Under the pieces are notes generated by a model. The model ran no database searches, was not told the origin of the DNA, and saw only the letters and a list, made by a program, of their open reading frames with translations. This document shows, piece by piece, positions 1 through 64,000 of a stretch of 64,000 nt of DNA. Both the position numbers and the translations under genes were made by a program. Each line of letters begins with the position of its first letter. Within the stretch, counting starts at the first letter, position 1. Source of the stretch: Bacteroidota bacterium (lineage in GTDB: Bacteria > Bacteroidota > Rhodothermia > JANXDC01); NCBI GenBank assembly GCA_025059945.1, contig JANXDC010000009.1, forward strand, positions 1 through 64,000, written 5' to 3'.

Positions 1-1322
1 GCGTACAGGTGGCTGCGGGGCATGCCGATGGCCTCGGCCGTGCGCAGGACGTTCCAGCCGTGCCGCGCCAGCTCGCGCTCCAGAAAATAGCGCTCCGCGC
101 GGGCGCGAAACTCCGCCCAGGTGCGCGCCTCCTCCCAAGGCAACGCAGAGCCCGAATCCGCACCCGATACGTGCCGGCGCACGTCGTCGGCCGTGATCTC
201 CGGGCCCGTCGCCAGGATAGCGAGCCGCTCCACCGCGTTGTAGAGCTCGCGCACGTTGCCCGGCCAGGGCAGGGCCTGTAGCGCGCGCAGGGCGGCTTGG
301 CTAAAGCGCTTGGGCGGAAAGCCGTTTTCCGCGCAGACGCGCTCCAGCCTGGCCTGGGCCAGCAGGGGCACGTCCTCGGGCCGCTCCCGCAACGGCGGCA
401 GCCGCAGCGTGATCACGGCCAGCCTGTGGTAGAGGTCCTCCCGAAAGGCGCCCGCGCGCACAAGCGCGGCCAGGTCTTTGTTCGTGGCGGCCAGGATCCG
501 CACGTCCACGGGAATCGGCCTTCGGCCGCCGATGCGCTGCACGTGCCGCTCTTCGAGCGCGCGCAGGACCTTGGCCTGGGCCTGCAGGGGCATGTCGCCG
601 ATCTCATCCAGGAAAAGGGTTCCGGAGCTGGCCAGCTCAAACAGCCCGGGCCGGTCCTTGATGGCGCCCGTAAAGGCGCCTTTTTCGTGCCCGAATAGCT
701 CCGCCTCCAATAGCTCAGCCGGTATGGCCGCGCAGTTTAGCGCCACAAAGGGCCCCTCCCCACGCCGGGACCGGGCATGGATCCAGCGGGCCACGAGCTC
801 TTTGCCCGTTCCGGATTCGCCCAGGATGAGCACGCGCGCCTCCGTTGGGGCTACGCGTTCGAGGATCGCGCGCACCTCCTCGATGGCCGGGCTTTGGCCC
901 AAGATGGGATCCAGACGCTCCAGGCGCCGGCGCAGGGCCCGGTTTTCCGCCTCAAGCCGGGCGCTACGCAGCGCGTTGCGCAGCGTAACGAGCAGCCGGT
1001 TCAGATCCGGGGGCTTTTCCAGAAAATCAAAGGCCCCGCGCCGGATGGCCTCCACGGCAAGCTCGATCGTGCCGTGCCCCGTAAGCAGGACCACGGGTAG
1101 CTCCGGCCGCCCCTGGCGTAGCGCCTCCAGGACCTCCAGACCGTCGCGGCCCGGCATCTTGACGTCCAGGAGCACAAGATCCACCTCCGATCGCAGGGCC
1201 TGCTCTAGGGCCTCCTCGGCGCTAGCGGCCTCCTCGACCCGGTAGCCTTCGTGCTCCAGGATCTCCCGCAGGGCGTTGCGGATGGCCCGCTCATCGTCTA
1301 CGACCAGGATGCGGTGTGGCAT
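1..1322 (-). CDS. Sigma-54-dependent response regulator (NtrC family), 3' end cut by window edge
   Basis: This gene encodes a two-component regulator that activates sigma-54 RNA polymerase after phosphorylation. The receiver domain (about residues 1-115) has the acidic pair D9/D10 and phospho-acceptor D53 in LLDVKMPG. The AAA+ domain follows, with Walker A GESGTGKE and the sigma-54 contact loop GAFTGA in the stretch ELFGHEKGAFTGA. The C-terminal Fis-type helix-turn-helix is entered (WNVLRTAEAIGMPRSHLY) and the frame leaves the window, so perhaps 20-40 residues are missing. The start ATG at 1322 gives MPHRILVVDD, a normal receiver start. A Bacteroidota-type promoter lies just upstream. A partner histidine kinase is not visible and may lie beyond the left edge. 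The targets cannot be told from the sequence. Confidence 0.95.
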   Translation of the reverse strand, partial: MPHRILVVDDERAIRNALREILEHEGYRVEEAASAEEALEQALRSEVDLVLLDVKMPGRDGLEVLEALRQGRPELPVVLLTGHGTIELAVEAIRRGAFDFLEKPPDLNRLLVTLRNALRSARLEAENRALRRRLERLDPILGQSPAIEEVRAILERVAPTEARVLILGESGTGKELVARWIHARSRRGEGPFVALNCAAIPAELLEAELFGHEKGAFTGAIKDRPGLFELASSGTLFLDEIGDMPLQAQAKVLRALEERHVQRIGGRRPIPVDVRILAATNKDLAALVRAGAFREDLYHRLAVITLRLPPLRERPEDVPLLAQARLERVCAENGFPPKRFSQAALRALQALPWPGNVRELYNAVERLAILATGPEITADDVRRHVSGADSGSALPWEEARTWAEFRARAERYFLERELARHGWNVLRTAEAIGMPRSHLY

Positions 1323-1344
1323 CGGGTTAAGGCCGGCTTTGGCG

Positions 1345-1377
1345 CAAATATAACGGCTCCGCCTCCGGCCCCCCAAA
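1345..1377 (-). promoter_or_regulatory. Bacteroidota-type promoter for the response regulator
   Basis: On the minus strand TTTG (1374-1377) is followed after 21 bases by TATATTTG (1345-1352), an exact match to TAnnTTTG. The start codon lies 22 bases downstream, implying a short leader. The consensus is established for the Bacteroidota primary sigma factor; use here is inferred. Confidence 0.6.
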
Positions 1378-1425
1378 CGGATCCGGCCTTGATCGGGGGC
1401 CGGAGCGGATGCGACCTTCGGGCCG

Positions 1426-2106
1426 ATGGCGGAGGCGATCCTCTGGGCAAGGGAGCTGCGCAAATCCTACCCCTGGGGCCGGGGCCGGCTTGAGGTCCTG
1501 CGCGGGGTGGACTTGGAGCTCAGGCCGGCCGAATTCGTGGCCCTGCTGGGCGCCTCGGGTTCAGGCAAGAGCACGCTGTTGCACCTGCTTGCCGGCCTCG
1601 ATGCGCCGGATTCGGGGCAGGTGCTCCTGGACGGACAGGACCTGTTCGCGCTCGACGGGCCCGGCCGGGCCCGGGTGCGGGGCGAGCGCATCGGGTTTGT
1701 GTTTCAGTTTCCGCACCTGCTGGGTGAGCTTTCGGCCCTAGAGAACGTGGCCCTGCCGCTTTGGATGGCCGGCTGGGGCCGCGCCGAGGCCCTCCGGCAG
1801 GCCCGGGCGCTTCTGGGGCGGGTGGGGCTTGCCGATAGGCTCGCGCACCGGCCCTCGGAGCTCTCCGGGGGCGAACAGCAGCGCGTGGCCATAGCGCGCG
1901 CGCTCATCCGGCGTCCGGCCCTGCTCCTGGCCGATGAGCCCACCGGCAACCTGGACGTGCAGACGGCGCGTGAGGTCCTGGCGCTGCTGGATGAGCTACG
2001 CCGCGAGTTCGGAACGGCCCTGCTTTTGGCCACGCACGATCCGGAGGTGGCCGCGCGGGCCCTTAAGCGGCTGCGCTTGCATGAAGGCCGGCTTGCTCCA
2101 GAATAG
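1426..2106 (+). CDS. ABC transporter ATP-binding protein, LolD/MacB type
   Basis: The protein is the ATPase subunit of an ABC transporter of the LolD/MacB/FtsE group, which drives lipoprotein release or envelope efflux. Visible motifs are Walker A GASGSGKST (residues 42-50), Q-loop VFQFPHLLGELS, signature LSGGEQQRVAIARAL, Walker B LLLADEPTGNLD and the H-loop in LLATHDPEVA. At 226 residues it is a stand-alone ATPase. The PTGNLD and QFPHLL segments are typical of LolD-like proteins. The permease partner is not adjacent, so LolD versus another MacB-like ATPase cannot be decided. The start has no clear ribosome-binding site. The last 44 bases overlap the 3' end of the convergent epimerase gene. 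Confidence 0.88.
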   Translation: MAEAILWARELRKSYPWGRGRLEVLRGVDLELRPAEFVALLGASGSGKSTLLHLLAGLDAPDSGQVLLDGQDLFALDGPGRARVRGERIGFVFQFPHLLGELSALENVALPLWMAGWGRAEALRQARALLGRVGLADRLAHRPSELSGGEQQRVAIARALIRRPALLLADEPTGNLDVQTAREVLALLDELRREFGTALLLATHDPEVAARALKRLRLHEGRLAPE

Positions 2107-3016
2107 CCATCAGGGCCGTCTCCGGATCCGGATAGCGCCACCGAAAGCCGAGCTCGGCAAGCCGCTGCGGCAGCACCGGCGCCCCTCCGAGGAGCAGCTC
2201 CTGAGCCCGCTCCCGGCCCAGGGCGAGCTCTAAGAGCCACGTGGGCACGCGCCAGAGGTCGGGACGGCCAAGCAAGCGGGCGAGCAGGCGCGAAAGCTCG
2301 GCCTGCGTTAGCGTCTGCGGGGCCACGACGTTATACGGCCCCTCTAGATCGGGCCGTTCTAGGGCAAACAACAGGGCCCGTACGGCGTCCTCCCGGTGGA
2401 TCCACGCTATGGGCTGCCGTCCGCTTCCCAAGCGCCCCCCCAAGCCCAGGCGGTACAGGGGCAACAGCCGGGCCAGCATCCCGCCTCCGGCCCCGAAGAC
2501 GACGCCGATTCGGGCCAGGACCAGGCGCACGCCCCGGCTCCGGACGGGCTCGGCTGCGGCCTCCCAGGCCTGGGCGAGCTCGGCCAAAAAGCCCTCGCCC
2601 GGCCCAGAGGCCTCCGTTACGGGCTCCGGTCGGCTGCCGTAGTAGCCCGTAGCCGAGGCGTTAAGCAGCAGGGCCGGGGGCTCGGGGCTATCGCAGATGG
2701 CGCGCACGAGCGCCTCGGTCGATCGAACCCGGCTTTCCCAAAGCTCGGCTTTGCGCGCGCGCGTCCAGCGGCCCGAGGCGATGGAGGCGCCCGAAAGGTT
2801 GATGACGGCCCGGCATCCGGATACGGCCTGGACCCACGGACCGAGGCTGCGGCCGTCCCAGCTTACAAGCTCCAGGCCCGCCAGATCGGCCCATTCCGGT
2901 GGCGCGGCCTCCGGCCTCCGGGTGAGCACGAGCAGGCGCCGATCCGAAGCGGCCAGGGCCCGCACAAGGGGACGGCCGATAAAGCCCGTAACACCGGCTA
3001 GGAGGATGCGCTCCAC
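2063..3016 (-). CDS. TIGR01777 family SDR/epimerase-like protein (YfcH type)
   Basis: The protein is an extended short-chain dehydrogenase of the TIGR01777/YfcH group; these bind NAD(P) and have no settled substrate. The N-terminal Rossmann motif is GVTGFIG, followed by NLSGASI, the ATGYYGS active-site region, RIGVVFG and the typical C-terminal half (WIHREDAVRALLFAL, then a DUF1731-like tail ending in a WRYPD-type segment). I chose the GTG at 3016 because a GGAGG sits 8 bases upstream; an in-frame GTG at 3025 overlaps that site. The protein is then 317 residues, normal for the family. It overlaps the 3' end of the convergent ABC gene. Confidence 0.88.
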   Translation of the reverse strand: MERILLAGVTGFIGRPLVRALAASDRRLLVLTRRPEAAPPEWADLAGLELVSWDGRSLGPWVQAVSGCRAVINLSGASIASGRWTRARKAELWESRVRSTEALVRAICDSPEPPALLLNASATGYYGSRPEPVTEASGPGEGFLAELAQAWEAAAEPVRSRGVRLVLARIGVVFGAGGGMLARLLPLYRLGLGGRLGSGRQPIAWIHREDAVRALLFALERPDLEGPYNVVAPQTLTQAELSRLLARLLGRPDLWRVPTWLLELALGRERAQELLLGGAPVLPQRLAELGFRWRYPDPETALMAILEQAGLHASAAA

Positions 3017-3084
3017 AGACAGCACCTCCGGTTTTCGCCTCCGTCAAACGAGCTAAGGCGACAGAAGGTTCTCGGAAAGCCGCT

Positions 3085-3831
3085 ATGGAGGGCCATCGGA
3101 TTTACGTGGGCACTTCGGGCTGGAGCGTGCTATCGGGACCGGAACGGCGCGCGCTTGGCGGCCCTGGTCCGCTGCTTGCCCGCTACGGGCGGGTCTTTCC
3201 GGCTGTGGAGGTGAACACGACCTTTTACCGCTCCCACCGGCCCGGCACGTATGCGCGCTGGGCGGAGCTTGTGCCCGAGGGTTTTCGGTTTGCCGTCAAG
3301 ATGCCGCGCTGGATTACGCACTTGGGCCGGCTTCGCAGGCTTGACGGGCTTGAGCCGTTTTTAACGGAGGTGCGGCATCTGGGCCCTAAACTTGGCCCGG
3401 TGCTCGTGCAGTTGCCGCCCAGCCTGCGCTATGATCCGGAGCCGGTGGAGGCGTTTTTCGCCGCGCTTCGCGGCCTCTACGACGGCCCCTGCGCTTGCGA
3501 GGGCCGTCACGGAAGCTGGTTTTCCGAGGAGGCCGGGGCTATGCTAGGACGCTGGCGGATCGCCCGCGTCGTGGCCGATCCGGCCCCGATTCCGGCCGAG
3601 CCCGAGCCCGGAGGGTGCGGAGAGCTCGTGTACGTGCGCCTGCACGGCCGGCCTCGGATGTACTACTCGGCCTACGCTCCAGCGGAGCTGGAGGCCTGGA
3701 TCGGACGGCTTCTTCGGTGGGCGAAGCAGGGACCGGTGTGGTGCTTTTTCAACAACACGGCCTCTCAAGAGGGCCTGGAGAACGCGCGCTACACCTGGGA
3801 GCGGCTTCAGGCGGAGTGCGGCTCGCCTTAG
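3085..3831 (+). CDS. DUF72 (YecE-like) protein
   Basis: This is a DUF72 protein, a TIM-barrel-like family of unknown biochemical function. Characteristic pieces are the start IYVGTSGWSV, the EVNTTFYRSHRPGTYARWAE segment, the FAVKMPRWITH segment, LVQLPPSLRY, VYVRLHGRPRMYY and the C-terminal WCFFNNTASQ (equivalent to the family's YFNND motif). At 248 residues it has normal length. It stands alone on this strand, and its stop codon overlaps by four bases that of the convergent GWxTD gene. No role can be inferred from the neighbours. Confidence 0.9.
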   Translation: MEGHRIYVGTSGWSVLSGPERRALGGPGPLLARYGRVFPAVEVNTTFYRSHRPGTYARWAELVPEGFRFAVKMPRWITHLGRLRRLDGLEPFLTEVRHLGPKLGPVLVQLPPSLRYDPEPVEAFFAALRGLYDGPCACEGRHGSWFSEEAGAMLGRWRIARVVADPAPIPAEPEPGGCGELVYVRLHGRPRMYYSAYAPAELEAWIGRLLRWAKQGPVWCFFNNTASQEGLENARYTWERLQAECGSP

Positions 3832-5687
3832 GTGGGCTCGATCACGAGCAATTTGAGCTCGCGCTCGGTGCGCTGACCGGATTCCAGGTCCGTGATCTGC
3901 AGCCGTATGGTCACCTCTCCGGGGGTCCAGTTGCGGGTCTCCAGCAGCAGGTATTCGCGCAACGTGCTGCCGCTTGTTATGTGCGTGGTAGCACCGCTTG
4001 TGCGCTCCAGCCGAAACTCCGTTCCCAGCGGTCCGGTCGGGACCCGACGCAGCACCTCGTAGGTCGTGCGCACCCGGGCCTGGCCTGCGGCGTTGGGCTT
4101 AAGATGGTAGACCTCGTAATACAAGGCCAGGGGCGCGCCCGGCAGGCAGGAGCTATAGGGATAGGGTCGGGTGGCGCCGGCGGGCACCGGGCGCGCGCTG
4201 AGTGCGGCCTCTTGCAGGACTTCCAGGAGCATAAGATCGCTCATCTCCAGCCGGGCCGGATTGGGGTTCAGGGCCCGAAGCGAATCCAGGCGCTGCACGT
4301 AGGTTTTGAGCAGGGGGATGGAGTCCAGGTTAGGCACCCGGCTCCGGGAGGGAAGCAGGTATTGGTCCAGTTCGAAGGCCAGATGGTAGAGGCCCGTATC
4401 CCCCCGTATCGTGTAGGTGCGGGGCTCCAGCACGGCCTCGCGCTGGCGGGCGGCCTGGGGGGCGAGCCGATGCCGGAAGTAATGCCGCACCCGGGGCTGA
4501 TAGGCCGAATCGGTCTGTACGATGGAGCCCACAAGCAGGTATTCGGCCTGCTCCAGCGGCATGCGGGCGCGCTCCAGGCGGCGCCTCATCGCGCGGGAGG
4601 GCTCAAAGCTCCGGGCCGGCCCGGACCAGTAGAGCTCTGTGCGCGTGGTGCCGTCCGGATCGAGAAAGCGCGCCCAGCGCAGCTCGATCTGAAGCGCCTC
4701 GTAGGGATCGAGCACGTTCGTATAGGGCGGGGCCTGCAGCTGCTCGCGCCGCTCAAGCAGGTAGGCCTCCTCGTTCTGGACTTGCAGGAGCATCCGCTGC
4801 CCGAAGGCCGTAGGCGGAAGCTCGGGCCGCTGCGGGACCTGGCTTTCGAGCGTGGCCACGTAGTTGGCCACCTCATCGTAGAGCGCGCCGTAGTCGATGT
4901 GATACAGGGCAAGCTGGCGGTAGATCTCCTCCAGGGTGCGGAGCAGGGCCTCGGCCCGGCGCGGGCTATTTCGCAGGGGGCGCGGGATGAGCTCTTCGGA
5001 GGAGCCGATCCGGAAGCCCTCTCCGGGCCGGCGGATGAAGAGATAGTGCAGGTTGCGGTCGACCTGGGAGTAGACCCAGAATTCGTTTTCCGGGAACTCC
5101 AGGGGGCTCAGCGTGGGCTCTCGATCCAAGACCAAGCGCCGGTAGCGGGGGTCATCTAAGCGCACGCGCGTTTGCCGGGCCGGGGGGCCGTAGCGGATGT
5201 AGATCCGGCCGCGATCATCGAGCCGGTCCTCGTAGGTGTAGTGCCGGTGGGCGTAGGCCCAGCGCTCCAGGTGCTCTTCGATGCGCTCGTTGCGTGCGGT
5301 GGCGGGCCGGGCGTCCTGCGACCGCCACCAGGCCAGAAGGTCTGCGGCCACAGGGGGGCGATCCAGGCGCCGGGTGAGCTCCGGGGGCAGGATTTGGCGC
5401 AGGCCCTCCAGGTGGGGTTCGAGCACGGCGCGTTCGGCGGCCGAGAGCGTATCGTCGAGCAAGGCGAGCAGGGCCAGGTAGAGCCGGCTCGTCTCCTCGT
5501 AGCGGGCGCGCTCGGTTTTTCCGAAGACCTCCCGGATGCGTTGATCGGCGTAGCGGATCCACTCCAGCCGGTTCGGGGCCTCGGATAAGGTTTCAGAGCC
5601 GGTCTGCGAAGTCGCCCCTTGAGCCTGCGCGGCAGCGCTGGCGAACATCCCCATCAAGCCCAGCAGGCCGACGCCCAAGGCGAACAT
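3828..5687 (-). CDS. GWxTD-domain secreted protein
   Basis: The protein carries a GWxTD domain, a family largely confined to Bacteroidota and relatives and of unknown function. A signal peptide is present (hydrophobic core LGVGLLGLMGMF ending in AAAQAQG). The diagnostic region is near residues 105-170: WWRSQDARPATARNERIEEH followed by RWAYAHRHYTY and DDRGRIYIRYGPP. The rest is a beta-rich C-terminal half of about 350 residues. I prefer the ATG at 5687 to the upstream in-frame GTG at 5693 because of the AAAAGG spacing. Its place next to susCD may be chance, as a terminator-like hairpin lies between them. Confidence 0.85.
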   Translation of the reverse strand: MFALGVGLLGLMGMFASAAAQAQGATSQTGSETLSEAPNRLEWIRYADQRIREVFGKTERARYEETSRLYLALLALLDDTLSAAERAVLEPHLEGLRQILPPELTRRLDRPPVAADLLAWWRSQDARPATARNERIEEHLERWAYAHRHYTYEDRLDDRGRIYIRYGPPARQTRVRLDDPRYRRLVLDREPTLSPLEFPENEFWVYSQVDRNLHYLFIRRPGEGFRIGSSEELIPRPLRNSPRRAEALLRTLEEIYRQLALYHIDYGALYDEVANYVATLESQVPQRPELPPTAFGQRMLLQVQNEEAYLLERREQLQAPPYTNVLDPYEALQIELRWARFLDPDGTTRTELYWSGPARSFEPSRAMRRRLERARMPLEQAEYLLVGSIVQTDSAYQPRVRHYFRHRLAPQAARQREAVLEPRTYTIRGDTGLYHLAFELDQYLLPSRSRVPNLDSIPLLKTYVQRLDSLRALNPNPARLEMSDLMLLEVLQEAALSARPVPAGATRPYPYSSCLPGAPLALYYEVYHLKPNAAGQARVRTTYEVLRRVPTGPLGTEFRLERTSGATTHITSGSTLREYLLLETRNWTPGEVTIRLQITDLESGQRTERELKLLVIEPT

Positions 5688-5771
5688 GCGCACCGCACCT
5701 TTTCGCAGTACGGAAATATCGTCTCGCCAAGCGCCGTGCGCAAGCGCCGCACGGGCGAGATTAAAACGTAA

Positions 5772-5795
5772 GGGGCCGCCCCGAAGGGCGGCCCC
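5772..5795 (-). terminator. Terminator-like hairpin after susD
   Basis: A perfect ten-base-pair GC stem (GGGGCCGCCC/GGGCGGCCCC) with a four-base loop lies 27 bases past the susD stop. On the minus strand it is followed by TTACGTTTTAA, a poor but T-rich tail. Confidence 0.65.
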
Positions 5796-5822
5796 GGAGG
5801 AATGCGGACAAAATACGGACGC

Positions 5823-7055
5823 CTAACGCCCCATGTTCGGGTTGCTCAGCCGCTCCCGGTCGGTGATCTCCAGGTACTGCCAGGTGCCGGCCGGCAGGTG
5901 CCAGCGGCCGAAGCGGCGCTGGTCTATGAGGCGCTGCCCCTGAACGAAGAGCTCTTTGTCGCGCTCCACGTAGATCACGTCCAGGTTCACGCTCGTCAGG
6001 GGGCTTAGCCCGTAGTTGGCCCGTACCTCGTTGACCAGGCTTAGGGCTGTGGCCGGGCTTCCGCCTAGGCGCAGCTCCAGTTCGGCCAGCATGAGGTTGT
6101 TTTCCTGCCAGGTGATGATGGGCAGCGGGGACTCCCGATCCGGGTACTTGGCCTGCCGGAAGAAGGTCGTGCCCGGAGCTGAGGCGGCGCGCTCAACCGG
6201 GATGCGGGCCGATTCGCGCGGGTCGTCAACAAGATACCGCTGCCAGAAGCGCGTATCGACGACGATCTGCGTTCGGCCCCGGCCGCCGCCGAAGAACCAG
6301 GGGTTGTTGTCCTGCGTCGAATACAGGGCCCGGAAGGGCGCATCGCCCCGGCGCAGGCCCTGCTGGGCGGCCGCGCGGGCTTCGGCGTACTTGCCGTTGT
6401 AGAGGTGGGCGCGCGCAATAAGCGAGTAGATCGTGCGGCGCTGCAGGTCGTTTTGCGCATACCGGAGCGCCTCGTTCCACAGGGCGACGGCCCGGTCATA
6501 AAGTTGGGAGCTGGGCACAAAAGGCCCGCCGCCCTCATCGAAGCCGCCCCCCTCAGTGGGGCCAACGCCGTAGTAGGAGGCCCAGACAAAGCGCACCAGG
6601 CCCCCGTACAGGTGGGCATTGTAGAGAGCCTGGATTCGGATCGCGTCGTTGCGGAACGTGCCGATCCGGTTTACGCGCTCGATCAGGTCCTTGGAGATGT
6701 AGTAAGCGCGCCCCAGGGGCAGCATAGCACCCGTGGTGGAGTTGTTATCCCGCCTTGGGTTGCCCTGGTCGATGTCCAGGTACGTGGGGAAGGTCGCGTT
6801 CGTCACGCGCGTATCGAAAAAGCACTGATCCGAAAGCAGATCCCCCAGCATAGCGGCTTGCCCGTAGGCCTGGCCGAACTGCTGCTGTAGGCCGATGATC
6901 ACATAAGGGATCTGGCTTTCATCGATCAGCTCATCCTGCACCTCGTCGATCGGGGCCTCGACGTCCTGCACAAACTCGCTGCAGCCGGTCCCGAGCCCCC
7001 AGCCCAGCAGGAGGAGCGCGCCCAGCGCAGCACGTCGCAATAGGGTAGCGGTCAT
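5823..7055 (-). CDS. SusD/RagB-like outer-membrane lipoprotein
   Basis: This is the surface lipoprotein partner of the TonB-dependent transporter encoded immediately upstream; SusD-type proteins act as lids that capture substrate. A lipoprotein signal ends in the lipobox GLGTGC (Cys about residue 25). The helical repeat region includes RTIYSLIARAHLYNGKYAEA, and the C-terminal part has the typical LPLIITWQENNLMLAELELRL and KELFVQGQRLIDQRRFGRW segments. At 410 residues it is short for the family (often 450-600). The start at 7055 has a GGAGGAGGG site. The gap to susC is 19 bases, so the two are co-transcribed. No glycoside hydrolase is near, so the substrate is open. Confidence 0.93.
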   Translation of the reverse strand: MTATLLRRAALGALLLLGWGLGTGCSEFVQDVEAPIDEVQDELIDESQIPYVIIGLQQQFGQAYGQAAMLGDLLSDQCFFDTRVTNATFPTYLDIDQGNPRRDNNSTTGAMLPLGRAYYISKDLIERVNRIGTFRNDAIRIQALYNAHLYGGLVRFVWASYYGVGPTEGGGFDEGGGPFVPSSQLYDRAVALWNEALRYAQNDLQRRTIYSLIARAHLYNGKYAEARAAAQQGLRRGDAPFRALYSTQDNNPWFFGGGRGRTQIVVDTRFWQRYLVDDPRESARIPVERAASAPGTTFFRQAKYPDRESPLPIITWQENNLMLAELELRLGGSPATALSLVNEVRANYGLSPLTSVNLDVIYVERDKELFVQGQRLIDQRRFGRWHLPAGTWQYLEITDRERLSNPNMGR

Positions 7056-7074
7056 GGTCAGATCCCTCCTCCGG

Positions 7075-10014
7075 TTAGAAGCCGACCCGCAGGCTTATGG
7101 TATACACGCGCGGAGCAGGGAGCGTGAGGAAGTCCTGCCCGTTCGTGATCGTGATGCCGCCGTTGAAGTTCACCTCGGGGTCGGGGTTGTTGTACTTGGT
7201 CGTAAGGAACAGATTCCGGCCCGCGGCCGTGATCACAAACGAGCGCAGGCTCTGCGCCCCGGGCAGCCGGCGCAGTATCGAGGTGGCGTCAAAGCTCAAG
7301 GCCAGCTCGTCGAGCCGGAAGAAATCGCCCGGCTGGATGTGGTTCTCCACCGTGGCGCTCTCACCCAGCAGGCGCACCAAGCGCTCGGCCGCTTGCCGAT
7401 ACTCCTCCGTTCCCGGTGTGAGCACGGGGATGTTCTCGTAGAAGCGGCGCGGCACATTGGTCCCGATCGAGAGCCCGAGCTTGCGCCGCAGCTCCAGGTA
7501 CTCGCGGTTGTTCATGAAGTCGCCTGAGCGGGAGGTGAAGGCCAGCGTGTAGTTGAGCACCTTATGGCCCAGGGCATAGCGGCCGTTTCCGGAGAGCGTG
7601 AAGACGCGGAACAGGCGCACGTTCAGCCCCACGGAACCGGTGTAGATGGGAATGGGGGAGCCGTGATCGAAACGCTGCCCGTTCTCCTCAAGCTCAAAGC
7701 CGATGTAGCGGCCCTGCGCATCGAAGCGCGGCCCCTTCACGCGAGGCACATAGAAGGAGTTCCGGCGCAGGCCAGGCCGGATTACGGTGAAGCTGAAAGC
7801 GTCGAAGATGTCTGCGGCCCCGCCTAAGGTCTTGACCCGGTTGTCCTGGTAGGCGAAGGAGGCGTTGAGGGTGGTCTGTACGTTGCGCGTACGCACCGGC
7901 GTGGCATAAACGGATAGCTCGGCGCCCCAGGCGTCGATGCGGCCCACGTTGCGCGGAATGCCTCCGGAGTTTACGCCCGTGCCTTGAGAGGGCGGAAGCA
8001 GGAAGTTCACGATCGAGTTCGTGGTATACTGCCGGTAGTACGTGAACTCCAGCCCATAGCCGCCGCGGAGCTCAAAGTCGATTCCGCCCTCGATCTCGCG
8101 CGTGCGCTCCGGCTTAATGGCCGTGTTGCCGAAGCGGCTCACGACCAGGCCAGAGCCGTAGCCCGAAGCCGGCGTGGGGGACCAGAGCAGAGGTTGTCCG
8201 TCGAAGATCCCCGGAAGGGCGCCGGATTCGCCGTAGGCCACGCGGGCCTTGAAGAGGTTAAACAGGTTGAAGAAGCCGGGCAACAGGCCCAGCTGGTCCA
8301 AGCGCACGGAGAAGTCCGCGCGCGGGTAAAAGATGTTCCCCGCGTCCCGGCCGTAGGCGCTGGCGAAGTCCCAGCGGAAGCCGCCGGAGAAGAAGATCCG
8401 ATCGTTCCAGTTGAACTCCTGCTGCAAGAACAGCCCGGCCTCGCGGGCGTTGGAGAAGGCCTCGTTGGCGTTGATGAAATCCAGACCGGCTCCAACGTTT
8501 TTCACGAGCTCAGAGCCGAAGTTTTGCTTCTGCACAAAGAAGGAGCGCTGCGTTACGATGAAGGCCTGCGTGCCCAGGATCGTCGTGGCCCGCAGCATGG
8601 CCACGGGATATGTGTAGCGGGCGCTGAAGTCGTAGTTGAACTGGTTGCGGCTGAGCTGAAAGATGTTCCGCTCACCGCGCACGCGGCCGGTATAGGTGAA
8701 GTTGGGCGGGAAGGTGGCGTCGTTGCGCGTATCCAGTCCGTCATAGCCCATCACGCCGCGCAGCTCTAGCCCCTGTATGGGCGCCCAGCTCATCTCAAGA
8801 GAGCCCACGAAGCGGTTTTCGCGGAACTTGTTCTCGATAGAGCGCACCGCCAGGCTATCGGTGAAATACCAGGTGCGCGGGGTCAAGAGCGTGTTGCCCA
8901 GATAGCCGAAGACGTTGTTGTCGTTCTGGGGCCGATCGTTCTCGGTGAGCGAAAAGAAGGAGTTCACCTTCAAGCTCACCCGGTCCGAGGGATAGGCGTC
9001 GAAGTTCGCGCGGAAGGAGCGGCGAAAGAGGCTATTGCTGGGCAGGTGCCCGTCTTCGCGGCGCAGATCGAGCGAGGTGTAGTAGCGCGTCCATCCCGCA
9101 GTGCCCTGAAGCGAGAGGGCGTGATCCTGGATGGGCCCGCGCCGAAAGAGCGCGTTGGCGACATCAGCCGTAAGGTAAATGTTGGGGTCGTATTTGCGGG
9201 CCTGCTCATTGTACCCGAACGTAGAGCGGTAGTCGATCTGGAGGGCGTTCGAAAGGCCCCGGGCGCGCTTGGTGGTGATGAGAATCACCCCGTTTTGACC
9301 GCTCGTGCCGTACAGAGCCCCACCGGCGGCGCCCTTGATGACCTCGATGGACTCGATGTCCTCTGGATTCAGCCCCGTAAGCGTGGAGTATTGCTGGCCT
9401 CCAACGCCGAAGCCTGTGATCTCGGTGTTGGTCACGCGCACGCCGTCGACGTAGATCACGGGCTGGCCCGTGCCGTAAAGACCGCCTCCGGAGCGCATAA
9501 AGAAGCGGAAGCCTCCACCGAGGTTGCCGGAGGGGTTGACGATTTGCAGCCCGGCGATCTTGCCCGAAACGAGCTGGGTCAGAGATGTGTACTGACCGCT
9601 CACTTCCAGGTTGGCCGTGCTGATGCGCGAGACCGAAACAGGCGCGATGGCCTTGGCCGTGCGCGAGGCTACGCCTGTTACGACGACTTCCTCTAGACCG
9701 CGCACGTCGATCTCCAGCCGGAAGTTGACCGTCACGGTCTCCCCGGCCCGGACGGTGATCTGCTCTTGCGCGCGTCGGTAGCCTACGAAGGAGGCCACAA
9801 GCGTATACGTGCCCGCCGGAACGCGCGCGATCACGTACTCGCCCTGCAGGTTCGCGGCCGCACCCAGCGTGGTGCCCTGCAGGACAACGTTTGCCCCCGG
9901 CAGGGGCTCCCCTGTGCCCCGATCCGTTACACGGCCCCGGATGGTCCCCTCCTGGGCCCAGGCAAGAAGGGGAAATCCCAAGCAGAGGAGGGTTAGTACG
10001 GTTCGGTTCATCAT
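7075..10014 (-). CDS. SusC/RagA-like TonB-dependent outer-membrane transporter
   Basis: The protein is a TonB-dependent beta-barrel that imports ligands held by its SusD partner. It starts with a signal peptide (LTLLCLGFPLLAWAQ). A carboxypeptidase-regulatory-like domain follows (about residues 22-105: GTIRGRVTDRGTGEPLPGAN). Next come the EEVVVTGVASR segment, then the plug with IQIVNPSG-like and GGALYGTSGQNGVILITTKR (the SusC signature, near residue 245). The barrel ends in YTISLRVGF with a terminal Phe. At 979 residues it has usual length. The start at 10014 has TAAGGAGAG upstream. A sigma-70-like promoter and a leader hairpin lie within 120 bases. The tonB-like gene near 11 kb could energise it. 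Confidence 0.96.
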   Translation of the reverse strand: MMNRTVLTLLCLGFPLLAWAQEGTIRGRVTDRGTGEPLPGANVVLQGTTLGAAANLQGEYVIARVPAGTYTLVASFVGYRRAQEQITVRAGETVTVNFRLEIDVRGLEEVVVTGVASRTAKAIAPVSVSRISTANLEVSGQYTSLTQLVSGKIAGLQIVNPSGNLGGGFRFFMRSGGGLYGTGQPVIYVDGVRVTNTEITGFGVGGQQYSTLTGLNPEDIESIEVIKGAAGGALYGTSGQNGVILITTKRARGLSNALQIDYRSTFGYNEQARKYDPNIYLTADVANALFRRGPIQDHALSLQGTAGWTRYYTSLDLRREDGHLPSNSLFRRSFRANFDAYPSDRVSLKVNSFFSLTENDRPQNDNNVFGYLGNTLLTPRTWYFTDSLAVRSIENKFRENRFVGSLEMSWAPIQGLELRGVMGYDGLDTRNDATFPPNFTYTGRVRGERNIFQLSRNQFNYDFSARYTYPVAMLRATTILGTQAFIVTQRSFFVQKQNFGSELVKNVGAGLDFINANEAFSNAREAGLFLQQEFNWNDRIFFSGGFRWDFASAYGRDAGNIFYPRADFSVRLDQLGLLPGFFNLFNLFKARVAYGESGALPGIFDGQPLLWSPTPASGYGSGLVVSRFGNTAIKPERTREIEGGIDFELRGGYGLEFTYYRQYTTNSIVNFLLPPSQGTGVNSGGIPRNVGRIDAWGAELSVYATPVRTRNVQTTLNASFAYQDNRVKTLGGAADIFDAFSFTVIRPGLRRNSFYVPRVKGPRFDAQGRYIGFELEENGQRFDHGSPIPIYTGSVGLNVRLFRVFTLSGNGRYALGHKVLNYTLAFTSRSGDFMNNREYLELRRKLGLSIGTNVPRRFYENIPVLTPGTEEYRQAAERLVRLLGESATVENHIQPGDFFRLDELALSFDATSILRRLPGAQSLRSFVITAAGRNLFLTTKYNNPDPEVNFNGGITITNGQDFLTLPAPRVYTISLRVGF

Positions 10015-10067
10015 GCGCCTCTCCTTAAAGTTTTAGAAATCCACCCAACACCGTCGGCGTTCTGCAC

Positions 10068-10086
10068 GGGGAAACGCTATTTCCCC
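10068..10086 (-). promoter_or_regulatory. Leader hairpin upstream of susC
   Basis: GGGGAAA and TTTCCCC form a perfect seven-base-pair stem around a five-base loop, inside the presumed susC leader. It has no T-tract, so it is more likely an mRNA-stability or control element than a terminator. Confidence 0.4.
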
Positions 10087-10101
10087 CTAACAAACGTCCG
10101 T

Positions 10102-10131
10102 ATTATTGGATGGGGCGCTCAGATTTGTCAA
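10102..10131 (-). promoter_or_regulatory. Candidate promoter for susCD
   Basis: On the minus strand TTGACA (10126-10131) is followed after 18 bases by AATAAT (10102-10107). This resembles a classical -35/-10 pair rather than the TAnnTTTG type seen elsewhere in the window. It would give a leader of about 80 bases before susC. Confidence 0.45.
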
Positions 10132-10173
10132 GTTCGGACTTTGCGCGCACAGGGGTTTTAGACGCAAATGTTA

Positions 10174-10201
10174 CATTTTCGAGATCGAACGGTCGAAAAT
10201 G
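10174..10201. promoter_or_regulatory. Perfect 9-bp inverted repeat, possible operator
   Basis: CATTTTCGA (10174-10182) and TCGAAAATG (10193-10201) are perfect inverted copies separated by ten bases, in the divergent region between susC and thpR. The spacing places the half-sites about two helical turns apart, as for a dimeric regulator. No regulator is encoded beside it. Confidence 0.4.
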
Positions 10202-10258
10202 TTGGCTGAATGGTTTTTTATGCGCCTCCAATGGTCTTAGCTTGGGCTCGGAGGTAGA

Positions 10259-10807
10259 ATGCGCTGTTTTTGGGCTGTCGAGATCTCCCGAACGCTCTGG
10301 CCGCAGGTGGAGCAGCTGCAGCAGATGTTGCGGCGCGCGGGCGCAGCCGCCTCCTGGGCTCGGCCGGAGCAGCTGCACCTGACGCTCCATTTTCTGGGGG
10401 AGCAACCCGAAGCGGTGCTCGGAGCGCTTGAGCGCATCGGCCGACGGGCGACCTCCCAGGTGGGGCCCTTTTGGCTCTACAGCGACGCACCGGGCGCCTT
10501 TCCGGATCCGAACCGGCCTCGGGTTGTGTGGCTGGGCTTTCGGGAGGACGAAAACCTGAAACGGCTGCATCGGGCCCTTGGGCAGGAGCTTCGCGCATGG
10601 GGCTTTAGGCCCGAAGAGCGGCCCTTTCGGCCCCACCTTACGGTGGCGCGCCTTAAGCGGCCTATGCCCTTGCGAGACCTTCTGGAACGCTTCCCCTGGG
10701 AACCTGTGCCCCAGGCGGTGCGGGAGCTCGTGCTGTACAAGAGCGAACTACGCCCCGAGGGGGCCCGCTACAGGGCTCTTCTTGCGCTGCCCCTTGTCGG
10801 GGCATAG
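10259..10807 (+). CDS. thpR: RNA 2',3'-cyclic phosphodiesterase (2H family)
   Basis: This 182-residue protein belongs to the 2H phosphoesterase superfamily (formerly LigT), which hydrolyses 2',3'-cyclic phosphate RNA ends. The two catalytic HxTx motifs are visible: HLTLHFLG near residue 40 and HLTVARLK near residue 127. The family phrase RCFWAVEI (normally RxFxAi) opens the protein. A strong site, GGAGGTAGA, precedes the ATG at 10259. The gene is monocistronic, with a terminator of the opposite strand right behind it. Confidence 0.93.
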   Translation: MRCFWAVEISRTLWPQVEQLQQMLRRAGAAASWARPEQLHLTLHFLGEQPEAVLGALERIGRRATSQVGPFWLYSDAPGAFPDPNRPRVVWLGFREDENLKRLHRALGQELRAWGFRPEERPFRPHLTVARLKRPMPLRDLLERFPWEPVPQAVRELVLYKSELRPEGARYRALLALPLVGA

Positions 10808-10823
10808 CCCCAAGCTCACCCTG

Positions 10824-10859
10824 AAAAAAACCACCCCCCTCCGGTGCGGAGGAGGGTGG
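10824..10859 (-). terminator. Rho-independent terminator of the tonB-like gene
   Basis: CCACCCCCCTCC and GGAGGAGGGTGG form a 12-base stem with one mismatch and a five-base loop. On the minus strand it is followed by seven Ts. It lies 43 bases past the stop of the tonB-like gene. Confidence 0.85.
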
Positions 10860-10902
10860 GACCTCGGGAAGCACGCCGTCTACGCCACGGCGCGATTTGG
10901 GG

Positions 10903-11700
10903 TTACGCGGGAGGTCTTGTGGGGTCCTGCAGGCGGAAGCGAACCGGGATCGCAAAGCGCACCCATACGGCTTTACCCCGCTGCCGGCCCGGCTTAAAGG
11001 AGAGCTGCATCACGGCCTCCAGGGCCGCCTCATCAAGCCCACCTCCGGCGCGTTTGATCAACTGCGGCCTATGCGGCCGGCCCTCGGGATCGACGAGCAC
11101 CTCGACGATCACGAGCCCCTCGATACCGGCCTTGCGGGCCAGATCCGGATAGCGGATGAGCTGCTGCAGCCGCTCAAGCCCTCCGATGATCTCCGGCGGC
11201 TCCTCAACAACCACGAAAACCTCAGGCTCCGAAGGCGAAGGCGGCGTCTGCACGGGCGGAGGCGGCGGGGCTTCGGCTGGAGGCGCAAGCGAGGAGACCG
11301 GCGTCGCTTGTCCGACGACGAGCTCACTGGAGGCCGTTAAGACGGGTTCCTCTGCCAGCGGCTTCTCGTCCGGAACCGCGATCGGCACAAGCGGCAGAGG
11401 CGCAGCGGGGGGACGCTCCGGCTGCACGGTCTGTTCGACCAGCTGTAGCGAAACCGCCTCCTGCGGGGCTTCTCGGAGCAGAAACGATCCGGACGGAGCC
11501 AGGGGCAGCCGTAACAGCCCCGTTAACAGGCTCAGGGCCAGCGCCAACCCCACGGCCAGACGCAACGCGTACGTGCGCCGATCGGCGTGCGCGCGCACCA
11601 GCATCGGCCTCAGCCCGCGCACGGCCGGCAGGGCAAGGCCGCGGGCCCGACCCCGACGGCGAAGCGCAAGCTGCGCTAAGGTTTTTGCTGCCGCGATCAT
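10903..11700 (-). CDS. TonB family energy transducer
   Basis: The protein couples the proton gradient to TonB-dependent outer-membrane transporters such as SusC. One inner-membrane helix is at about residues 46-66 (LRLAVGLALALSLLTGLL) after an unusually long basic N-terminus. A proline-rich spacer follows (APPAEAPPPPPVQTPPSPSE, about 155-175). The TonB C-terminal domain is at about 190-260, with YPDLARKAGIEGLVIVEVLV and the later ALEAVMQLSFKPGRQRGKAV. The start at 11700 has GGAAGGAG upstream. ExbB/ExbD genes are not in the window. It may be a general or dedicated TonB. Confidence 0.92.
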   Translation of the reverse strand: MIAAAKTLAQLALRRRGRARGLALPAVRGLRPMLVRAHADRRTYALRLAVGLALALSLLTGLLRLPLAPSGSFLLREAPQEAVSLQLVEQTVQPERPPAAPLPLVPIAVPDEKPLAEEPVLTASSELVVGQATPVSSLAPPAEAPPPPPVQTPPSPSEPEVFVVVEEPPEIIGGLERLQQLIRYPDLARKAGIEGLVIVEVLVDPEGRPHRPQLIKRAGGGLDEAALEAVMQLSFKPGRQRGKAVWVRFAIPVRFRLQDPTRPPA

Positions 11701-11831
11701 CGTTTCGTCTCCTTCCCGAGGTCACCTGTAGCGGTTTCTAACCATATGTACGCACGGGATGATGTGTAGTTTCAGATAAAAGAATATGAAATTTTGATGA
11801 AGCGCCTCCTGCGATTTTCCCTTGTGCGCGC

Positions 11832-11861
11832 TTGCGCGCAAGCAAAAAACCGTTACCTTTA
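11832..11861 (+). promoter_or_regulatory. Bacteroidota-type promoter for the small envelope protein
   Basis: TTG (11832-11834) is followed after 19 bases by TACCTTTA (11854-11861), one base off TAnnTTTG. The -33 element lies within a perfect 12-base palindrome CTTGCGCGCAAG (11831-11842), which could be an operator. Confidence 0.5.
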
Positions 11862-11913
11862 CGCAGAAAGGCCGTCTACTTGCCATGGTTTACTTTGCAG
11901 AGGAGTTTCGATC

Positions 11914-12588
11914 ATGCGGTGGACATTAGCTCTGCTTTTGCTCTGGGGCGGATATCGGCTCGGATGGGCCCAGGTCGTTGTTGTAGAACGTCCGGTGCAG
12001 GCTCAGAGCCCGGATCAGGTGGTGCGCCAGGGCATGGCCTTTTCCCTGATCTTTAGCAACAACGGCTTCGGGATAGGCGGCTATTATTTGCGGACGCTCG
12101 ACCCGGACTGGACGGGCTTTGCGAGTATAGAGATCGGCGCCGGCAAGGATGAAAAGGAGTTTCAGTTCGTCGTCGACTACTTCGGCAACACGATCGTGCC
12201 GGGCAAGCTCAATCGGCTGCTCGTGCTTCCGGTTCTAGTGGGCCTGCAGTACCGGGTCTTCCGCAACGAGCTTGTGGACGCGTTTCGCCCCTATGTGCAA
12301 GCCGCCATGGGACCCACCTTCGCGTGGAAGAGCCCCTATTGGAACGAGTCAGCGGGCCGTCCGTACGACCCCATCGGCGGGCTTCCGCACGGGCGGGCTT
12401 TAGGAGGCTGGACCGTTCAGCTCGGCGTAGGGGCCAACTTCGGTTCCAATTTCCGGTCCCTGCAGGGGGTAAGCTTTAGCTACGCGGTCCATTGGCTGCC
12501 GGCGGGGGTGCAGCTTATGATGGCCAGCCCGCGCCAGCGCGTTTTCGCCTCCCCGCAGCTTGTGCTCTATTTCGGCCGGATGTGGTAA
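11914..12588 (+). CDS. Hypothetical exported protein, probable small outer-membrane beta-barrel
   Basis: I do not recognise a family. The 224-residue protein starts with a signal peptide (MRWTLALLLLWGGYRLGWAQ). The mature part is rich in alternating polar/hydrophobic strands with aromatic residues (GFGIGGYYLRTLDPDWTGFA; QLGVGANFGSNFRSLQGVSF) and ends QLVLYFGRMW with an aromatic terminus, as in outer-membrane barrels. The ATG at 11914 was chosen over an in-frame ATG at 11794 because AGGAG lies 8 bases upstream and the signal peptide begins there. The gene has its own candidate promoter. Transport, adhesion and structural roles are equally open. Confidence 0.75.
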   Translation: MRWTLALLLLWGGYRLGWAQVVVVERPVQAQSPDQVVRQGMAFSLIFSNNGFGIGGYYLRTLDPDWTGFASIEIGAGKDEKEFQFVVDYFGNTIVPGKLNRLLVLPVLVGLQYRVFRNELVDAFRPYVQAAMGPTFAWKSPYWNESAGRPYDPIGGLPHGRALGGWTVQLGVGANFGSNFRSLQGVSFSYAVHWLPAGVQLMMASPRQRVFASPQLVLYFGRMW

Positions 12589-12590
12589 GG

Positions 12591-13055
12591 CTACGCCCGG
12601 CTGAGCCCTTCGAGGGTTTCTGCGTTTTCCAGCTCTTGCACGTAGGCGGAGCTTAGGAAAGCGCGCGCGCTGAGAAGCTCCATCAGGTAAGCCAAAGAAG
12701 GCTTAAGGCCCGGGCGCACCATGGCGGGGTTGGCCCGGTACGCGTAGGCCGAAACCGCCTCGCCCTCGGCCGTCTCGACCGTGACGCGATGCCGCTCATA
12801 GGCGTGCGGCGCGCCCACGGCCAAGTCCAACCGTTCCAAATCCTCGGCCCGCAACGTGTAGAGCACCCCCTCTACGCGGGCGCCTGGCTCGGGCGCGATG
12901 TTCGCGTAGCCCTCTCCGGGGCGCGCCCCCAGTTTGTTGAAAACGAGCCGGAAATCCCGCAGCACGGCCCCGCGGCGCTCCTGAGGAATGATCCCCAGCC
13001 GGTGCAGGTTGGCCTCGTTCATGTTGTGTCCGTAGGCGAAGAAGTAGACCCACAT
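12591..13055 (-). CDS. Gamma-glutamylcyclotransferase-like (GGCT/AIG2 fold) protein
   Basis: The 154-residue protein has the GGCT fold: FAYGHNMN near the N-terminus (family YGSNM), FRLVFNK in the second strand, YANIAPEPGARVEGVLYTL and LDLAVGAPHAYERHRVTV, where the family's catalytic acid normally falls after a GxxxGxY stretch. Here the equivalent region reads LERLDLAVGAPHAYERH, so the catalytic Glu is not certain. Proteins of this fold act on gamma-glutamyl peptides or are uncharacterised. It converges with the preceding envelope gene with two bases between stops. Confidence 0.8.
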   Translation of the reverse strand: MWVYFFAYGHNMNEANLHRLGIIPQERRGAVLRDFRLVFNKLGARPGEGYANIAPEPGARVEGVLYTLRAEDLERLDLAVGAPHAYERHRVTVETAEGEAVSAYAYRANPAMVRPGLKPSLAYLMELLSARAFLSSAYVQELENAETLEGLSRA

Positions 13056-13086
13056 ACTCGATCGGCCTCGTTTCGGCGGAGAGTCG

Positions 13087-14427
13087 TTATTTTATGAGCG
13101 TGCCGCTTACGCAGTCGCCCTCTTCCGGCGGGCCCAGGCGAACGGGGACGATGCGGTTGATCAGGGCGGGCGCGTAGGGTATGCGAACCCTGATGTAGTT
13201 GTCCGTAAAGCCGGACATTTGTCCTGCGCTCTCGGTCGCCTCAAACAACACCGGTCGCATGCTTCCGGCGTGCTCTTCGTAGAAGGCGCGCCGCTTCTCG
13301 TATGCAAGCAGGCGCAGCCGCCGGTTGCGCTCCTGACGCACGGGCGCGGGCACGACGCCGTCCATTTGGGCCGCGGGCGTGCCCGGGCGCTCTGAGTACG
13401 TGAACACGTGCAGATAGGAGACGGGAAGTTCGGCCAAAAACGCGCAGGTCGCCTCGAAGTCCGCCTCGGTCTCACCCGGAAAGCCCACGATCACGTCCGC
13501 GCCGATGGCCGCGTGGGGCAGGCGCTTTTTGATGTAGAGGGCGCGTTCTGCGTACAGCCGCCTTCGGTATCGCCGTCGCATACGGGCCAAGATGCGATCT
13601 GAGCCGCTCTGCAGCGGGATATGAAAATGCGGCATAAAGCGTTCGGAGTCGGCCACAAAGTCGACGATCTCGGGCGTAAGCAGGTTGGGCTCTATCGAAC
13701 TGATCCGGTATCGCGGGATGGGGACGCGTTCCAGCTGGCGCAACAGCTCCAGCAGCGAAGTGCCGATTTTGCGCCCGTAGTCGCCCACGTTGACTCCGCT
13801 TAGGACGATCTCCTGTACACCTTGAGAGGCCAGCTCCCAGGCCTGCTCCAAGACGCTTTCCAGAGGCAGGCTGCGGCTTGGACCTCGGGCCTTGGGGATG
13901 GTGCAGAAGGCGCAGCGGTAGTCGCAGCCGTCCTGCACCTTCAGGAAAGCGCGCGTGCGGTCGCCGAAGGAGTAGGCGGGGGCGATCTCCTCCAGGCCGT
14001 CGATGCAAGAGACGCGGATCTCGGGCTCGGGCTTTTTCCGAAAGTCCCGAACGTATTCGAAGAGCCGCAGCTTTTCGGCCGCGCCCAGCACCAGGTCCAC
14101 GCCCGGGATCGCGGCGAGCTCTTCGGGCCGCAGCTGAGCGTAACAGCCTGTTACGATCACGTAGGCGGCCGGGTTTTGGCGCAGCAGGCGCCGGATGATC
14201 TTGCGGCATTCGCGTTCGGCGGCCTCTGTGACGGCGCAGGTGTTTATCACGTACACATCCGCCGGGTCTTCGTCCTCGACGAGCCGGAACCCGCGTGCGG
14301 CAAACTGGCGCCGCAGCGTGCTCGTCTCGGCAAAATTGAGCTTACAACCCAGCGTGCAGAAGGCCACCGAGGGCTCCTGCTCCGGGGCGCCGCGCCGATC
14401 GATCGCGCAAAGGGGCTCCGCTTGCAT
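13087..14427 (-). CDS. mtaB: tRNA t6A37 methylthiotransferase MtaB (radical SAM)
   Basis: The enzyme adds a methylthio group to N6-threonylcarbamoyladenosine at position 37 of tRNAs for ANN codons. The N-terminal UPF0004 domain has the cluster cysteines (FCTLGCKLN, CAVTEAAE, TGCYAQLRPEEL). The radical SAM motif CDYRCAFC follows near residue 165 in DGCDYRCAFCTIPKARG. The C-terminal TRAM-like region ends the 446 residues. The FCTLGCKLN motif separates MtaB from MiaB and RimO, which read differently there. The ribosome-binding site is weak and the start is slightly uncertain. Confidence 0.93.
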   Translation of the reverse strand: MQAEPLCAIDRRGAPEQEPSVAFCTLGCKLNFAETSTLRRQFAARGFRLVEDEDPADVYVINTCAVTEAAERECRKIIRRLLRQNPAAYVIVTGCYAQLRPEELAAIPGVDLVLGAAEKLRLFEYVRDFRKKPEPEIRVSCIDGLEEIAPAYSFGDRTRAFLKVQDGCDYRCAFCTIPKARGPSRSLPLESVLEQAWELASQGVQEIVLSGVNVGDYGRKIGTSLLELLRQLERVPIPRYRISSIEPNLLTPEIVDFVADSERFMPHFHIPLQSGSDRILARMRRRYRRRLYAERALYIKKRLPHAAIGADVIVGFPGETEADFEATCAFLAELPVSYLHVFTYSERPGTPAAQMDGVVPAPVRQERNRRLRLLAYEKRRAFYEEHAGSMRPVLFEATESAGQMSGFTDNYIRVRIPYAPALINRIVPVRLGPPEEGDCVSGTLIK

Positions 14428-14484
14428 GTCGTGTCGGGCGACTTGGATAGCACCTTTAAAGCGTTTTCTCGGGGGCCTGTTCCG

Positions 14485-15516
14485 CTACGGCAGCCGTAGC
14501 ACGATCTTGCCAAACTGTTCGCCTCGCTCCAGCAGCGCATGCGCCTCGCGGGCGGCCTCCAGGGGCAGAACGCGATCGATTACGGCCCGAAGCTGACGGC
14601 GCCAAATGAGCCGGAAGACGTCCATGAATTCGGCCCGATTGGCCATCGTAGAGCCGATGATGCGCAGCTGGCGCCAGAACACCAGGCGGATGTCCGTTTC
14701 GGCTAGCGCCCCCGTGGTGGCCCCGACGGTCACCAAGCGCCCCTCGCGGCCAAGAAGCCGCAGGGCTTGAGCCCAGGTCGCGCGTCCGACGTTGTCCACC
14801 ACGACGTCCACGCCCAGCTTGCCCGTGCGCTCCCAGACGCGCTGCGACCAGTCCGGGTCGCGATGCAAAAGCACCCAGTCGGCGCCCAGCTCGTAGGCGC
14901 GGCGCATCTTCTCCTCGGTGCTCGCGGTGACCCAGACCTGACAGCCCATGAGCTTGGCGATCTGGATGGCGGCCGTGTTGACGCCGCCCCCTGCGCCCAA
15001 GACGAGCACGGTCTCGCCGGGCTGGATGCGAGCCCCCGTCATAAGCATGCGCCAGGCCGTGGGAAAGACCAGGGCGCAGGCGGCGGCCTCCTCAAAGGAG
15101 AAGCCTTCCGGAATACGCTCCAGGTTTCGGGCGGGCACGACGACGTATTCGGCCATACCGCCCCAGGTGTGTTCGCCTACGATCGCAAAGCGCAGACAGA
15201 GGTTGTCTTGGCCCCGCAGGCAATAGCGACAGCGGCCGCAGGAGAGCTGCGGGTTGACCACGACGGGATCGCCTACTTGCCAGTCCGCTACGTCTGGGCC
15301 GCAGGCGTCGATTGTTCCGGCGATATCGCATCCGCCCACGTGGGGAAACGCGGGGGGTACGCCGGGAAGCCCTCGCCGCACCCAGAGGTCGAGGTGGTTG
15401 AGGGCCGTGGCGCGCACGCGGAGGCGCACCTCCCCGGGCCCCGGTTCCGGAGTGGGCACCTCGCAGTAGTCGACCACCTCAGGTCCGCCGTGTCCCCGGA
15501 TAACGGCCGCTCGCAT
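14485..15516 (-). CDS. Zinc-type alcohol dehydrogenase / quinone oxidoreductase family (MDR)
   Basis: This medium-chain dehydrogenase/reductase uses NAD(P)H on an unknown substrate. The GroES-like half carries zinc ligands: Cys in VGGCDIAG, then the structural-zinc lobe CGRCRYCLRGQDNLC with four cysteines. The Rossmann half has VLGAGGGVNTAAIQIAKLMG. The ATG at 15516 was chosen because GGAGGAGCT precedes it and because it begins the family sequence MRAAVIRGHGGPEVV; a longer in-frame start at 15576 would run into the neighbouring gene's 3' end. At 343 residues the length is typical. Confidence 0.88.
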   Translation of the reverse strand: MRAAVIRGHGGPEVVDYCEVPTPEPGPGEVRLRVRATALNHLDLWVRRGLPGVPPAFPHVGGCDIAGTIDACGPDVADWQVGDPVVVNPQLSCGRCRYCLRGQDNLCLRFAIVGEHTWGGMAEYVVVPARNLERIPEGFSFEEAAACALVFPTAWRMLMTGARIQPGETVLVLGAGGGVNTAAIQIAKLMGCQVWVTASTEEKMRRAYELGADWVLLHRDPDWSQRVWERTGKLGVDVVVDNVGRATWAQALRLLGREGRLVTVGATTGALAETDIRLVFWRQLRIIGSTMANRAEFMDVFRLIWRRQLRAVIDRVLPLEAAREAHALLERGEQFGKIVLRLP

Positions 15517-15588
15517 AGCTCCTCCAACTCCGTACGGGCACCCCGAAGATGCAACGCCTTCGCTTTCCCAGGCCACATCCGAAGCCCC

Positions 15589-18444
15589 TCAGATGGAGGC
15601 GCGCACCCATGTGGTGCCGCAGATCGCCTGAAACGGACAGCCGGGGCAGGTTCGCTCCAGGCGCTCCGGGGGCCGAAAGGGCTGATCCGGATCGAAGAGC
15701 TCCTCGAAGATCCGACGCAAAACGGCCTCCACGAGCTCGCAGGCGGTATGTGGATCCGGGCCCATGCGCGCGTCCTCTATGTGCGGCCCCAGGCGGCTTT
15801 GGCCCAGGAAGAGGTAGCGCACCTCTACGGCGGTGGGCGCCACCCCGTAGGCGAGCGCGCACAGGCGCCGATACAGCGGCAGCTGCACGGAGCCGATGGC
15901 GCGCGCCCAACTGCTCCGGTCCTCCGGATCGAGCGCGCGCACATGGATCCGATACCGTTCGCCTTGTCCGGAGCCGGTCTTGAAGTCGAGCACGTAGAGC
16001 CGATCCCCGCGGCGCTCGATGCGATCGAGCACGCCTTCACAGAACACCCCCTCCCAGTTTGCGCGCAGCCGCTGCTCCAGAGCCTCGATCACGACGGGCT
16101 CGCGTTGCGCCAACGGAACCTGATATGCGTCTAGAAAGCGCTCAAGCTGGCGCTCGACCTGTCGGCGCACAAGGCGCACGGACGCCACGGGATGCGGGCC
16201 GTATCGCTCCCGAAAGTAGGTGCGCACCAGGCGCCGCAGCCGCCCTCCGGCCTGCCGAGCGAGAAGCTCCGGGCTGAGCACGACGCCGAGGTGGGGCTCG
16301 AAGAAGCGCCGCAGGATCTCGTGCACGGCCGTGCCGATCTCGCGCGCATCCGGCTCTTCGGCCGCCGAGTCGGGCTCCTTTAGGCCCAGCACGCATTCGT
16401 AGTAGAAGCGGATCGGGCACCTGAGATAAGTATCCAGCAGCCGAGGGCTATAGGTGCGGCGCCGCAGCCAGGCGGCCAGCTCCGGGCCCTTTTCGATGGC
16501 CTCCGGGCGCGGGTTCTGTAGCGACAAAGGATAGCGCACGACGTGTTCCGGGGGGCAGGCCCCTTCCTCCTTCTCGCACTCCCAGAGCAGGCGCTCCAGA
16601 AACCGGCTTCGTTCCCCTTTTCCGGTGCGGGGGTCCTCGGTGTAAAACAGATGCACGCGCTCGGCGGCGCGCACCAGGGCCTCGAAGTAGTAGCGCGCAA
16701 GCTCCTCGCGGTCCCGTTGCGTCTCCAATCCCAACCGACGCCGCACCCCCTCGGGCAGAAGCACGGCCGGCTCCGGCGCAGGGGGTAAGATGGACTCGTT
16801 GGCGTCCAGCAAGTACACGGACCTAAAGCGCAGCAGCCGCGTCTCCAGCAGCCCCAAGACCTGAAGGCCCTCTACGGGCGTGCCCTCAAAGGGAAGGGTT
16901 TGGGTCTGCAGGTAGTGCGTGAGCACCTGTAGGTAAGCGCCGGGACGGCTTAGGCGTTCCCGAGCCAGGCCGGAACGCTCTAGGGCCTCTAGGGCCGCAA
17001 GCAGGCCCTCCAGAAAGGGGGCAAAGTACGGATGCTCCCGCGCGGTGCTTCGTTCGGCCACAAGCCTTAGCACCTGGGCGGCCTGGCGGGCAAAGGCGCC
17101 CACGTTCTCTGGAGCCCAGAGCGCCCGCAGGGTATGCGTGTGCAACCACCGAAGGTGTTGCCTTAGCTGCTCAGCCGTGATGTCGGGGAAAAGAGGCTGT
17201 AGGGTGCGCGCCAGCTCCTCAAACCAGCCTGTGCGCTCCTCGAGCTCCTCCGGGCGCAGACGGAGGCGCAGCTCGGTTCGCGCTAGCTCCTCTTCGAGGG
17301 CGTGCAACAGCACGCGCGTAAGCTCAGGGGGGCGATCCCCGTAGCGCAGGTTTTTCGTGTAGGGATGCATAATAAAGGCGCGGTAGGCTGAGGCCTGCAG
17401 AGTCCCGTCGAGCTCCGTATCCAGGGCGCTCAAAAGCGCGCGCAGAAAGCCGAAGCCCGGGGTGCGCACAAGCGGATATCCGAGCGATACGTTGTAAGGC
17501 TCGCCAGCTCGCAAGGGGGCTAGCCCCCAGAACAGGACGGGGAAAAGGGCGTCTGCGGCCGGAAGCACTACGACCGCATCCTCTTGCAGGGGTCGGCCAA
17601 GGCGCTCTCGCTCCGCGCGCAACGCCTCGGCCAAGGCCAGCACCTGCCCGAGCCGATCTGGAGCGCGCGTAAAGACGAACACGGGCTTGCGGGCGACTTC
17701 GGGCTCCAGACGCTCTATGTGGGATTCAGACAAGCCCAACCGCCTAAGCTGCGCCGCAAGCCCTGGGCCCTCCACGAACAGCCCGATCGATTCGGGGCGC
17801 TCTAGCAGGGCTCTGAAGAGCCGGGCCTCCGCCGGGGCGAAGGCGTACAGACCCGCAACGAGAATCCGGTCGAACTGCTCTAGGGCTAACACCTCGAAGC
17901 GGTCGGCGAGCGTGCGCACGTATCGGGCGCGCGTCCAGAGGCCTGCCTGTTCCAACGCCTCATAAAAGCGCCCGAAGTAGGCCACAAGTTGGCCTCCGCG
18001 CTCCCAGCCTGCGTCGGCAAGCTGCGCACGCAGCCGCTGCGGCGAATAATCGGCCAGATACAGCGCCTCTAGCTCCTCCAGGAGGCGCAGTCCGACGGGC
18101 AGAAAGCGCTCCAGGCTCATGTAGGCCTCTGCGCCCAAGCGCTCCGAGGCCGGTAGGCTTCGGTGGACCTCAAAGAGCACCGAGCAGGCCTCCAGGGCCT
18201 CCGCCTTTCGGCCCGAGACCCCTAGCTGCGCATGTACGGTGGCCTCGATCCAATCCTGCACCGCGTAGATGGCCGGCGGCAGCAGCGCGCCCTCGTGCCG
18301 AGTGCTTAGGCGTTTGCGCAGGAAATGGGCCGGCCGGCGGCCGGGAAAGAGCACAAGGTTGCGTCGATAGTCCGGCCCCTGGGGCCGAAGCTCTTCCAGC
18401 ACCGCGGCCACAAGATCCGTCCCCGCAGGCACTACGCGCAGCAT
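15589..18444 (-). CDS. AddB-like PD-(D/E)XK exonuclease with degenerate helicase fold
   Basis: This is the second subunit of an AddAB/RecBCD-like double-strand-break repair enzyme. The N-terminal part is a superfamily I helicase fold with no intact Walker A (the position reads LVLFPGRRPAHFL), so it probably does not hydrolyse ATP. The C-terminal nuclease (about residues 680-951) has GTAVHEIL, then the catalytic LYVLDFKTGSG. Four cysteines fit an AddB/Cas4-type 4Fe-4S site: one in TYLRCPIRFYYE and three in CPGCPFQAIC at the end. At 951 residues it is within the usual range. It starts three bases after the stop of the AddA-like gene, so the two are translationally close. Confidence 0.88.
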   Translation of the reverse strand: MLRVVPAGTDLVAAVLEELRPQGPDYRRNLVLFPGRRPAHFLRKRLSTRHEGALLPPAIYAVQDWIEATVHAQLGVSGRKAEALEACSVLFEVHRSLPASERLGAEAYMSLERFLPVGLRLLEELEALYLADYSPQRLRAQLADAGWERGGQLVAYFGRFYEALEQAGLWTRARYVRTLADRFEVLALEQFDRILVAGLYAFAPAEARLFRALLERPESIGLFVEGPGLAAQLRRLGLSESHIERLEPEVARKPVFVFTRAPDRLGQVLALAEALRAERERLGRPLQEDAVVVLPAADALFPVLFWGLAPLRAGEPYNVSLGYPLVRTPGFGFLRALLSALDTELDGTLQASAYRAFIMHPYTKNLRYGDRPPELTRVLLHALEEELARTELRLRLRPEELEERTGWFEELARTLQPLFPDITAEQLRQHLRWLHTHTLRALWAPENVGAFARQAAQVLRLVAERSTAREHPYFAPFLEGLLAALEALERSGLARERLSRPGAYLQVLTHYLQTQTLPFEGTPVEGLQVLGLLETRLLRFRSVYLLDANESILPPAPEPAVLLPEGVRRRLGLETQRDREELARYYFEALVRAAERVHLFYTEDPRTGKGERSRFLERLLWECEKEEGACPPEHVVRYPLSLQNPRPEAIEKGPELAAWLRRRTYSPRLLDTYLRCPIRFYYECVLGLKEPDSAAEEPDAREIGTAVHEILRRFFEPHLGVVLSPELLARQAGGRLRRLVRTYFRERYGPHPVASVRLVRRQVERQLERFLDAYQVPLAQREPVVIEALEQRLRANWEGVFCEGVLDRIERRGDRLYVLDFKTGSGQGERYRIHVRALDPEDRSSWARAIGSVQLPLYRRLCALAYGVAPTAVEVRYLFLGQSRLGPHIEDARMGPDPHTACELVEAVLRRIFEELFDPDQPFRPPERLERTCPGCPFQAICGTTWVRASI

Positions 18445-18447
18445 GGG

Positions 18448-21400
18448 CTAGGGCTCCACGTAAAGCAGGCTCGTTCGGATCGGACGATCCGGCCAAAGCG
18501 CGCGCACCCAGCGGGCGTACTCGGCGATTTGCGCCGCATCCTCCGGGCGCGGGGCGCCGGTTTTGAAGTCCAAAACCCAGATACACTCCGGATCGCAAAC
18601 CAGACGGTCGATGCGATGCAGGCGGCCCTGGGCGTCGAGCAGCTCCAGTTCCGTGTAGACGATCCGATTCGGGCGCCACCGGAAGTGCCCCTGCACTTGG
18701 GGCCGCTCCAAAAAACGGAGCAGGCTGCGCCGGGCTTCTTCTCTCCAGCAGGCCCACTCCGGATGTTGGCTTAGCACCTCCTCGAGGGCCCGCTCCAGCT
18801 GCGCGACCGGATCGGCGGTCAAAAACCGGATGCGGGCCAGCACCGCATGCCAGCATTCACCCCGCTCGGCTTCCCGGCGATCCGCGGTCAGAGGCCGCTT
18901 GGGTAGATCCAGGGAACGAGGCGGCGGCCAGGGTGTAAATTGCGCCCCTCCAAGGGCGAGCTGCGCGGGCGCAGAGGGGCCAGTGGGCGCGCCCAGCTCC
19001 AAATCCTCCGCGGGCAAAAACCGCCCCAGATCTCCGCCGGCCTCCAACCAGAACACGTGCAGCTCGGAACCGGCGCGCGTTAAGGCCACGTACAGCCGGC
19101 AGAGCGAATCGATCGTGGCCGTGGCGCGGCGATGCAGATAAACATCCTTAAGCGCGGGATCGGCATTGGCGACGTCCGCCGATAGGTACCATAGCCGGAT
19201 GCCGGAATCGGGATCCGACGGGATGGAGCCCGGATACTGGGGATCGGCCGGAGGCGGCAGATCGGGCCAGTAAAGCAGCACCGCGGGGAACTCCAGGCCC
19301 TTGGCCTTGTGCACGCTCATGAGCGTGACGGCCTCTAGGCCCTCGGCCACGGGCACGTCCCAGTCCTCATCCTCGGAAACCTCGGAGGCGCGCTCCAGAA
19401 AATCCCGCAAGCTGCCCTGACCGTCCTCTTCGAAGCGGCGCACGACCTCCAGCAGCTTAGCCCACGTGGCCGTCTCCTCAGCATGGCGCCCAAGTACTCC
19501 CCAGCTCTGATACAGCTCCACCAGCAGCTCGTAGACGGGCAGGTAGCCCACGCGACTGAAGGGGCGCTCGAAGTAGCGCGCCCAGAGCTCTGGGTAGCGT
19601 TCCCGAAAGGCGGTATACAGGGGGCTCGTTTGGCGGTGCTCCCGCAGAAAAGCCCGCACTTGTTCCAGTTCGAGCTCCGGCGGGCGCAAAGGACCCAGCA
19701 GCACGCTGGCGAAGGCCAGATCCTTAATCGGAGAGTCCAGAAATTCCAGGAGCGCAAGCAGCGCGCGCACCACGGGCCTTTGGCGCACATCCAGGCTCGA
19801 ATGGGAAACAAACGGGATCTCCGCTCTGGCCAGCCAGGCGCCCAGCTCGAGCACGTCCTGATTGCGCGGAGCGAGCACGGCGATTTGGCTCCAGCCATAG
19901 CCCCGCGCGCGAAGATCTTGCAGTGTCCTCAGAAGCTCGCGGCTCGGCAGCGCAGCGCCCTCCGCTTCGGGCTCGAAGACCTCGGCGTCCGCGCGCTTCG
20001 GCACGGCGAATCGGCGAAAGCGCACGTATCCAGCCTTCTCGCGGCCCACTCGCACCTGCTGGGCCGCCCGATGTAGCCCGCTAGCCTCCCAATAGAGCGG
20101 CAAGAACGGGTTTTCGGAGGCCAGGGCCTGCACCCGGCGGGCGGCGGCCTCTTCGAAGACCTGCTCGACGAACCGAACTATCCAGCCGTCGCTTCGGTAG
20201 TTGACGGTCAACTCCTCGCGTTGGGTGGGGGCGGAGGGAAAGACGTCGTGCTGGCGCATATGCGCCATAATCTGCCAATCGCCGCCTCGAAAGCCGTAGA
20301 TGGCCTGTTTGGTGTCGCCGACCAAAAACAGGCTTCCGCCTCTGGCCAGCGCCTCCTCGATCAGGGGGCGCAGCGCGGCCCATTGGATCGGGGCGGTGTC
20401 CTGAAACTCGTCGATGAGATAGTGGCTGATCCGATCGCCCAGCCGAAAATAGATATCCGGGATCACCTCCTGCCGAAGCAGCTGCAGCAACAATGCGGTG
20501 GCCTCGGCCAGGTGCAGGCGGTCCTGGGTGCGCTCCAGTTCGCGCATTCGGCGCCGCAGCTGCCCATAGAGGGTTACGTACGGCGCATAGCGTGCAGCGG
20601 CCAAAAAGCGCGCATAAAGCCGGCGTAGCTCGCCTAGGCGCTCCTGCAGGGGCGCCATGTCGACCTCGGCCTCTTCGGATCGGGGCCCCTTTTTGAAAGC
20701 CCTTTGCGCGGGCTCGCGTTTTAGGAGGGCCTCTAGATCTCCTGTTTTTAAGGCCCGAACGAGCTTTTCGAAGTTCTGCGCCGCGGCTACCCCCCGCTCA
20801 GACCAGAACGCAAGGCGCTGCGCTATGGCCTCCGCCAGGGCGCGGAGTTCCCCTCGGAGCGCCTCCGCGGATCCCTCTGGAGCGATCGCAAGAGGTTTTT
20901 CCAAAAGCCCGGCCAGCCGCTCATGGATCCGGATCAGTTCCCGTTCCAGTTCAGCCTGGGGGCTCCAGGGGTAGCGTGTGCGCGTTTCCTCCATGAGGCG
21001 CAGGACGTGCTCCAGGGTTCTGGCCTCGGTTCGGCTCCTGAGGGCTTGTTCCAGGTACCCCCTGAGGGCCTCTCGGAGCAGGGGCCGGGGATCCAAGGCG
21101 AGCTCCAGCCCGGGGTTTAAGCCGAACTCCAAGGCGGTGGCGCGCAGGAGCCGGCCCAGGAAGCTATCGATTGTGCCCACCTGGAGCTCCCCGTACCTGT
21201 CCAAGAGCGCCTCCAGGAGCGCGCGCGCACGATCCCGCCATTCCTGCTGGGTCCATTCGGGCGCGCCTTGCGGCGGAAAGGCCTCTTGGAGCGCGCGCAG
21301 CCAAGCCGCATCGCCCCCGGCGACGCGTTTAAGCCACTCCAGAAGCCGGCGTCGCAGCTGTCGCGCGGCGTTGTTGGTAAAGGTAATGGCTAGAACGTGA

Positions 21401-21513
21401 GCTATGTCCCCGTAGGGCACCCGGGGATCTAGGAGCAGCCACAACAGCCGACCCGTAAGCCGATGGGTTTTGCCCGAGCCAGCGGAGGCGGAGACGAAGC
21501 GAAATTCGGACAT
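18448..21513 (-). CDS. AddA-like UvrD/Rep helicase-nuclease
   Basis: This is the motor subunit of the same repair complex; it unwinds DNA ends and degrades one strand. Helicase motifs appear in order: Walker A SAGSGKT (residues 10-16), motif Ia AITFTNNAA, Walker B LIDEFQDT near residue 360, motif III FLVGDTKQAIYGFRGG, motif V VTLMSVHKAKGLEFPAV, and motif VI YVALTRA. A C-terminal PD-(D/E)XK nuclease holds GECWHAVLAR and WVLDFKTGAPRPEDAAQIAEY. At 1021 residues the length fits. Recombination hotspot (Chi) recognition cannot be judged from sequence. Confidence 0.92.
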   Translation of the reverse strand: MSEFRFVSASAGSGKTHRLTGRLLWLLLDPRVPYGDIAHVLAITFTNNAARQLRRRLLEWLKRVAGGDAAWLRALQEAFPPQGAPEWTQQEWRDRARALLEALLDRYGELQVGTIDSFLGRLLRATALEFGLNPGLELALDPRPLLREALRGYLEQALRSRTEARTLEHVLRLMEETRTRYPWSPQAELERELIRIHERLAGLLEKPLAIAPEGSAEALRGELRALAEAIAQRLAFWSERGVAAAQNFEKLVRALKTGDLEALLKREPAQRAFKKGPRSEEAEVDMAPLQERLGELRRLYARFLAAARYAPYVTLYGQLRRRMRELERTQDRLHLAEATALLLQLLRQEVIPDIYFRLGDRISHYLIDEFQDTAPIQWAALRPLIEEALARGGSLFLVGDTKQAIYGFRGGDWQIMAHMRQHDVFPSAPTQREELTVNYRSDGWIVRFVEQVFEEAAARRVQALASENPFLPLYWEASGLHRAAQQVRVGREKAGYVRFRRFAVPKRADAEVFEPEAEGAALPSRELLRTLQDLRARGYGWSQIAVLAPRNQDVLELGAWLARAEIPFVSHSSLDVRQRPVVRALLALLEFLDSPIKDLAFASVLLGPLRPPELELEQVRAFLREHRQTSPLYTAFRERYPELWARYFERPFSRVGYLPVYELLVELYQSWGVLGRHAEETATWAKLLEVVRRFEEDGQGSLRDFLERASEVSEDEDWDVPVAEGLEAVTLMSVHKAKGLEFPAVLLYWPDLPPPADPQYPGSIPSDPDSGIRLWYLSADVANADPALKDVYLHRRATATIDSLCRLYVALTRAGSELHVFWLEAGGDLGRFLPAEDLELGAPTGPSAPAQLALGGAQFTPWPPPRSLDLPKRPLTADRREAERGECWHAVLARIRFLTADPVAQLERALEEVLSQHPEWACWREEARRSLLRFLERPQVQGHFRWRPNRIVYTELELLDAQGRLHRIDRLVCDPECIWVLDFKTGAPRPEDAAQIAEYARWVRALWPDRPIRTSLLYVEP

Positions 21514-21543
21514 AGCGCGCCGGCCTGCCGAGCGAACCGGGCC

Positions 21544-24500
21544 CTATGGAAGGCGAATCAGCTTCTGCGCGCGCACGGCCTCGGGCGTACGCAGCCGCAC
21601 TAGATACAGGCCGGCGGCTAGCGAGGCGCCCTCAAGCCCCACCTGGTAGCGGCCCGCCTCTAGCGGGCCTCGGAAGAGCGCGCGCAGCAGCCTTCCGGAG
21701 GCGTCGAAAAGCTCCAGATGCACCTCGGCCGCACGAGGCAATCCGAAGCGTACCACGGCGTAGGCCTGGAAGGGGTTCGGAAAGACAGGGGCGAGCTCGT
21801 AATCTGCGGGCCGGCCGGAGGCCTCCGCCGACACCACCGGTGGGGCCTCCAGGCGAAACATCCAAATCGCAGACCACGCCCCTGGTCCTTCGGGGGCCAG
21901 GGCGCGCACGCGAAGGTGATACAGTAGCCCGTAGGTGAGCCCCTCAGGACGCCAGCTGGGAGCCGACAGCACGGCATCCACCAGCAAAGCGGCGAAATCC
22001 GCATCTCGGCTCACCTGCAGCTGATAGCCTGAAGCACCCGTTACGGGGCTCCAGCGCAGAAGCTGGCGCGGATCTAGGTGCGGCTCCAGTCCGGCCGGGG
22101 GTTGCCAGCTGGGCGGTTCTAGCTGCGTCGTGAAGCGGCCCACCGCGGACCAGGGGCTTACGCCGTCGGCGTTTCGGGCACGCACGCGCCAAAAATACGT
22201 CTGTCCATGTGCAAGATCCGGCGCCCGGACGGAGGGTTGGCTCAGAAGGCTATCCTGCCAGATCACGGACTGGAAGCGCGCTTCGCGCGCGACCTGCACG
22301 TGATACCGGGTCGCCCCGGCTGATGGCGCCCAGGCGAGGCTCACAGGCAGAGGCACGGCGCCCGCGCCTATGGGGGGGCTCATCAGGTCCGGGGGGCCTA
22401 CGACGGTGGTGAAGGTGCGCACAGCCGACCAAGGCCCCGCCCCCCGAGGGCCCAGGGCGCGCACACGCCAAAAGTACGTGGTGAAGTGGCGCAGGCCGCT
22501 AAGCGCATAGCGCGTTTCGGTCCAACCGGATCGGCTGAGCACGGGGCTCATGAAACCGGGATCCGGGCTAACTTGGACTTCGTAGCTGAGGGCACCCGAT
22601 ACGGGCCGCCAGATAAGCTCCAGGCGCACGGGGTGTCCGGCCGAATTCGGAGCCGGGTGAAGGAGCTCTGGCGCCCCAAGCGGCGCAGCTGGACCCGGAT
22701 CCACATACGCGGCGTAGACCCCGTTGCCATGCGTGGCCACGGCCACAAACCCGTCTTCTGGCCGGGCGGCGAGCATGCTGACGACCACGTTGCCGATTGT
22801 GCGCGCCCCTTCTTGGCGCCACACGGTGTTTCGGCCCTCCAAGGCCTCGGCGCTGTATAGGCCGGTGCTTGTGCCCACAAGATAGAAGGGGCGCCCCGCT
22901 CGGCTCGTGATCACGGCCCAGCGCACCGAGGGGCCGCTGCCGGAGCCATCCGGATGTTCCTCTAAGTTTCCGGACACGTCCATCCAGGTGCGCCCTCCGT
23001 CGGCGGTGTAAAAGAGGCTAGGCACCTCGTAGTTGGAAAACACCACAAGCAGGCGATCGCCATTTTCGGGATCCGGAGCAAGCGCGCTCACGTAGGCGCC
23101 CCTCGGAAACTGGGGGCCTGTGATGTCAACGGGCCGCGAGCCGGGCTCATGAGCGCGATCCAACCGAAACAGGCGTCCGGTGCTGGTGCCGTAGTAAACC
23201 CGATGCGCGGGCTGCGCCGTAGGGGCCAGGGCCGTGATCACGCCTTCTGAGACGTAGGTTGGCTCCAGCGCGGTCCAGTTCGTAGAGGCCGGTTCGCTAC
23301 GGAACATGGGGATGGCCGTCACGTTCTCGTTGCGCCACAGCACCTGCCCCCCGGCCACGTAGAACACCCGGTCGTCGTTGGGATCCAGGGCAAATGGGTT
23401 AATGAACAGATATCCCGCCCCGCCGGCCGGATCTATGCGGGTCCAGCCTGTCTCCCGGCCGGAGGCGTCGTAGGTGATGCGGTATGTGACGCCGTTTTGA
23501 GCCGATACGTAACGGGATAGCCCGTCGCGCGAGATGGCGCAGTACGCCCCATCGCCACCTAAGACGGAGCGCCAGGGCGTTTGTCCGTCGAAAGAGCTCG
23601 TGGCCCAGGTGCCGTTATCTTGCATTCCCCCGATGAGCAGGGGATCTGCTGGGACAGGCCGCAGGGCTATGGTGTAAAATTGGGTCGTCAGATAACCGTT
23701 GTTTAGCGAGGTCCAGCGCACCGTCGAGGCTAAGCAATCATCGGTGCGGTGCACCCCTCCGTCGGAGCCTGTATAAAGCACCCGGGGATTAGAGGGACGA
23801 AACTGCAGGGCGTGTTGATCCGGGTGGTGGTTCGGATATAGCCCGGAGCCGGAGGGGGCGTATCCGCCGATATGCGTAAAGCTATTGGGCTCGGCAAAGC
23901 CGTTAAGGGATCGGTACAGGTTCGTGCCGCCGATGAAGACGACGTTGGGGTCATCGGGTTTGACGGCGATGACAAGATCGTAGCTGCCTTGGGAGTCGAA
24001 GGTTCGGGGAAGGTTGAAGGAGCGATTCTCCCAGCGTCCTCCGGAGCCGCTTCCGTCTCCGGAAAGGTAAGTGTACCGCCACAGGCTGTGGCCGTTTACC
24101 CCTGAGCCGGGGGTTTCGGCCAGGAAGTAGACTATATTGGGATTCGAGGGCGCGATCCCGATTACGATCCGGCGGTAGTTCGTCGGCCATCCGGACGGGG
24201 TGATGGGGGTCCAGTTGACCCCGTCAGGGGAGCGCCAGATACCCCGCGAGGGGCTCTGGACGTTGGCTATGCTAGAGGCCTCTCCCAAGGTGGCGTAAAC
24301 CACCCCTTGCGGGGTGACGGCCACGTCCGTGTGTAGCGAGGAGGGCTCCTGCGCTCCGAGCACGGCGGTCCAGCTTCGACCCCCATCTAGGCTACGGAAG
24401 ATGCGCCCGTAGGTGGCCGCATACAGCTCATCTTGGGCCCAATTCGAGGGATCTACGGCCAGGTTCCAGACGTAGTCGAAAGGCTGATCGAACGCATGCG

Positions 24501-25125
24501 GCCGGCGTGTGGAGGTGCTCTCCAGCACACGCCAGGTCCTGCCCCCATCGACAGAGCGAAAGATCCCATCTCCCCGATACGGGGCCCCGCCTCCTCGGGC
24601 CGAGTTGCCCACCAGTTCGCCTGTGCCGTAATACCAGATGTGCGTCTTGCCCGGACGGGGGTCCTGCACGATGCAGGTGATGCTGTGCAGGTCCTCCGGA
24701 TCGGTGACCTTCGTCCAGCTCTGCCCTCCGTCGGCGGAGCGCCACAGGCCCCCGGACACCCCTCCGGCTAGCAGCACGTTTTCGTCGGTGCGGTCGATAG
24801 CTAGGGCCCGCGTGCGGCCGCCTATGTTGATCGGCCCCCGGTGGGTCCAGGACAGGGCGACCGGATAGGGGCCTTTGCGGAAGGACTCCGCGCGGGGTAG
24901 CTGCTCGGCAAAAGCCAGCTCACGGGCGCGTATGTCATCCGGGATGCGGCCCGTGCGGGGGTTGCGCAGGCGCATCCACTCCCAGCGAACCCGAGCTTCG
25001 GGATCTTCGGCCGGATGCTCTAGGGCTTCAAGAGGAGGCTTGGGGGGGATGAGGAGGGAATCGGATCGCCCCCCCAAAACACAGCCCAAAGCCCCCAAGT
25101 ACAGCACCAGCTTTTTGCCGCGCAT
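21544..25125 (-). CDS. Secreted beta-propeller/fibronectin-III protein with T9SS type A sorting domain
   Basis: A large exported protein, 1193 residues. After an export signal (MRGKKLVLYLGALGCVLGG) comes a region of BNR/sialidase-like propeller repeats with Asp-box-like turns (RSADGGQSWTKV, RSVDGGRTWRVL, RSLDGGRSWTAV, YTADGGRTWMDV). Three fibronectin-III-like repeats follow (about residues 825-1085), each with a FWRVRA- or HLRVRA-type strand and a GPWSAV- or GAWSAI-type strand. The C-terminal ~80 residues are a T9SS type A domain (PVFPNPFQAYAVVRFGL, AGLYLVRL, QKLIRLP). The ATG at 25125 follows GGGAGGTGA; an upstream in-frame start at 25317 would run through the neighbouring gene. Sialidase activity is not implied, since catalytic residues were not identified. 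Confidence 0.88.
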   Translation of the reverse strand: MRGKKLVLYLGALGCVLGGRSDSLLIPPKPPLEALEHPAEDPEARVRWEWMRLRNPRTGRIPDDIRARELAFAEQLPRAESFRKGPYPVALSWTHRGPINIGGRTRALAIDRTDENVLLAGGVSGGLWRSADGGQSWTKVTDPEDLHSITCIVQDPRPGKTHIWYYGTGELVGNSARGGGAPYRGDGIFRSVDGGRTWRVLESTSTRRPHAFDQPFDYVWNLAVDPSNWAQDELYAATYGRIFRSLDGGRSWTAVLGAQEPSSLHTDVAVTPQGVVYATLGEASSIANVQSPSRGIWRSPDGVNWTPITPSGWPTNYRRIVIGIAPSNPNIVYFLAETPGSGVNGHSLWRYTYLSGDGSGSGGRWENRSFNLPRTFDSQGSYDLVIAVKPDDPNVVFIGGTNLYRSLNGFAEPNSFTHIGGYAPSGSGLYPNHHPDQHALQFRPSNPRVLYTGSDGGVHRTDDCLASTVRWTSLNNGYLTTQFYTIALRPVPADPLLIGGMQDNGTWATSSFDGQTPWRSVLGGDGAYCAISRDGLSRYVSAQNGVTYRITYDASGRETGWTRIDPAGGAGYLFINPFALDPNDDRVFYVAGGQVLWRNENVTAIPMFRSEPASTNWTALEPTYVSEGVITALAPTAQPAHRVYYGTSTGRLFRLDRAHEPGSRPVDITGPQFPRGAYVSALAPDPENGDRLLVVFSNYEVPSLFYTADGGRTWMDVSGNLEEHPDGSGSGPSVRWAVITSRAGRPFYLVGTSTGLYSAEALEGRNTVWRQEGARTIGNVVVSMLAARPEDGFVAVATHGNGVYAAYVDPGPAAPLGAPELLHPAPNSAGHPVRLELIWRPVSGALSYEVQVSPDPGFMSPVLSRSGWTETRYALSGLRHFTTYFWRVRALGPRGAGPWSAVRTFTTVVGPPDLMSPPIGAGAVPLPVSLAWAPSAGATRYHVQVAREARFQSVIWQDSLLSQPSVRAPDLAHGQTYFWRVRARNADGVSPWSAVGRFTTQLEPPSWQPPAGLEPHLDPRQLLRWSPVTGASGYQLQVSRDADFAALLVDAVLSAPSWRPEGLTYGLLYHLRVRALAPEGPGAWSAIWMFRLEAPPVVSAEASGRPADYELAPVFPNPFQAYAVVRFGLPRAAEVHLELFDASGRLLRALFRGPLEAGRYQVGLEGASLAAGLYLVRLRTPEAVRAQKLIRLP

Positions 25126-25141
25126 GCTCACCTCCCGCCGC

Positions 25142-25540
25142 CTACGAGCGTCGCCGGGCCTCGAGCAGCCGGTACCGATCCGCCGGAGGCGCGCCCTCTT
25201 CAAGCGCCTCAAGCTCAACTTCCCAGCGCTCCCCCGAGGCGGGCTGGCCAAGGGAGGAGGGCCAAGGAAGACGCAGCCGGACCCCCTGGGCGATAGGAGC
25301 CGGAAAGGCCATTCCATAGCCCAGGACGCGTTCTACGCGCATCGTGACCATCCATTGGCCCGCCGCCTCCGCCTCGACGCGCTCCAGCTGCCCAAGCAGC
25401 CGGCAGCGACCGGGGGCGAGGGGCTCAGAGAACAGGGGCGAGGCGGGTTGCGGTCCTGAGGCCAAACAACCCCACAGGAACCCCCCCACCGCCAAAGCGA
25501 TCCCCAGGACGCTAACAAACTGGACCCCGAGGCGGTTCAT
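25142..25540 (-). CDS. Small putative lipoprotein, unknown function
   Basis: I do not recognise this 132-residue protein. It has a hydrophobic N-terminus (VLGIALAVGGFLWGC) whose cysteine could be a lipobox, and a remainder that looks like a small beta domain (QWMVTMRVERVLGYGMAF; RWEVELEALEEGAPPADRY). It starts 29 bases inside the 3' end of sufU, in another frame, suggesting translational coupling, and the T9SS-type gene starts 16 bases after its stop. It may thus be the last gene of the suf operon or a link to the next gene. An assembly role is not supported by any motif. Confidence 0.6.
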   Translation of the reverse strand: MNRLGVQFVSVLGIALAVGGFLWGCLASGPQPASPLFSEPLAPGRCRLLGQLERVEAEAAGQWMVTMRVERVLGYGMAFPAPIAQGVRLRLPWPSSLGQPASGERWEVELEALEEGAPPADRYRLLEARRRS

Positions 25541-25985
25541 CCGGCAATGCCCTGGGCGGCTCTGGATGCTCCAGCGCTTGCTTAAGCGTGTTCCAGGCCA
25601 AAGTAGCGCATTTGACGCGCATAGGGAAGCGCCCTACGCCCCGAAGCAGACGCAGCTCGCCGAGCGCCGGAGGCAAGTCGGCTTGCTTGCCTGTTACGAA
25701 GGCCTTGAAGGCTTCGATAAGCTGCTGGACCTCTTCAAGGGAGCGCCCTTTGACGTGTTGGCTCATCAGGGAAGCCGAGGCGATCGAGATCGCGCACCCG
25801 TAGCCGCGGAAGCGAAGCTCCTGGATGCGGCCATCGCGGATCTGGAGCAGCAAAACGATCCGATCCCCGCAAGACTGGTTGTAGCCCTCCTCCACAAGGT
25901 CGGGCTCGGGCAGGTCGCCGTAGTTGCGCGGCTTGGTGTAATGCTCCAGGATCAATTCGGAGTACAGTTCATTTAGCGCGTCCAT
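25512..25985 (-). CDS. sufU: SufU-type iron-sulfur assembly scaffold / sulfur acceptor
   Basis: This protein accepts sulfur from the cysteine desulfurase SufS. The three ligand cysteines of the SufU/IscU fold are visible: NQSCGDRI (about residue 39), RGYGCAIS (64) and VKCATLAW (about 126). EHYTKPRNYGDL is the family's N-terminal signature. At 157 residues it has a short Pro-rich C-terminal tail beyond the usual length. It follows sufS by 35 bases in the suf operon. SufU rather than IscU is preferred because of the suf context and the insertion between the second and third cysteine. Confidence 0.93.
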   Translation of the reverse strand: MDALNELYSELILEHYTKPRNYGDLPEPDLVEEGYNQSCGDRIVLLLQIRDGRIQELRFRGYGCAISIASASLMSQHVKGRSLEEVQQLIEAFKAFVTGKQADLPPALGELRLLRGVGRFPMRVKCATLAWNTLKQALEHPEPPRALPDEPPRGPVC

Positions 25986-26020
25986 ACTTTGCCCCCGGCT
26001 CGTCCAAGTGCGGTCGCGCT

Positions 26021-27274
26021 TTATGCGCGCGCTGAGGCCTTAAGTTCCCGTTCGACCAGCGGACTGAAGAGCTGGGCGGCTTTGCGCACGGCCTCTAGCA
26101 GGAGCTCCAGCTCCGAGTCCGTGTTGTAAAAGTAAAAACTCGCCCGCGTCGTGGCCTCTAGGCCCAGCCGGCGCATGAGGGGCTGGGCGCAGTGATGACC
26201 AGCCCGGACGGCCACACCTTCGCAGTCCAGCACGGTGGCCAAATCGTGCGCGTGCACACCGGCCAACACGAAGGAGACGACCCCAGAGCCCGCTTTCGGC
26301 CGATATACGCGCACACCCGGGATTTGCCCTAAAGCCTCAGCGGCCCGATCGGCCAACGCGCACGACCAAGATCCGATAGCTTCCAATCCGATGGCCTCCA
26401 GATAGGCGATCGCGGCCTCTAGCCCTACAGCCCCCGCCATGTGAGGGGTGCCGGCCTCGAATTTATGCGGAAGTTCGGCGTACGTGGACCGGTCGATCCA
26501 GACCTCGTTGATCATGTCCCCCCCACCCAGAAAGGGCGGCATCGCCTCCAGTAGCTCCGGACGGCCGTACAAGACCCCGATACCCGTGGGGCCGCACATC
26601 TTATGCCCGGAGAAGGCGTAAAAGTCCACTTCGAGCTCTCGCACGTTTACGCGACAGTGGGGGACGGCCTGCGCCCCGTCGACGAGCACCACGGCCCCGC
26701 AGGCGTGCGCGACGCGGACGATCTCGGAGATGGGGTTTACGGTGCCCAGCACGTTGGAGACGTGCGTGACGGCCACTATGCGCGTGCGAGGCGAAAGCAA
26801 CTGCAGAAATGCGTCCCAGTCCAACTGGAGGTCTTCGCGCAGCGGCACGGCCCGAATGCGCGCGCCCGTGCGCTCGGCCACCAGATGCCAGGGCACGAGG
26901 TTGGCGTGATGCTCCATCTCCGTTAACAGGATCTCGTCGCCTGGCTTAAGCCGGCTCAACCCCCAACTATAGGCCACGAGGTTGATCGCCTCCGTCGTGT
27001 TGCGAGTGAAGATGATCGCCTCTGGACCGGGAGCCCCGATGAAGTCGGCCACGCGCCGGCGGGCGCGCTCGTAGGCTTCTGTTGCCGCCTCGGCCAGTGC
27101 GTAAGCGCCCCGATGCACGTTGGCGTTCTGGGTCGTGTAGAAGCGTTCGATGGCCTCCAGCACGGAGCGGGGCTTCTGCGTGGTGGCGGCGTTGTCCAGG
27201 TACGCCAAGGGCTTTCCCCCGGGCGGATGCGTTAGCAGGGGGAAGTCCTCTCGGATCCGTTCGACGTCGAGCAT
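26021..27274 (-). CDS. sufS: Cysteine desulfurase SufS
   Basis: A PLP-dependent class II desulfurase that removes sulfur from cysteine for cluster assembly. The PLP lysine is K225 in FSGHKMCGPTG, and the catalytic cysteine is C362 in RAGHHCAQPLM. Other family segments are LDNAATTQKP and ANVHRGAY at the N-terminus. At 417 residues the length is right. AAAGGAG lies 8 bases before the ATG. It lies behind a strong hairpin that separates it from sufD, and sufU follows. Confidence 0.96.
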   Translation of the reverse strand: MLDVERIREDFPLLTHPPGGKPLAYLDNAATTQKPRSVLEAIERFYTTQNANVHRGAYALAEAATEAYERARRRVADFIGAPGPEAIIFTRNTTEAINLVAYSWGLSRLKPGDEILLTEMEHHANLVPWHLVAERTGARIRAVPLREDLQLDWDAFLQLLSPRTRIVAVTHVSNVLGTVNPISEIVRVAHACGAVVLVDGAQAVPHCRVNVRELEVDFYAFSGHKMCGPTGIGVLYGRPELLEAMPPFLGGGDMINEVWIDRSTYAELPHKFEAGTPHMAGAVGLEAAIAYLEAIGLEAIGSWSCALADRAAEALGQIPGVRVYRPKAGSGVVSFVLAGVHAHDLATVLDCEGVAVRAGHHCAQPLMRRLGLEATTRASFYFYNTDSELELLLEAVRKAAQLFSPLVERELKASARA

Positions 27275-27301
27275 GTGGGTGCTCCTTTCTAAAGAACAAA
27301 A

Positions 27302-27335
27302 GCGGGGGTGCGCCGCGTGCGGCGTGCACCCCCGC
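27302..27335 (-). terminator. Strong hairpin with T-rich tail between sufD and sufS
   Basis: GCGGGGGTGC (27302-27311) and GCACCCCCGC (27326-27335) pair perfectly, with a further GCCG/CGGC inside. On the minus strand the stem is followed by TTTTGTTCTTT. It has the form of an intrinsic terminator inside the suf operon. Confidence 0.65.
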
Positions 27336-27353
27336 CATAAGGGCTTATCGCGT

Positions 27354-28619
27354 TTATGCCGACCGGAAGACGATCGCTTCCAGCTCGTCTAGAATCTCCT
27401 GCCGGACGCGTTCAATCGGGATGCGCTCCAGCACCTCCTGCAGGAAGCCCAGCACGATCAGGTGCTCGGCCTCTTCGCGTCGCAGCCCTCGGGCCATCAT
27501 GTAGAACAGGTGCTCCTCATCGACCGGCCCCAAGCTGGCCCCATGGGTACAGCGCACATCATTGGCCTCGATCTCCAACATCGGGATCGAGTCGGCTCGA
27601 GCCTGCCGGCTCAGGAGCAGGTTCCGGTTGGCCTGATAAGCGTTGGTCTTCTGGGCCTTGGGGTGCACGCGGATAAGACCGCTGTAGACGGATACGGCAT
27701 GGTCGCGCAGCACGCCCTTGAACAGGAGATCGCTCATGGTATGCGGGGCCACGTGGTCCTGCAAGGTATCGTGTTCGATGTAACGGTCGGCGTCGGCCAC
27801 GTAAAGCCCCAGCAAATCCGCCGCCACGCCGGGCTCAAGCAGGTGCCCCCGGACGGCGACCCGGCTCAGACGAGCCCCTAAGGAGACGTTAACCCATCGG
27901 ACGGCCGCATCTCGGTGCGCGTGCAGGGCGCGCGTGCTAAAATCCAGCACATGCGCCCCCCAGCGCTGAATACCCACGTATTGGACGGAACTGGAGGCCT
28001 CGGCGAAGATCTCCACGATCCCAGAGGTCAGCGCGGACCGCTCTAGACTGGGACTTCGCAGCTCGTCGATCACGACCAACCGGGAGCCCGGTGCGGCGAT
28101 CAGCAGGGTGTAGGGGAAAAGGGCCACGCCGGGCTCGGTGAACTCCTGCTCAAGCAGGATGGGTTCGGGCACCTCGACGCCCTCGGGCACATAAATGACC
28201 ACCCCGCCGAGCCGAAAGGCCGCGTTCAGGGCGGTCATCCGATCTTCGTGGGGCTGCACGGCGCGCTGAAAGTAACGGGCCAGCAGCTCGGGCATCCGCT
28301 CTGTAGCGGTTTCAAGATCCAGCACCACCACCCCGCGGGGCAGCTCGGAGCCCGACTCTTCTATGGGCATCCCGTTGCGCAGCCGAAGCCGCGCCCGCCG
28401 GCCCTCAAAGCGGGGCGCATCCGTGGGCAGCAGCACCTCAAAAGCGCGCCAGTCTAGCTCCAAGCGTCGGCTGCGCAGCTGAGGCAACGGAAGCGCCTCC
28501 AGGGCGTCGAAAGCCTGGCGGCGTTTGGCGCGCAGCCAGGCCGGCTCCCGAAGCCGATCCGATAGCTCCCGCAGCGTCTGGACCTCAGGGGCGCGCTTAT
28601 CGAGCAAAAGGGCGGACAT
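27354..28619 (-). CDS. sufD: Fe-S assembly protein SufD
   Basis: SufD forms the SufBCD scaffold complex with SufB and SufC. It is a 421-residue beta-helix protein with the C-terminal SufBD family block: YSGLIRVHPKAQKTNAYQ, NLLLSRQARADSIPMLEIEA, and NDVRCTHGASLGPVDEEHLF. The N-terminal half is more variable, as usual for SufD. The start has AAGGAGAGG upstream. It lies 14 bases after sufB. Confidence 0.95.
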   Translation of the reverse strand: MSALLLDKRAPEVQTLRELSDRLREPAWLRAKRRQAFDALEALPLPQLRSRRLELDWRAFEVLLPTDAPRFEGRRARLRLRNGMPIEESGSELPRGVVVLDLETATERMPELLARYFQRAVQPHEDRMTALNAAFRLGGVVIYVPEGVEVPEPILLEQEFTEPGVALFPYTLLIAAPGSRLVVIDELRSPSLERSALTSGIVEIFAEASSSVQYVGIQRWGAHVLDFSTRALHAHRDAAVRWVNVSLGARLSRVAVRGHLLEPGVAADLLGLYVADADRYIEHDTLQDHVAPHTMSDLLFKGVLRDHAVSVYSGLIRVHPKAQKTNAYQANRNLLLSRQARADSIPMLEIEANDVRCTHGASLGPVDEEHLFYMMARGLRREEAEHLIVLGFLQEVLERIPIERVRQEILDELEAIVFRSA

Positions 28620-28633
28620 CTAGGCTCCTCTCC

Positions 28634-30046
28634 TTATCCAACGGATCCCTCCATCTCCAGAGCGATGAGCCGGTTCATCTCCACGGCGTACTCCATGGGG
28701 AGCTCCTTGACGATGGGCTCGATGAAGCCGTTTACGATCATCGTAACGGCCTCCTCTTCAGAAAGCCCCCGGCTCATCAGGTAGAAGATCTGCTCATCGC
28801 CCACTTTGGAGACCGTGGCCTCATGGCCGATGTGCACGTTTTGCTCCTGGATCTCCATCGTGGGGTACGTGTCCGTTCGCGAAACCTCATGCAGCAGCAG
28901 GGCGTCGCAAGAGACGTTGGCCTTCACGTGCTCGGCGCCCGGATAGACCTTGAGTAGACCTCGGTAGCTAGCCCGGCCCGTGCCCTTGGAGATCGACTTG
29001 GACTGCACAAGCGAAGTCGTGTGCGGGGCGCGGTGGACCATCTTGGCGCCCGTATCCTGGTGTTGGCCGTCTCCGGCGAAGGCCATCGAGAGCACCTCGC
29101 CGTGCGCGCCCCTGCCCAACAGGTAAACGGCCGGATACTTCATCGTGACCTTGGAGCCGATGTTGCAATCGACCCACTCCATCGTGGCCTCTTCGTAGGC
29201 GAAAGCGCGCTTGGTGACCAGGTTGTAAACGTTATTGGACCAGTTCTGAATCGTGGTATAGCGCACTCGCGCCCCTCGCTTGACGATGATCTCCACCACG
29301 GCCGCATGCAGGGAGTCCTCCGTGTAGACCGGGGCCGTGCAGCCCTCGACGTAGTGCACAAAGGAGCCCTCGTCGGCGATGATGAGCGTGCGCTCAAACT
29401 GGCCCATGGCCTCCCGGTTGATCCGGAAGTAGGCCTGCAGGGGAAACTCCACGCGCACGCCCGGGGGCACGTAAATGAAGGTGCCGCCCGACCAGACGGC
29501 TGAGTTCAAGGCGGCGAACTTATTATCGGCGATCGAGACCACGGTGCCGATATACTCGCGCACCAGGTCTGGATAGCGCTGCACGGCCTCATCGGTGGAG
29601 CAGAAGATCACGCCCATGCGGGCCAGATCCTCCCGAACGTTCGAGTACACGGATTCGGAATCGTACTGGGCCTCCACGCCGGCCAGGAACTTGCGCTCCG
29701 CCTCCGGGATGCCGAGCCGCTCGAAGGTGCGCTTGATGTACTCCGGGACCTCATCCCAAGAGCGGGCCGGGCGGTCCGTGGGGCGCGCATAGTAGACGAT
29801 CTTGTCGAAATCGACCCCCGAAAGGTCCGCCCCCCAAGTGGGCATGGGCTTTTTACAGAAGATCTCATAGGCGCGAAGCCGAAACTGGCGCATCCATTCG
29901 GGCTCGTTTTTGATCGCGGAGATCTCCTCCACGATGCGACGCGAAAGCCCTCGAGGGGCCTCATACACGTAGATGGCTTCGTCCCGAAATCCGTATCGCT
30001 CGGCGTAATCTTCACGCAGCGTCTCAAGCAGCCTCGTCTCGCTCAT
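28634..30046 (-). CDS. sufB: Fe-S assembly protein SufB
   Basis: SufB is the main scaffold subunit of SufBCD. The 470 residues contain the conserved [26 protein letters not shown] and [20 protein letters not shown] segments (near residues 245, 290 and 415). The N-terminal extension starts with a [18 protein letters not shown] stretch. AGGAGATCCCG precedes the ATG. It follows sufC by 32 bases in the leftward operon. Confidence 0.97.
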
Positions 30047-30078
30047 CGCGGGATCTCCTCAAACGATTTAGCCTCGCT

Positions 30079-30849
30079 TTAGGCTGCGGCCGTGGACTCC
30101 AATTCGGCCCGCAGCCAGTCGTAGCCGCGCGCCTCCAGCTCCAGGGCGAGCTCTGGACCTCCGGAGCGCACGATGCGGCCATCCATGAGCACGTGCACGA
30201 AGTGCGGTTGGATGTAGTTCAAAAGCCGCTGGTAATGCGTGATCACCAGCACGCCCATGTCCGGACCGGCCAGGGCGTTTACCCCATCGGCCACGATGCG
30301 CAAGGCGTCGATATCCAACCCCGAATCCGTCTCGTCCAGGATGGCCATTTCGGGCGCTAACAGGCTCATCTGCAGGATCTCCATGCGTTTCTTTTCCCCT
30401 CCGGAGAAGCCCTCATTAAGAGCCCGAAAAGCGAAGCTGGGATCGATGCGCAGCTGCTCCATCTTCTCGTTTAAGATGAGCCCGAACTCATACGGACCAT
30501 AGGGCTCCAGGCCCAGCGCCTGCCGGCGGGCGTTGACGGCCGCGCGCAGAAACTTCGAGACCGTAACCCCGGGGATCTCCTGCGGATACTGAAAGGCCAG
30601 GAAAAGGCCCAAACGGGCCCGCTCGTCAGGCTCAAGCTCCAAAACGTTTTGCCCTTTGAAGTAAACCTCTCCGCCCGTGACCTCATAGAAGGGATGGCCC
30701 ATGAGGGCGTAAGCCAGGGTGCTTTTACCCGATCCGTTGGGCCCCATGATGGCGTGGATTTCGCCTTTGTTAACGGACAAGCTCACGCCCTTAAGGATTT
30801 CATTGCCCTCAACGGAGACGCGCAGATCGCGAATGTCCAGATCAGCCAT
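30079..30849 (-). CDS. sufC: Fe-S assembly ATPase SufC
   Basis: SufC is the ABC-type ATPase of SufBCD. Motifs: Walker [10 protein letters not shown] near residue 36, signature [12 protein letters not shown], Walker [15 protein letters not shown] and the family ending TPFVHV-like [16 protein letters not shown]. At 256 residues it has usual length. It is the first gene of the leftward sufCBDSU operon. In the 153 bases before it, TAAGTTTG (minus strand, 30961-30968) fits TAnnTTTG, but no clear -33 box was found, so the operon promoter is not assigned. Confidence 0.97.
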
Positions 30850-31002
30850 GGCGAATATGCTCCTGTGTTACGGTACTGCAACCCGCTCGTACAAGTTCGA
30901 TGTCAAACCCCCAGAACGTCGAATGCTTGATCAAAGATCCGCCTCCGGTAGGATAAAGTCAAACTTAGACAGCATCCAAATTAAGCCGCTAAAATGGCGG
31001 CC

Positions 31003-31221
31003 TTATCGTCTTCCGATCATGTTGAGCAGCAACGTGAGCAGGATACTCAACAGAAGCGACGTCCCCAGCAGGATGGACAGACGCCAGCCCGGACGCTCAA
31101 TGTGGATATCCCCGGGCAGATTGCCAAACCAGGGCAAACGTCCCAGCAGCCACAGTAGCGATCCCAGGGCCACCAGGCCCAGCCCTATCAGCACGAGGGT
31201 CTTGCCGAGCTGTTCGGACAT
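31003..31221 (-). CDS. DUF2905 family small membrane protein
   Basis: A 72-residue protein with two membrane helices (about 7-27 and 47-67) flanking the DUF2905 signature LGRLPWFGNLPGDIHIERPG. The function of the family is unknown. The start at 31221 begins MSEQLGKTLVLIGLGL; a longer in-frame reading up to 31572 would overlap the pdhA coding region and looks spurious. It is divergent from pdhA. A weak stem (30985-31001) with a TTAATTTGG tail follows the stop on the minus strand. Confidence 0.85.
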   Translation of the reverse strand: MSEQLGKTLVLIGLGLVALGSLLWLLGRLPWFGNLPGDIHIERPGWRLSILLGTSLLLSILLTLLLNMIGRR

Positions 31222-31309
31222 CGCTTCTTGAGCCTCCTCGAAAACGACCAGGCTCGGTATCGAGTTCCCCGAACCGGTTCGGCCAAGCCCCCTCCGTAGG
31301 CAAACCGGC

Positions 31310-31340
31310 TTTCGCTTTGTCAACTGTTCTACTATTTTTG
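31310..31340 (+). promoter_or_regulatory. Bacteroidota-type promoter for pdhABC
   Basis: TTTC (31310-31313), one base off TTTG, is followed after 19 bases by TATTTTTG (31333-31340), an exact TAnnTTTG. The pdhA start is 51 bases downstream. Confidence 0.5.
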
Positions 31341-31390
31341 TTTTTGCACACGAGCCATCCATCGTGCCAGCACATAGCAGGAAAGCGGCC

Positions 31391-32476
31391 ATGACAGACG
31401 GAACGCCTACGCGCACGCAGGCCCAGTTCGCCTCCTCGCACACAGCCGAGCTAACCCCCTCCTTGGTCGGGGCCACGTATTCGCATCGGGACATCGGCCT
31501 ATCGGATGAGCAAGTCCGGGCCATGTACCGGCTTATGCTGCTCCAGCGGCGCTTTGAGGAGGCCGCGGCCAAGGCCTACGGGGAGCGCAAGATCTCAGGT
31601 TTCCTGCATCTGTACATCGGACAAGAAGCCGTATCAACTGCGGCGGAGTTCGCGATTCGGCCCGATGATTACGTGATCTCCGCGTACCGGGACCATGGCA
31701 TCGCGCTGGCCCGAGGCGTAAGCGCGCGCGCCTGCATGGCTGAGCTTTTCGGCAAAGTTACGGGCTGCAGCCGCGGCAAGGGCGGTTCTATGCACTACTT
31801 TTCCAAAGAGCACAACTTCTTAGGGGGGCATGGCATCGTAGGCGGGCAGATCCCGATCGGCACCGGCGTGGCGTGGGCCATCAAGTACCGCGGGGAAGAG
31901 AGGGTCTGTCTTACCTTCATGGGCGACGGGGCGGTGGCGCAGGGAGTTTTTCACGAATCGCTCAACATGGCCATGCTGTGGCGGCTGCCCGTAGTCTACA
32001 TCATCGAAAACAACGAATACGGCATGGGCACGGCCGTCTCGCGGGCCCACGCCACCCCGGATTTGGCGCGCCGAGCCCTAGCCTACGGCATGCCCAGCGC
32101 CCAGATCGACGGCATGAACGTCTTCGAGGTCTACCGGGGCGTTAAGGAAGCCGTTGAGCGCGCCCGACGGGAGCATATGCCTTCCCTGTTGGAGGTGAAA
32201 ACCTATCGTTACCGCGGGCACTCTATGTCCGATCCCGGCACATATCGGACCAAAGAGGAAGTGGAGGCCCATCGCAAACGGGATCCTATCGTAAACCTTC
32301 GCCACTACATGCTAGAGGCCGGACTGGCCACGGAGGCAGATCTAGAGGCGATCGAACGCGAAGTGCGCGCCGAAATCGAAGACGCCGTGGCCTTCGCCGA
32401 GTCCAGTCCGCTTCCTCCGATCGAGTCCCTGTATGAGGACGTCTACACCGATCCCGATTATCCGTTCTTAGCCTAA
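31391..32476 (+). CDS. pdhA: Pyruvate dehydrogenase E1 component, alpha subunit
   Basis: With PdhB it forms the thiamine-diphosphate E1 enzyme that decarboxylates pyruvate (a branched-chain 2-oxoacid substrate is a less likely alternative). The ThDP motif runs from GDGAVAQG to ENNEYG. Other signatures are FLHLYIGQEAVSTAAEFAI and the phosphorylation-loop region YRYRGHSMSDPGTYR. The ATG at 31391 is preceded by AGGAAAG; an in-frame ATG at 31364 lacks a site. The protein is 361 residues. It leads the pdhA-pdhB-pdhC operon (gaps of 16 and 12 bases). Confidence 0.94.
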   Translation: MTDGTPTRTQAQFASSHTAELTPSLVGATYSHRDIGLSDEQVRAMYRLMLLQRRFEEAAAKAYGERKISGFLHLYIGQEAVSTAAEFAIRPDDYVISAYRDHGIALARGVSARACMAELFGKVTGCSRGKGGSMHYFSKEHNFLGGHGIVGGQIPIGTGVAWAIKYRGEERVCLTFMGDGAVAQGVFHESLNMAMLWRLPVVYIIENNEYGMGTAVSRAHATPDLARRALAYGMPSAQIDGMNVFEVYRGVKEAVERARREHMPSLLEVKTYRYRGHSMSDPGTYRTKEEVEAHRKRDPIVNLRHYMLEAGLATEADLEAIEREVRAEIEDAVAFAESSPLPPIESLYEDVYTDPDYPFLA

Positions 32477-32492
32477 GCAAAAAGGTGGGTCG

Positions 32493-33473
32493 ATGGCGAT
32501 CATGGAGTTCCGAGAGGCCATCCGTTTGGCCATGATCGAGGAAATGGAGCGCGATGAGCGCGTCTTCCTCATGGGCGAGGAGGTCGGCCTCTACGACGGC
32601 GCCTACAAGGTGAGCAAGGGCATGCTGGAGCGCTTCGGCCCGATGCGCGTGGTGGACACCCCGATCTCGGAGGCCGGCTTTGCCGGAATCGGCATCGGGG
32701 CGGCCATGGTGGGGCTGCGGCCTATTATCGAGTTTATGACTTGGAATTTTTCCCTCGTGGCCATGGATCAGCTCGTCAACCACGCGGCCAGCATCCTGTA
32801 CATGAGCGGCGGGCAGTTTCCGATCCCGATCGTCTTCCGCGGACCCAACGGGGCGGCGGGCCAACTGGGGGCCACGCATTCTCGTTCCTTGGAGGCCACC
32901 TATGCGCACTGGCCTGGCCTTAAAGTGGTAACCCCTTCGACCCCTGCCGACGCCAAGGGGCTTCTGAAGTCCGCCATTCGGGACGACAACCCTGTTCTGG
33001 TCCTGGAAAGCGAACTCATGTACAGCATGAAGGGCGAGGTGCCCGAGGATCCGGACTTTCTCATTCCGCTGGGCGTGGGGGAGATCAAACGCCCCGGCCG
33101 CGACGTGACCGTGGTGGCGCATTCGAAGAGCTATCACCTGGCCCGGATGGCCGCTCAAGAGCTGGAAAAAGACGGCATAGACGTCGAAATCATCGACCCC
33201 CGCACGATCCGGCCCTTGGATATCGACCTTATCGTGTCTTCGGTCAAAAAAACCAACCGGCTCGTTATCATCGACGAGTGCGCCCCCTTCGGGGGCGTGG
33301 CCAGCGAGATCGCCTATCAGGTGCAGCTGCGCGCCTTCGATTACCTGGACGCGCCCATCGTGCGCATCACCACCAAGGACACGCCCGCCCCATACGCCAA
33401 GAATCTCTACGAGTATTGGATGCCGCGCCTGGATGAGGCGATCGAGGCCATCAAAAAGGTGCTTTACCGCTAA
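32493..33473 (+). CDS. pdhB: Pyruvate dehydrogenase E1 component, beta subunit
   Basis: The beta subunit (326 residues) completes E1. Recognised segments are the N-terminal REAIRLAMIEEMERDERVFL and MGEEVGLYDGAYKVSKG, the VVDTPISEAGFAGIGIGAAM block and ARWP-like HSRSLEATYAHWPGLKVVTP, plus the C-terminal LVIIDECAPFGGVASEIA with the catalytic-region acidic residues. The gene ends 12 bases before pdhC, which has AAAGGAGG-type spacing. Confidence 0.95.
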   Translation: MAIMEFREAIRLAMIEEMERDERVFLMGEEVGLYDGAYKVSKGMLERFGPMRVVDTPISEAGFAGIGIGAAMVGLRPIIEFMTWNFSLVAMDQLVNHAASILYMSGGQFPIPIVFRGPNGAAGQLGATHSRSLEATYAHWPGLKVVTPSTPADAKGLLKSAIRDDNPVLVLESELMYSMKGEVPEDPDFLIPLGVGEIKRPGRDVTVVAHSKSYHLARMAAQELEKDGIDVEIIDPRTIRPLDIDLIVSSVKKTNRLVIIDECAPFGGVASEIAYQVQLRAFDYLDAPIVRITTKDTPAPYAKNLYEYWMPRLDEAIEAIKKVLYR

Positions 33474-33485
33474 AGGAGGCTGGGC

Positions 33486-34709
33486 ATGGCGATCGTGATC
33501 CGCATGCCGAAGATGAGCGACACGATGGAGGAGGGCGTGCTCGTCGCTTGGCTTAAACGCGAGGGAGAACGCATAGAACCCGGAGACGTGATCGCCGAGG
33601 TGGAAACGGATAAGGCCACGATGGAGCTGGAGGCCTTTGACTCGGGAGTGCTGCTTAAGCAGATCGCCCAACCCGGGCAGGCCATCCCCCTAGGCGGTGT
33701 GATCGCCATCTTGGGCGAGCCTGGAGAGGACATCTCCGCGATATTGGCCGAGCTAGAAGGCGCCCCGAAGGCCCCGGCTCCGGGTCTGGCTGCGGAGGCG
33801 GACTCGGAACCGAGCCCGCCTCCCGACGGAAGAGCGGCACAGCAAACGTCCCCCGAACGCATCAAAGCCTCTCCCCTTGCGCGCCGCATGGCCCGCGAAG
33901 CCGGCATTCCGCTGGAGGCCATTTCGGGCACGGGCCCGGAGGGCCGCATCATCAAGCGCGACGTCGAGGCCGCCGTGGCGCGGCTTCGGGAGCTGGTGCC
34001 GCAGATCGAAGAGGCGCCGGCCCTGAAGGCCGACTTTGAGGCCATCCCGATTAGCCCGATGCGCAAGACCATCGCTCGACGCCTCGGCCAGAGCGTGAAC
34101 ACCGCTCCTCACTTCTACCTGTCCATCGACGTCGACGCCCAACCCTTGCTTGCGGCCCGAGAACGGCTTAACGCGATCAGCCCGGTGCGCATCTCCGTAA
34201 ACGACTTCATCACCAAGGCCTGCGCGCTGGCGCTCAGGCGGCATCCGGAGATCAACGCCTCGTGGGCCGAGACGGAGATCCGCCGCTACCATGCCGTCCA
34301 CATCGCCATCGCCGTCGCAATCGAAGAGGGGCTGGTAACGCCGGTCATCCGAGACGCCGATCGCAAAGGCATGGCCGAAATCGCGCGCGAGGCACAAGCG
34401 CTCATCGACCGCGCCCACAACCGACAGCTTAAGCCCGAAGACCTGGAGGGGAGCACGTTTACCACCTCCAACCTGGGCATGTTCGGAATCGAATCCTTTA
34501 CCGCCATCATCAACCCGCCTAACGCCTGCATCCTGGCCATCGGGGCCATTCGGGATGTGCCCGTGGTGGAAGGCGACCGGGTGGTCCCCGGAAAGCGGAT
34601 GCGCCTTACCCTCTCATGCGACCACCGGGTGGTGGACGGGGCCATGGGGGCCCGTTTCTTAAACACGCTAAAGGGCCTTCTGGAAAACCCGCTGGCCATG
34701 CTTCTGTAA
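33486..34709 (+). CDS. pdhC: Dihydrolipoamide acetyltransferase (E2) of pyruvate dehydrogenase
   Basis: E2 transfers acetyl groups to CoA. Domains in order: one lipoyl domain (residues 1-78, lipoyl lysine in EVETDKATMELEA), a Pro/Ala linker, the peripheral-subunit-binding domain (KASPLARRMAREAGI... GPEGRIIKRDVE, about 120-160) and the acyltransferase core ending with the catalytic HRVVDG in SCDHRVVDGAMGARFL. Only one lipoyl domain is present. At 407 residues it fits single-lipoyl E2 proteins. No E3 (lpd) gene follows, so E3 must be encoded elsewhere. Confidence 0.95.
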   Translation: MAIVIRMPKMSDTMEEGVLVAWLKREGERIEPGDVIAEVETDKATMELEAFDSGVLLKQIAQPGQAIPLGGVIAILGEPGEDISAILAELEGAPKAPAPGLAAEADSEPSPPPDGRAAQQTSPERIKASPLARRMAREAGIPLEAISGTGPEGRIIKRDVEAAVARLRELVPQIEEAPALKADFEAIPISPMRKTIARRLGQSVNTAPHFYLSIDVDAQPLLAARERLNAISPVRISVNDFITKACALALRRHPEINASWAETEIRRYHAVHIAIAVAIEEGLVTPVIRDADRKGMAEIAREAQALIDRAHNRQLKPEDLEGSTFTTSNLGMFGIESFTAIINPPNACILAIGAIRDVPVVEGDRVVPGKRMRLTLSCDHRVVDGAMGARFLNTLKGLLENPLAMLL

Positions 34710-34739
34710 GACCCCCCTGAAGCGGGCGCCTCGGCGCAG

Positions 34740-36377
34740 ATGCATGCGAGCTACTTCACCCTGCGCGCCTGGATCCAAGAACTGCGGCCCCTGCTGAGCG
34801 GAGCCCTGCTGGAGGAGGCCTTCACGCAGGAGTCAGAGGAGCTGCGCCTGATCTGGGCGCTTTCGGATGGCGGTACGCTTACGCTTCGCTTCTGCCTGCA
34901 TCCGGCCCGGCTGTACGCCGCCCCACGTTGGGGGCGCGATCGCAGGCGGCGCAACGTAAAGGGCTTCTTTCAGAGCCTTTGGGGGCTAAGTCTTTCGGAG
35001 TTGTTCATAGCCGAGCGGGATCGCCTGCTGCACTTCGTCTTCGATACCCCACAGGGCCCCCTGCGGCTGCATGTGCACCTGTATAGGCAAAACGGAAACG
35101 TCTTTCTGGAGCAGGAGGGGATCGTTCAGGAGGCTTTCCTGCAGACTGAGCTTTGGCGCGCTCGGCCATGGCCCGGGGCCAAACCGGCTTCGGATCCCCA
35201 GACGTACGAGGCGTTCGCCTCCGCCTTCTGCGCCGAACCCGGGGAGGCGCAACGGGCTTTTCAACGGGCTGTGCCCCTGGCGGATCGCCTGATCGCGAAG
35301 GAAGCCCTCTGGCGTGCGGGCGTGGATCCGGAACAGATACGCCCGGAGGCGGACGAAAGCGTGCGGCGCATCTGGCTTGCCTGGTGCGCGCTGCGCGAGT
35401 CGTGGCGCTTTCCGGAGCCCCGCATATACGCGCACGCAACGGGGCCTTACTTCGCCCTGGGGCCTATGCGGCACCTGGAGGCCCAGGGAGCCCATCCGGA
35501 GCCCTTCGACTCCGTGGGAACTGCCCTGCAGGCCTTTGCGGGGCGGTTTTGGGAGCGGCTGGCCTTCCAGGGGCTTTTCTCGGAGCTCGAGGCGCGCTTG
35601 GCGAGGGAACTTAGCCGCCTACAGGCCGCCGAGGAGGCCTTAACGCGGGAACTGGGCGAACCGGATCGAAGCGCACGTTACGCGCAATGGGGGCATCTGC
35701 TGCTCATCCACGCGCAGGCACTTCCTAGGGGCTTAGAGGAGGCTGAGCTGGAGGACCTCTTCTCAGGGGGCCGGACGCGCATTCCCCTAGATCCGCAGCT
35801 GTCGGCATCGGAGAACGCCCAGCGCTACTACGAGAAGGCGCGCCGGGCTCAGGAAGCGCGCCTACAGGCCGAAAAACGATTGCTTGCGGTGCGCGCGCGG
35901 CGCGCGACGCTGCAGGAGGCTCAGCTTGCGCTGCGACGCTGTCGAACGGTCCGGGACCTAAAACGCTGGATCCGGGCCCACGCAGAGCGAGAGGAGGGCT
36001 CAGCGAAGGCGCTTCCGTTCCGGCGCATTCCCTTAGGAGAGGGCTACGAGGCGTGGGTGGGTCGGAGCGCCAAGCAAAACGAGCTGCTTCTGAACCGCTA
36101 TGCCCGGCCTCATGATCTGTGGCTGCACGTTCAAGGCCTATCAGGGGCCCATGTTATCGTAAAACGGACCCAGGCGCAGAAAGCCCCGCCGCACAAGATC
36201 ATACAGGCGGCCGCCGAGATCGCAGCCTACTTTAGCCAGGCCCGGAAGGCCGAGCGCGTTCCGGTTTGGGTGGCGGAACGACGCCATGTGCGCAAACCCA
36301 AAGGCGCTCTCCCTGGGCATGTGCTCCTGGAGCGCGGGCAGACGGTGTTCGTCAAGCCCCGACCTCCGGAGCCCTGA
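34740..36377 (+). CDS. RqcH/NFACT-family ribosome rescue protein
   Basis: This NFACT protein resembles RqcH, which adds C-terminal alanine tails to peptides on obstructed 50S subunits. The NFACT-N domain contains the diagnostic Asp-Arg pair at residues 94-95 (FIAERDRLLHFV). A coiled-coil middle follows (about 285-400). The C-terminal NFACT-R domain has YARPHDLWLHVQGLSGAHVI and NKPPHKII-like KAPPHKIIQAAAEIAAYF, then KPKGALPGHV. At 545 residues it has usual length. Older names for the family (fibronectin-binding protein) are misleading. It follows pdhC by 30 bases and may share its transcript. Confidence 0.85.
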   Translation: MHASYFTLRAWIQELRPLLSGALLEEAFTQESEELRLIWALSDGGTLTLRFCLHPARLYAAPRWGRDRRRRNVKGFFQSLWGLSLSELFIAERDRLLHFVFDTPQGPLRLHVHLYRQNGNVFLEQEGIVQEAFLQTELWRARPWPGAKPASDPQTYEAFASAFCAEPGEAQRAFQRAVPLADRLIAKEALWRAGVDPEQIRPEADESVRRIWLAWCALRESWRFPEPRIYAHATGPYFALGPMRHLEAQGAHPEPFDSVGTALQAFAGRFWERLAFQGLFSELEARLARELSRLQAAEEALTRELGEPDRSARYAQWGHLLLIHAQALPRGLEEAELEDLFSGGRTRIPLDPQLSASENAQRYYEKARRAQEARLQAEKRLLAVRARRATLQEAQLALRRCRTVRDLKRWIRAHAEREEGSAKALPFRRIPLGEGYEAWVGRSAKQNELLLNRYARPHDLWLHVQGLSGAHVIVKRTQAQKAPPHKIIQAAAEIAAYFSQARKAERVPVWVAERRHVRKPKGALPGHVLLERGQTVFVKPRPPEP

Positions 36378-36378
36378 T

Positions 36379-37140
36379 TTACCAGCTCCCTCCGGCCCCG
36401 CCGCCCCCGAAACCGCCTCCGCCGCCGCGAAACCCCCCACCGCTGAGGCCACCTCCCCGCCCGCTCCATGCGCCCCATCCGCCGGGGATGAAGATGGGCC
36501 CTCCATGCCAATAGCCTCGCCTTCGGCGGTAGGCTCTCCCTTCGCGCCCGCCGTCGGAGAAAAGCACAAAGGCGAGCGCGATCATGATGATGAGCACAAG
36601 CAACGCGATGCGGTTCAGATCGGGATCCGCATCCGGAGGCGCTGGAGGAGCCCGAAAGGCGCCTTGCGTGGCTTCAAACAGGGCGTCTACGGCGCGATCT
36701 AATCCCTCATAATAGGCCCCGCGCTGAAAGGCCGGGCGCAGAATGTGGCGGTATATGCGGAAGGCTAAGGCATCCGGCACGAGGCCCTCCAGGCCGCGGC
36801 CGATGGCGATGAAGACGCGCCGGTCGCGCACGGCGACCAGGATCACCGCGCCGTTGTCGTAGCCCCGCTGGCCCACACCCCAACGCTGACCAAGCTCCGT
36901 GGCGAATTGGGCGATTTCCCACTGGCCCACCGTGGGCACGGTCACGATCACGACTTGCGTGGAGGTGCTGTCCGCGTAGGCGCGCAGTTTGGCCTCCAGG
37001 CGCGCCTCTTGGTCCGGGCTCAGGATTTGCCCCCAATCCGTCACCCATCGGCCTGAGGGCTCCGGTATGGGAGGTTGCTGCGCCCAGACGGCCCGTCCAA
37101 GAAGGCCGCACAGAAGCAGAGGTCCGCACAGGATGCGCAT
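36379..37140 (-). CDS. TPM-domain protein with Gly-rich tail
   Basis: The 253-residue protein has a signal peptide (LLLCGLLGRAVWAQ), a TPM domain at about residues 30-150 (WVTDWGQILSPDQEARLEAK, TQVVIVTVPTVG, FATELGQRWGVGQRGYDNGA, IAIGRGLEG), one membrane helix (IALLVLIIMIALAFVLF, about 190-207) and a C-terminal tail of Gly and Arg-Gly ending GGAGGSW. The pattern matches membrane TPM proteins often encoded beside LemA. The function is not established. It starts directly after the stop of lemA. Confidence 0.9.
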   Translation of the reverse strand: MRILCGPLLLCGLLGRAVWAQQPPIPEPSGRWVTDWGQILSPDQEARLEAKLRAYADSTSTQVVIVTVPTVGQWEIAQFATELGQRWGVGQRGYDNGAVILVAVRDRRVFIAIGRGLEGLVPDALAFRIYRHILRPAFQRGAYYEGLDRAVDALFEATQGAFRAPPAPPDADPDLNRIALLVLIIMIALAFVLFSDGGREGRAYRRRRGYWHGGPIFIPGGWGAWSGRGGGLSGGGFRGGGGGFGGGGAGGSW

Positions 37141-37737
37141 CTAAAACCTCACGCGCGGGGCCACCTCGGCGCCGGCTTGCGCCTCAAAGCCCAGACGGGG
37201 CCGAAACCCCAGAGGAGCCGCCACGAGCACCGTGGGAAAGCGCCGCACGAGGGTGTTGTAGCGCTGCACGGCCTCGTTGTAGCGCTGTCGGGCCACGTTG
37301 ATGCGGTTTTCCGTGCCCTCAAGCTGGGCCATCAGCGTCAGGAAGGTCTCGCTGGAGCGCAGCTGCGGGTACTGCTCCGCGACCACAAGCAGACGCGAAA
37401 GCGCGCCCGATAGCTGCGCCTGCGCCTCCTGAAAACGGCGCACGGCCTCGGGATCCGATAGGGACTCGGGGCCGAGGCGCAACTGGCCGACCCGGCTGCG
37501 GGCCTCGGCCACGCCCAGAAGAACCTCGCGTTCTTGAGCGGCAAAGCCCCGAACCGTCTCGACGAGGTTGGGCACCAGATCCGAACGACGCTGATAGGCG
37601 CTTTCTAGATCGCTCCAGGCCCGGTTGACCGTCTCTTCGGCCTCGACAAGGGCGTTGTAAGCCCCGCAGCCGACGCATCCTCCCAGCCCCAGTAGGGCCC
37701 CCAGAACCAGCAAACCCCAGAGCGCAACATGACGCAT
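37141..37737 (-). CDS. lemA: LemA family protein
   Basis: A 198-residue membrane-anchored helical protein of the LemA family. N-terminal anchor: LWGLLVLGALLGLGGCVGCGAYNALV, followed by the family phrase EETVNRAWSDLESAYQRRSDLVPNL and later NVARQRYNEAVQRYNTLVRRFPTVL. The N-terminal LGGC could be a lipobox, whereas LemA is usually described with a plain helix. GGAGGG precedes the ATG. It forms a two-gene unit with the TPM gene, a common pairing. Function unknown. Confidence 0.93.
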   Translation of the reverse strand: MRHVALWGLLVLGALLGLGGCVGCGAYNALVEAEETVNRAWSDLESAYQRRSDLVPNLVETVRGFAAQEREVLLGVAEARSRVGQLRLGPESLSDPEAVRRFQEAQAQLSGALSRLLVVAEQYPQLRSSETFLTLMAQLEGTENRINVARQRYNEAVQRYNTLVRRFPTVLVAAPLGFRPRLGFEAQAGAEVAPRVRF

Positions 37738-37797
37738 CCGTTGGCCCTCCTCGCTTTCGCCTGCGGCTCTTTATAGGCTCTCTTCCCACGGAGAGGG

Positions 37798-38700
37798 CTA
37801 TCGCGCAAAAAGATAGCCCAAGGTCTTGTGCACGATCTCGGCTGCCGTGTACGTGGCATACCACAGCTCCGGACGCGGAGCTAGCTCGACGAAGTCAAAC
37901 CCCACGACCTGTCGGCTTTGCGCCACGGCGCACAACAGAGCCGTAAGCTCGGCCCAGGAGAGCCCGTTGGGCACGGGCGTGCCCACAGCGGGCAGAATCG
38001 AGGGGTCGATCCCGTCGGCGTCGATGCTCAGGTAGACGCGCTCCCCCAAATGCTCCAGCACCTGTTCGATCCAGTCCGGCTCGCGCTTAAGCGCGTGCGC
38101 ATACCAGGTTCGAATCCGGGGCTCGGTGCGAGCCCATTCGGCCTCCTGGCGGCATTGCGCGCGCACCCCCACCTGAGCCAAGCGGTCCACGCCGGGGACC
38201 TCGAGCACGCGCGCCATGACGCAGGCGTGGCTATAGGGGTTATCTTGATACTGCTGGCGCAAGTCCGAGTGCGCGTCGATTTGCAACACCGAGATCGGCC
38301 CCAAACGGGCGGCATAGGCGCGCACAGCCCCTAAGGTGACCGTGTGCTCGGCGCCCAGGAGCACGACGAATTTACCCCGGTCCAAAAGCTCCCCGACGGC
38401 CTCTTCGACGAGCTCGACGGCCTCGGCATCGTAGCGCCCGGTGAAGTCCAGCGGCTCCAAGGTGGCGATCCCGCCTGCGCGCTCGTAGATCTCAACCCCA
38501 AACTCCGCGTCGTATAGCTCCAGCTGGGCCGAAACTTCGATAATGGCCCCCGGCCCGGCAGCCGAACCGGAGACGAAGCTAGAGGTGTGCTCATATGGGG
38601 CGGGCAGTACGACGACGCGCGCCCGTGCAAAGTCGGCGGCCTCCGGGGGAGGGGCCAAAAAAGCGCGCTCCGCGGGCACGGGGATGGGTATCCAGCGCAT
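37798..38700 (-). CDS. speB: Agmatinase (ureohydrolase)
   Basis: The enzyme hydrolyses agmatine to putrescine and urea. Metal-binding ureohydrolase motifs are LGAEHTVTLGA, IDAHSDLRQQY and SIDADGIDPSILPAVGTPVP. The 300-residue length fits. Agmatinase is favoured over arginase because the arginine decarboxylase gene lies immediately upstream, making a complete arginine-to-putrescine route. The two genes are separated by 74 bases with a strong hairpin in between. Confidence 0.93.
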   Translation of the reverse strand: MRWIPIPVPAERAFLAPPPEAADFARARVVVLPAPYEHTSSFVSGSAAGPGAIIEVSAQLELYDAEFGVEIYERAGGIATLEPLDFTGRYDAEAVELVEEAVGELLDRGKFVVLLGAEHTVTLGAVRAYAARLGPISVLQIDAHSDLRQQYQDNPYSHACVMARVLEVPGVDRLAQVGVRAQCRQEAEWARTEPRIRTWYAHALKREPDWIEQVLEHLGERVYLSIDADGIDPSILPAVGTPVPNGLSWAELTALLCAVAQSRQVVGFDFVELAPRPELWYATYTAAEIVHKTLGYLFAR

Positions 38701-38723
38701 CGGGATTCCTCTTCAGACGAAGA

Positions 38724-38752
38724 CCCCCGTGGCCCGTCGGGACCCACGGGGG
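38724..38752 (-). terminator. Strong hairpin between pdaD and speB
   Basis: CCCCCGTGG (38724-38732) pairs with CCACGGGGG (38744-38752), with an inner CCC/GGG. The minus-strand tail TCTTCGTCTG is only mildly T-rich, so this may be an attenuator or processing hairpin just before the speB ribosome-binding site. Confidence 0.5.
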
Positions 38753-38774
38753 AATATATCCATAAACGACACGA

Positions 38775-39320
38775 TCAGGGAATGAGCACGGCGGCTGCGA
38801 TGACGGTTTTCCACCGACCGTGTTTGTCGCCTTCGGCCGTCTGCACGATGTGCCGGGAGGTGACGATCTTGCCGCTGATCTTCCAGATCTCCTCTTTCTC
38901 ATCCCAACTCTGATCGGGATCGAATTCCACCCCTAGGATCGTGGCCAACATCTCGGCGGCTAAGTCTTCAGCATACTCACCGGCCACCTTGGCCGTCTCC
39001 CCGTAGGAGTGGTGCTCAGACAAGTACCCGAAGTGCGTCTTATCGGCCGGAAGCGCAAGCCCGATGGCCGCCGCGATAAGCCGGTTGGGCTCGTTGGTGG
39101 CGGCCTCGCTCATCACCACGTGCACGATCTGGCCCGGCTTGAGCTCCTTTAAGCCCTCTTGGGGGGAGACGATTTTGCATCCGGGGGGGAAGATACTCGA
39201 GACGCGTACCAAATTGAACTGCGCGATGCCGGCTTTGCGAAGGGCCATTTCGAAGCTGGAGAGGCGTTCTTTGTGCACCCCAACGCCCTTCGTAAAGAAG
39301 ACCTTGCGGGGTACGTACAA
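38775..39320 (-). CDS. pdaD: Pyruvoyl-dependent arginine decarboxylase
   Basis: The enzyme converts arginine to agmatine using a pyruvoyl group made by self-cleavage. The cleavage site is the Ser-Ser pair at residues 41-42 in [15 protein letters not shown], matching the known Ser-Ser site of this family. Other signatures are [20 protein letters not shown] and [16 protein letters not shown]. At 181 residues it has usual length. It precedes speB, which uses its product. The enzyme family is frequent in archaea and found in some bacteria, including Bacteroidota-related lineages. Confidence 0.94.
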
Positions 39321-39385
39321 CGGCGGAGCCCTCCTTGTTTTGAAGAACGCGCAAACTTCCGGAACGAGCCGCTGATATGCAACCC

Positions 39386-40558
39386 CTAGGGGAGGGCGGC
39401 CAAAAAACGCAACAACCCGCTATAAAGCCCCAAAAAGCGAACCTCATCTAGAAGGCGCTCGTCGTTCCACGTGGCGATTACCGTAAAACGCCGGCCGTCG
39501 GCGCGCAACAGCCGAGCCGATAAGTTCAGCACGCCGGGCTCCGATCCGCCTTTAAAAGCCACCGCAGCCCAATCCGCGCGCCGAGCCGGACCCGGATTGA
39601 TCCCCATTATAGGCAGCTCGGCCACCTCATCGAGCAAGGCGGCCAGCTCCCGGGCTGAGAAAAACCACTCCACATCCAAGGCGACAGGACCGGAGCTAAA
39701 CAGGGTCTCATCGGGCAGAGGGCGTTGGGCAAGTTCACGGAGGATGGCCCTTTTGCCCGTCTCGTCGGATCTGCGGAAACGCTCTAGCCAAGAACGGTTT
39801 GCGGGGTTTTTGAGGGCAAAGGCCTCTCGAGTGTTTAAAAAAGGCCGGTTTCGGTTGGCCAGACGCTCCACAGGCTGGCGCCCCAGAAGAGCCAGCAGGT
39901 GATCGGTGGCGGTGTTATCGCTCTGCGCTATCATGAGCGCCGCTAAGCTGTACAGCGTAAGGGGCGCTCCCTCGGGCCAATCTTGTAAGATCCCGGAAGG
40001 CAGGCTTTTGTGGGCGGAGGCTATAGGCACCAGCTCTTCCCACCGGCGACGGCCCGAGGCAACCTCCCGCGCCAGGGCCGCTAGCACAGCCACCTTGAAA
40101 GCCGAGCCCACGGCAAGCGGCTCCTCCGCTCGCAACACAAGCAGATCCTGATCATCCCGACGCACAAGCAGCGCCACGCGGCCGGGCAAAGCCCGAAAGG
40201 CTTCTAGCCATCCCTCTAGGGTCGTGGCCTTGGGATATGGAGGCTGAAACAGAAGCCCGCTGATGCGCCCCTGCGCACCCAAGACCATGCGCGTAGGCAC
40301 CCAGGCCCGCTCCAGCTCCACCTCGTATTCCAGGCCTCTTCCCCGGACCGCAACCCAAGATCCATACTGCCGGCGCAGCTCCCGAACGATAGCTTCAATC
40401 TGCGCTATCGGCACTTGGGCCAGCAGCGCCGGCTCAAACCACTCCGCCTGCATGCGCTCTTCGGTAAAAAGCCGCTGCAAGACCTGCTCGGGCTGCTGAG
40501 CCCTGACAGGCGCGCCGAACACCCCGAACAGGACCGACAGCAGCAGCAACCTAGGCAT
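39386..40558 (-). CDS. Exported class-A-beta-lactamase-like serine hydrolase
   Basis: The protein (390 residues) has a signal peptide ([21 protein letters not shown]), an N-terminal NTF2-like domain (about 25-110), and a penicillin-binding/beta-lactamase fold. Active-site motifs: SxxK as S152-A-F-K155, SDN as S213-D-N215 ([12 protein letters not shown]), and KTG replaced by KGG in [10 protein letters not shown]. The two-domain layout is like the Cpe/LpqF serine hydrolases. I see no clear Glu166 omega-loop motif, so real beta-lactamase activity is doubtful; a carboxypeptidase or esterase role is possible. The ATG at 40558 follows AAAGGAGG. Confidence 0.82.
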
Positions 40559-40585
40559 AGCGTCGCCTCCTTTTTCGGATGCGCG

Positions 40586-40593
40586 CAAAGATA
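40586..40593 (-). promoter_or_regulatory. TAnnTTTG -7 element upstream of the beta-lactamase-like gene
   Basis: TATCTTTG on the minus strand, in the context TTGTATCTTTGCGC, exactly matches TAnnTTTG. No good -33 TTTG is seen at 19-21 bases. Confidence 0.45.
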
Positions 40594-40659
40594 CAAGAAA
40601 ACGTGACCTTTTAGGCGGCAGACGATAACTTACCCGAGCCAGTAAAGAAAGGAGTGCGC

Positions 40660-42792
40660 ATGCGCACCTCGTGGTGGATTCCGTTAAGTAGTGTAGCTCT
40701 GCTGGCAGGATGCGCCGGTATACGCCCTCTGCAGACGCCCTTCGGGGTCTCAGCGCCAAGCTTTTTAGAGGACACCGTAAGGGCCGGACGCTTCGATACG
40801 GGCAAGATGTGGACTTTTGAGCATCCGCCCGTGGAGTATTTCGCCCAAACCTACGGCTTTCGCCCCACGGAGGAGTGGCTACAGCGGGTGCGGCTTGCGG
40901 CGCTGCGCTTTGCCACGTACTGCTCGGCCTCCTTTGTATCGCCCGATGGGCTGGTGATGACCAACCACCACTGCGCCCGGGATGCGGCCGCCGCCGTGTC
41001 CCGCGCGGGCGAAAACCTCGTCGAGACGGGCTTTTACGCCCAAACCCTTGAGGAGGAGCGCCGCGTGCCGAATCTGTTCGTAGACCAACTGGTGTTCATC
41101 GAGGACGTGACCGCGCGCGTGCAGCGTGCCATGGTGGAGGCCCGCACCGATGCGGAGCGCTTGCAACGTCGGGACGCCGAGATCCGCTCCATCGAAGAGG
41201 AATACCGGCGTCGCACGGGCCTGGAGATCCAAGTGGTCGCGCTCTACAACGGAGGCCGTTTTTCGGTCTACGGCTACAAACGCTACACAGACGTGCGCTT
41301 GGTCTTTTTGCCGGAACTCGCCCTGGGCTATTTCGGAGGGGATCCCGATAACTTCACCTACCCGCGATACGCTTTCGACTGCGCTTTCTTCCGCGTCTAC
41401 GATGAACAAGGCCGCCCCCTGCGCACGGAGCACTTCTTCCGCTTCAACCCCCGTGGCCCCGCCGAGGGAGAGGTCGTGTTCGTGGTCGGCAATCCGGGCC
41501 GCACTAGCCGGCTCAACACCGTGGCGCAGCTGGAGTTTCGGCGCGACCTGCAGCTTCCGTACACCCTGGAGTACCTCAAGCGCCGCTCCGCTATCCTGCA
41601 GGCGCACCTGCGCAGCCTGCCGGGCGGGGATCCGGAGCTGGAAAACCAGATCTTCTCCATAGAGAACACGATCAAAGCCTTCACGGGCCAACTGCGCGGG
41701 CTGCGCGATCCCCATCTTATGAGCCGCAAACGGGCCTTTGAGCGGGATTTCCGACGCGCTGTGGCCGCCCGGCCCGATCTTGCGCCCCGTTACGGGCGGA
41801 TTTGGGACGAGATTGCGCAGCTGCGAGCCGAGCTGCGGCGCTACTACCCGGATCTGTTTCTTTTTCAACCTCAAGGGCTGGGTCGCAGCCAGGCGCTTGC
41901 GCTCGCACAGGCCCTCATCGGATACGCCAACCAGGTTCAAAACAACACGAGCGTCGCCGAGCTTGAGGGCCGGCGCAACCGCATCCGCAACTGGCCCGAT
42001 CCGGCCAATTCGGAACTGGAAGCTCGTTTCCTGGGCGCCCATCTGGAGGAGGCGCGCCGCATCCTGGGCCCGCAAGATCCCTACGTGCGGGCTGCGCTTC
42101 GAGGCCGGGGGCCAGAGGAGGCGGCCCGCGCCCTGCTGCGAGAAAGCCGCCTCTTTGATCGGGCCTTTCGGGAGCGCCTTTTGGCTGAGGGCCCCCAGGC
42201 CATAGCCGCCTCCCAAGATCCCCTCTTGGTTCTGGCCCGCATCGCCGAGCCCCGGTTTCGCCGGGCTCAGGAGGCCAACCAGCGGCTAAGCGCGCGCGAG
42301 CAGCTCTTGGTGGGCGAGCTTGCCCAGGCGCTTTTTGCAATTTACGGAACGCAGATCCCCCCGGATGCCACCTTTACCCTGCGCCTGGCCGACGGAGTGG
42401 TGCGAGGCTATCCGTATAACGGCACAATAGCCCCCTACAAGACGACCTTCTACGGCCTCTACGATCGCTTCCGGTCCTTTGACCGCAAATCCCCGTGGGC
42501 GCTTCCGGAGCGCTGGCAAAACCCCCCTCCGGAGTTCGACCTGGGCACCCCGCTTAACTTCGTCTCCACAAACGACATTATCGGGGGCAACTCCGGAAGC
42601 CCCGTCATCAACCGACAGGCCGAGCTCGTGGGGCTGATTTTCGATGGCAACATCGAAAGCCTGCCCGGCGACTTCCTCTACACCGAAGAGACAAGCCGGG
42701 CCATCTCCGTGCACGCCGGGGGCATCCTGGAGGCCCTGCGGCACATTTACAGAGCCGAACGCCTGGTGCGCGAACTGCTAGGAGCGCGCTGA
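40660..42792 (+). CDS. S46 family dipeptidyl-peptidase (DPP7/DPP11-like) lipoprotein
   Basis: An exported serine peptidase that removes dipeptides from N-termini. The N-terminus has a lipobox (SSVALLAGC). The chymotrypsin-like half includes the catalytic-His region DGLVMTNHHCARDA (His103/104) and the nucleophile Ser645 in NDIIGGNSGSPVI; the helical insert lies between. At 710 residues it matches DPP7/DPP11. The C-terminal segment reads SRAISVHAGGILEAL where the known enzymes have a DIRY-type stretch, so specificity should not be assumed. AAAGGAG precedes the ATG at 40660. The M1 peptidase follows 44 bases later. Confidence 0.92.
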   Translation: MRTSWWIPLSSVALLAGCAGIRPLQTPFGVSAPSFLEDTVRAGRFDTGKMWTFEHPPVEYFAQTYGFRPTEEWLQRVRLAALRFATYCSASFVSPDGLVMTNHHCARDAAAAVSRAGENLVETGFYAQTLEEERRVPNLFVDQLVFIEDVTARVQRAMVEARTDAERLQRRDAEIRSIEEEYRRRTGLEIQVVALYNGGRFSVYGYKRYTDVRLVFLPELALGYFGGDPDNFTYPRYAFDCAFFRVYDEQGRPLRTEHFFRFNPRGPAEGEVVFVVGNPGRTSRLNTVAQLEFRRDLQLPYTLEYLKRRSAILQAHLRSLPGGDPELENQIFSIENTIKAFTGQLRGLRDPHLMSRKRAFERDFRRAVAARPDLAPRYGRIWDEIAQLRAELRRYYPDLFLFQPQGLGRSQALALAQALIGYANQVQNNTSVAELEGRRNRIRNWPDPANSELEARFLGAHLEEARRILGPQDPYVRAALRGRGPEEAARALLRESRLFDRAFRERLLAEGPQAIAASQDPLLVLARIAEPRFRRAQEANQRLSAREQLLVGELAQALFAIYGTQIPPDATFTLRLADGVVRGYPYNGTIAPYKTTFYGLYDRFRSFDRKSPWALPERWQNPPPEFDLGTPLNFVSTNDIIGGNSGSPVINRQAELVGLIFDGNIESLPGDFLYTEETSRAISVHAGGILEALRHIYRAERLVRELLGAR

Positions 42793-42836
42793 GGTTGCAC
42801 CCATGGAGCCCTTCCCCTGGCAAGAGGAGATCGATC

Positions 42837-44756
42837 ATGAACCGATCCGCTGTTGTGCTGCTTTTGTGGAGCTGCGCCGGGGTGCTTCAAGCCCAGCCTG
42901 TGGCTCGCTTTGCCCCGCTTCCCTGGCCCGAACCCAACGCGATGCGCACCGCCACGGGCGCACCGGGACCCGCGTACTGGCAACAGCGGGCCGATTACTG
43001 GATTCAGGCTACGCTGGACACGGTTCGACACCGGCTCGAAGGGCGACAGCGGATCCGCTACACCAACTACGCCCCAGAGCCGCTTGAGCACCTGTGGCTG
43101 CAGCTGGATCAGAACCTCTTTCGCTCCGGAAGCCGAGGCGCCCGGCTCAACCCGGAGGGCCGCTGGAGCGGGGCCTTCTCCGAAGGAGGGTTCGAGATCC
43201 GGTCCGTCGTGCTCTCCCAAGAGGGCCGTCGCCAAGCGGCCCGGTACGCAATAGAGGACACGCGCATGCGCATCGAGCTGGACAGGCCCGTTCCGGCTCG
43301 CGGCGGCGTGATCGATATCGAACTGGAGTGGGCCTTTACGATACCCGAATACGGGGCCGACCGCATGGGCCGCACGCGCTTCCGGAAGGGCTGGCTGTAT
43401 GCGATCGCCCAATGGTATCCGCGCATGTGCGTCTACGACGACATCCGGGGCTGGAACGCGCTTCCCTACCTGGGGCAGGGGGAGTTCTACCTGAGCTACG
43501 GGGACTTCTACGTGGAGCTGACCGTGCCCCGGGAGCTGATCGTGGTGGCCACCGGGGAGCTCCTCAACCCAGAAGAGGTGCTCACGGCGCAGCAGCGCGA
43601 AAGGCTCCAGCGGGCCCGCCGGAGCGCCCAACCTGTCATGATCGTCTCGCGCGCCGAAGCCGGGCGCCCGGATGCGCGGCCGCCTGGACGCAGCCCCTTG
43701 ACGTGGCGTTTTCGCGCCCAAAACGTGCGGGATTTCGCCTGGGCCGCCTCCCGGGCCTTTCTTTGGGATGCGGCTAGCTGGGAAGACGTGCTCCTCATGT
43801 CCGTATACCCCGAAGAGGGGCTCGGCCCGGATTCCTTGGGCCAACCCGGCTGGGAGCGATCGACGGAGTACCTGCGGCACACGATCCGGTTCTATTCGGA
43901 AACGTACTACCGCTATCCCTACCCCGTGGCCATCAACGTGGCTGGACCCGTGGGCGGCATGGAATATCCCATGATCGTTTTCTGCGGAGTGTTCGCCCGA
44001 GGACAGGCCCTCTTCGGGGTCACGGATCATGAGTTCGGGCACACCTGGTTCCCCATGATTGTGGGCTCCGATGAGCGCCGCCACGTATGGATGGATGAGG
44101 GGCTCAATACGTTCATCAACCACTACTCGAATTTAGCCTACTACGGCCAGCAGGCCCGCCGTCTGGCTCAGCTGCACCCGGATACTGTGGCCAAACGCAT
44201 GCAGGAGCCCTGGCATCGCTACCCGATCATGACGGCCCCGGATCTGCTGCCTACGCGCGCCCTGGGTTTTCTGGGGTATCGCAAGCCGGCCTTCGGCCTT
44301 CTTTTGCTGCGCGAGTACATCGTGGGCCCGGAGCGCTTCGATCGCGCCTTTCGGGCCTACATCGCCCGGTGGGCCTTCAAGCATCCGCAACCGGTGGACT
44401 TCTTCCGCACCCTAGAGGACGTCGCCGGTGAGGACTTGGCCTGGTTCTGGCGCGGATGGTTTTACACGGCCGAGCTGTTTGATCAGGCCATAGACTCGGT
44501 GCGCGCCGAGCCCGGGCTTACGCGCGTGTACCTATCCAACCGCCAGGGGCTTGTACTGCCGACTACGCTGGAGCTGGAATTCGCCGACGGCAGCCGGGAG
44601 CGCATCCGGCTGCCCGTGGAGATCTGGGCGCATCAGGACCGCTATAGCTACGCGCTGCGCGATCCCCGTGCGGTGCGACGCGCGCGTATCGACCCGGACG
44701 GGCAGCTGCCGGATATCGACCGCTCTAACGACCTCTGGCCCCGAGCAAGCCGATAA
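42837..44756 (+). CDS. Exported M1 family zinc metallopeptidase
   Basis: A gluzincin aminopeptidase-like protein of 639 residues with a signal peptide (VVLLLWSCAGVLQAQ). The zinc site HEFGH starts at residue 398, with the third ligand Glu 19 residues after the second His (WMDEGLNTF). The exopeptidase motif GAMEN is represented by GGMEYPM, a variant common in the Bacteroidota M1 subgroup. AGAGGAG precedes the ATG at 42837; an in-frame ATG at 42795 has none and lacks a signal. Together with the S46 enzyme it could degrade peptides in the periplasm or outside. Confidence 0.92.
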   Translation: MNRSAVVLLLWSCAGVLQAQPVARFAPLPWPEPNAMRTATGAPGPAYWQQRADYWIQATLDTVRHRLEGRQRIRYTNYAPEPLEHLWLQLDQNLFRSGSRGARLNPEGRWSGAFSEGGFEIRSVVLSQEGRRQAARYAIEDTRMRIELDRPVPARGGVIDIELEWAFTIPEYGADRMGRTRFRKGWLYAIAQWYPRMCVYDDIRGWNALPYLGQGEFYLSYGDFYVELTVPRELIVVATGELLNPEEVLTAQQRERLQRARRSAQPVMIVSRAEAGRPDARPPGRSPLTWRFRAQNVRDFAWAASRAFLWDAASWEDVLLMSVYPEEGLGPDSLGQPGWERSTEYLRHTIRFYSETYYRYPYPVAINVAGPVGGMEYPMIVFCGVFARGQALFGVTDHEFGHTWFPMIVGSDERRHVWMDEGLNTFINHYSNLAYYGQQARRLAQLHPDTVAKRMQEPWHRYPIMTAPDLLPTRALGFLGYRKPAFGLLLLREYIVGPERFDRAFRAYIARWAFKHPQPVDFFRTLEDVAGEDLAWFWRGWFYTAELFDQAIDSVRAEPGLTRVYLSNRQGLVLPTTLELEFADGSRERIRLPVEIWAHQDRYSYALRDPRAVRRARIDPDGQLPDIDRSNDLWPRASR

Positions 44757-44757
44757 G

Positions 44758-45222
44758 ATGGCCGCCTTCGACCGTCCGCGTTTCTGGGCCGACGCCATGC
44801 TAGGCGGGCTTGCGCGCTGGCTGCGCGTGCTGGGCTACGATACCCGCTACGAGCCCTACATCTGCGATCAGGCGCTCGTGCAGCGCGCGCGAGCCGAGGC
44901 CCGCATCGTGCTCACGCGCGACCGGGCCCTTGCGCGCGCGCTTAGCCCCGAAGAAGTCCTCTGGATTGCGCACCTGCGTCCGCTGGAGCAGCTTCAGGAA
45001 GTGATCGCGCGCTTTGCGCTGGATACTCGGTCCGGTCTTTTTAGCCGCTGCCTGCGCTGCAACGCGGCGCTTGAGCCCGCCTCCTGGTCCGCCCATCGTC
45101 ACCGGCTGCCATCCGGACCGCGCATCCGGACGGAACCGGTCCTGTACCGATGCCCCTGCTGCGACCGATTGTATTGGGAGGGCGGACACGTAGCCCGCAT
45201 GCGCCGCTTATTGGGCGTGTAA
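44758..45222 (+). CDS. Mut7-C RNase-domain protein with zinc ribbon
   Basis: A 154-residue protein with a Mut7-C domain, a PIN-like predicted ribonuclease, followed by a four-cysteine zinc ribbon. The signature WADAMLGGLARWLRVLGYDT lies near the start, IVLTRDRAL in the middle, and cysteine pairs CLRC (about residue 98) and CPCC (about 130) close it. The ATG overlaps the preceding reading frame's end by spacing of one base after the M1 stop, suggesting one transcript. Its substrate is unknown. Confidence 0.88.
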   Translation: MAAFDRPRFWADAMLGGLARWLRVLGYDTRYEPYICDQALVQRARAEARIVLTRDRALARALSPEEVLWIAHLRPLEQLQEVIARFALDTRSGLFSRCLRCNAALEPASWSAHRHRLPSGPRIRTEPVLYRCPCCDRLYWEGGHVARMRRLLGV

Positions 45223-45383
45223 AAAATGCCCCGGCAAGGCGCAAAAAAAGAGGCCCTCTTTTGTTTTGGATAGCCCCCAAGGCCGTCTTTTCTCTTCAAA
45301 CTTGCCTTGGCTTTGTCCTTAAGAGGCCTGGAACGCCGTTTGCCTAGCGGAGGAGTTGCTATCAGCGCAAGGAGGATAAGGTC

Positions 45384-46763
45384 GTGCAACAGCACAGACA
45401 GCCCGTCCCGCAAGTCGAAGAGATCGTGGCGCTTGTAGAGGGGATTTTAAAAGGCCAAGGCTCCCTTGTGGAGGGCTTTTTCCTGCAATACCCCGAATGG
45501 CGGAGCCCGTGGGCGTCCTTTCTGAGCAAATGGGCCTCCTGGCCGGGGTGGCTTGTGCGCGCCATGGACAACAACGTGGAGCGCATCCGCAACCTGGCCG
45601 AGCTGCAGCAGGCCGCCTCCCAGTTCCGGGGTCGGTTTCTGGCGGACACAGATCAGCTCAACGCGCTGGCCGCGGCTACAGAACAAATGACGGCCACAAG
45701 CCGCAACATCGCCGAGCACATCGCCCACATGGCCGAAGAGGCGGAGGAGACTAGCCAAGAGATCCAGAAAATATTCGGTCTCATGCAAGGCGTCTTCAGC
45801 GCGATGGGCCAGGTACGGGAGTCCATCGAGCTTATGGCTGAGACGATCCAGCATTTTATGCGCAGCATGCAAACCATCTCAGGTCTCACCCGCACGGTAA
45901 ACGACATCGCCCGCCAGACGAACTTGCTGGCCCTCAATGCCGCCATAGAGGCGGCGCGCGCCGGCGAGCATGGCCGGGGCTTTGCCGTGGTGGCCGATGA
46001 GGTGCGCAAGCTAGCCGAGAAATCCGCTCAGGCCGCGCACGAAATCAACGACACGGCCCTGGAACTGGAACGGCATTCGGCTCAAGTGGACGCGCGCCTA
46101 ACAGAAGGGCTAAGGGCGCTTGAGGAAAGTCAGAAGAAAATCGCCGTCCTTAGCACCGCGTTCTCTAGGGCTCAGCAGACGGCCGAGACCACCGTCACGG
46201 GTGCGGCGCATATCCGGATGGCGATCCAGGAGCTGGAGCAGGCCATCGAGCAAGCCTCCCGCAACGCCGTAGAGCTTTTCTCAAGCCAATCGGCCAACGT
46301 GGAGACGCTCGATTCCATGCTGAGCGTTTTGGATCAAATAGCGCGGCTTGGACAGGAATCCGTGGCGTTGTTTGCGGAATGGCCCTCCGATACGCTGCTT
46401 GTTACGATCGCCAAGGCCGATCACGTCATTTGGGTGCAGCGCGTAAACGACGCCCTGCTGGGCAAGATCTCCATCCGTGGCTCCGAGCTTGCGGACCATC
46501 GTAGCTGCCGACTGGGCAAATGGTATTACAGCCGCGGCATGGAGCTATTGGGGCATGTGCAGCAGTTCCGGGATTTCGAAGCGCTCCACGCTGAGGTGCA
46601 CCGCACAGGCCGCCAGATCGTAGAGGCGATCCAGGAGGGCCGACCGGAGGAGGCGCTCCGTCAGGCGCGTCGCCTCAATGAGCTGCGGGACCGCGTACTA
46701 GAGGCGCTTACCCAGATGCGCGAGCTGTTGGCAAGGGAACACCTACCTCAAAACGGACGGTAA
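45384..46763 (+). CDS. Soluble methyl-accepting chemotaxis-type receptor with CZB zinc domain
   Basis: A 459-residue receptor with no transmembrane helix. The signalling domain has the MCP hairpin tip [20 protein letters not shown] and [15 protein letters not shown]. The C-terminal chemoreceptor zinc-binding (CZB) domain has predicted ligands H347 (KADHVIW), C375 (SCRLGKWYY), H402 and H406 (LHAEVHRTG). The GTG start at 45384 is used because AAGGAGG lies 8 bases upstream. The first ~90 residues match no domain I know. No other chemotaxis genes are in the window. It probably senses a cytoplasmic signal such as zinc or an oxidant, by family analogy. Confidence 0.92.
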
Positions 46764-46766
46764 ACC

Positions 46767-46801
46767 GAGAGGGCGATCGGATCCAAACCGATCGCCCTCT
46801 C
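46767..46801. terminator. Bidirectional terminator between the chemoreceptor and amidohydrolase genes
   Basis: GAGAGGGCGATCGG (46767-46780) pairs perfectly with CCGATCGCCCTCTC (46788-46801) around a seven-base loop. It lies just past the chemoreceptor stop and also serves the convergent amidohydrolase gene. T-runs are short on both sides. Confidence 0.75.
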
Positions 46802-46821
46802 TCCAAAAGTTTTAGAACGCT

Positions 46822-48117
46822 TTAAAAGGCGCGTCGGCGGTATTCCTCCCACAGCTGAGTGTGACGGCTCACCAGGGGCACTAGCCAGCCGTTGATGAAG
46901 AGGTATCGCACCTGAGTGCGCAGCTCCAGCGGGTCGCCGTCGGTGACGATGAGCGTCGCATCTTTACCCACCTCTAGGGAGCCCATCCGATCGGCCACCC
47001 CCCAAATCTGGGCCGGATAGAGCGTAATGGCTTTAAGGGCCTCTTCCTTGGGCAGACCAAAGGCTGCGGCCATACCCGCATGATGGGCCAGGTTGCGGGC
47101 GTTGTAGTAATCGAAGGTGCCGATGGCGATCTTCACCCCCGCCTTGGCCAAGGCGGCGGCGTTCGCGTAGGCGCGATCGTAACGATCATAGGGCCGCGTG
47201 GGCAGGGCCAGCACGGGCCCCACGATACAGGGGATACCCGACTGCGCTAGGCTGTCGGCCACGCGCCAGCCCTCGGCCACGCCGGCGAAAATCGCCTTGA
47301 TCTTGCGCTCTCGCACCCAGCGAATCGCGGCCAGAATATCGCGCTCCGCGTTCACGTTGATCAGAAACGGCAGCTCACCCCGCACCACGGGCCGCAGGGC
47401 CTCTAGACGCTGATCCCACAGGGGGGGCTCGCCGGAGCGGTTGCGCTCGTACGCCTCCCAAGCCCGGTTGTAGGCCACGGCTTTCTGCCAGAGTTCGTTG
47501 AGTTGCCGCAGCTGCTGTTCGTATTGGCGGCGGCGCTCCTCTTCGCTTTGCTGCTGAAAGAGCGAACGACGACCCACAGAGGGAAAATTCATCACCACGC
47601 CCACGGAGGGGCGTACGGCCATTTGCTCCGGTGTGTATCCATGTAGGTTAATCAGCGTGGCCTGCCCAGATAGCAACCCCCCCGTGGGGGCCGAAATCAC
47701 GGTCGTGACCCCAGCCACACGGGTAACGGGTATGTGGGTGCTGGCCGGATTGATGGCCGTAAGGGCCAGCATGTGGGGGTTGTAGGCGCCCACTTCGCTT
47801 TCGTCGCGGGTCTCCGGAATCTGACCGATCTCGATCAGCCCCACCTGCGTGTAGCTGTTGATGAGCCCGGGGTAGATGCTCAAGCCGGAGCAGTCGAGCA
47901 CCTCCGCCCCCTGCGGAATGGTTACGTTGGGGCCTACGGCGGCGATCTTGCCGTTTTGGATAAGCAGCGTACCGCGTTCGATCACGCCTCCGGAGACGGT
48001 TACGATGCGTGCGTTGGTGAGCGCAAACGTCCCCGTACGAGAAGGGGGGATGCCTTGGCCCCAGGCGCCCGCTGAGAATCCAAGCACAACCCCCACGCAC
48101 AAAAGCCTTCGCATCAT
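46822..48117 (-). CDS. Amidohydrolase-fold protein lacking metal ligands (third gene of trio)
   Basis: The 431-residue exported protein (signal MMRRLLCVGVVLGFSAGAWG) has the composite-domain fold of imidazolonepropionase-like amidohydrolases: PGLI near residue 83 and SLEVGKDATLIVTDGDPLEL near the C-terminus. The metal HxH that follows PGLIDxHxH is replaced: residues 87-91 read NSYTQ. The later His positions are also missing (INVNAERD for the HxH-bearing strand, FAGVAEG for the next). It is probably not a metal hydrolase. It overlaps the middle gene by four bases (ATGA), so they are co-expressed and may form a complex. The pseudoenzyme reading is an inference. Confidence 0.85.
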   Translation of the reverse strand: MMRRLLCVGVVLGFSAGAWGQGIPPSRTGTFALTNARIVTVSGGVIERGTLLIQNGKIAAVGPNVTIPQGAEVLDCSGLSIYPGLINSYTQVGLIEIGQIPETRDESEVGAYNPHMLALTAINPASTHIPVTRVAGVTTVISAPTGGLLSGQATLINLHGYTPEQMAVRPSVGVVMNFPSVGRRSLFQQQSEEERRRQYEQQLRQLNELWQKAVAYNRAWEAYERNRSGEPPLWDQRLEALRPVVRGELPFLINVNAERDILAAIRWVRERKIKAIFAGVAEGWRVADSLAQSGIPCIVGPVLALPTRPYDRYDRAYANAAALAKAGVKIAIGTFDYYNARNLAHHAGMAAAFGLPKEEALKAITLYPAQIWGVADRMGSLEVGKDATLIVTDGDPLELRTQVRYLFINGWLVPLVSRHTQLWEEYRRRAF

Positions 48118-49571
48118 GGCCGATCCTCCTTGTGGGCCATCATCTCCTCTACGAGCTCGTACAGGTCAACTCCCCCCATCCAGGCGCCCTCGTGCGCCTC
48201 GGCCCCCAGCATGCAGCGGTCGTAGTCGGCGGGGTTGAACTGCACGTAGGCGTCCTCCAGGGACTCGTCAGGGTCGATAGCCAAGCGCATATCATCTGGA
48301 TCCTTGCTGCGATCGAAGCGCACGACCCCATCGACCAGCGTCATCTCGCAGACCGCATACACGGACAGGGGATGGGCGCTGAAGATGGCCAGATCGGCGT
48401 CCTTACCGACCTCGATGGAGCCGATCCGGTGATCGAGGCCGATTTGCTTGGCGGGGTTGAGGGTGATCATGGCCAGGGCCGCATCCTCGGGCACGCCGCC
48501 GTAACGGACGGCCTTGGCGGCCTCATGATAGAGGCGCCGCACCAGCTCGTCGGAGTCGGAGTTCAGCGACACGTTCACCCCGTATTGATGCATGATGGCC
48601 GCATTATACGGGGTGGCGTAGTAGACCTCGAACTTGTAAGCCCACCAATCCGAGAAGGTCGAGGCCATCGCGCCAAACTCAGCTAGCTCCTTAGCGACCT
48701 TGTAGCCTTCGAGCACGTGCTGAAAGACGAGCCGCTTGATGCCGAAGTCGCGGAAGACCCGCAGCACCATCAGAATCTCATCGGCCCTATAAGAGTGGCA
48801 ATGCACGATGACCTCCCCGCGCAGGATGGCGGCTAGCGTCTCCAGGCGTTCGTCTTTGCGGGGGGCGATGGGCTCAGGCCCTCGACGGCGGCTGCGCTCC
48901 CAAGCCTGCCGGGCGCGCTCATAGACCTCCCATTCGGCCATGTACCGGCGGGCCATCTCGAAGGCTTTGCGCATGACCTGCTCTACGCCCATGCGCGTAG
49001 CGGGGGTCACGTTCTCGCGACCGCCGCCGAATTGCCCTTGGCTGGCCCGGCCGTGCACGCGCGTGGGGTTTTCACCCAAGGCGAACTTGATCGTGCGCGG
49101 GGCATCCTGCAGGATCATACGCTCTACGGGCTCCCCGTAGCGAAGCTTCATCGTCACGGGCTGGCCGCCGATGACGTTCGCCGAACCGTGCATGGAATGG
49201 ATCGTGGTCACCCCGCCGGCCAGAGCCCGGTAGATGTTGACTTCGTAGGGGTTGACCACGTCGCGGATGCGCACCTCGGCCGTAACGGGGTTTGTGGCCT
49301 CGTTGACGTTGTCGATCGCCATGTGCGAGTGCGCATCGATGATACCGGGCATGACGAACTTGCCCCTTGCGTCGATCACCTGAGCTCCGGGGGGCGCCGT
49401 CAGGTTGGGCCCGATCTGCGCGATCTTGCCGTCGCGGATGAGGATATCCGTATTCGGCAGCGTGCCCCGCGTTACGGTGAGCACGGTGCCACCTCGGATG
49501 AGCACAACGTTTTGGCCGTCGGCGCTGAGGGCCGCGATCCAAAAGACCAGGATAAACCCCATGCGTCTCAT
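48114..49571 (-). CDS. Amidohydrolase (imidazolonepropionase-like), apparently active (middle gene of trio)
   Basis: A 485-residue exported metal-dependent hydrolase of unknown substrate. Signal MRRMGFILVFWIAALSADG. The first metal motif is H81-S-H83 in PGIIDAHSHMAID. Further ligands appear in VIVHCHSYRADE, LVFQHVLEGYK and NVSLNSDSDE (acidic residue). The C-terminal composite domain ends in SIEVGKDADLAIFSAHPLSV. AGGAGGT precedes the ATG. It lies between two relatives that lack these residues. Imidazolonepropionase or prolidase-like activity is possible; nothing nearby indicates the substrate. Confidence 0.88.
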   Translation of the reverse strand: MRRMGFILVFWIAALSADGQNVVLIRGGTVLTVTRGTLPNTDILIRDGKIAQIGPNLTAPPGAQVIDARGKFVMPGIIDAHSHMAIDNVNEATNPVTAEVRIRDVVNPYEVNIYRALAGGVTTIHSMHGSANVIGGQPVTMKLRYGEPVERMILQDAPRTIKFALGENPTRVHGRASQGQFGGGRENVTPATRMGVEQVMRKAFEMARRYMAEWEVYERARQAWERSRRRGPEPIAPRKDERLETLAAILRGEVIVHCHSYRADEILMVLRVFRDFGIKRLVFQHVLEGYKVAKELAEFGAMASTFSDWWAYKFEVYYATPYNAAIMHQYGVNVSLNSDSDELVRRLYHEAAKAVRYGGVPEDAALAMITLNPAKQIGLDHRIGSIEVGKDADLAIFSAHPLSVYAVCEMTLVDGVVRFDRSKDPDDMRLAIDPDESLEDAYVQFNPADYDRCMLGAEAHEGAWMGGVDLYELVEEMMAHKEDRP

Positions 49572-49586
49572 GCTCTGGACCTCCTC

Positions 49587-51356
49587 TTAATTCGGAATCC
49601 GCCGGGCTGACCATTGTCCGCTACCGCCTCCAGGTACGGGGAAGCTACCCGCTATGATGTCCCCCGAAACGGTACCCCGCATGGGGAAGGCGAATTGCTG
49701 GCCCTGAAACGAGATGGCCATCTCCAAGACGACCTCCGATCCGGAAACCCGCCCCCCCAGAAGGCTCACCTCAATGGGGGCGTTTACGGAAATCCGCCCC
49801 GTAAGGCTGGAACCATTCTGCTCCAGCTCTAAACGGCCCTGCAGGGCCCCTTGCGGACTCTCGATGACGAGCGACCAGGCCCCCTGCAGGTTCGCCGTCT
49901 CCCCGGCCGCAGGCCGAGCCGCGGCCGGTGGACGCGCTCCTGGCCCGGCCGGAGCGGGACGCGCCTCTACGGAGAAGCGTTCGCCGGCTACGAAGACATA
50001 CCGCACCTGCGCATCGCGATCGAAATAATCGCCCCGCGTTACGACCAAGTTGGCGATTTTGCCGGGCTCTAGAGAACCCAACTGCCGCTCCACGCCATAG
50101 ATACGGGCCGCATTCAGCGTAAGGGCCCGAAGCACGGCCTCCTTAGAAGCGCCCGCCTCCACGAGTCGTCGGAGGTTGGTGCGGATCTGCGCCGGCTCCA
50201 CGTTGGCCGTAGCCAGCGCCACGGGTAGATCGGAGTTCAGCAACTGCGCGTAAGCCTCTAGGCGCGCCTTGCGAGCCTGCTCTTGACGATCCAGCAGCCG
50301 CCGCATCTCTTCAGAGGCGCGCCGCCGGCGCTCCTGGGCCGCCCGAGAGGTATCGGCCTCCCGCGGCAGGCGCAGCGACAGTGCCACGGGCACGCGAGCC
50401 GTCCGGAGCCGGTCCAAGACCAAATCGGGCTGCTCTACGCCCGTAAGCACGATGCGCCAACCCACCTCTTGCGCCAGGTTAAGGGCGCGCCAAACCGAGC
50501 GGGCATCTGGAGCCTCAAATAACACGGGAACTTGGCCTTTATAAACCGGAATGAGCGCCTCGCGGACCGGATCCCGAACCGGTTTGGGGCGACCGTTAGG
50601 ATCGCGCTCGTAGGCGGCTAGCAGGGCATCCAGATAGCGCGCATCATGCCCTAGTTGACGGATCATGGCCATCACGGCCATGGTGGTGCCGGGATAGACG
50701 CCGCGAGCGGACTGAAATTGCGCAAACACCCCCACTTCCGGTTTAAGGGCTAGCGCTTCGGCCTCATACCCCCAAGGGGGCATGCCCACAAAGGGGCGAT
50801 CCCGGTCCGGTACGCTCCCCAACAAGAGCAAGCTGGCCTTGCCGGCCAGAAAACCCTCGCGAGAGGTTACGACGGCCGCCGTAAAACCGGCCTCGCGCCA
50901 GGTCCGAACCGAGGCGTCGGCGGGCTGAAACTCCTCCAGGGCCAGGCGCGTCGGCCGAAGCCCCATCTGCTCCGGGGTGGGGTCACCGGAGAAAACCCGC
51001 GGCTGCGCGCCCGCCGTCGGGGGACGTGCCCCGGCTGCCTGGGCCGACCCGGCCGGCTGAGATCGGGGAATGCCCACAAACGAGCGCCCGTCGATGAAGC
51101 CCGGATACACGGTAAGCCCCCCTCCATCGATCGTGTCGGCGTCGGCGGGCACGGTGACGTTCGGCCCCACGGCCAAGATAAGCCCGTCGCGGATCACGAT
51201 CGTGCCGCGCGGGATTTCAGGTCCCGAGACGGGCACGATGCGGGCGTTTACGATGGCCAGCGTGCGCGTGCCCGGACCCGGGTTTTGGGCTCTGGCGGGC
51301 CAGGCGCAGAAGGCCACTCCCCAGAGCCCACACAAAATCGTTAACGCCTTTTGCAT
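49587..51356 (-). CDS. Amidohydrolase-fold protein lacking metal ligands, with C-terminal beta domain (first gene of trio)
   Basis: The 589-residue exported protein (signal LTILCGLWGVAFCAWPARAQ) has an amidohydrolase fold, but the metal HxH is replaced: PGFIDGRSF at residues 85-93, with Arg91 and Phe93 for the two His. The later segments also lack His (VPVLFEAPDA; IVLTGVEQPD). The composite domain is retained (SLEPGKIANLVVTRGDYF). Unlike its neighbours it has a C-terminal extra domain of about 90 residues with beta strands (WSLVIESPQGALQGRLELE; GSFPVPGGGSGQWSARR). It is 15 bases upstream of the active member. A structural or regulatory role is inferred. Confidence 0.83.
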   Translation of the reverse strand: MQKALTILCGLWGVAFCAWPARAQNPGPGTRTLAIVNARIVPVSGPEIPRGTIVIRDGLILAVGPNVTVPADADTIDGGGLTVYPGFIDGRSFVGIPRSQPAGSAQAAGARPPTAGAQPRVFSGDPTPEQMGLRPTRLALEEFQPADASVRTWREAGFTAAVVTSREGFLAGKASLLLLGSVPDRDRPFVGMPPWGYEAEALALKPEVGVFAQFQSARGVYPGTTMAVMAMIRQLGHDARYLDALLAAYERDPNGRPKPVRDPVREALIPVYKGQVPVLFEAPDARSVWRALNLAQEVGWRIVLTGVEQPDLVLDRLRTARVPVALSLRLPREADTSRAAQERRRRASEEMRRLLDRQEQARKARLEAYAQLLNSDLPVALATANVEPAQIRTNLRRLVEAGASKEAVLRALTLNAARIYGVERQLGSLEPGKIANLVVTRGDYFDRDAQVRYVFVAGERFSVEARPAPAGPGARPPAAARPAAGETANLQGAWSLVIESPQGALQGRLELEQNGSSLTGRISVNAPIEVSLLGGRVSGSEVVLEMAISFQGQQFAFPMRGTVSGDIIAGSFPVPGGGSGQWSARRIPN

Positions 51357-51453
51357 ATACGCACCCCTTCAAGGCTAGTTCGTGCACACCCGCATCTTGA
51401 GCACCGTATTTTACGGCAAGCTGCGTCGGATTCGATAACCCGGCCCCGACGCG

Positions 51454-52218
51454 TTACAGGCTTTTTACAGAGGCCCGGTTGTGCGCAACAGCCCACCTGT
51501 AGGCCATTTCGACAGCTTCCACCCAAGGAACCGGTAGGACACGAACGGGCGCTTCCCGTACCGCAGCCGCGGCGTTGGCTGGAGCGAACGCAAAGCCCAC
51601 CTGTCGGAGGGCGGGCAAATCCCCGGAGCTATCTCCTATGTAGGCCACCTCCTCTGGGGAGGCGCCCCAGGCGCGGCATAGCCAAAGGAGCCCTTGTCCT
51701 TTGTCCGCACCGCGCACAACGAGATCAAGCGAAATCGGTGTTCTGTGCAGCACCAGATCCGGAAAACGCGCCTCTATGAGCGGAGCCATCTCCGCGTATA
51801 GACGCTCTATTAAACTCGCATCCGGGCTCACTAGACCCACCTGGGTGCGCTTGGCGTACTCGTAGAAAAGCTGCGGATAGCGGCACGCGTACCCATCCAG
51901 CACCCAGCGCCGGGCCTCCTCCAGCTGCCGCCACTGCTCCGGGCCGATCGCATCGGACCAGCGGACCTGATAGGTGCGCAGGTCAAAGAGCCCTCCTCCG
52001 CTTTCGAAGGCAAAAGGCCCCTCCAGATCCAAGGCCTGCGCCACGGCCTCCGCATAGGGCAGCGGCCGGCCCGTCAGCACGGTGATGGGAGGGTAAAGCG
52101 GATCCCGGCGGGCGCGCGCCTGCCAAGCGCGCAGCCGCGCAAAGGCCTTCCAGGGAAAGGCCCGAAAGGGCTCCGCAAGACAGCCGTCGATATCCGTCAC
52201 GAACAGGCGGATGGGCAT
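51454..52218 (-). CDS. HAD superfamily (type IIB-like) hydrolase
   Basis: A 254-residue HAD phosphatase. Motif I is FVTDIDGCLAE (nucleophile Asp8), motif II ITVLTGRPLPYAEAV, motif III lysine in DLVVRGADKGQGL, motif IV AYIGDSSGDLPAL. The large cap between motifs II and III (about residues 75-165) and the GDSSGDLPAL motif resemble the Cof/sucrose-phosphatase (IIB) group. The substrate is unknown; a sugar-phosphate or lipid-phosphate is possible from the neighbours. It follows the beta-barrel gene by four bases. Confidence 0.88.
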   Translation of the reverse strand: MPIRLFVTDIDGCLAEPFRAFPWKAFARLRAWQARARRDPLYPPITVLTGRPLPYAEAVAQALDLEGPFAFESGGGLFDLRTYQVRWSDAIGPEQWRQLEEARRWVLDGYACRYPQLFYEYAKRTQVGLVSPDASLIERLYAEMAPLIEARFPDLVLHRTPISLDLVVRGADKGQGLLWLCRAWGASPEEVAYIGDSSGDLPALRQVGFAFAPANAAAAVREAPVRVLPVPWVEAVEMAYRWAVAHNRASVKSL

Positions 52219-52222
52219 GCGC

Positions 52223-52696
52223 TCAGAACAAGTACAGCCGCGCCCCCAGCCCGCCGGTCATGTCCAGCGCCGTAGCGGGCCAGAGGGCGAATTTGGGGCT
52301 GAAGTGCATGTAGAACTCTATGCGTCCGATGAACAGCGCCATCCCCCCGGTACCGCTCAGGCCCCAGCGGTCCGCATGACCGCGCTGGGCGTCGGACTCA
52401 AAGCGCCCATAGCCCCCTAGGCCGGCGTAATAGACGATGCGCCCCGGCACTTCGGTAAGCCGCTGGGCCAGCCAATGTTGGCTTGCGTGCGCTTCCATGA
52501 AGAAGTACTTGTCCAGACGCCAAGCCATGAGCCCCTCAAGGGCGTAGCGTCGGCTCAAAAACTGCTTAGCCGTAAGCCCTGTAACGGGCCCTAGCTGTAG
52601 GCCCACGCCTAAAGGTCCCCCCACAACAGGCTGAGCCCATGCGGACGAGGCTAGGGCCATAGAACACAATAGCAAGATGGGCATTCGCTTCCTCAT
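52223..52696 (-). CDS. Small exported protein, probable outer-membrane beta-barrel
   Basis: I do not recognise the family. The 157-residue protein starts with a signal peptide (ILLLCSMALASSAWAQ). The mature part has amphipathic strands rich in Gly and aromatics (GLGGYGRFESD, MALFIGRIEFYMHFSPKFAL) and ends GGLGARLYLF with a terminal Phe, typical of outer-membrane barrels. The ATG at 52696 has CAGGAGGT upstream and overlaps the presumed TGA of the broken HAD gene (ATGA). The frame runs open far upstream without a stop, but that part is the HAD gene read in a shifted frame. Confidence 0.72.
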   Translation of the reverse strand: MRKRMPILLLCSMALASSAWAQPVVGGPLGVGLQLGPVTGLTAKQFLSRRYALEGLMAWRLDKYFFMEAHASQHWLAQRLTEVPGRIVYYAGLGGYGRFESDAQRGHADRWGLSGTGGMALFIGRIEFYMHFSPKFALWPATALDMTGGLGARLYLF

Positions 52697-53345
52697 GATG
52701 CGACCTCCTGTAAGCTGCGCACCCCAAAGCCCGAGGAGGGGGCCACATGGTCCGCCGGCCGATCGGGCGAGGGGCTTGATGTCCGCTTCGCAACTATCGC
52801 CAATAAAAAGCACCTCCTGTGGCTGATAGCCCGTATGGATCAAGGCGTGCTCGAAAAGAGCCGGCTCGGACTTGCGCAGCCCAAGCTCCCGGGCGAAGAT
52901 CACCGGGGAGGCGGCCTGTAGTTCCAGGAGACGAAACAGCTTTGCCCGCTGAATCTCCGGGAACCCATAAGAGAGCAAACCGGCTGGCCAACGGCTGCAC
53001 ACAAATTGCCACGCCCTGCGAACGCCCGGCAGCCAGCGCCAATACACGGCGCATCGGCTTAAGGTAGTAAGCCTCCGGCTCGACCCAGCGCTCCGAATCC
53101 GCCCCCAGAAGAGCCAACCATAGACGGAAGCGCAACCGCCGTAAGGCCTGCGCCTCAAGCTCGCCCCGTCCGTAAGCGGCCCCCAGTGGAACGTTAAGAC
53201 GACGGTACAGCGAGCGCGCCCCTCGGGCCCGGGTGAGCTCTGGATAGGCCCAGCAGAGATCTCGGAGCGCACGGCGCTCAGCCCCTCTGTGATCCAGCAG
53301 CGTATCGTCGATGTCGCCGCAGACGAAGCGGATCGCAGGCCCCAT
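52693..53345 (-). pseudogene. HAD family hydrolase interrupted by two frameshifts
   Basis: A HAD phosphatase gene spread over three frames. From ATG 53345: FVCGDIDDTLLDH (motif I) up to RSQGVAIC. The homologous continuation is in the next frame: WPAGLLSYGFPEIQRAK through SPVIFARELGLRKSEPALFE to VLFIGDSCEADIKPLARSAG (motif IV). The normal ending is in the third frame: HVAPSSGFGVRSLQEVAS then TGA at 52693-52695, which overlaps the next gene's ATG. The changes lie near 52995-53005 (by a TGTGTG run on the minus strand) and near 52745-52760. It may be a real pseudogene or an artefact of two sequencing/assembly indels. Confidence 0.8.
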
Positions 53346-53346
53346 G

Positions 53347-54519
53347 TCACACGGGCATCTCGTAGAGGGCGTAGCGCTTGTAGGGCACCGCGCCCACCAT
53401 GCGGGCGGCTCGGTGCATCATCTCGTTTGTCTCCAAGACCCAACTCAACTCCGCATATCGGTAGCCGCGCCGCATCCCCTCGCGGATGGTATGGTAATGC
53501 ATGACCGCGTCGATGCCCCGACCCCGGTAGGCGGGCAGAACGCCCATAATGATCGTGCGAATCCCGCGGATTTTGCGAACGCGCGTATGCCACAGCAAAG
53601 TCACCAGGCCGCAGGGGAAAAGACGGCCGTTGCGCACATGCCGCAGGGCCTCGTTGAGGTTGGGAAGCGAAACGGAAAAACCTACAGGTTGGCCCTGGAG
53701 CTCGGCGATGAAGACGATGTGCGGATCGACGACCGCGCGCAAGCCCTGGGCCAGGTGTGCAAATTCCCGCTCCGTCATGGGCACAAAGCCCCAGTTTTCG
53801 CGCCAAGCCTCGTTGTAGATGTCGCGCACGGTTCGGGCCTCACGCTCAAAGTCTTTTAGGTTCACCTTGCGCACGCGCAGATCCGGCAGACGTCGATGCA
53901 CGAGCTCGACCCCGCGCTCTAGTTTGTCGGTCTGCACGGTCTGCACATCCACGTAGTAGGCGTACATGCCCATGACCTTGCGCAGACCAAAACGCTCCAA
54001 GAACTCGGCGTAGTAAGGCGGATTGTAGGGCATAAGCAGGGCCGGCGGGTGCTCGAAGCCCTCCAGGAGCACTCCAGCGGTGTCGTTAAGCGACGGGTTA
54101 ACCGGACCCCGCATGAGCAGCAGCTCGCGATCCCGCAGCCACTGTGCGGCCCGCTCCAAGAGCGCAGCCGCCACCTCGTAGTCTGGAATAACCTCAAAAA
54201 AGCCAAAGAAGCCCGTTCCGTCTTGGTGGACGGCCAGATGATTGCCGTTGCGGATGGCCGCGATGCGCCCGATCACGTGGCCATCGCGCTCGGCCAAAAA
54301 AAGGGCGATCTGGGAGTGCTCAAAAAACGGGTTGCGCGCCGGATCCAGTAGCCTGCGCTGCTCTATCCACAGGGGCGGCACCCAATTAGGCTCGCGCCGA
54401 TACAGCCGATACGGAAAGGCGATAAACCGCAGCCAATCCCGGCGCTCTTGGACTTGCAGGATCCGAAAGCCGGATTGTTGCGCCTCAGCCACGTCGGCCG
54501 TTGCGGTCGATGATCCCAT
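53347..54519 (-). CDS. Large GNAT-family acyltransferase, candidate bacterial ceramide synthase
   Basis: A 390-residue protein with a GNAT-like C-terminal half (IFIAELQGQPVGFSVSLPNL; TIIMGVLPAYRGRGIDAVMH, near residues 270-330) and an N-terminal half with NWVPPLWIEQRRLLDPARNP, FFGFFEVIPDYE and LLMPYNPPYYAEFLE. These features recall the GNAT proteins encoded with serine palmitoyltransferase in sphingolipid-making bacteria, among which the bacterial ceramide synthase was described in Caulobacter. Its ATG (54519) lies 35 bases inside the SPT gene in another frame, indicating coupled translation. The ceramide synthase role is inferred from context and length; an unrelated N-acyltransferase is the alternative. 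Confidence 0.7.
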   Translation of the reverse strand: MGSSTATADVAEAQQSGFRILQVQERRDWLRFIAFPYRLYRREPNWVPPLWIEQRRLLDPARNPFFEHSQIALFLAERDGHVIGRIAAIRNGNHLAVHQDGTGFFGFFEVIPDYEVAAALLERAAQWLRDRELLLMRGPVNPSLNDTAGVLLEGFEHPPALLMPYNPPYYAEFLERFGLRKVMGMYAYYVDVQTVQTDKLERGVELVHRRLPDLRVRKVNLKDFEREARTVRDIYNEAWRENWGFVPMTEREFAHLAQGLRAVVDPHIVFIAELQGQPVGFSVSLPNLNEALRHVRNGRLFPCGLVTLLWHTRVRKIRGIRTIIMGVLPAYRGRGIDAVMHYHTIREGMRRGYRYAELSWVLETNEMMHRAARMVGAVPYKRYALYEMPV

Positions 54520-55714
54520 GCTTTACCCCCACTTTGTAGAAGGCCTCCAAAATGAAGTCCAACTCCTCTTGCGTATGGGTGGCCATGTAGCTAGTGCGCA
54601 GCAGCGCCTGCCCGGGAGGCACGGCCGGGCTGATGACCGCGTTCACGTAGACCCCCTCGTCGAAGAGATCGCGCCAAAACCGGAAACACTGCATATCCTC
54701 GCCGATCACAACGGGGATGATGGGCGTCTGGCTCTCCCAAATATCGAAGCCCATCTGCCGAAATTGGCTGCGCATGTAATCGGAGATCTCCTGAAGCCGC
54801 TGCAAACGCCAGGGTTCTTGCTGCAGGATCTCCAAGCATTTCATCACCGTGGCCACGTTGGCCGGAGGCATGGAGGCGCTGAAGATATGCGCCGGTGATT
54901 TATAACGGATCCATTGGATTACGGGGGCTTCGCCGACCACAAACCCGCCCAAAGAGGCGAAGCTCTTGCTGAACGTGCCCGTGATCAGATCGACCTCCTC
55001 GTCAAGACCGAAATAGGCGGCTGTACCCCGTCCACCGGGTCCGATCACCCCGATCGCGTGCGCGTCGTCGACCATAAGTTTGGCCCCGAACTCCTTTGCT
55101 AGGGCCACTAGCTCGGGCAGCCGGACCAGGGCGCCGCTCATCGAAAAAACCCCGTCGGTGACGATGAGCTTCGCAGCCTTCGGATCGGCCCGCTCCAGAA
55201 GCCGACGCAGGTGTTCGACGTCGTTGTGCCGATACCGGACCGTCTGGGCCAGCGACATCATGGTGCCCACCACGATGCTGGCGTGGTTGTCTTTGTCGGA
55301 GAAAATCAGGTCCCCTTTTCCGGCTAGCGCCTGGATGACGCCCTGATTGGTCTGGTACCCAGTGCTAAAGAGCACGCACGCCTCTTTGCCCATAAAGGCG
55401 GCCAGGCGTTCTTCTAGCTCTATATGGATGTCCAGGGTGCCGTTTAGATAGCGGGAGCCCGTGCAACCGGTACCGTACTTCTCGATCGCCCGTTTGGCCG
55501 CCTCGATTACCCGGGGGTCTGTGGTCAGTCCCAGATAGTTGTTGGAGCCGGCCATGATAACGGTACGGCCCTCGATGACGACCTTAGTGCCGTAGTTTTC
55601 CGAGACGGGCTTGAAGTACGGATGTAGCCCCATCGCGGCTACTTCCTGGGGCCGCGTAAACTGCCGGCACTTCTCGAACAAATCGGCGGCCTGGGTCATG
55701 GGCGTCTGCGGCAT
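54485..55714 (-). CDS. spt: Serine palmitoyltransferase (alpha-oxoamine synthase family)
   Basis: A PLP enzyme of the alpha-oxoamine synthase family that condenses serine with an acyl-CoA, the first step of sphingolipid synthesis. PLP lysine is K250 in GTFSKSFASLGGFV; the base-stacking His is H144 in KDNHASIVVG and the Asp/His pair is in LMVDDAHAIGVIG. Other signatures are GSNNYLGLT and GTGCTGSRYLNGT. At 409 residues it fits. KBL and 8-amino-7-oxononanoate synthase are the sister families; SPT is preferred for the sequence MGLHPYFKPVSE-type start and the coupled GNAT gene. Confidence 0.85.
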   Translation of the reverse strand: MPQTPMTQAADLFEKCRQFTRPQEVAAMGLHPYFKPVSENYGTKVVIEGRTVIMAGSNNYLGLTTDPRVIEAAKRAIEKYGTGCTGSRYLNGTLDIHIELEERLAAFMGKEACVLFSTGYQTNQGVIQALAGKGDLIFSDKDNHASIVVGTMMSLAQTVRYRHNDVEHLRRLLERADPKAAKLIVTDGVFSMSGALVRLPELVALAKEFGAKLMVDDAHAIGVIGPGGRGTAAYFGLDEEVDLITGTFSKSFASLGGFVVGEAPVIQWIRYKSPAHIFSASMPPANVATVMKCLEILQQEPWRLQRLQEISDYMRSQFRQMGFDIWESQTPIIPVVIGEDMQCFRFWRDLFDEGVYVNAVISPAVPPGQALLRTSYMATHTQEELDFILEAFYKVGVKHGIIDRNGRRG

Positions 55715-55756
55715 GGCGCGCTTATCCCCTTCATTTGGAAGATATGGACATTCCTG

Positions 55757-56860
55757 TTAATATACAGACCCCCTTAGACCGGACAAAACCGGTTCGGGCC
55801 TCTCGGGGCCCCAGAGGGCGGTCAGGACCCGAAGCACTTCCGGGTTGCCCGCCTCAAAACGCCGTTGAATGGCGCTCTTGTATGCGGCCCAGCGGGCCAA
55901 GAAACCGGATATGTCCTCTAGCGTCGGATCGCGGCCGACCACGGCGGCTCCGAAACCGGCCTGCGCGAGCTGCCAGGCGTTAAGCGTCTGCTCGAAGATG
56001 CCCCTGTTCGGAAGCGCCAACAAGGGCTTACCCAGGTACAGGGCCTCGGAGATCAGCGTAAAACCCGCCGTGGCAATCACGGCGCGCGCCGAAGCCAGAT
56101 CCCGCAAAAACCCCTCCAGGGATGAGGGGCGCATCTTCACGTTCCGAGCCACGGCGATGGCCTCCGAAAACCCGTATACGTGAAAGGGGACCTCCGCAAA
56201 GCGCTCCAGCAGGCGCAACAGCTTCTCGGCCCCCCGGCTCCGATTTATGTAGACCAGGACGTGTTCCCCCTCGGCGGGCTCAGCCCGCAACACAGCGGAT
56301 CGGATCACAGGGGGCACGAGCCGAACCCGCTCCGGCCGCCGCAGGGGCAGGGGCAGAAAAGTCGGGATCAACGTGAGCACGGCCTGAGGCGGGGCGATCC
56401 AGCGCACCACCGCACCAACCAGGGCCGCGTTCAAACGCCATCGCCAGGGTATCGGATAACGGGCTTCGGTGAGGATCTGCTGCCGATTGAACCCCACTAC
56501 GGGTAGCCCCAACAAGGCCGCCGCCCGGCCGCTGAAGTATTCGAAATCGTTGATCAGCCACTCGGCTTGAAAGGCCTCCAGAGACCGAGCCAAATCGCGG
56601 ATCAGCCGACCGGACCTGAGCAGGTGAGGCAGGTTATGCCATAGCGTGCGCCAAGGCCTTAAGGTGTTGTTGTAGACGACGTGCTCCAGCGCGGGGACCC
56701 GCAGCACCGGCTTGTTGAGCTCGGTCAAGATCTCGTAGGCCACCCCGCCAGCGCAATAAAGCACCTCATGGCCCTCGAGCTCCAAGGCCTCGGCTATAGC
56801 TAATGCCCGGGAGGTGTGTCCCCGACCTTCGCCGCTGAGCGCATATACGATGCGCGCCAC
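55757..56860 (-). CDS. Glycosyltransferase family protein (UDP-sugar, MGT/MurG-like, GT-B)
   Basis: A 367-residue GT-B-type glycosyltransferase of the MJ1255/TIGR00661-like group. N-terminal ALSGEGRGHTSRALAIAEAL is the family's Gly-rich loop. The C-terminal half has VLVYINRS and the nucleotide-binding stretch ARAVIATAGFTLISEALYLG followed by KPLLALPN. No signal or membrane helix is seen. It lies 42 bases upstream of the SPT gene on the same strand, so a role on a lipid acceptor is possible but unproved. Confidence 0.8.
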   Translation of the reverse strand: MARIVYALSGEGRGHTSRALAIAEALELEGHEVLYCAGGVAYEILTELNKPVLRVPALEHVVYNNTLRPWRTLWHNLPHLLRSGRLIRDLARSLEAFQAEWLINDFEYFSGRAAALLGLPVVGFNRQQILTEARYPIPWRWRLNAALVGAVVRWIAPPQAVLTLIPTFLPLPLRRPERVRLVPPVIRSAVLRAEPAEGEHVLVYINRSRGAEKLLRLLERFAEVPFHVYGFSEAIAVARNVKMRPSSLEGFLRDLASARAVIATAGFTLISEALYLGKPLLALPNRGIFEQTLNAWQLAQAGFGAAVVGRDPTLEDISGFLARWAAYKSAIQRRFEAGNPEVLRVLTALWGPERPEPVLSGLRGSVY

Positions 56861-56919
56861 GCCCCCGAATGCTCCTCCTTCGCTCCCGATGCTAAAGTAG
56901 GCGCATCAGACGCAAAACG

Positions 56920-57540
56920 CTAGCCCTGCTCAGCCCCACGCCCCCGACGAAGCCAGAGCCGCACGGCGTAACCAAGCCCAAGCAAGGCCAGCAGCAACAG
57001 CACAACCCGGCCGTACTGGCGTAAATACTCCCCTACGAGCTCCCAGCGCTCCCCCAGCCAATAGCCCAGTCCCACTAACAGACCCGTCCAGAAGAGTGTG
57101 CTCAAGAACGCCGCAACCGTTACGGGACCAAAGGGCATATGCGCCATACCGGCCACAAGCGAAATCACCGAGCGAGTGCCGCTTAAAAAACGATTCAGCA
57201 CCACCGCTACGATCCCATAGCGATGAAACCACCGCTGCGCCGCCCGCAGGTGCCGCTCGGATACAAACAACAGCCGCGGTCGGCTCAGCAGGACCGGGCC
57301 CACCCGGTAGCCGATCCGATACATCGTCACAAAGCCCAAGGTGCTACAGGCGACAGCCCCTAGCCAGAGGCTCCAGACGTTTAGCACCCCCAAACCGGCC
57401 AGATACCCCCCGAAAACCACCACCACGTCTCCCGGAATAGGGGGCAATAGGTTCTCCAGATACGCCACCGCCCAGATGGCCACATATAACCACAAGGGGG
57501 ACAGCCGGCTCAGCAGGCTCACCCACTCGGCAACGTCCAT
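56920..57540 (-). CDS. DedA family membrane protein
   Basis: A 206-residue DedA (SNARE-associated) protein with four to five membrane segments. Signature regions are ENLLPPIPGDVVVVFGGYLAGLG with the conserved Pro-Pro-Ile-Pro-Gly, GYRVGPVLL and HRYGIVAVVLNRFLSGTRSVISLVAG, the last holding the conserved Arg and FxPGxR-type motif (here FLSGTR). DedA proteins act in lipid (undecaprenyl-phosphate) recycling or membrane homeostasis. The ATG at 57540 was chosen; a longer reading would start inside the tRNA gene. Confidence 0.88.
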   Translation of the reverse strand: MDVAEWVSLLSRLSPLWLYVAIWAVAYLENLLPPIPGDVVVVFGGYLAGLGVLNVWSLWLGAVACSTLGFVTMYRIGYRVGPVLLSRPRLLFVSERHLRAAQRWFHRYGIVAVVLNRFLSGTRSVISLVAGMAHMPFGPVTVAAFLSTLFWTGLLVGLGYWLGERWELVGEYLRQYGRVVLLLLALLGLGYAVRLWLRRGRGAEQG

Positions 57541-57566
57541 ATCACCCAATTCCGAACTAAAAGGAA

Positions 57567-57599
57567 AAGGCCCCGGTTTTGTATAAACCCGGGGCCTTT
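57567..57599 (-). terminator. Terminator of tRNA-Gly
   Basis: An AAGGCCCCGG / CCCGGGGCCTTT stem lies immediately past the tRNA on the minus strand, followed by TTCCTTTTAG. Confidence 0.7.
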
Positions 57600-57602
57600 C
57601 CG

Positions 57603-57676
57603 AGCGGGACACGGGATTCGAACCCGCGACCTCAACCTTGGCAAGGTTGCGCTCTAACCAACTGAGCTAGTCCCGC
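57603..57676 (-). tRNA. tRNA-Gly (anticodon GCC)
   Basis: Reading the minus strand, the 7-bp acceptor stem is GCGGGAC with its complement GTCCCGC at the 3' end. The D-loop GCTCAGTTGGTTAGAGC, anticodon loop CTTGCCAAG with GCC in the middle, and T-loop GGTTCGAATCC are all present. The length is 74 bases with discriminator T and no encoded CCA. It is downstream of the skp genes. Confidence 0.97.
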
Positions 57677-57737
57677 CTATGGCGGCGTAAAGATAAGGTC
57701 CGAGCCGAGACCTGTCAAGCCGCCTCGATGCCCCGGA

Positions 57738-58271
57738 TCAATTGATCCCTAGCCTCCGGAGAACTGCATCGGTGATATCATGCCGTTCGTCGGCGTACAG
57801 CAAAATCGGATTAGGTCCGATCCCGGTGCTGAAGACCAACGCAAGACGGCGTTCCTTAGCCACCTCTTCGATGGCCTTCTGGATCCGGTTTAGAATAGGC
57901 TGCATAAGCTCCGCCTCTTTTTGCTCCAGCTCCCGGCTTTTCTCCATGGCAAACTGCTGCAGCTGCGTCTGCAGGCCGGCCAGCTCCTGCTCGCGACGCT
58001 GCCGGGCGTCCGGAGACATCAAAGCCTGTCTCCGTTGATAGTCCTGTAGCTGCCGATCAAAATCCTGCAGCTTCTGCTGATATTCGGCCTGATGACGCTG
58101 GGCCAGGTTCTCGAGCTGCTTTTGCACGGCGGCCACCTCGGGCATTTTCGATAGAATGAAGTCCACCCGTGTGTAGCCGATGGGTAGGGCGGGGTTGGCA
58201 CCTTGTTGTTGGGCCCAGGCCAACTGCCCCATCCCCATCATCCCCCAAAGTATCCACGCATATCGCCTCAT
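57738..58271 (-). CDS. OmpH/Skp-like periplasmic chaperone
   Basis: A 177-residue Skp/OmpH family chaperone that holds unfolded outer-membrane proteins. It has a signal peptide (ILWGMMGMGQLAWAQQ), the family start GYTRVDFILSKMPEVAAVQKQ and a long helical, Gln-rich coiled coil (residues about 45-120), then ILNRIQKAIEEVAKERRLALVF. It follows its paralogue with a gap of 33 bases. Two adjacent copies behind bamA are common in Bacteroidota. Confidence 0.9.
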   Translation of the reverse strand: MRRYAWILWGMMGMGQLAWAQQQGANPALPIGYTRVDFILSKMPEVAAVQKQLENLAQRHQAEYQQKLQDFDRQLQDYQRRQALMSPDARQRREQELAGLQTQLQQFAMEKSRELEQKEAELMQPILNRIQKAIEEVAKERRLALVFSTGIGPNPILLYADERHDITDAVLRRLGIN

Positions 58272-58304
58272 AGAAGCACCCTTTTGGTTTAGTTGCTCGA
58301 AAGC

Positions 58305-58838
58305 TCAGCGCGCGCTTGAGGCCGCGTTTACGCCCAGCCGTTCAAGCACGAGCGCGCTCAGATCGTGCTGGGGGCGCACGTAGAGAAACGTAAGCGACCC
58401 CGATTTATCAAAGACGAAGTCATATCCCTGGGCCTCGGCCACCTCGCGCAAAGCACGCAAGATGCGTTCCTGAATGGGGCGCAGAAGCTGCGCCTGCTGC
58501 TGAAAAAGCTCCCCTTGGGGCCCGAATTTTTGTTCGCGAAACTGCTCCAAGAGGCGCTCTTTGTCGACAATTTCTTGCCTTTTTTGGCGCCGCATTTCTT
58601 CTGTGTACAGCACTTCTCGGGCCTGATAGTCGCGCACGAGCTGCTCCAGCTCGCGTTGCATCCGCTCCAGCTCGCGTTGCCATTCTTGCGCCATGCGCTC
58701 TAGCCGCTGCTGGGCGTCCTGATATTCGGGCAGTCTGTTCAGGATATGCTCCGAGTCGATATACCCGATCTTCTGTTGGGCCCATGCCAGGGTGCTTCCC
58801 ACCCCCCCTAAGAGGATACCAAGGAGCAGATATCGCAT
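58305..58838 (-). CDS. OmpH/Skp-like periplasmic chaperone
   Basis: The second copy of the Skp/OmpH family, 177 residues. It has a signal peptide (MRYLLLGILLGGVGSTLAWA), the start KIGYIDSEHILNRLPEYQDA and a long charged coiled coil (about 40-115), with GYDFVFDKSGSLTFLYV near the end. ATG at 58838 is chosen for the GGGG upstream; in-frame ATGs at 58844 and 58871 also exist, the latter inside bamA. It lies 16 bases after bamA and is co-transcribed with it. Confidence 0.9.
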   Translation of the reverse strand: MRYLLLGILLGGVGSTLAWAQQKIGYIDSEHILNRLPEYQDAQQRLERMAQEWQRELERMQRELEQLVRDYQAREVLYTEEMRRQKRQEIVDKERLLEQFREQKFGPQGELFQQQAQLLRPIQERILRALREVAEAQGYDFVFDKSGSLTFLYVRPQHDLSALVLERLGVNAASSAR

Positions 58839-58854
58839 AGCCATCCCCGTTGCG

Positions 58855-61368
58855 CTAAAACTGCGGCCCAATGCTGAATTGGAACACCCAGCCCGGGCGA
58901 GTCACCCCCGGAATGCGGTCAAAGGCATAGCCGTAGTTCAGATCCAGCAGGCCCAGAATAGGTAAAAACAGCCGCACCCCCAAGCCGGCGGACCGATACA
59001 GCTGCGTCGGCACGTAGGAGGCGAAATCCAACCAGGTGTTGCCGGCATCCACGAATACGTACGGGAACAGGTTGAGCTGTTGGGTCTGCACCAGGGGGTA
59101 GCGCAGCTCAGCCGAGTATTTGTTGAGAATCGTCCCCCCTATGGGTCCATCTTGGGTTCGCGGCGAGATCAGCTGCGAGCCGCCTCGGTAGCCTCGCATA
59201 AAGACGATATCTTGGCCGAAGAACTGCTGGGCCTCCAAGATCGTGCCGCCGATGTAGAAACGCTCAAAGGGGCTGCGCTCCCCTTTGCGGAAGGAGCCCA
59301 GATAGCCGTAATCAAGCGCGGTGCCCAGCACCAGATTGCCAATAATGGGCACGTTCCATTTCAAACCCAGACGCCACTTGTGATACTGGATGAAACCCGG
59401 AAGCGGAGGGGCCAGGTCAACCGTGAGCGTCATCTCAGAGCCCGTTCGGGGGAAGAAGGGGTTATCGATGGAGCTTCGGCTCAACGTCTGCCGTAGGCTT
59501 ACGGTCTGGTGCACCCCATTCGGAAGCCCGTAGTAGTAGGTAGAGCCCTGTAGGCGCACGTCGTAAATCTGATAGCTCAGCGCGTGGCTGAGCTGGAAGA
59601 AATCGTCTGGCCACGACAGGCGGCGGCCTAAGCTGAGCGACACCCCAGTGGTGTGGAAGTGTTCGTTGCGCTGCTGTAGCAGGCTATCTGGGGGCAAGGG
59701 CAGGCCATAGAGGTCGTAGTAATAGTAGTCATACAGCCCAAAGGTGCGGCGGTTGTGGTACAAGCTAAAACCCGCCGGCATAGGCCGACCCCGAAACCAG
59801 GGCTCAGTAAAGCTGATCGAATAGGCCTGGTAGTTGCGGCCCGCCACCTGTACGGACAGGCTGAGCTTTTGCCCGTCTCCGGAGGGCAGAGGCCGCCAGG
59901 CTTTGGCGCGCGTGATGTCCTGAATAGAGAAGTTGTTGAAGGCCAGCCGCAGGCCCAGGATCAGCCCGATGTAGCGCCCGCCATAGGATCCGGAGAGCTC
60001 CAGCTGATCGCCCCCCTTTTCCACTACGGAGTACGTCAAATCGACCGTCTTGCGCTCGGGATCCACCTGATAATCGGGCCGGATCTGCTCCGGCTCAAAG
60101 AAGCCCAGCACGGCCAGCTCGCGCACGCTACGTTGGATGGCCTCTCGGCTGAACTTATCTCCGGGCAGGGTGCGCAGCTCCCGCCGGATGACGTGCTCCT
60201 TCGTCTTCGTATTGCCCGTAATGAGCACGCGCCGGATGGTGGCGATCTCCCCCTCGTAGAGTTCAAAGATCAGATCCACCGAATCCGGCGCCACCACGCG
60301 CTCCTCAAGCTGGGCGTTGAAAAACAGATACCCGTTGTTCTGATAAAGCCCGTATACGTCCAACCCGTTGGGGTTGAACTGCAGATTCCGCTGCAGCTTT
60401 TTGGCGTTGTAACGCTCCCCGGGCTTAAAGCCCAGGACCTCGGTTAGCTGCGCGTCGGTGTAGACCGTGTTGCCACGCCACTCGATGCGGCGCACGTAGT
60501 AGCGGGGCCCCTCATAGAGGCTGAGCGCCACCACAAGACCGGCCCGGGTCGAGTCGTAGTAGACGGTATCCCGGAGTACGCGCGCATCGCGAAACCCCTG
60601 CTCGGCGTAGGCCTCGATCAGGTTGGCCAAGTCCTCCCGGAGATCCATCGGATCGAACTTGGCCCGGCCCCAGAAGCGCCACCAGGCGTCCTGTTTGGTC
60701 TTCTTTAGCCGGCGGCGCACCCAGGCGTCGGACATCGCCCGGTTGCCTTCCACGAGAATACGCTTGACCTCTACGCTTGGGCCCTTGTCCACGTCAAAGC
60801 TCAAGCGCACGTAACCCGGCTTGCCCACCACGGAGTCGGCTCGAGCCGTTACGCGAACCTGCAGATGACCTTTCTTCTCGAAGTATTCCGCAATCACACG
60901 TTGGGCGCGCCCGATCGTGCTGCGGGACACAGAGGTACCGCGTGCGAGCACAAGCCGCTTGCGCAGCTCCTCACGCTCGCCCCGCTTGACGCCGCGGATC
61001 TCGTAATCCTCCAGTCGGGGCTCCTCACGCACCGCGATCACAAGAAAAGCGCCATCGCCCACGCTGCGCTCCAGGCGCACCTGCACATCGGAAAACATCC
61101 CCAACCGATACAGCTGGCGGATGGCGTTCGAGACGGCCTCTCCGGGAATGCGAATCGTCATGCCCTTGTATAGGCCGCTAGTGCTCAGGACCAGATCCCG
61201 AGTCGTGGGGCCTGTGGCCCCTTCGACTAGGATATCCAAGATCTGGTAAGTGCGCGGCTCTTCCAGAAAAGGGTGCGCCTCCGGGGCGCCGCTTTGCTGC
61301 GCGCGTACCGTCCCCAGCGCCCCAAAAAGCATCCATAAGAGCAGGCATAGCCAGCGATGGCGACCCAT
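58855..61368 (-). CDS. bamA: Outer-membrane protein assembly factor BamA
   Basis: BamA inserts beta-barrel proteins into the outer membrane. The 837-residue protein has a signal peptide (LCLLLWMLFGALGTVRAQ), five POTRA domains (about residues 40-400; e.g. VEVKRILVEGNRAMSD and RRIEWRGNTVYTDAQL) and a C-terminal 16-stranded barrel with the conserved substrate-loop-type region RGYRGG near the end, finishing in VFQFSIGPQF with terminal Phe. The ATG at 61368 follows AGAAGGAG. An in-frame start at 61548 would lie inside uppS. It is flanked by uppS upstream and two skp genes downstream. Confidence 0.95.
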   Translation of the reverse strand: MGRHRWLCLLLWMLFGALGTVRAQQSGAPEAHPFLEEPRTYQILDILVEGATGPTTRDLVLSTSGLYKGMTIRIPGEAVSNAIRQLYRLGMFSDVQVRLERSVGDGAFLVIAVREEPRLEDYEIRGVKRGEREELRKRLVLARGTSVSRSTIGRAQRVIAEYFEKKGHLQVRVTARADSVVGKPGYVRLSFDVDKGPSVEVKRILVEGNRAMSDAWVRRRLKKTKQDAWWRFWGRAKFDPMDLREDLANLIEAYAEQGFRDARVLRDTVYYDSTRAGLVVALSLYEGPRYYVRRIEWRGNTVYTDAQLTEVLGFKPGERYNAKKLQRNLQFNPNGLDVYGLYQNNGYLFFNAQLEERVVAPDSVDLIFELYEGEIATIRRVLITGNTKTKEHVIRRELRTLPGDKFSREAIQRSVRELAVLGFFEPEQIRPDYQVDPERKTVDLTYSVVEKGGDQLELSGSYGGRYIGLILGLRLAFNNFSIQDITRAKAWRPLPSGDGQKLSLSVQVAGRNYQAYSISFTEPWFRGRPMPAGFSLYHNRRTFGLYDYYYYDLYGLPLPPDSLLQQRNEHFHTTGVSLSLGRRLSWPDDFFQLSHALSYQIYDVRLQGSTYYYGLPNGVHQTVSLRQTLSRSSIDNPFFPRTGSEMTLTVDLAPPLPGFIQYHKWRLGLKWNVPIIGNLVLGTALDYGYLGSFRKGERSPFERFYIGGTILEAQQFFGQDIVFMRGYRGGSQLISPRTQDGPIGGTILNKYSAELRYPLVQTQQLNLFPYVFVDAGNTWLDFASYVPTQLYRSAGLGVRLFLPILGLLDLNYGYAFDRIPGVTRPGWVFQFSIGPQF

Positions 61369-61379
61369 GGCGCTCCTTC

Positions 61380-62201
61380 TTACACTACGGGCTGACCGTT
61401 GGCCAGAAAGGCGGCCACTTGCTCGCTTGTGCGGCCATAACGGCGCTCCCGGCTTTGAAAACTGCGAATGGCCTCGTACAGGTGAACTCGGCGGAAATCC
61501 GGCCACAAGCACGGGGTGACGTAAAACTCCGCGTAGGCGATCTGCCACAAGAGAAAGTTCGACACCCGAAATTCGTTGCTGGTGCGGATCACCAGGTCCG
61601 GATCCGGCATACCGGCCGTACTCAGATGTTGGGCCACAACGGCCTCCGTAATGCGCTCCGGATCTAGGTTTCCGGCCGCCACCTCTTGGGCGATGCGACG
61701 CACGGCCTCGGTGATCTCCCAGCGTCCACCATAGCTTAGAGCCAGCGTAAGCACCATACGCTCACCGGAGCGGGTGCGTTCCATGGCCTCTAGCAGCTCA
61801 TCGCGGCAGGACGAGGGCAAACGCTCCAAATCCCCAACGGCGTTAAGTCGGATACGATGCTGTCGCAGCGTACGGGTCTCGCGCCTGAGGGTGCGCACCA
61901 GTAGCTCCATGAGCGCGTTTACCTCGGAGACCGGGCGGGCCCAGTTTTCGGTGGAGAAGGCGTATAGGGTCAGATACGGTATCCCCAACTCGGCGCAAGC
62001 TTCCACGACGTCGCGAACCGCGGCCACGGCCGCCCGATGCCCGGCCACGCGGGGCAGACCGCGTTTGCGCGCCCATCTGCCGTTGCCGTCCATGATGATG
62101 GCGACGTGCCGGGGAAGCGGCCCTTGCAGACGAAGCGCTTCCTGCTCGGCGCGATCTTGGGCCGAGGGCGTGCTCTGCGCATGGGGATCTTTAGCGGCCA
62201 T
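61380..62201 (-). CDS. uppS: Undecaprenyl diphosphate synthase
   Basis: The cis-prenyltransferase that makes the C55 lipid carrier for peptidoglycan and other envelope glycans. The catalytic Asp is D38 in AIIMDGNGRWA. Other segments are FSTENWARP and VIRTSNEFRVSNFLLWQIAY (the IPP-binding Arg and Ser positions retained; the usual SGE reads SNE). The 273-residue length includes a short N-terminal extension. It is the first gene of uppS-bamA-skp-skp. A terminator-like hairpin lies only 40 bases upstream of its start. Confidence 0.94.
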   Translation of the reverse strand: MAAKDPHAQSTPSAQDRAEQEALRLQGPLPRHVAIIMDGNGRWARKRGLPRVAGHRAAVAAVRDVVEACAELGIPYLTLYAFSTENWARPVSEVNALMELLVRTLRRETRTLRQHRIRLNAVGDLERLPSSCRDELLEAMERTRSGERMVLTLALSYGGRWEITEAVRRIAQEVAAGNLDPERITEAVVAQHLSTAGMPDPDLVIRTSNEFRVSNFLLWQIAYAEFYVTPCLWPDFRRVHLYEAIRSFQSRERRYGRTSEQVAAFLANGQPVV

Positions 62202-63112
62202 TGCGGCTAGGCCTTATCTGGATCTGGAGGGTCTCTACATAAAAAGCACCCGTTTGGGTGCTGCAACCCACAAAGCTACCAGGCCCTGTTTCCGTTGTCA
62301 AGGAATCGAACCCGAACCAACTGAGGGCCCGGACTCCATGGCCAAGGCGGGCACTCGCATCCGAATGAGGTCCTAAGGCCCCCCGCGGGATAAAAGGGCG
62401 CTTTTGAAGTCGGTTAGCACCGTCCATTGTAGCGCCTATTCCTCTAGACCCCGCCTGCTTGCGACGGCTCTTCGGAGAGCGTCTTGCGGGAAAAAGACGG
62501 CTGTCGGTGTTTACCGTCGCGCGCACCCGGCGTTCCACGTAATAGCGAGTCGGCTGCTCGGTCCGACCGAAGAGAGCGCGCCTTTGCATATTCAAAGCTG
62601 AAGCAGAGCTCAAGCGAAATCCGGTGGTCGATTACGCACCGCAACGGCTCTTCGGCTCGCCATGGCGTAACCCCGTGCTCGATGCGCTGCATGTCGCAAT
62701 CATGCGAGGCCTGCTGGGCGCTGCTCAGGCCCCAGACCTTCCGGCGCGACAGGGCAGGTTCAGTTGTGCGTGCGCATATCGAAACGCGGGCAGGTGCCGC
62801 TCGGCGGGGTTGCCCGCCTCGCCTCCGGCCGGCTCGAAGTCCACCGCGCACCGATCTTCGTGGGCAACATGGGGCGGTGCCGGACTTTCGGGTAGCGCAG
62901 CGCTTTGCGGGTTGCATTCTGCCCAGGCGCGTAGGCAGCTCGGTCTAGCACCTCCTTATCTTGCAGGACCGGGACCGTGTGGCGAAACCGGCTCGGGTGC
63001 TCCGCAAGCGAACAAGAGCAGTTCGCGGCCTGCAGCGCACCCCGAGGTCCATTCGAGGTTTGCACCGGGAGCCGACGATGGGGGATCCCCCGCTGCCCGG
63101 CCGGGTTCAGGC
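62202..63112. other. 911-bp gap between uppS and gyrA with no recognisable gene
   Basis: Open frames on both strands here lack any family resemblance, ribosome-binding site or plausible composition, so none is called. Visible structure includes several local inverted repeats, a GACG-CTC-UUCG-GAG-CGTC hairpin with a cUUCGg loop (62463-62483, plus strand), a T-loop-like GGTTCGATTCC (minus strand, about 62300-62320) and the terminator at 62241-62262. A non-coding RNA is possible. Conserved tmRNA (GGGG acceptor) and RNase P motifs were not found. Confidence 0.6.
62241..62262 (-). terminator. Rho-independent terminator upstream of uppS
   Basis: AGCACCC (62245-62251) pairs with GGGTGCT (62256-62262) around a four-base loop. 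The minus strand continues with five Ts. It would end a leftward transcript from the 911-bp gap, or act as an attenuator in the uppS leader. Confidence 0.7.
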
Positions 63113-64000
63113 TCAGGTGCTTGTCTCGGCCTCTGCCTCTTCTTCGGGCACAAAAGGGGTCACGTCGGCGATTGCGTCCCCATCGGCCAGCTTAATGAGC
63201 CGCACGCCCTGGGTGTTGCGGCCCATCTCCCGGATATCGCGAATGGGCATCCGAATCACCGTGCCCTGAACGGTGATGAGCATGAGTTCGTCGGAGTCGG
63301 TGACCTCTCGGAGCGCGATCACGGGCCCGGTTTTGTCCGTAACGCGCATCGTGATCACGCCCTTGCCGCCTCTAGCCTGCACGCGGTACTCCTCCAGGGG
63401 GCTGCGTTTGCCGTATCCGCGCTCGCTTACGGTCAGCAGCGACACGCCGGAACGGCGCACGGCCACCATGCCGACCACGGCGTCATCGGGTTCCTCCAGT
63501 TCGATCCCCTTGACGCCGGCCGCCACGCGGCCCATGGGCCGCACCTCGCGTTCCGAGAACCGGATGGCCCGACCCGAGCGCGTGGCGAGCACGATCTCAT
63601 GCGTGCCGTCGGTGAGCTTGGCCTCGATGAGTTCGTCCCCCGGACGGATGTCCAGGGCGATGATCCCGTCTCGACGGGGCCGGCTGTATTGCTCCAGAGG
63701 CGTCTTCTTGACCATACCCTGACGGGTGGCCATCAAGATGTAATGCCGATCGACGTAAGCGGGATCCTGCAGGGTCTTGACGGCCACGATGGCGCGGATC
63801 TGTTCCTGTTGGCCGATTTGGATCAGGTTGCGAATAGAACGGCCGCGCGAAGCCCGCCCGCCTTCGGGGATTTCGAAGACCTTGAGCCAGTAGCATCGGC
63901 CTTGATTGGTGAAGAACAACAGGTAGTGGTGCGTACTGGCTACAAACAGACGCTCCACGTAATCGTCCTCGCGCGTGCCCGCTCCGCGTACGCCCTTGCC
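63113..64000 (-). CDS. gyrA: DNA gyrase subunit A, C-terminal part (5' part beyond window)
   Basis: The C-terminal beta-pinwheel of GyrA (about 295 residues visible), which wraps DNA for negative supercoiling. Successive blades are seen: VASTHHYLLFFTNQGRCYWL, YILMATRQGMVKKTPLEQYS, EIVLATRSGRAIRFSEREVR, LLTVSERGYGKRSPLEEYRV and LMLITVQGTVIRMPIRDIRE. The frame enters at the window edge as GKGVRGAGTREDD, the end of a GyrA-box (QRRGGKG-type), supporting GyrA over ParC. An acidic tail (FVPEEEAEAETST) ends it. The main catalytic half lies beyond the right edge. Confidence 0.95.
   Translation of the reverse strand, partial: GKGVRGAGTREDDYVERLFVASTHHYLLFFTNQGRCYWLKVFEIPEGGRASRGRSIRNLIQIGQQEQIRAIVAVKTLQDPAYVDRHYILMATRQGMVKKTPLEQYSRPRRDGIIALDIRPGDELIEAKLTDGTHEIVLATRSGRAIRFSEREVRPMGRVAAGVKGIELEEPDDAVVGMVAVRRSGVSLLTVSERGYGKRSPLEEYRVQARGGKGVITMRVTDKTGPVIALREVTDSDELMLITVQGTVIRMPIRDIREMGRNTQGVRLIKLADGDAIADVTPFVPEEEAEAETST

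Follow-up and report, generated by a model that had tools for sequence, protein, structure and literature searches.

What is the function of an exported amidohydrolase that is encoded together with two homologues lacking the metal ligands? This question is raised by three genes, here called A, B and C, that are stacked head-to-tail on the minus strand of a Bacteroidota contig. The window is the whole stretch of DNA analysed here, 64,000 nucleotides of contig JANXDC010000009.1. A first-pass annotation had described three exported amidohydrolase-fold genes with a 15-bp gap between the first two and a 4-bp ATGA overlap between the last two, and the coordinates, the profiles and the signal peptides agree with this description. 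Transcription runs from right to left, so that the "first" gene, A, is the one with the high coordinates. The parts of the locus are as follows.

51356-49587, minus strand: gene A, exported amidohydrolase-fold protein of 589 aa; predicted pseudoenzyme
51288..51356, minus strand: signal peptide of A (end approximate), from the sequence and a hydrophobic N-terminus in essentially all orthologues
49596..49883, minus strand: C-terminal beta domain of A, approximately residues 492-587 (strands 492-586 in the AF2 model)
49572..49586, minus strand: intergenic gap between A and B, 15 bp
49571-48114, minus strand: gene B, exported amidohydrolase of 485 aa with a complete ligand set; predicted catalytic subunit
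49515..49571, minus strand: signal peptide of B (end approximate), on the same evidence as for A
48114..48117, minus strand: overlap of the B stop codon and the C start codon (ATGA), 4 bp
48117-46822, minus strand: gene C, exported amidohydrolase-fold protein of 431 aa; predicted pseudoenzyme
48058..48117, minus strand: signal peptide of C (end approximate), on the same evidence as for A

By a heuristic, a Sec-type signal peptide is present at the N-terminus of A, B and C and of essentially all of their orthologues. The ATGA overlap of B and C makes translational coupling of the two genes possible.

Family and fold of the three proteins

All three proteins belong to the amidohydrolase superfamily (PF01979/PF07969) by profile scores above the curated cut-off. 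The PF01979 (Amidohydro_1) scores are 46.9 bits for A, 72.0 for B and 40.7 for C, against a cut-off of 25. None of the three reached a named enzyme family of NCBIfam, such as HutI, NagA, dihydroorotase or hydantoinase; the best NCBIfam score of B is 90.9 against a cut-off of 391, and those of A and C are lower. A profile search thus labels all three genes merely "amidohydrolase", which masks two predicted pseudoenzymes.

The closest sequence match in the PDB is the same for A, B and C, namely 3ooq, the Thermotoga maritima protein TM0814, to which B aligns over residues 23-421. The structure prediction proposed in the first-pass annotation was made for A and C with AF2. The single-chain models are confident (mean pLDDT of 84.9 for A and 87.8 for C), show the amidohydrolase fold, and have 3ooq as the top match with a TM-score, normalised to target length, of 0.83-0.86. 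A TIM barrel plus a beta-sandwich is therefore assigned to A and C by the AF2 models and to B by the sequence match to 3ooq. The imidazolonepropionase/prolidase-like proteins (COG1228) 3mtw, 3mkv and 3n2c share the superfamily and the two-domain fold, but their similarity to the trio is much weaker and they are single active enzymes.

Loss of the metal ligands in A and C

The ligand pattern of the superfamily consists of His-x-His on strand 1, His on strands 5 and 6, and Asp on strand 8. The corresponding positions were taken from an alignment of A, B, C, TM0814 and a second locus described below. In B they are encoded by the following codons, which are listed with that of a lysine residue specific to the "live" proteins.

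48555..49331, minus strand: all ligand codons of B, from H81 to D339
49329-49331, minus strand: H81
49323-49325, minus strand: H83
48795-48797, minus strand: H259
48717-48719, minus strand: H285
48633-48635, minus strand: K313 (live-only residue)
48555-48557, minus strand: D339

The assignment of the five B residues as putative metal ligands rests on the superfamily pattern and on their invariance; none of the 136 different B sequences lacks any of the five (HHHHD: H81, H83, H259, H285 and D339). The counterparts are R91, F93, E281, G306 and A384 in the A of the window, and Y89, Q91, N254, G279 and F335 in its C. The residues that had been named for the HxH positions in A (R91/F93), B (H81/H83) and C (Y89/Q91) are exact, and the claimed loss of the later ligands also holds, as E281/G306/A384 and N254/G279/F335 stand against H259/H285/D339 of B.

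Are these losses conserved in the orthologous trios? In the alignment, at most two of the five ligands are found in any of 129 A sequences (79 have none) and in any of 128 C sequences (102 have none). The strand-6 His is present in 0/129 A and 0/128 C sequences. This ligand pattern of the trio recurs in every surveyed relative, far beyond chance, and a search of about 130 loci for trios with intact ligands, which would have contradicted the first-pass reading, found none. The ligand positions vary among the A and C orthologues, and single ligand-type residues survive sporadically; His occurs at position 93 in 44 of the 129 A sequences, and the A protein of one Christiangramia locus (L110) has His at both strand-1 positions and lacks the other three ligands. 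K313 follows the same division. Its conservation is 1.00 in B, and both TM0814 and the live protein of the second locus have Lys here as well; in a 69-row alignment, all live members have it and dead ones only sporadically. Judging from these sequences, A and C are almost certainly unable to catalyse the metal-dependent reaction of the family.

A metal site built from other residues was also sought. In A, no His, Cys or acidic residue is conserved at 90% or more. In C, no His or Cys reaches this level, but the acids E96, D105 and E108 are kept, so that C may have a re-purposed pocket. The near-invariant polar residues of C (E96, D105, E108, R133, R341 and N342), among which E108 aligns with the invariant E91 of B, indicate that parts of C are still tightly constrained. 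The three acids, as well as the sporadic ligand-type residues such as the His at position 93 of A, could be taken to mean that A, C or both are still enzymes that use a different metal site or metal-free chemistry. I regard this as very improbable, because neither protein has a His or Cys conserved at 90%, the ligand positions vary among orthologues, and the live-only K313 has been lost as well. Moreover, the GEN motif (residues 166-168 of B) is replaced in both the A and the C of the window, as judged by eye.

Distribution, co-occurrence and fusion

Is the trio common in Bacteroidota? It was found in relatives within the class of the window and in Roseithermus, Fulvivirga, Algoriphagus, Roseivirga, Christiangramia, Saprospiraceae and others across the phylum. 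In a scan of genome contigs with B, the best 80 matches all came from Bacteroidota or its neighbours. The order A-B-C is kept in essentially every locus with complete flanks (about 140 loci).

Co-occurrence was assessed in 297 Bacteroidota genomes (B at E<=1e-115 and C at E<=1e-70). B is present in 156 of them and C in 155 of those 156, while 141 have neither and none of the 297 has C without B. The only genome with B and without C at this threshold (G091) has just a weak C match. In at least 18 genomes, C lies away from A-B, on another contig or at a distance, and yet is retained; in one of these genomes (G092) C and A-B are about 967 kb apart on one contig, and in 5 of the unlinked cases the fetched A-B flanks contain no C. 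The location of C outside the operon was seen in several families.

A and B may also be joined. In a large branch, A and B are encoded as a single protein of about 1,000 aa, which has one signal peptide, and C is separate (L070, L071 and L152-L171). The order within the fusion is the dead A half, a segment resembling the extra C-terminal beta domain that A carries in the window, and the live B half. An A-B fusion was also found at L075 and L077, which are placed elsewhere in the B tree (FastTree; long branches present). As the fusions lie in two separate branches of this tree, A-B fusion has arisen at least twice. The inheritance of the three genes together is nearly without exception and sometimes extends to fusion, and it is therefore probable that the association of the inactive copies with B is a fixed one. 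A fixed hetero-complex is the favoured reading of the sequence data, on the grounds of the co-occurrence, the retention of C when unlinked, and the two A-B fusions.

Alternatively, A and C could be independent exported binding proteins that reuse the amidohydrolase pocket and act in the same pathway without a stable complex; they might, for example, capture the substrate or the product of B. The near invariance of the polar residues E96, D105, E108, R133 and N342 of C despite its ligand loss would suit such a function, as would the ability of C to live apart from A-B. On the other hand, the A-B fusions and the fixed gene order favour contact, and nothing in A points to a retained pocket, as it lacks any conserved acidic or His residue. 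The evolution of A is fast, with 24 invariant columns and an average identity of 40% per column; this fits a loose scaffold, but also an independent binding protein. In summary, I consider independent binding proteins unlikely, and a fixed hetero-complex is still preferred.

No neighbour of the trio is conserved; the commonest one occurs in just 22 loci. In the window, the genes of an S46 peptidase and, after it, an M1-type peptidase lie on the opposite strand to the trio (40654-44756, plus strand). These peptidases were considered as a clue to the pathway and were dismissed, because their association with the trio is not conserved. A signalling protein of the chemoreceptor type is encoded at 45384-46763 on the plus strand; it carries a CZB zinc-binding domain and has no evident sensor domain at its N-terminus. 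On the other side, at about 52223-53345 on the minus strand, a HAD-like frame seems to shift mid-way (ORFs 52794-53345 and 52223-53806) and to continue into the sequence of an exported protein, by a frameshift or an assembly error.

A second pair of live and dead genes

The genome that carries the trio has another locus of this kind on a different contig (C11).

L001 4407-5711, contig C11: live member of the second pair (live D)
L001 5714-6934, contig C11: dead member of the second pair (dead D)

The two genes are adjacent; their pairing holds throughout the class and recurs in 20 of the 21 loci that were fetched. Live D has the HxH motif plus the later His and Asp. In dead D, the first HxH position is occupied by H or R and the second by V or T; the later ligand positions mostly carry T, G or S, and G. 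The second pair resembles the trio in having adjacent live and dead members of the same branch, but it has one dead partner instead of two and its clades are separate from those of A, B and C. Since this pair is also conserved, the combination of a live and a dead gene is a habit of the branch and not the oddity of a single operon. In one genome (G059), a single ORF (L191 3052-4278) resembles live D in its first part and dead D in its second; it has HxH without the later ligands, and may be the result of a deletion between tandem genes.

Origin of the dead lineage and selection

A, B, C, live D and dead D each form one clade. A, C and dead D together form another, with support of 100/97. Is this dead clade an artefact of the shared ligand loss? 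It keeps a support of 96/94 after removal of the columns around the ligands, and the artefact was therefore rejected, although long-branch effects are possible. The live/dead label requires one change on the 69-row tree. As all dead members fall into one clade, a single, ancient loss of the metal site is probable, as far as this tree can tell. An in-place triplication of B that gave rise to A and C, with A, B and C as a clade of their own, was rejected (AU p 0.001), and so were the groupings A+B and B+C in the AU test. A sister grouping of B and live D is tolerated by the AU test (p 0.126), but is not favoured by the data.

The dN/dS values in comparison with a congener, KatS3mg041, are 0.11 for A, 0.07 for B and 0.06 for C, while the genes of the second pair have values of 0.05 and 0.07; all are rough, because dS is near 1 and close to saturation. 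By these values, all copies appear clearly to be under purifying selection. A and C thus have the three marks of pseudoenzymes, that is, presence of the fold, loss of the ligands, and purifying selection. The head-to-tail arrangement alone might suggest that A and C are recent tandem duplicates decaying into pseudogenes. This idea was refuted, with hardly any probability left to it, by the phylum-wide retention, the intact frames, the omega values of 0.06-0.11, and the tree, in which the dead proteins form a single ancient clade and the A+B+C clade is rejected (AU p 0.001).

The simplest history would be that the metal site was lost in an ancient gene beside a live one, and that this dead lineage was then carried along with two live genes. 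Later, the dead gene would have been duplicated, so that a copy stands on each side of B.

A proposed complex and its relation to known systems

From these sequence comparisons, it seems fairly probable that A, B and C form an exported hetero-oligomer in which B is the catalytic subunit and the other two are pseudoenzymes. In this model, they would be the subunits of one periplasmic or surface-located assembly, B would be a metal-dependent hydrolase from that branch of the superfamily to which TM0814 belongs, and A and C would probably replace the identical subunits of an ancestral homo-oligomer. They may stabilise B, position it, tune it allosterically, or shape the entrance for the substrate. 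The physical A-B-C complex, its stoichiometry, the identity of the metal, the catalysis by B and the role of A and C are what I infer here. Related enzymes of the superfamily cleave small amides or peptides by hydrolysis, and so the best guess for the substrate of B, by analogy, is a small extracytoplasmic peptide or cyclic amide.

TM0814 shares the ligand set of B and the Lys at the position of K313. This uncharacterised, live protein differs from the trio in that its crystal entry holds a single type of chain, and no report of dead partners was found. A search of the available literature found no paper that names 3ooq or TM0814, and none that reports pseudoenzyme partners in the TM0814-like branch. 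A precedent for A and C is known from another system. The pseudo-dihydroorotase (pDHO) of the Pseudomonas class A2 ATCase is also an amidohydrolase-superfamily protein that has lost its zinc ligands, and it is an obligatory subunit needed for ATCase assembly and activity (PMC7053772). However, pDHO is the partner of an unrelated enzyme in the cytoplasm, whereas the trio, known here from its sequence, has two dead copies with a homologous live copy, all of them exported. Pseudoenzyme subunits are a known kind, and the homologous live partner, the two dead copies and the export are what differs here.

Significance

The chances seem evenly balanced that this is a Bacteroidota-wide exported system, in which the catalytic subunit works only as part of a fixed hetero-complex, together with pseudoenzymes homologous to it. 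The dead lineage would have arisen once, joined at least two different live enzymes and gained a second copy in one of these pairings, and the whole would represent an undescribed family of live/dead amidohydrolase complexes. Roughly half of the Bacteroidota genomes in the sample have the trio, which must be of importance to these bacteria. With one origin, two live partners and fusion to one of them, the dead lineage offers a natural series for the change from a homo-oligomer to a hetero-oligomer, and also for studying why pseudoenzymes persist.
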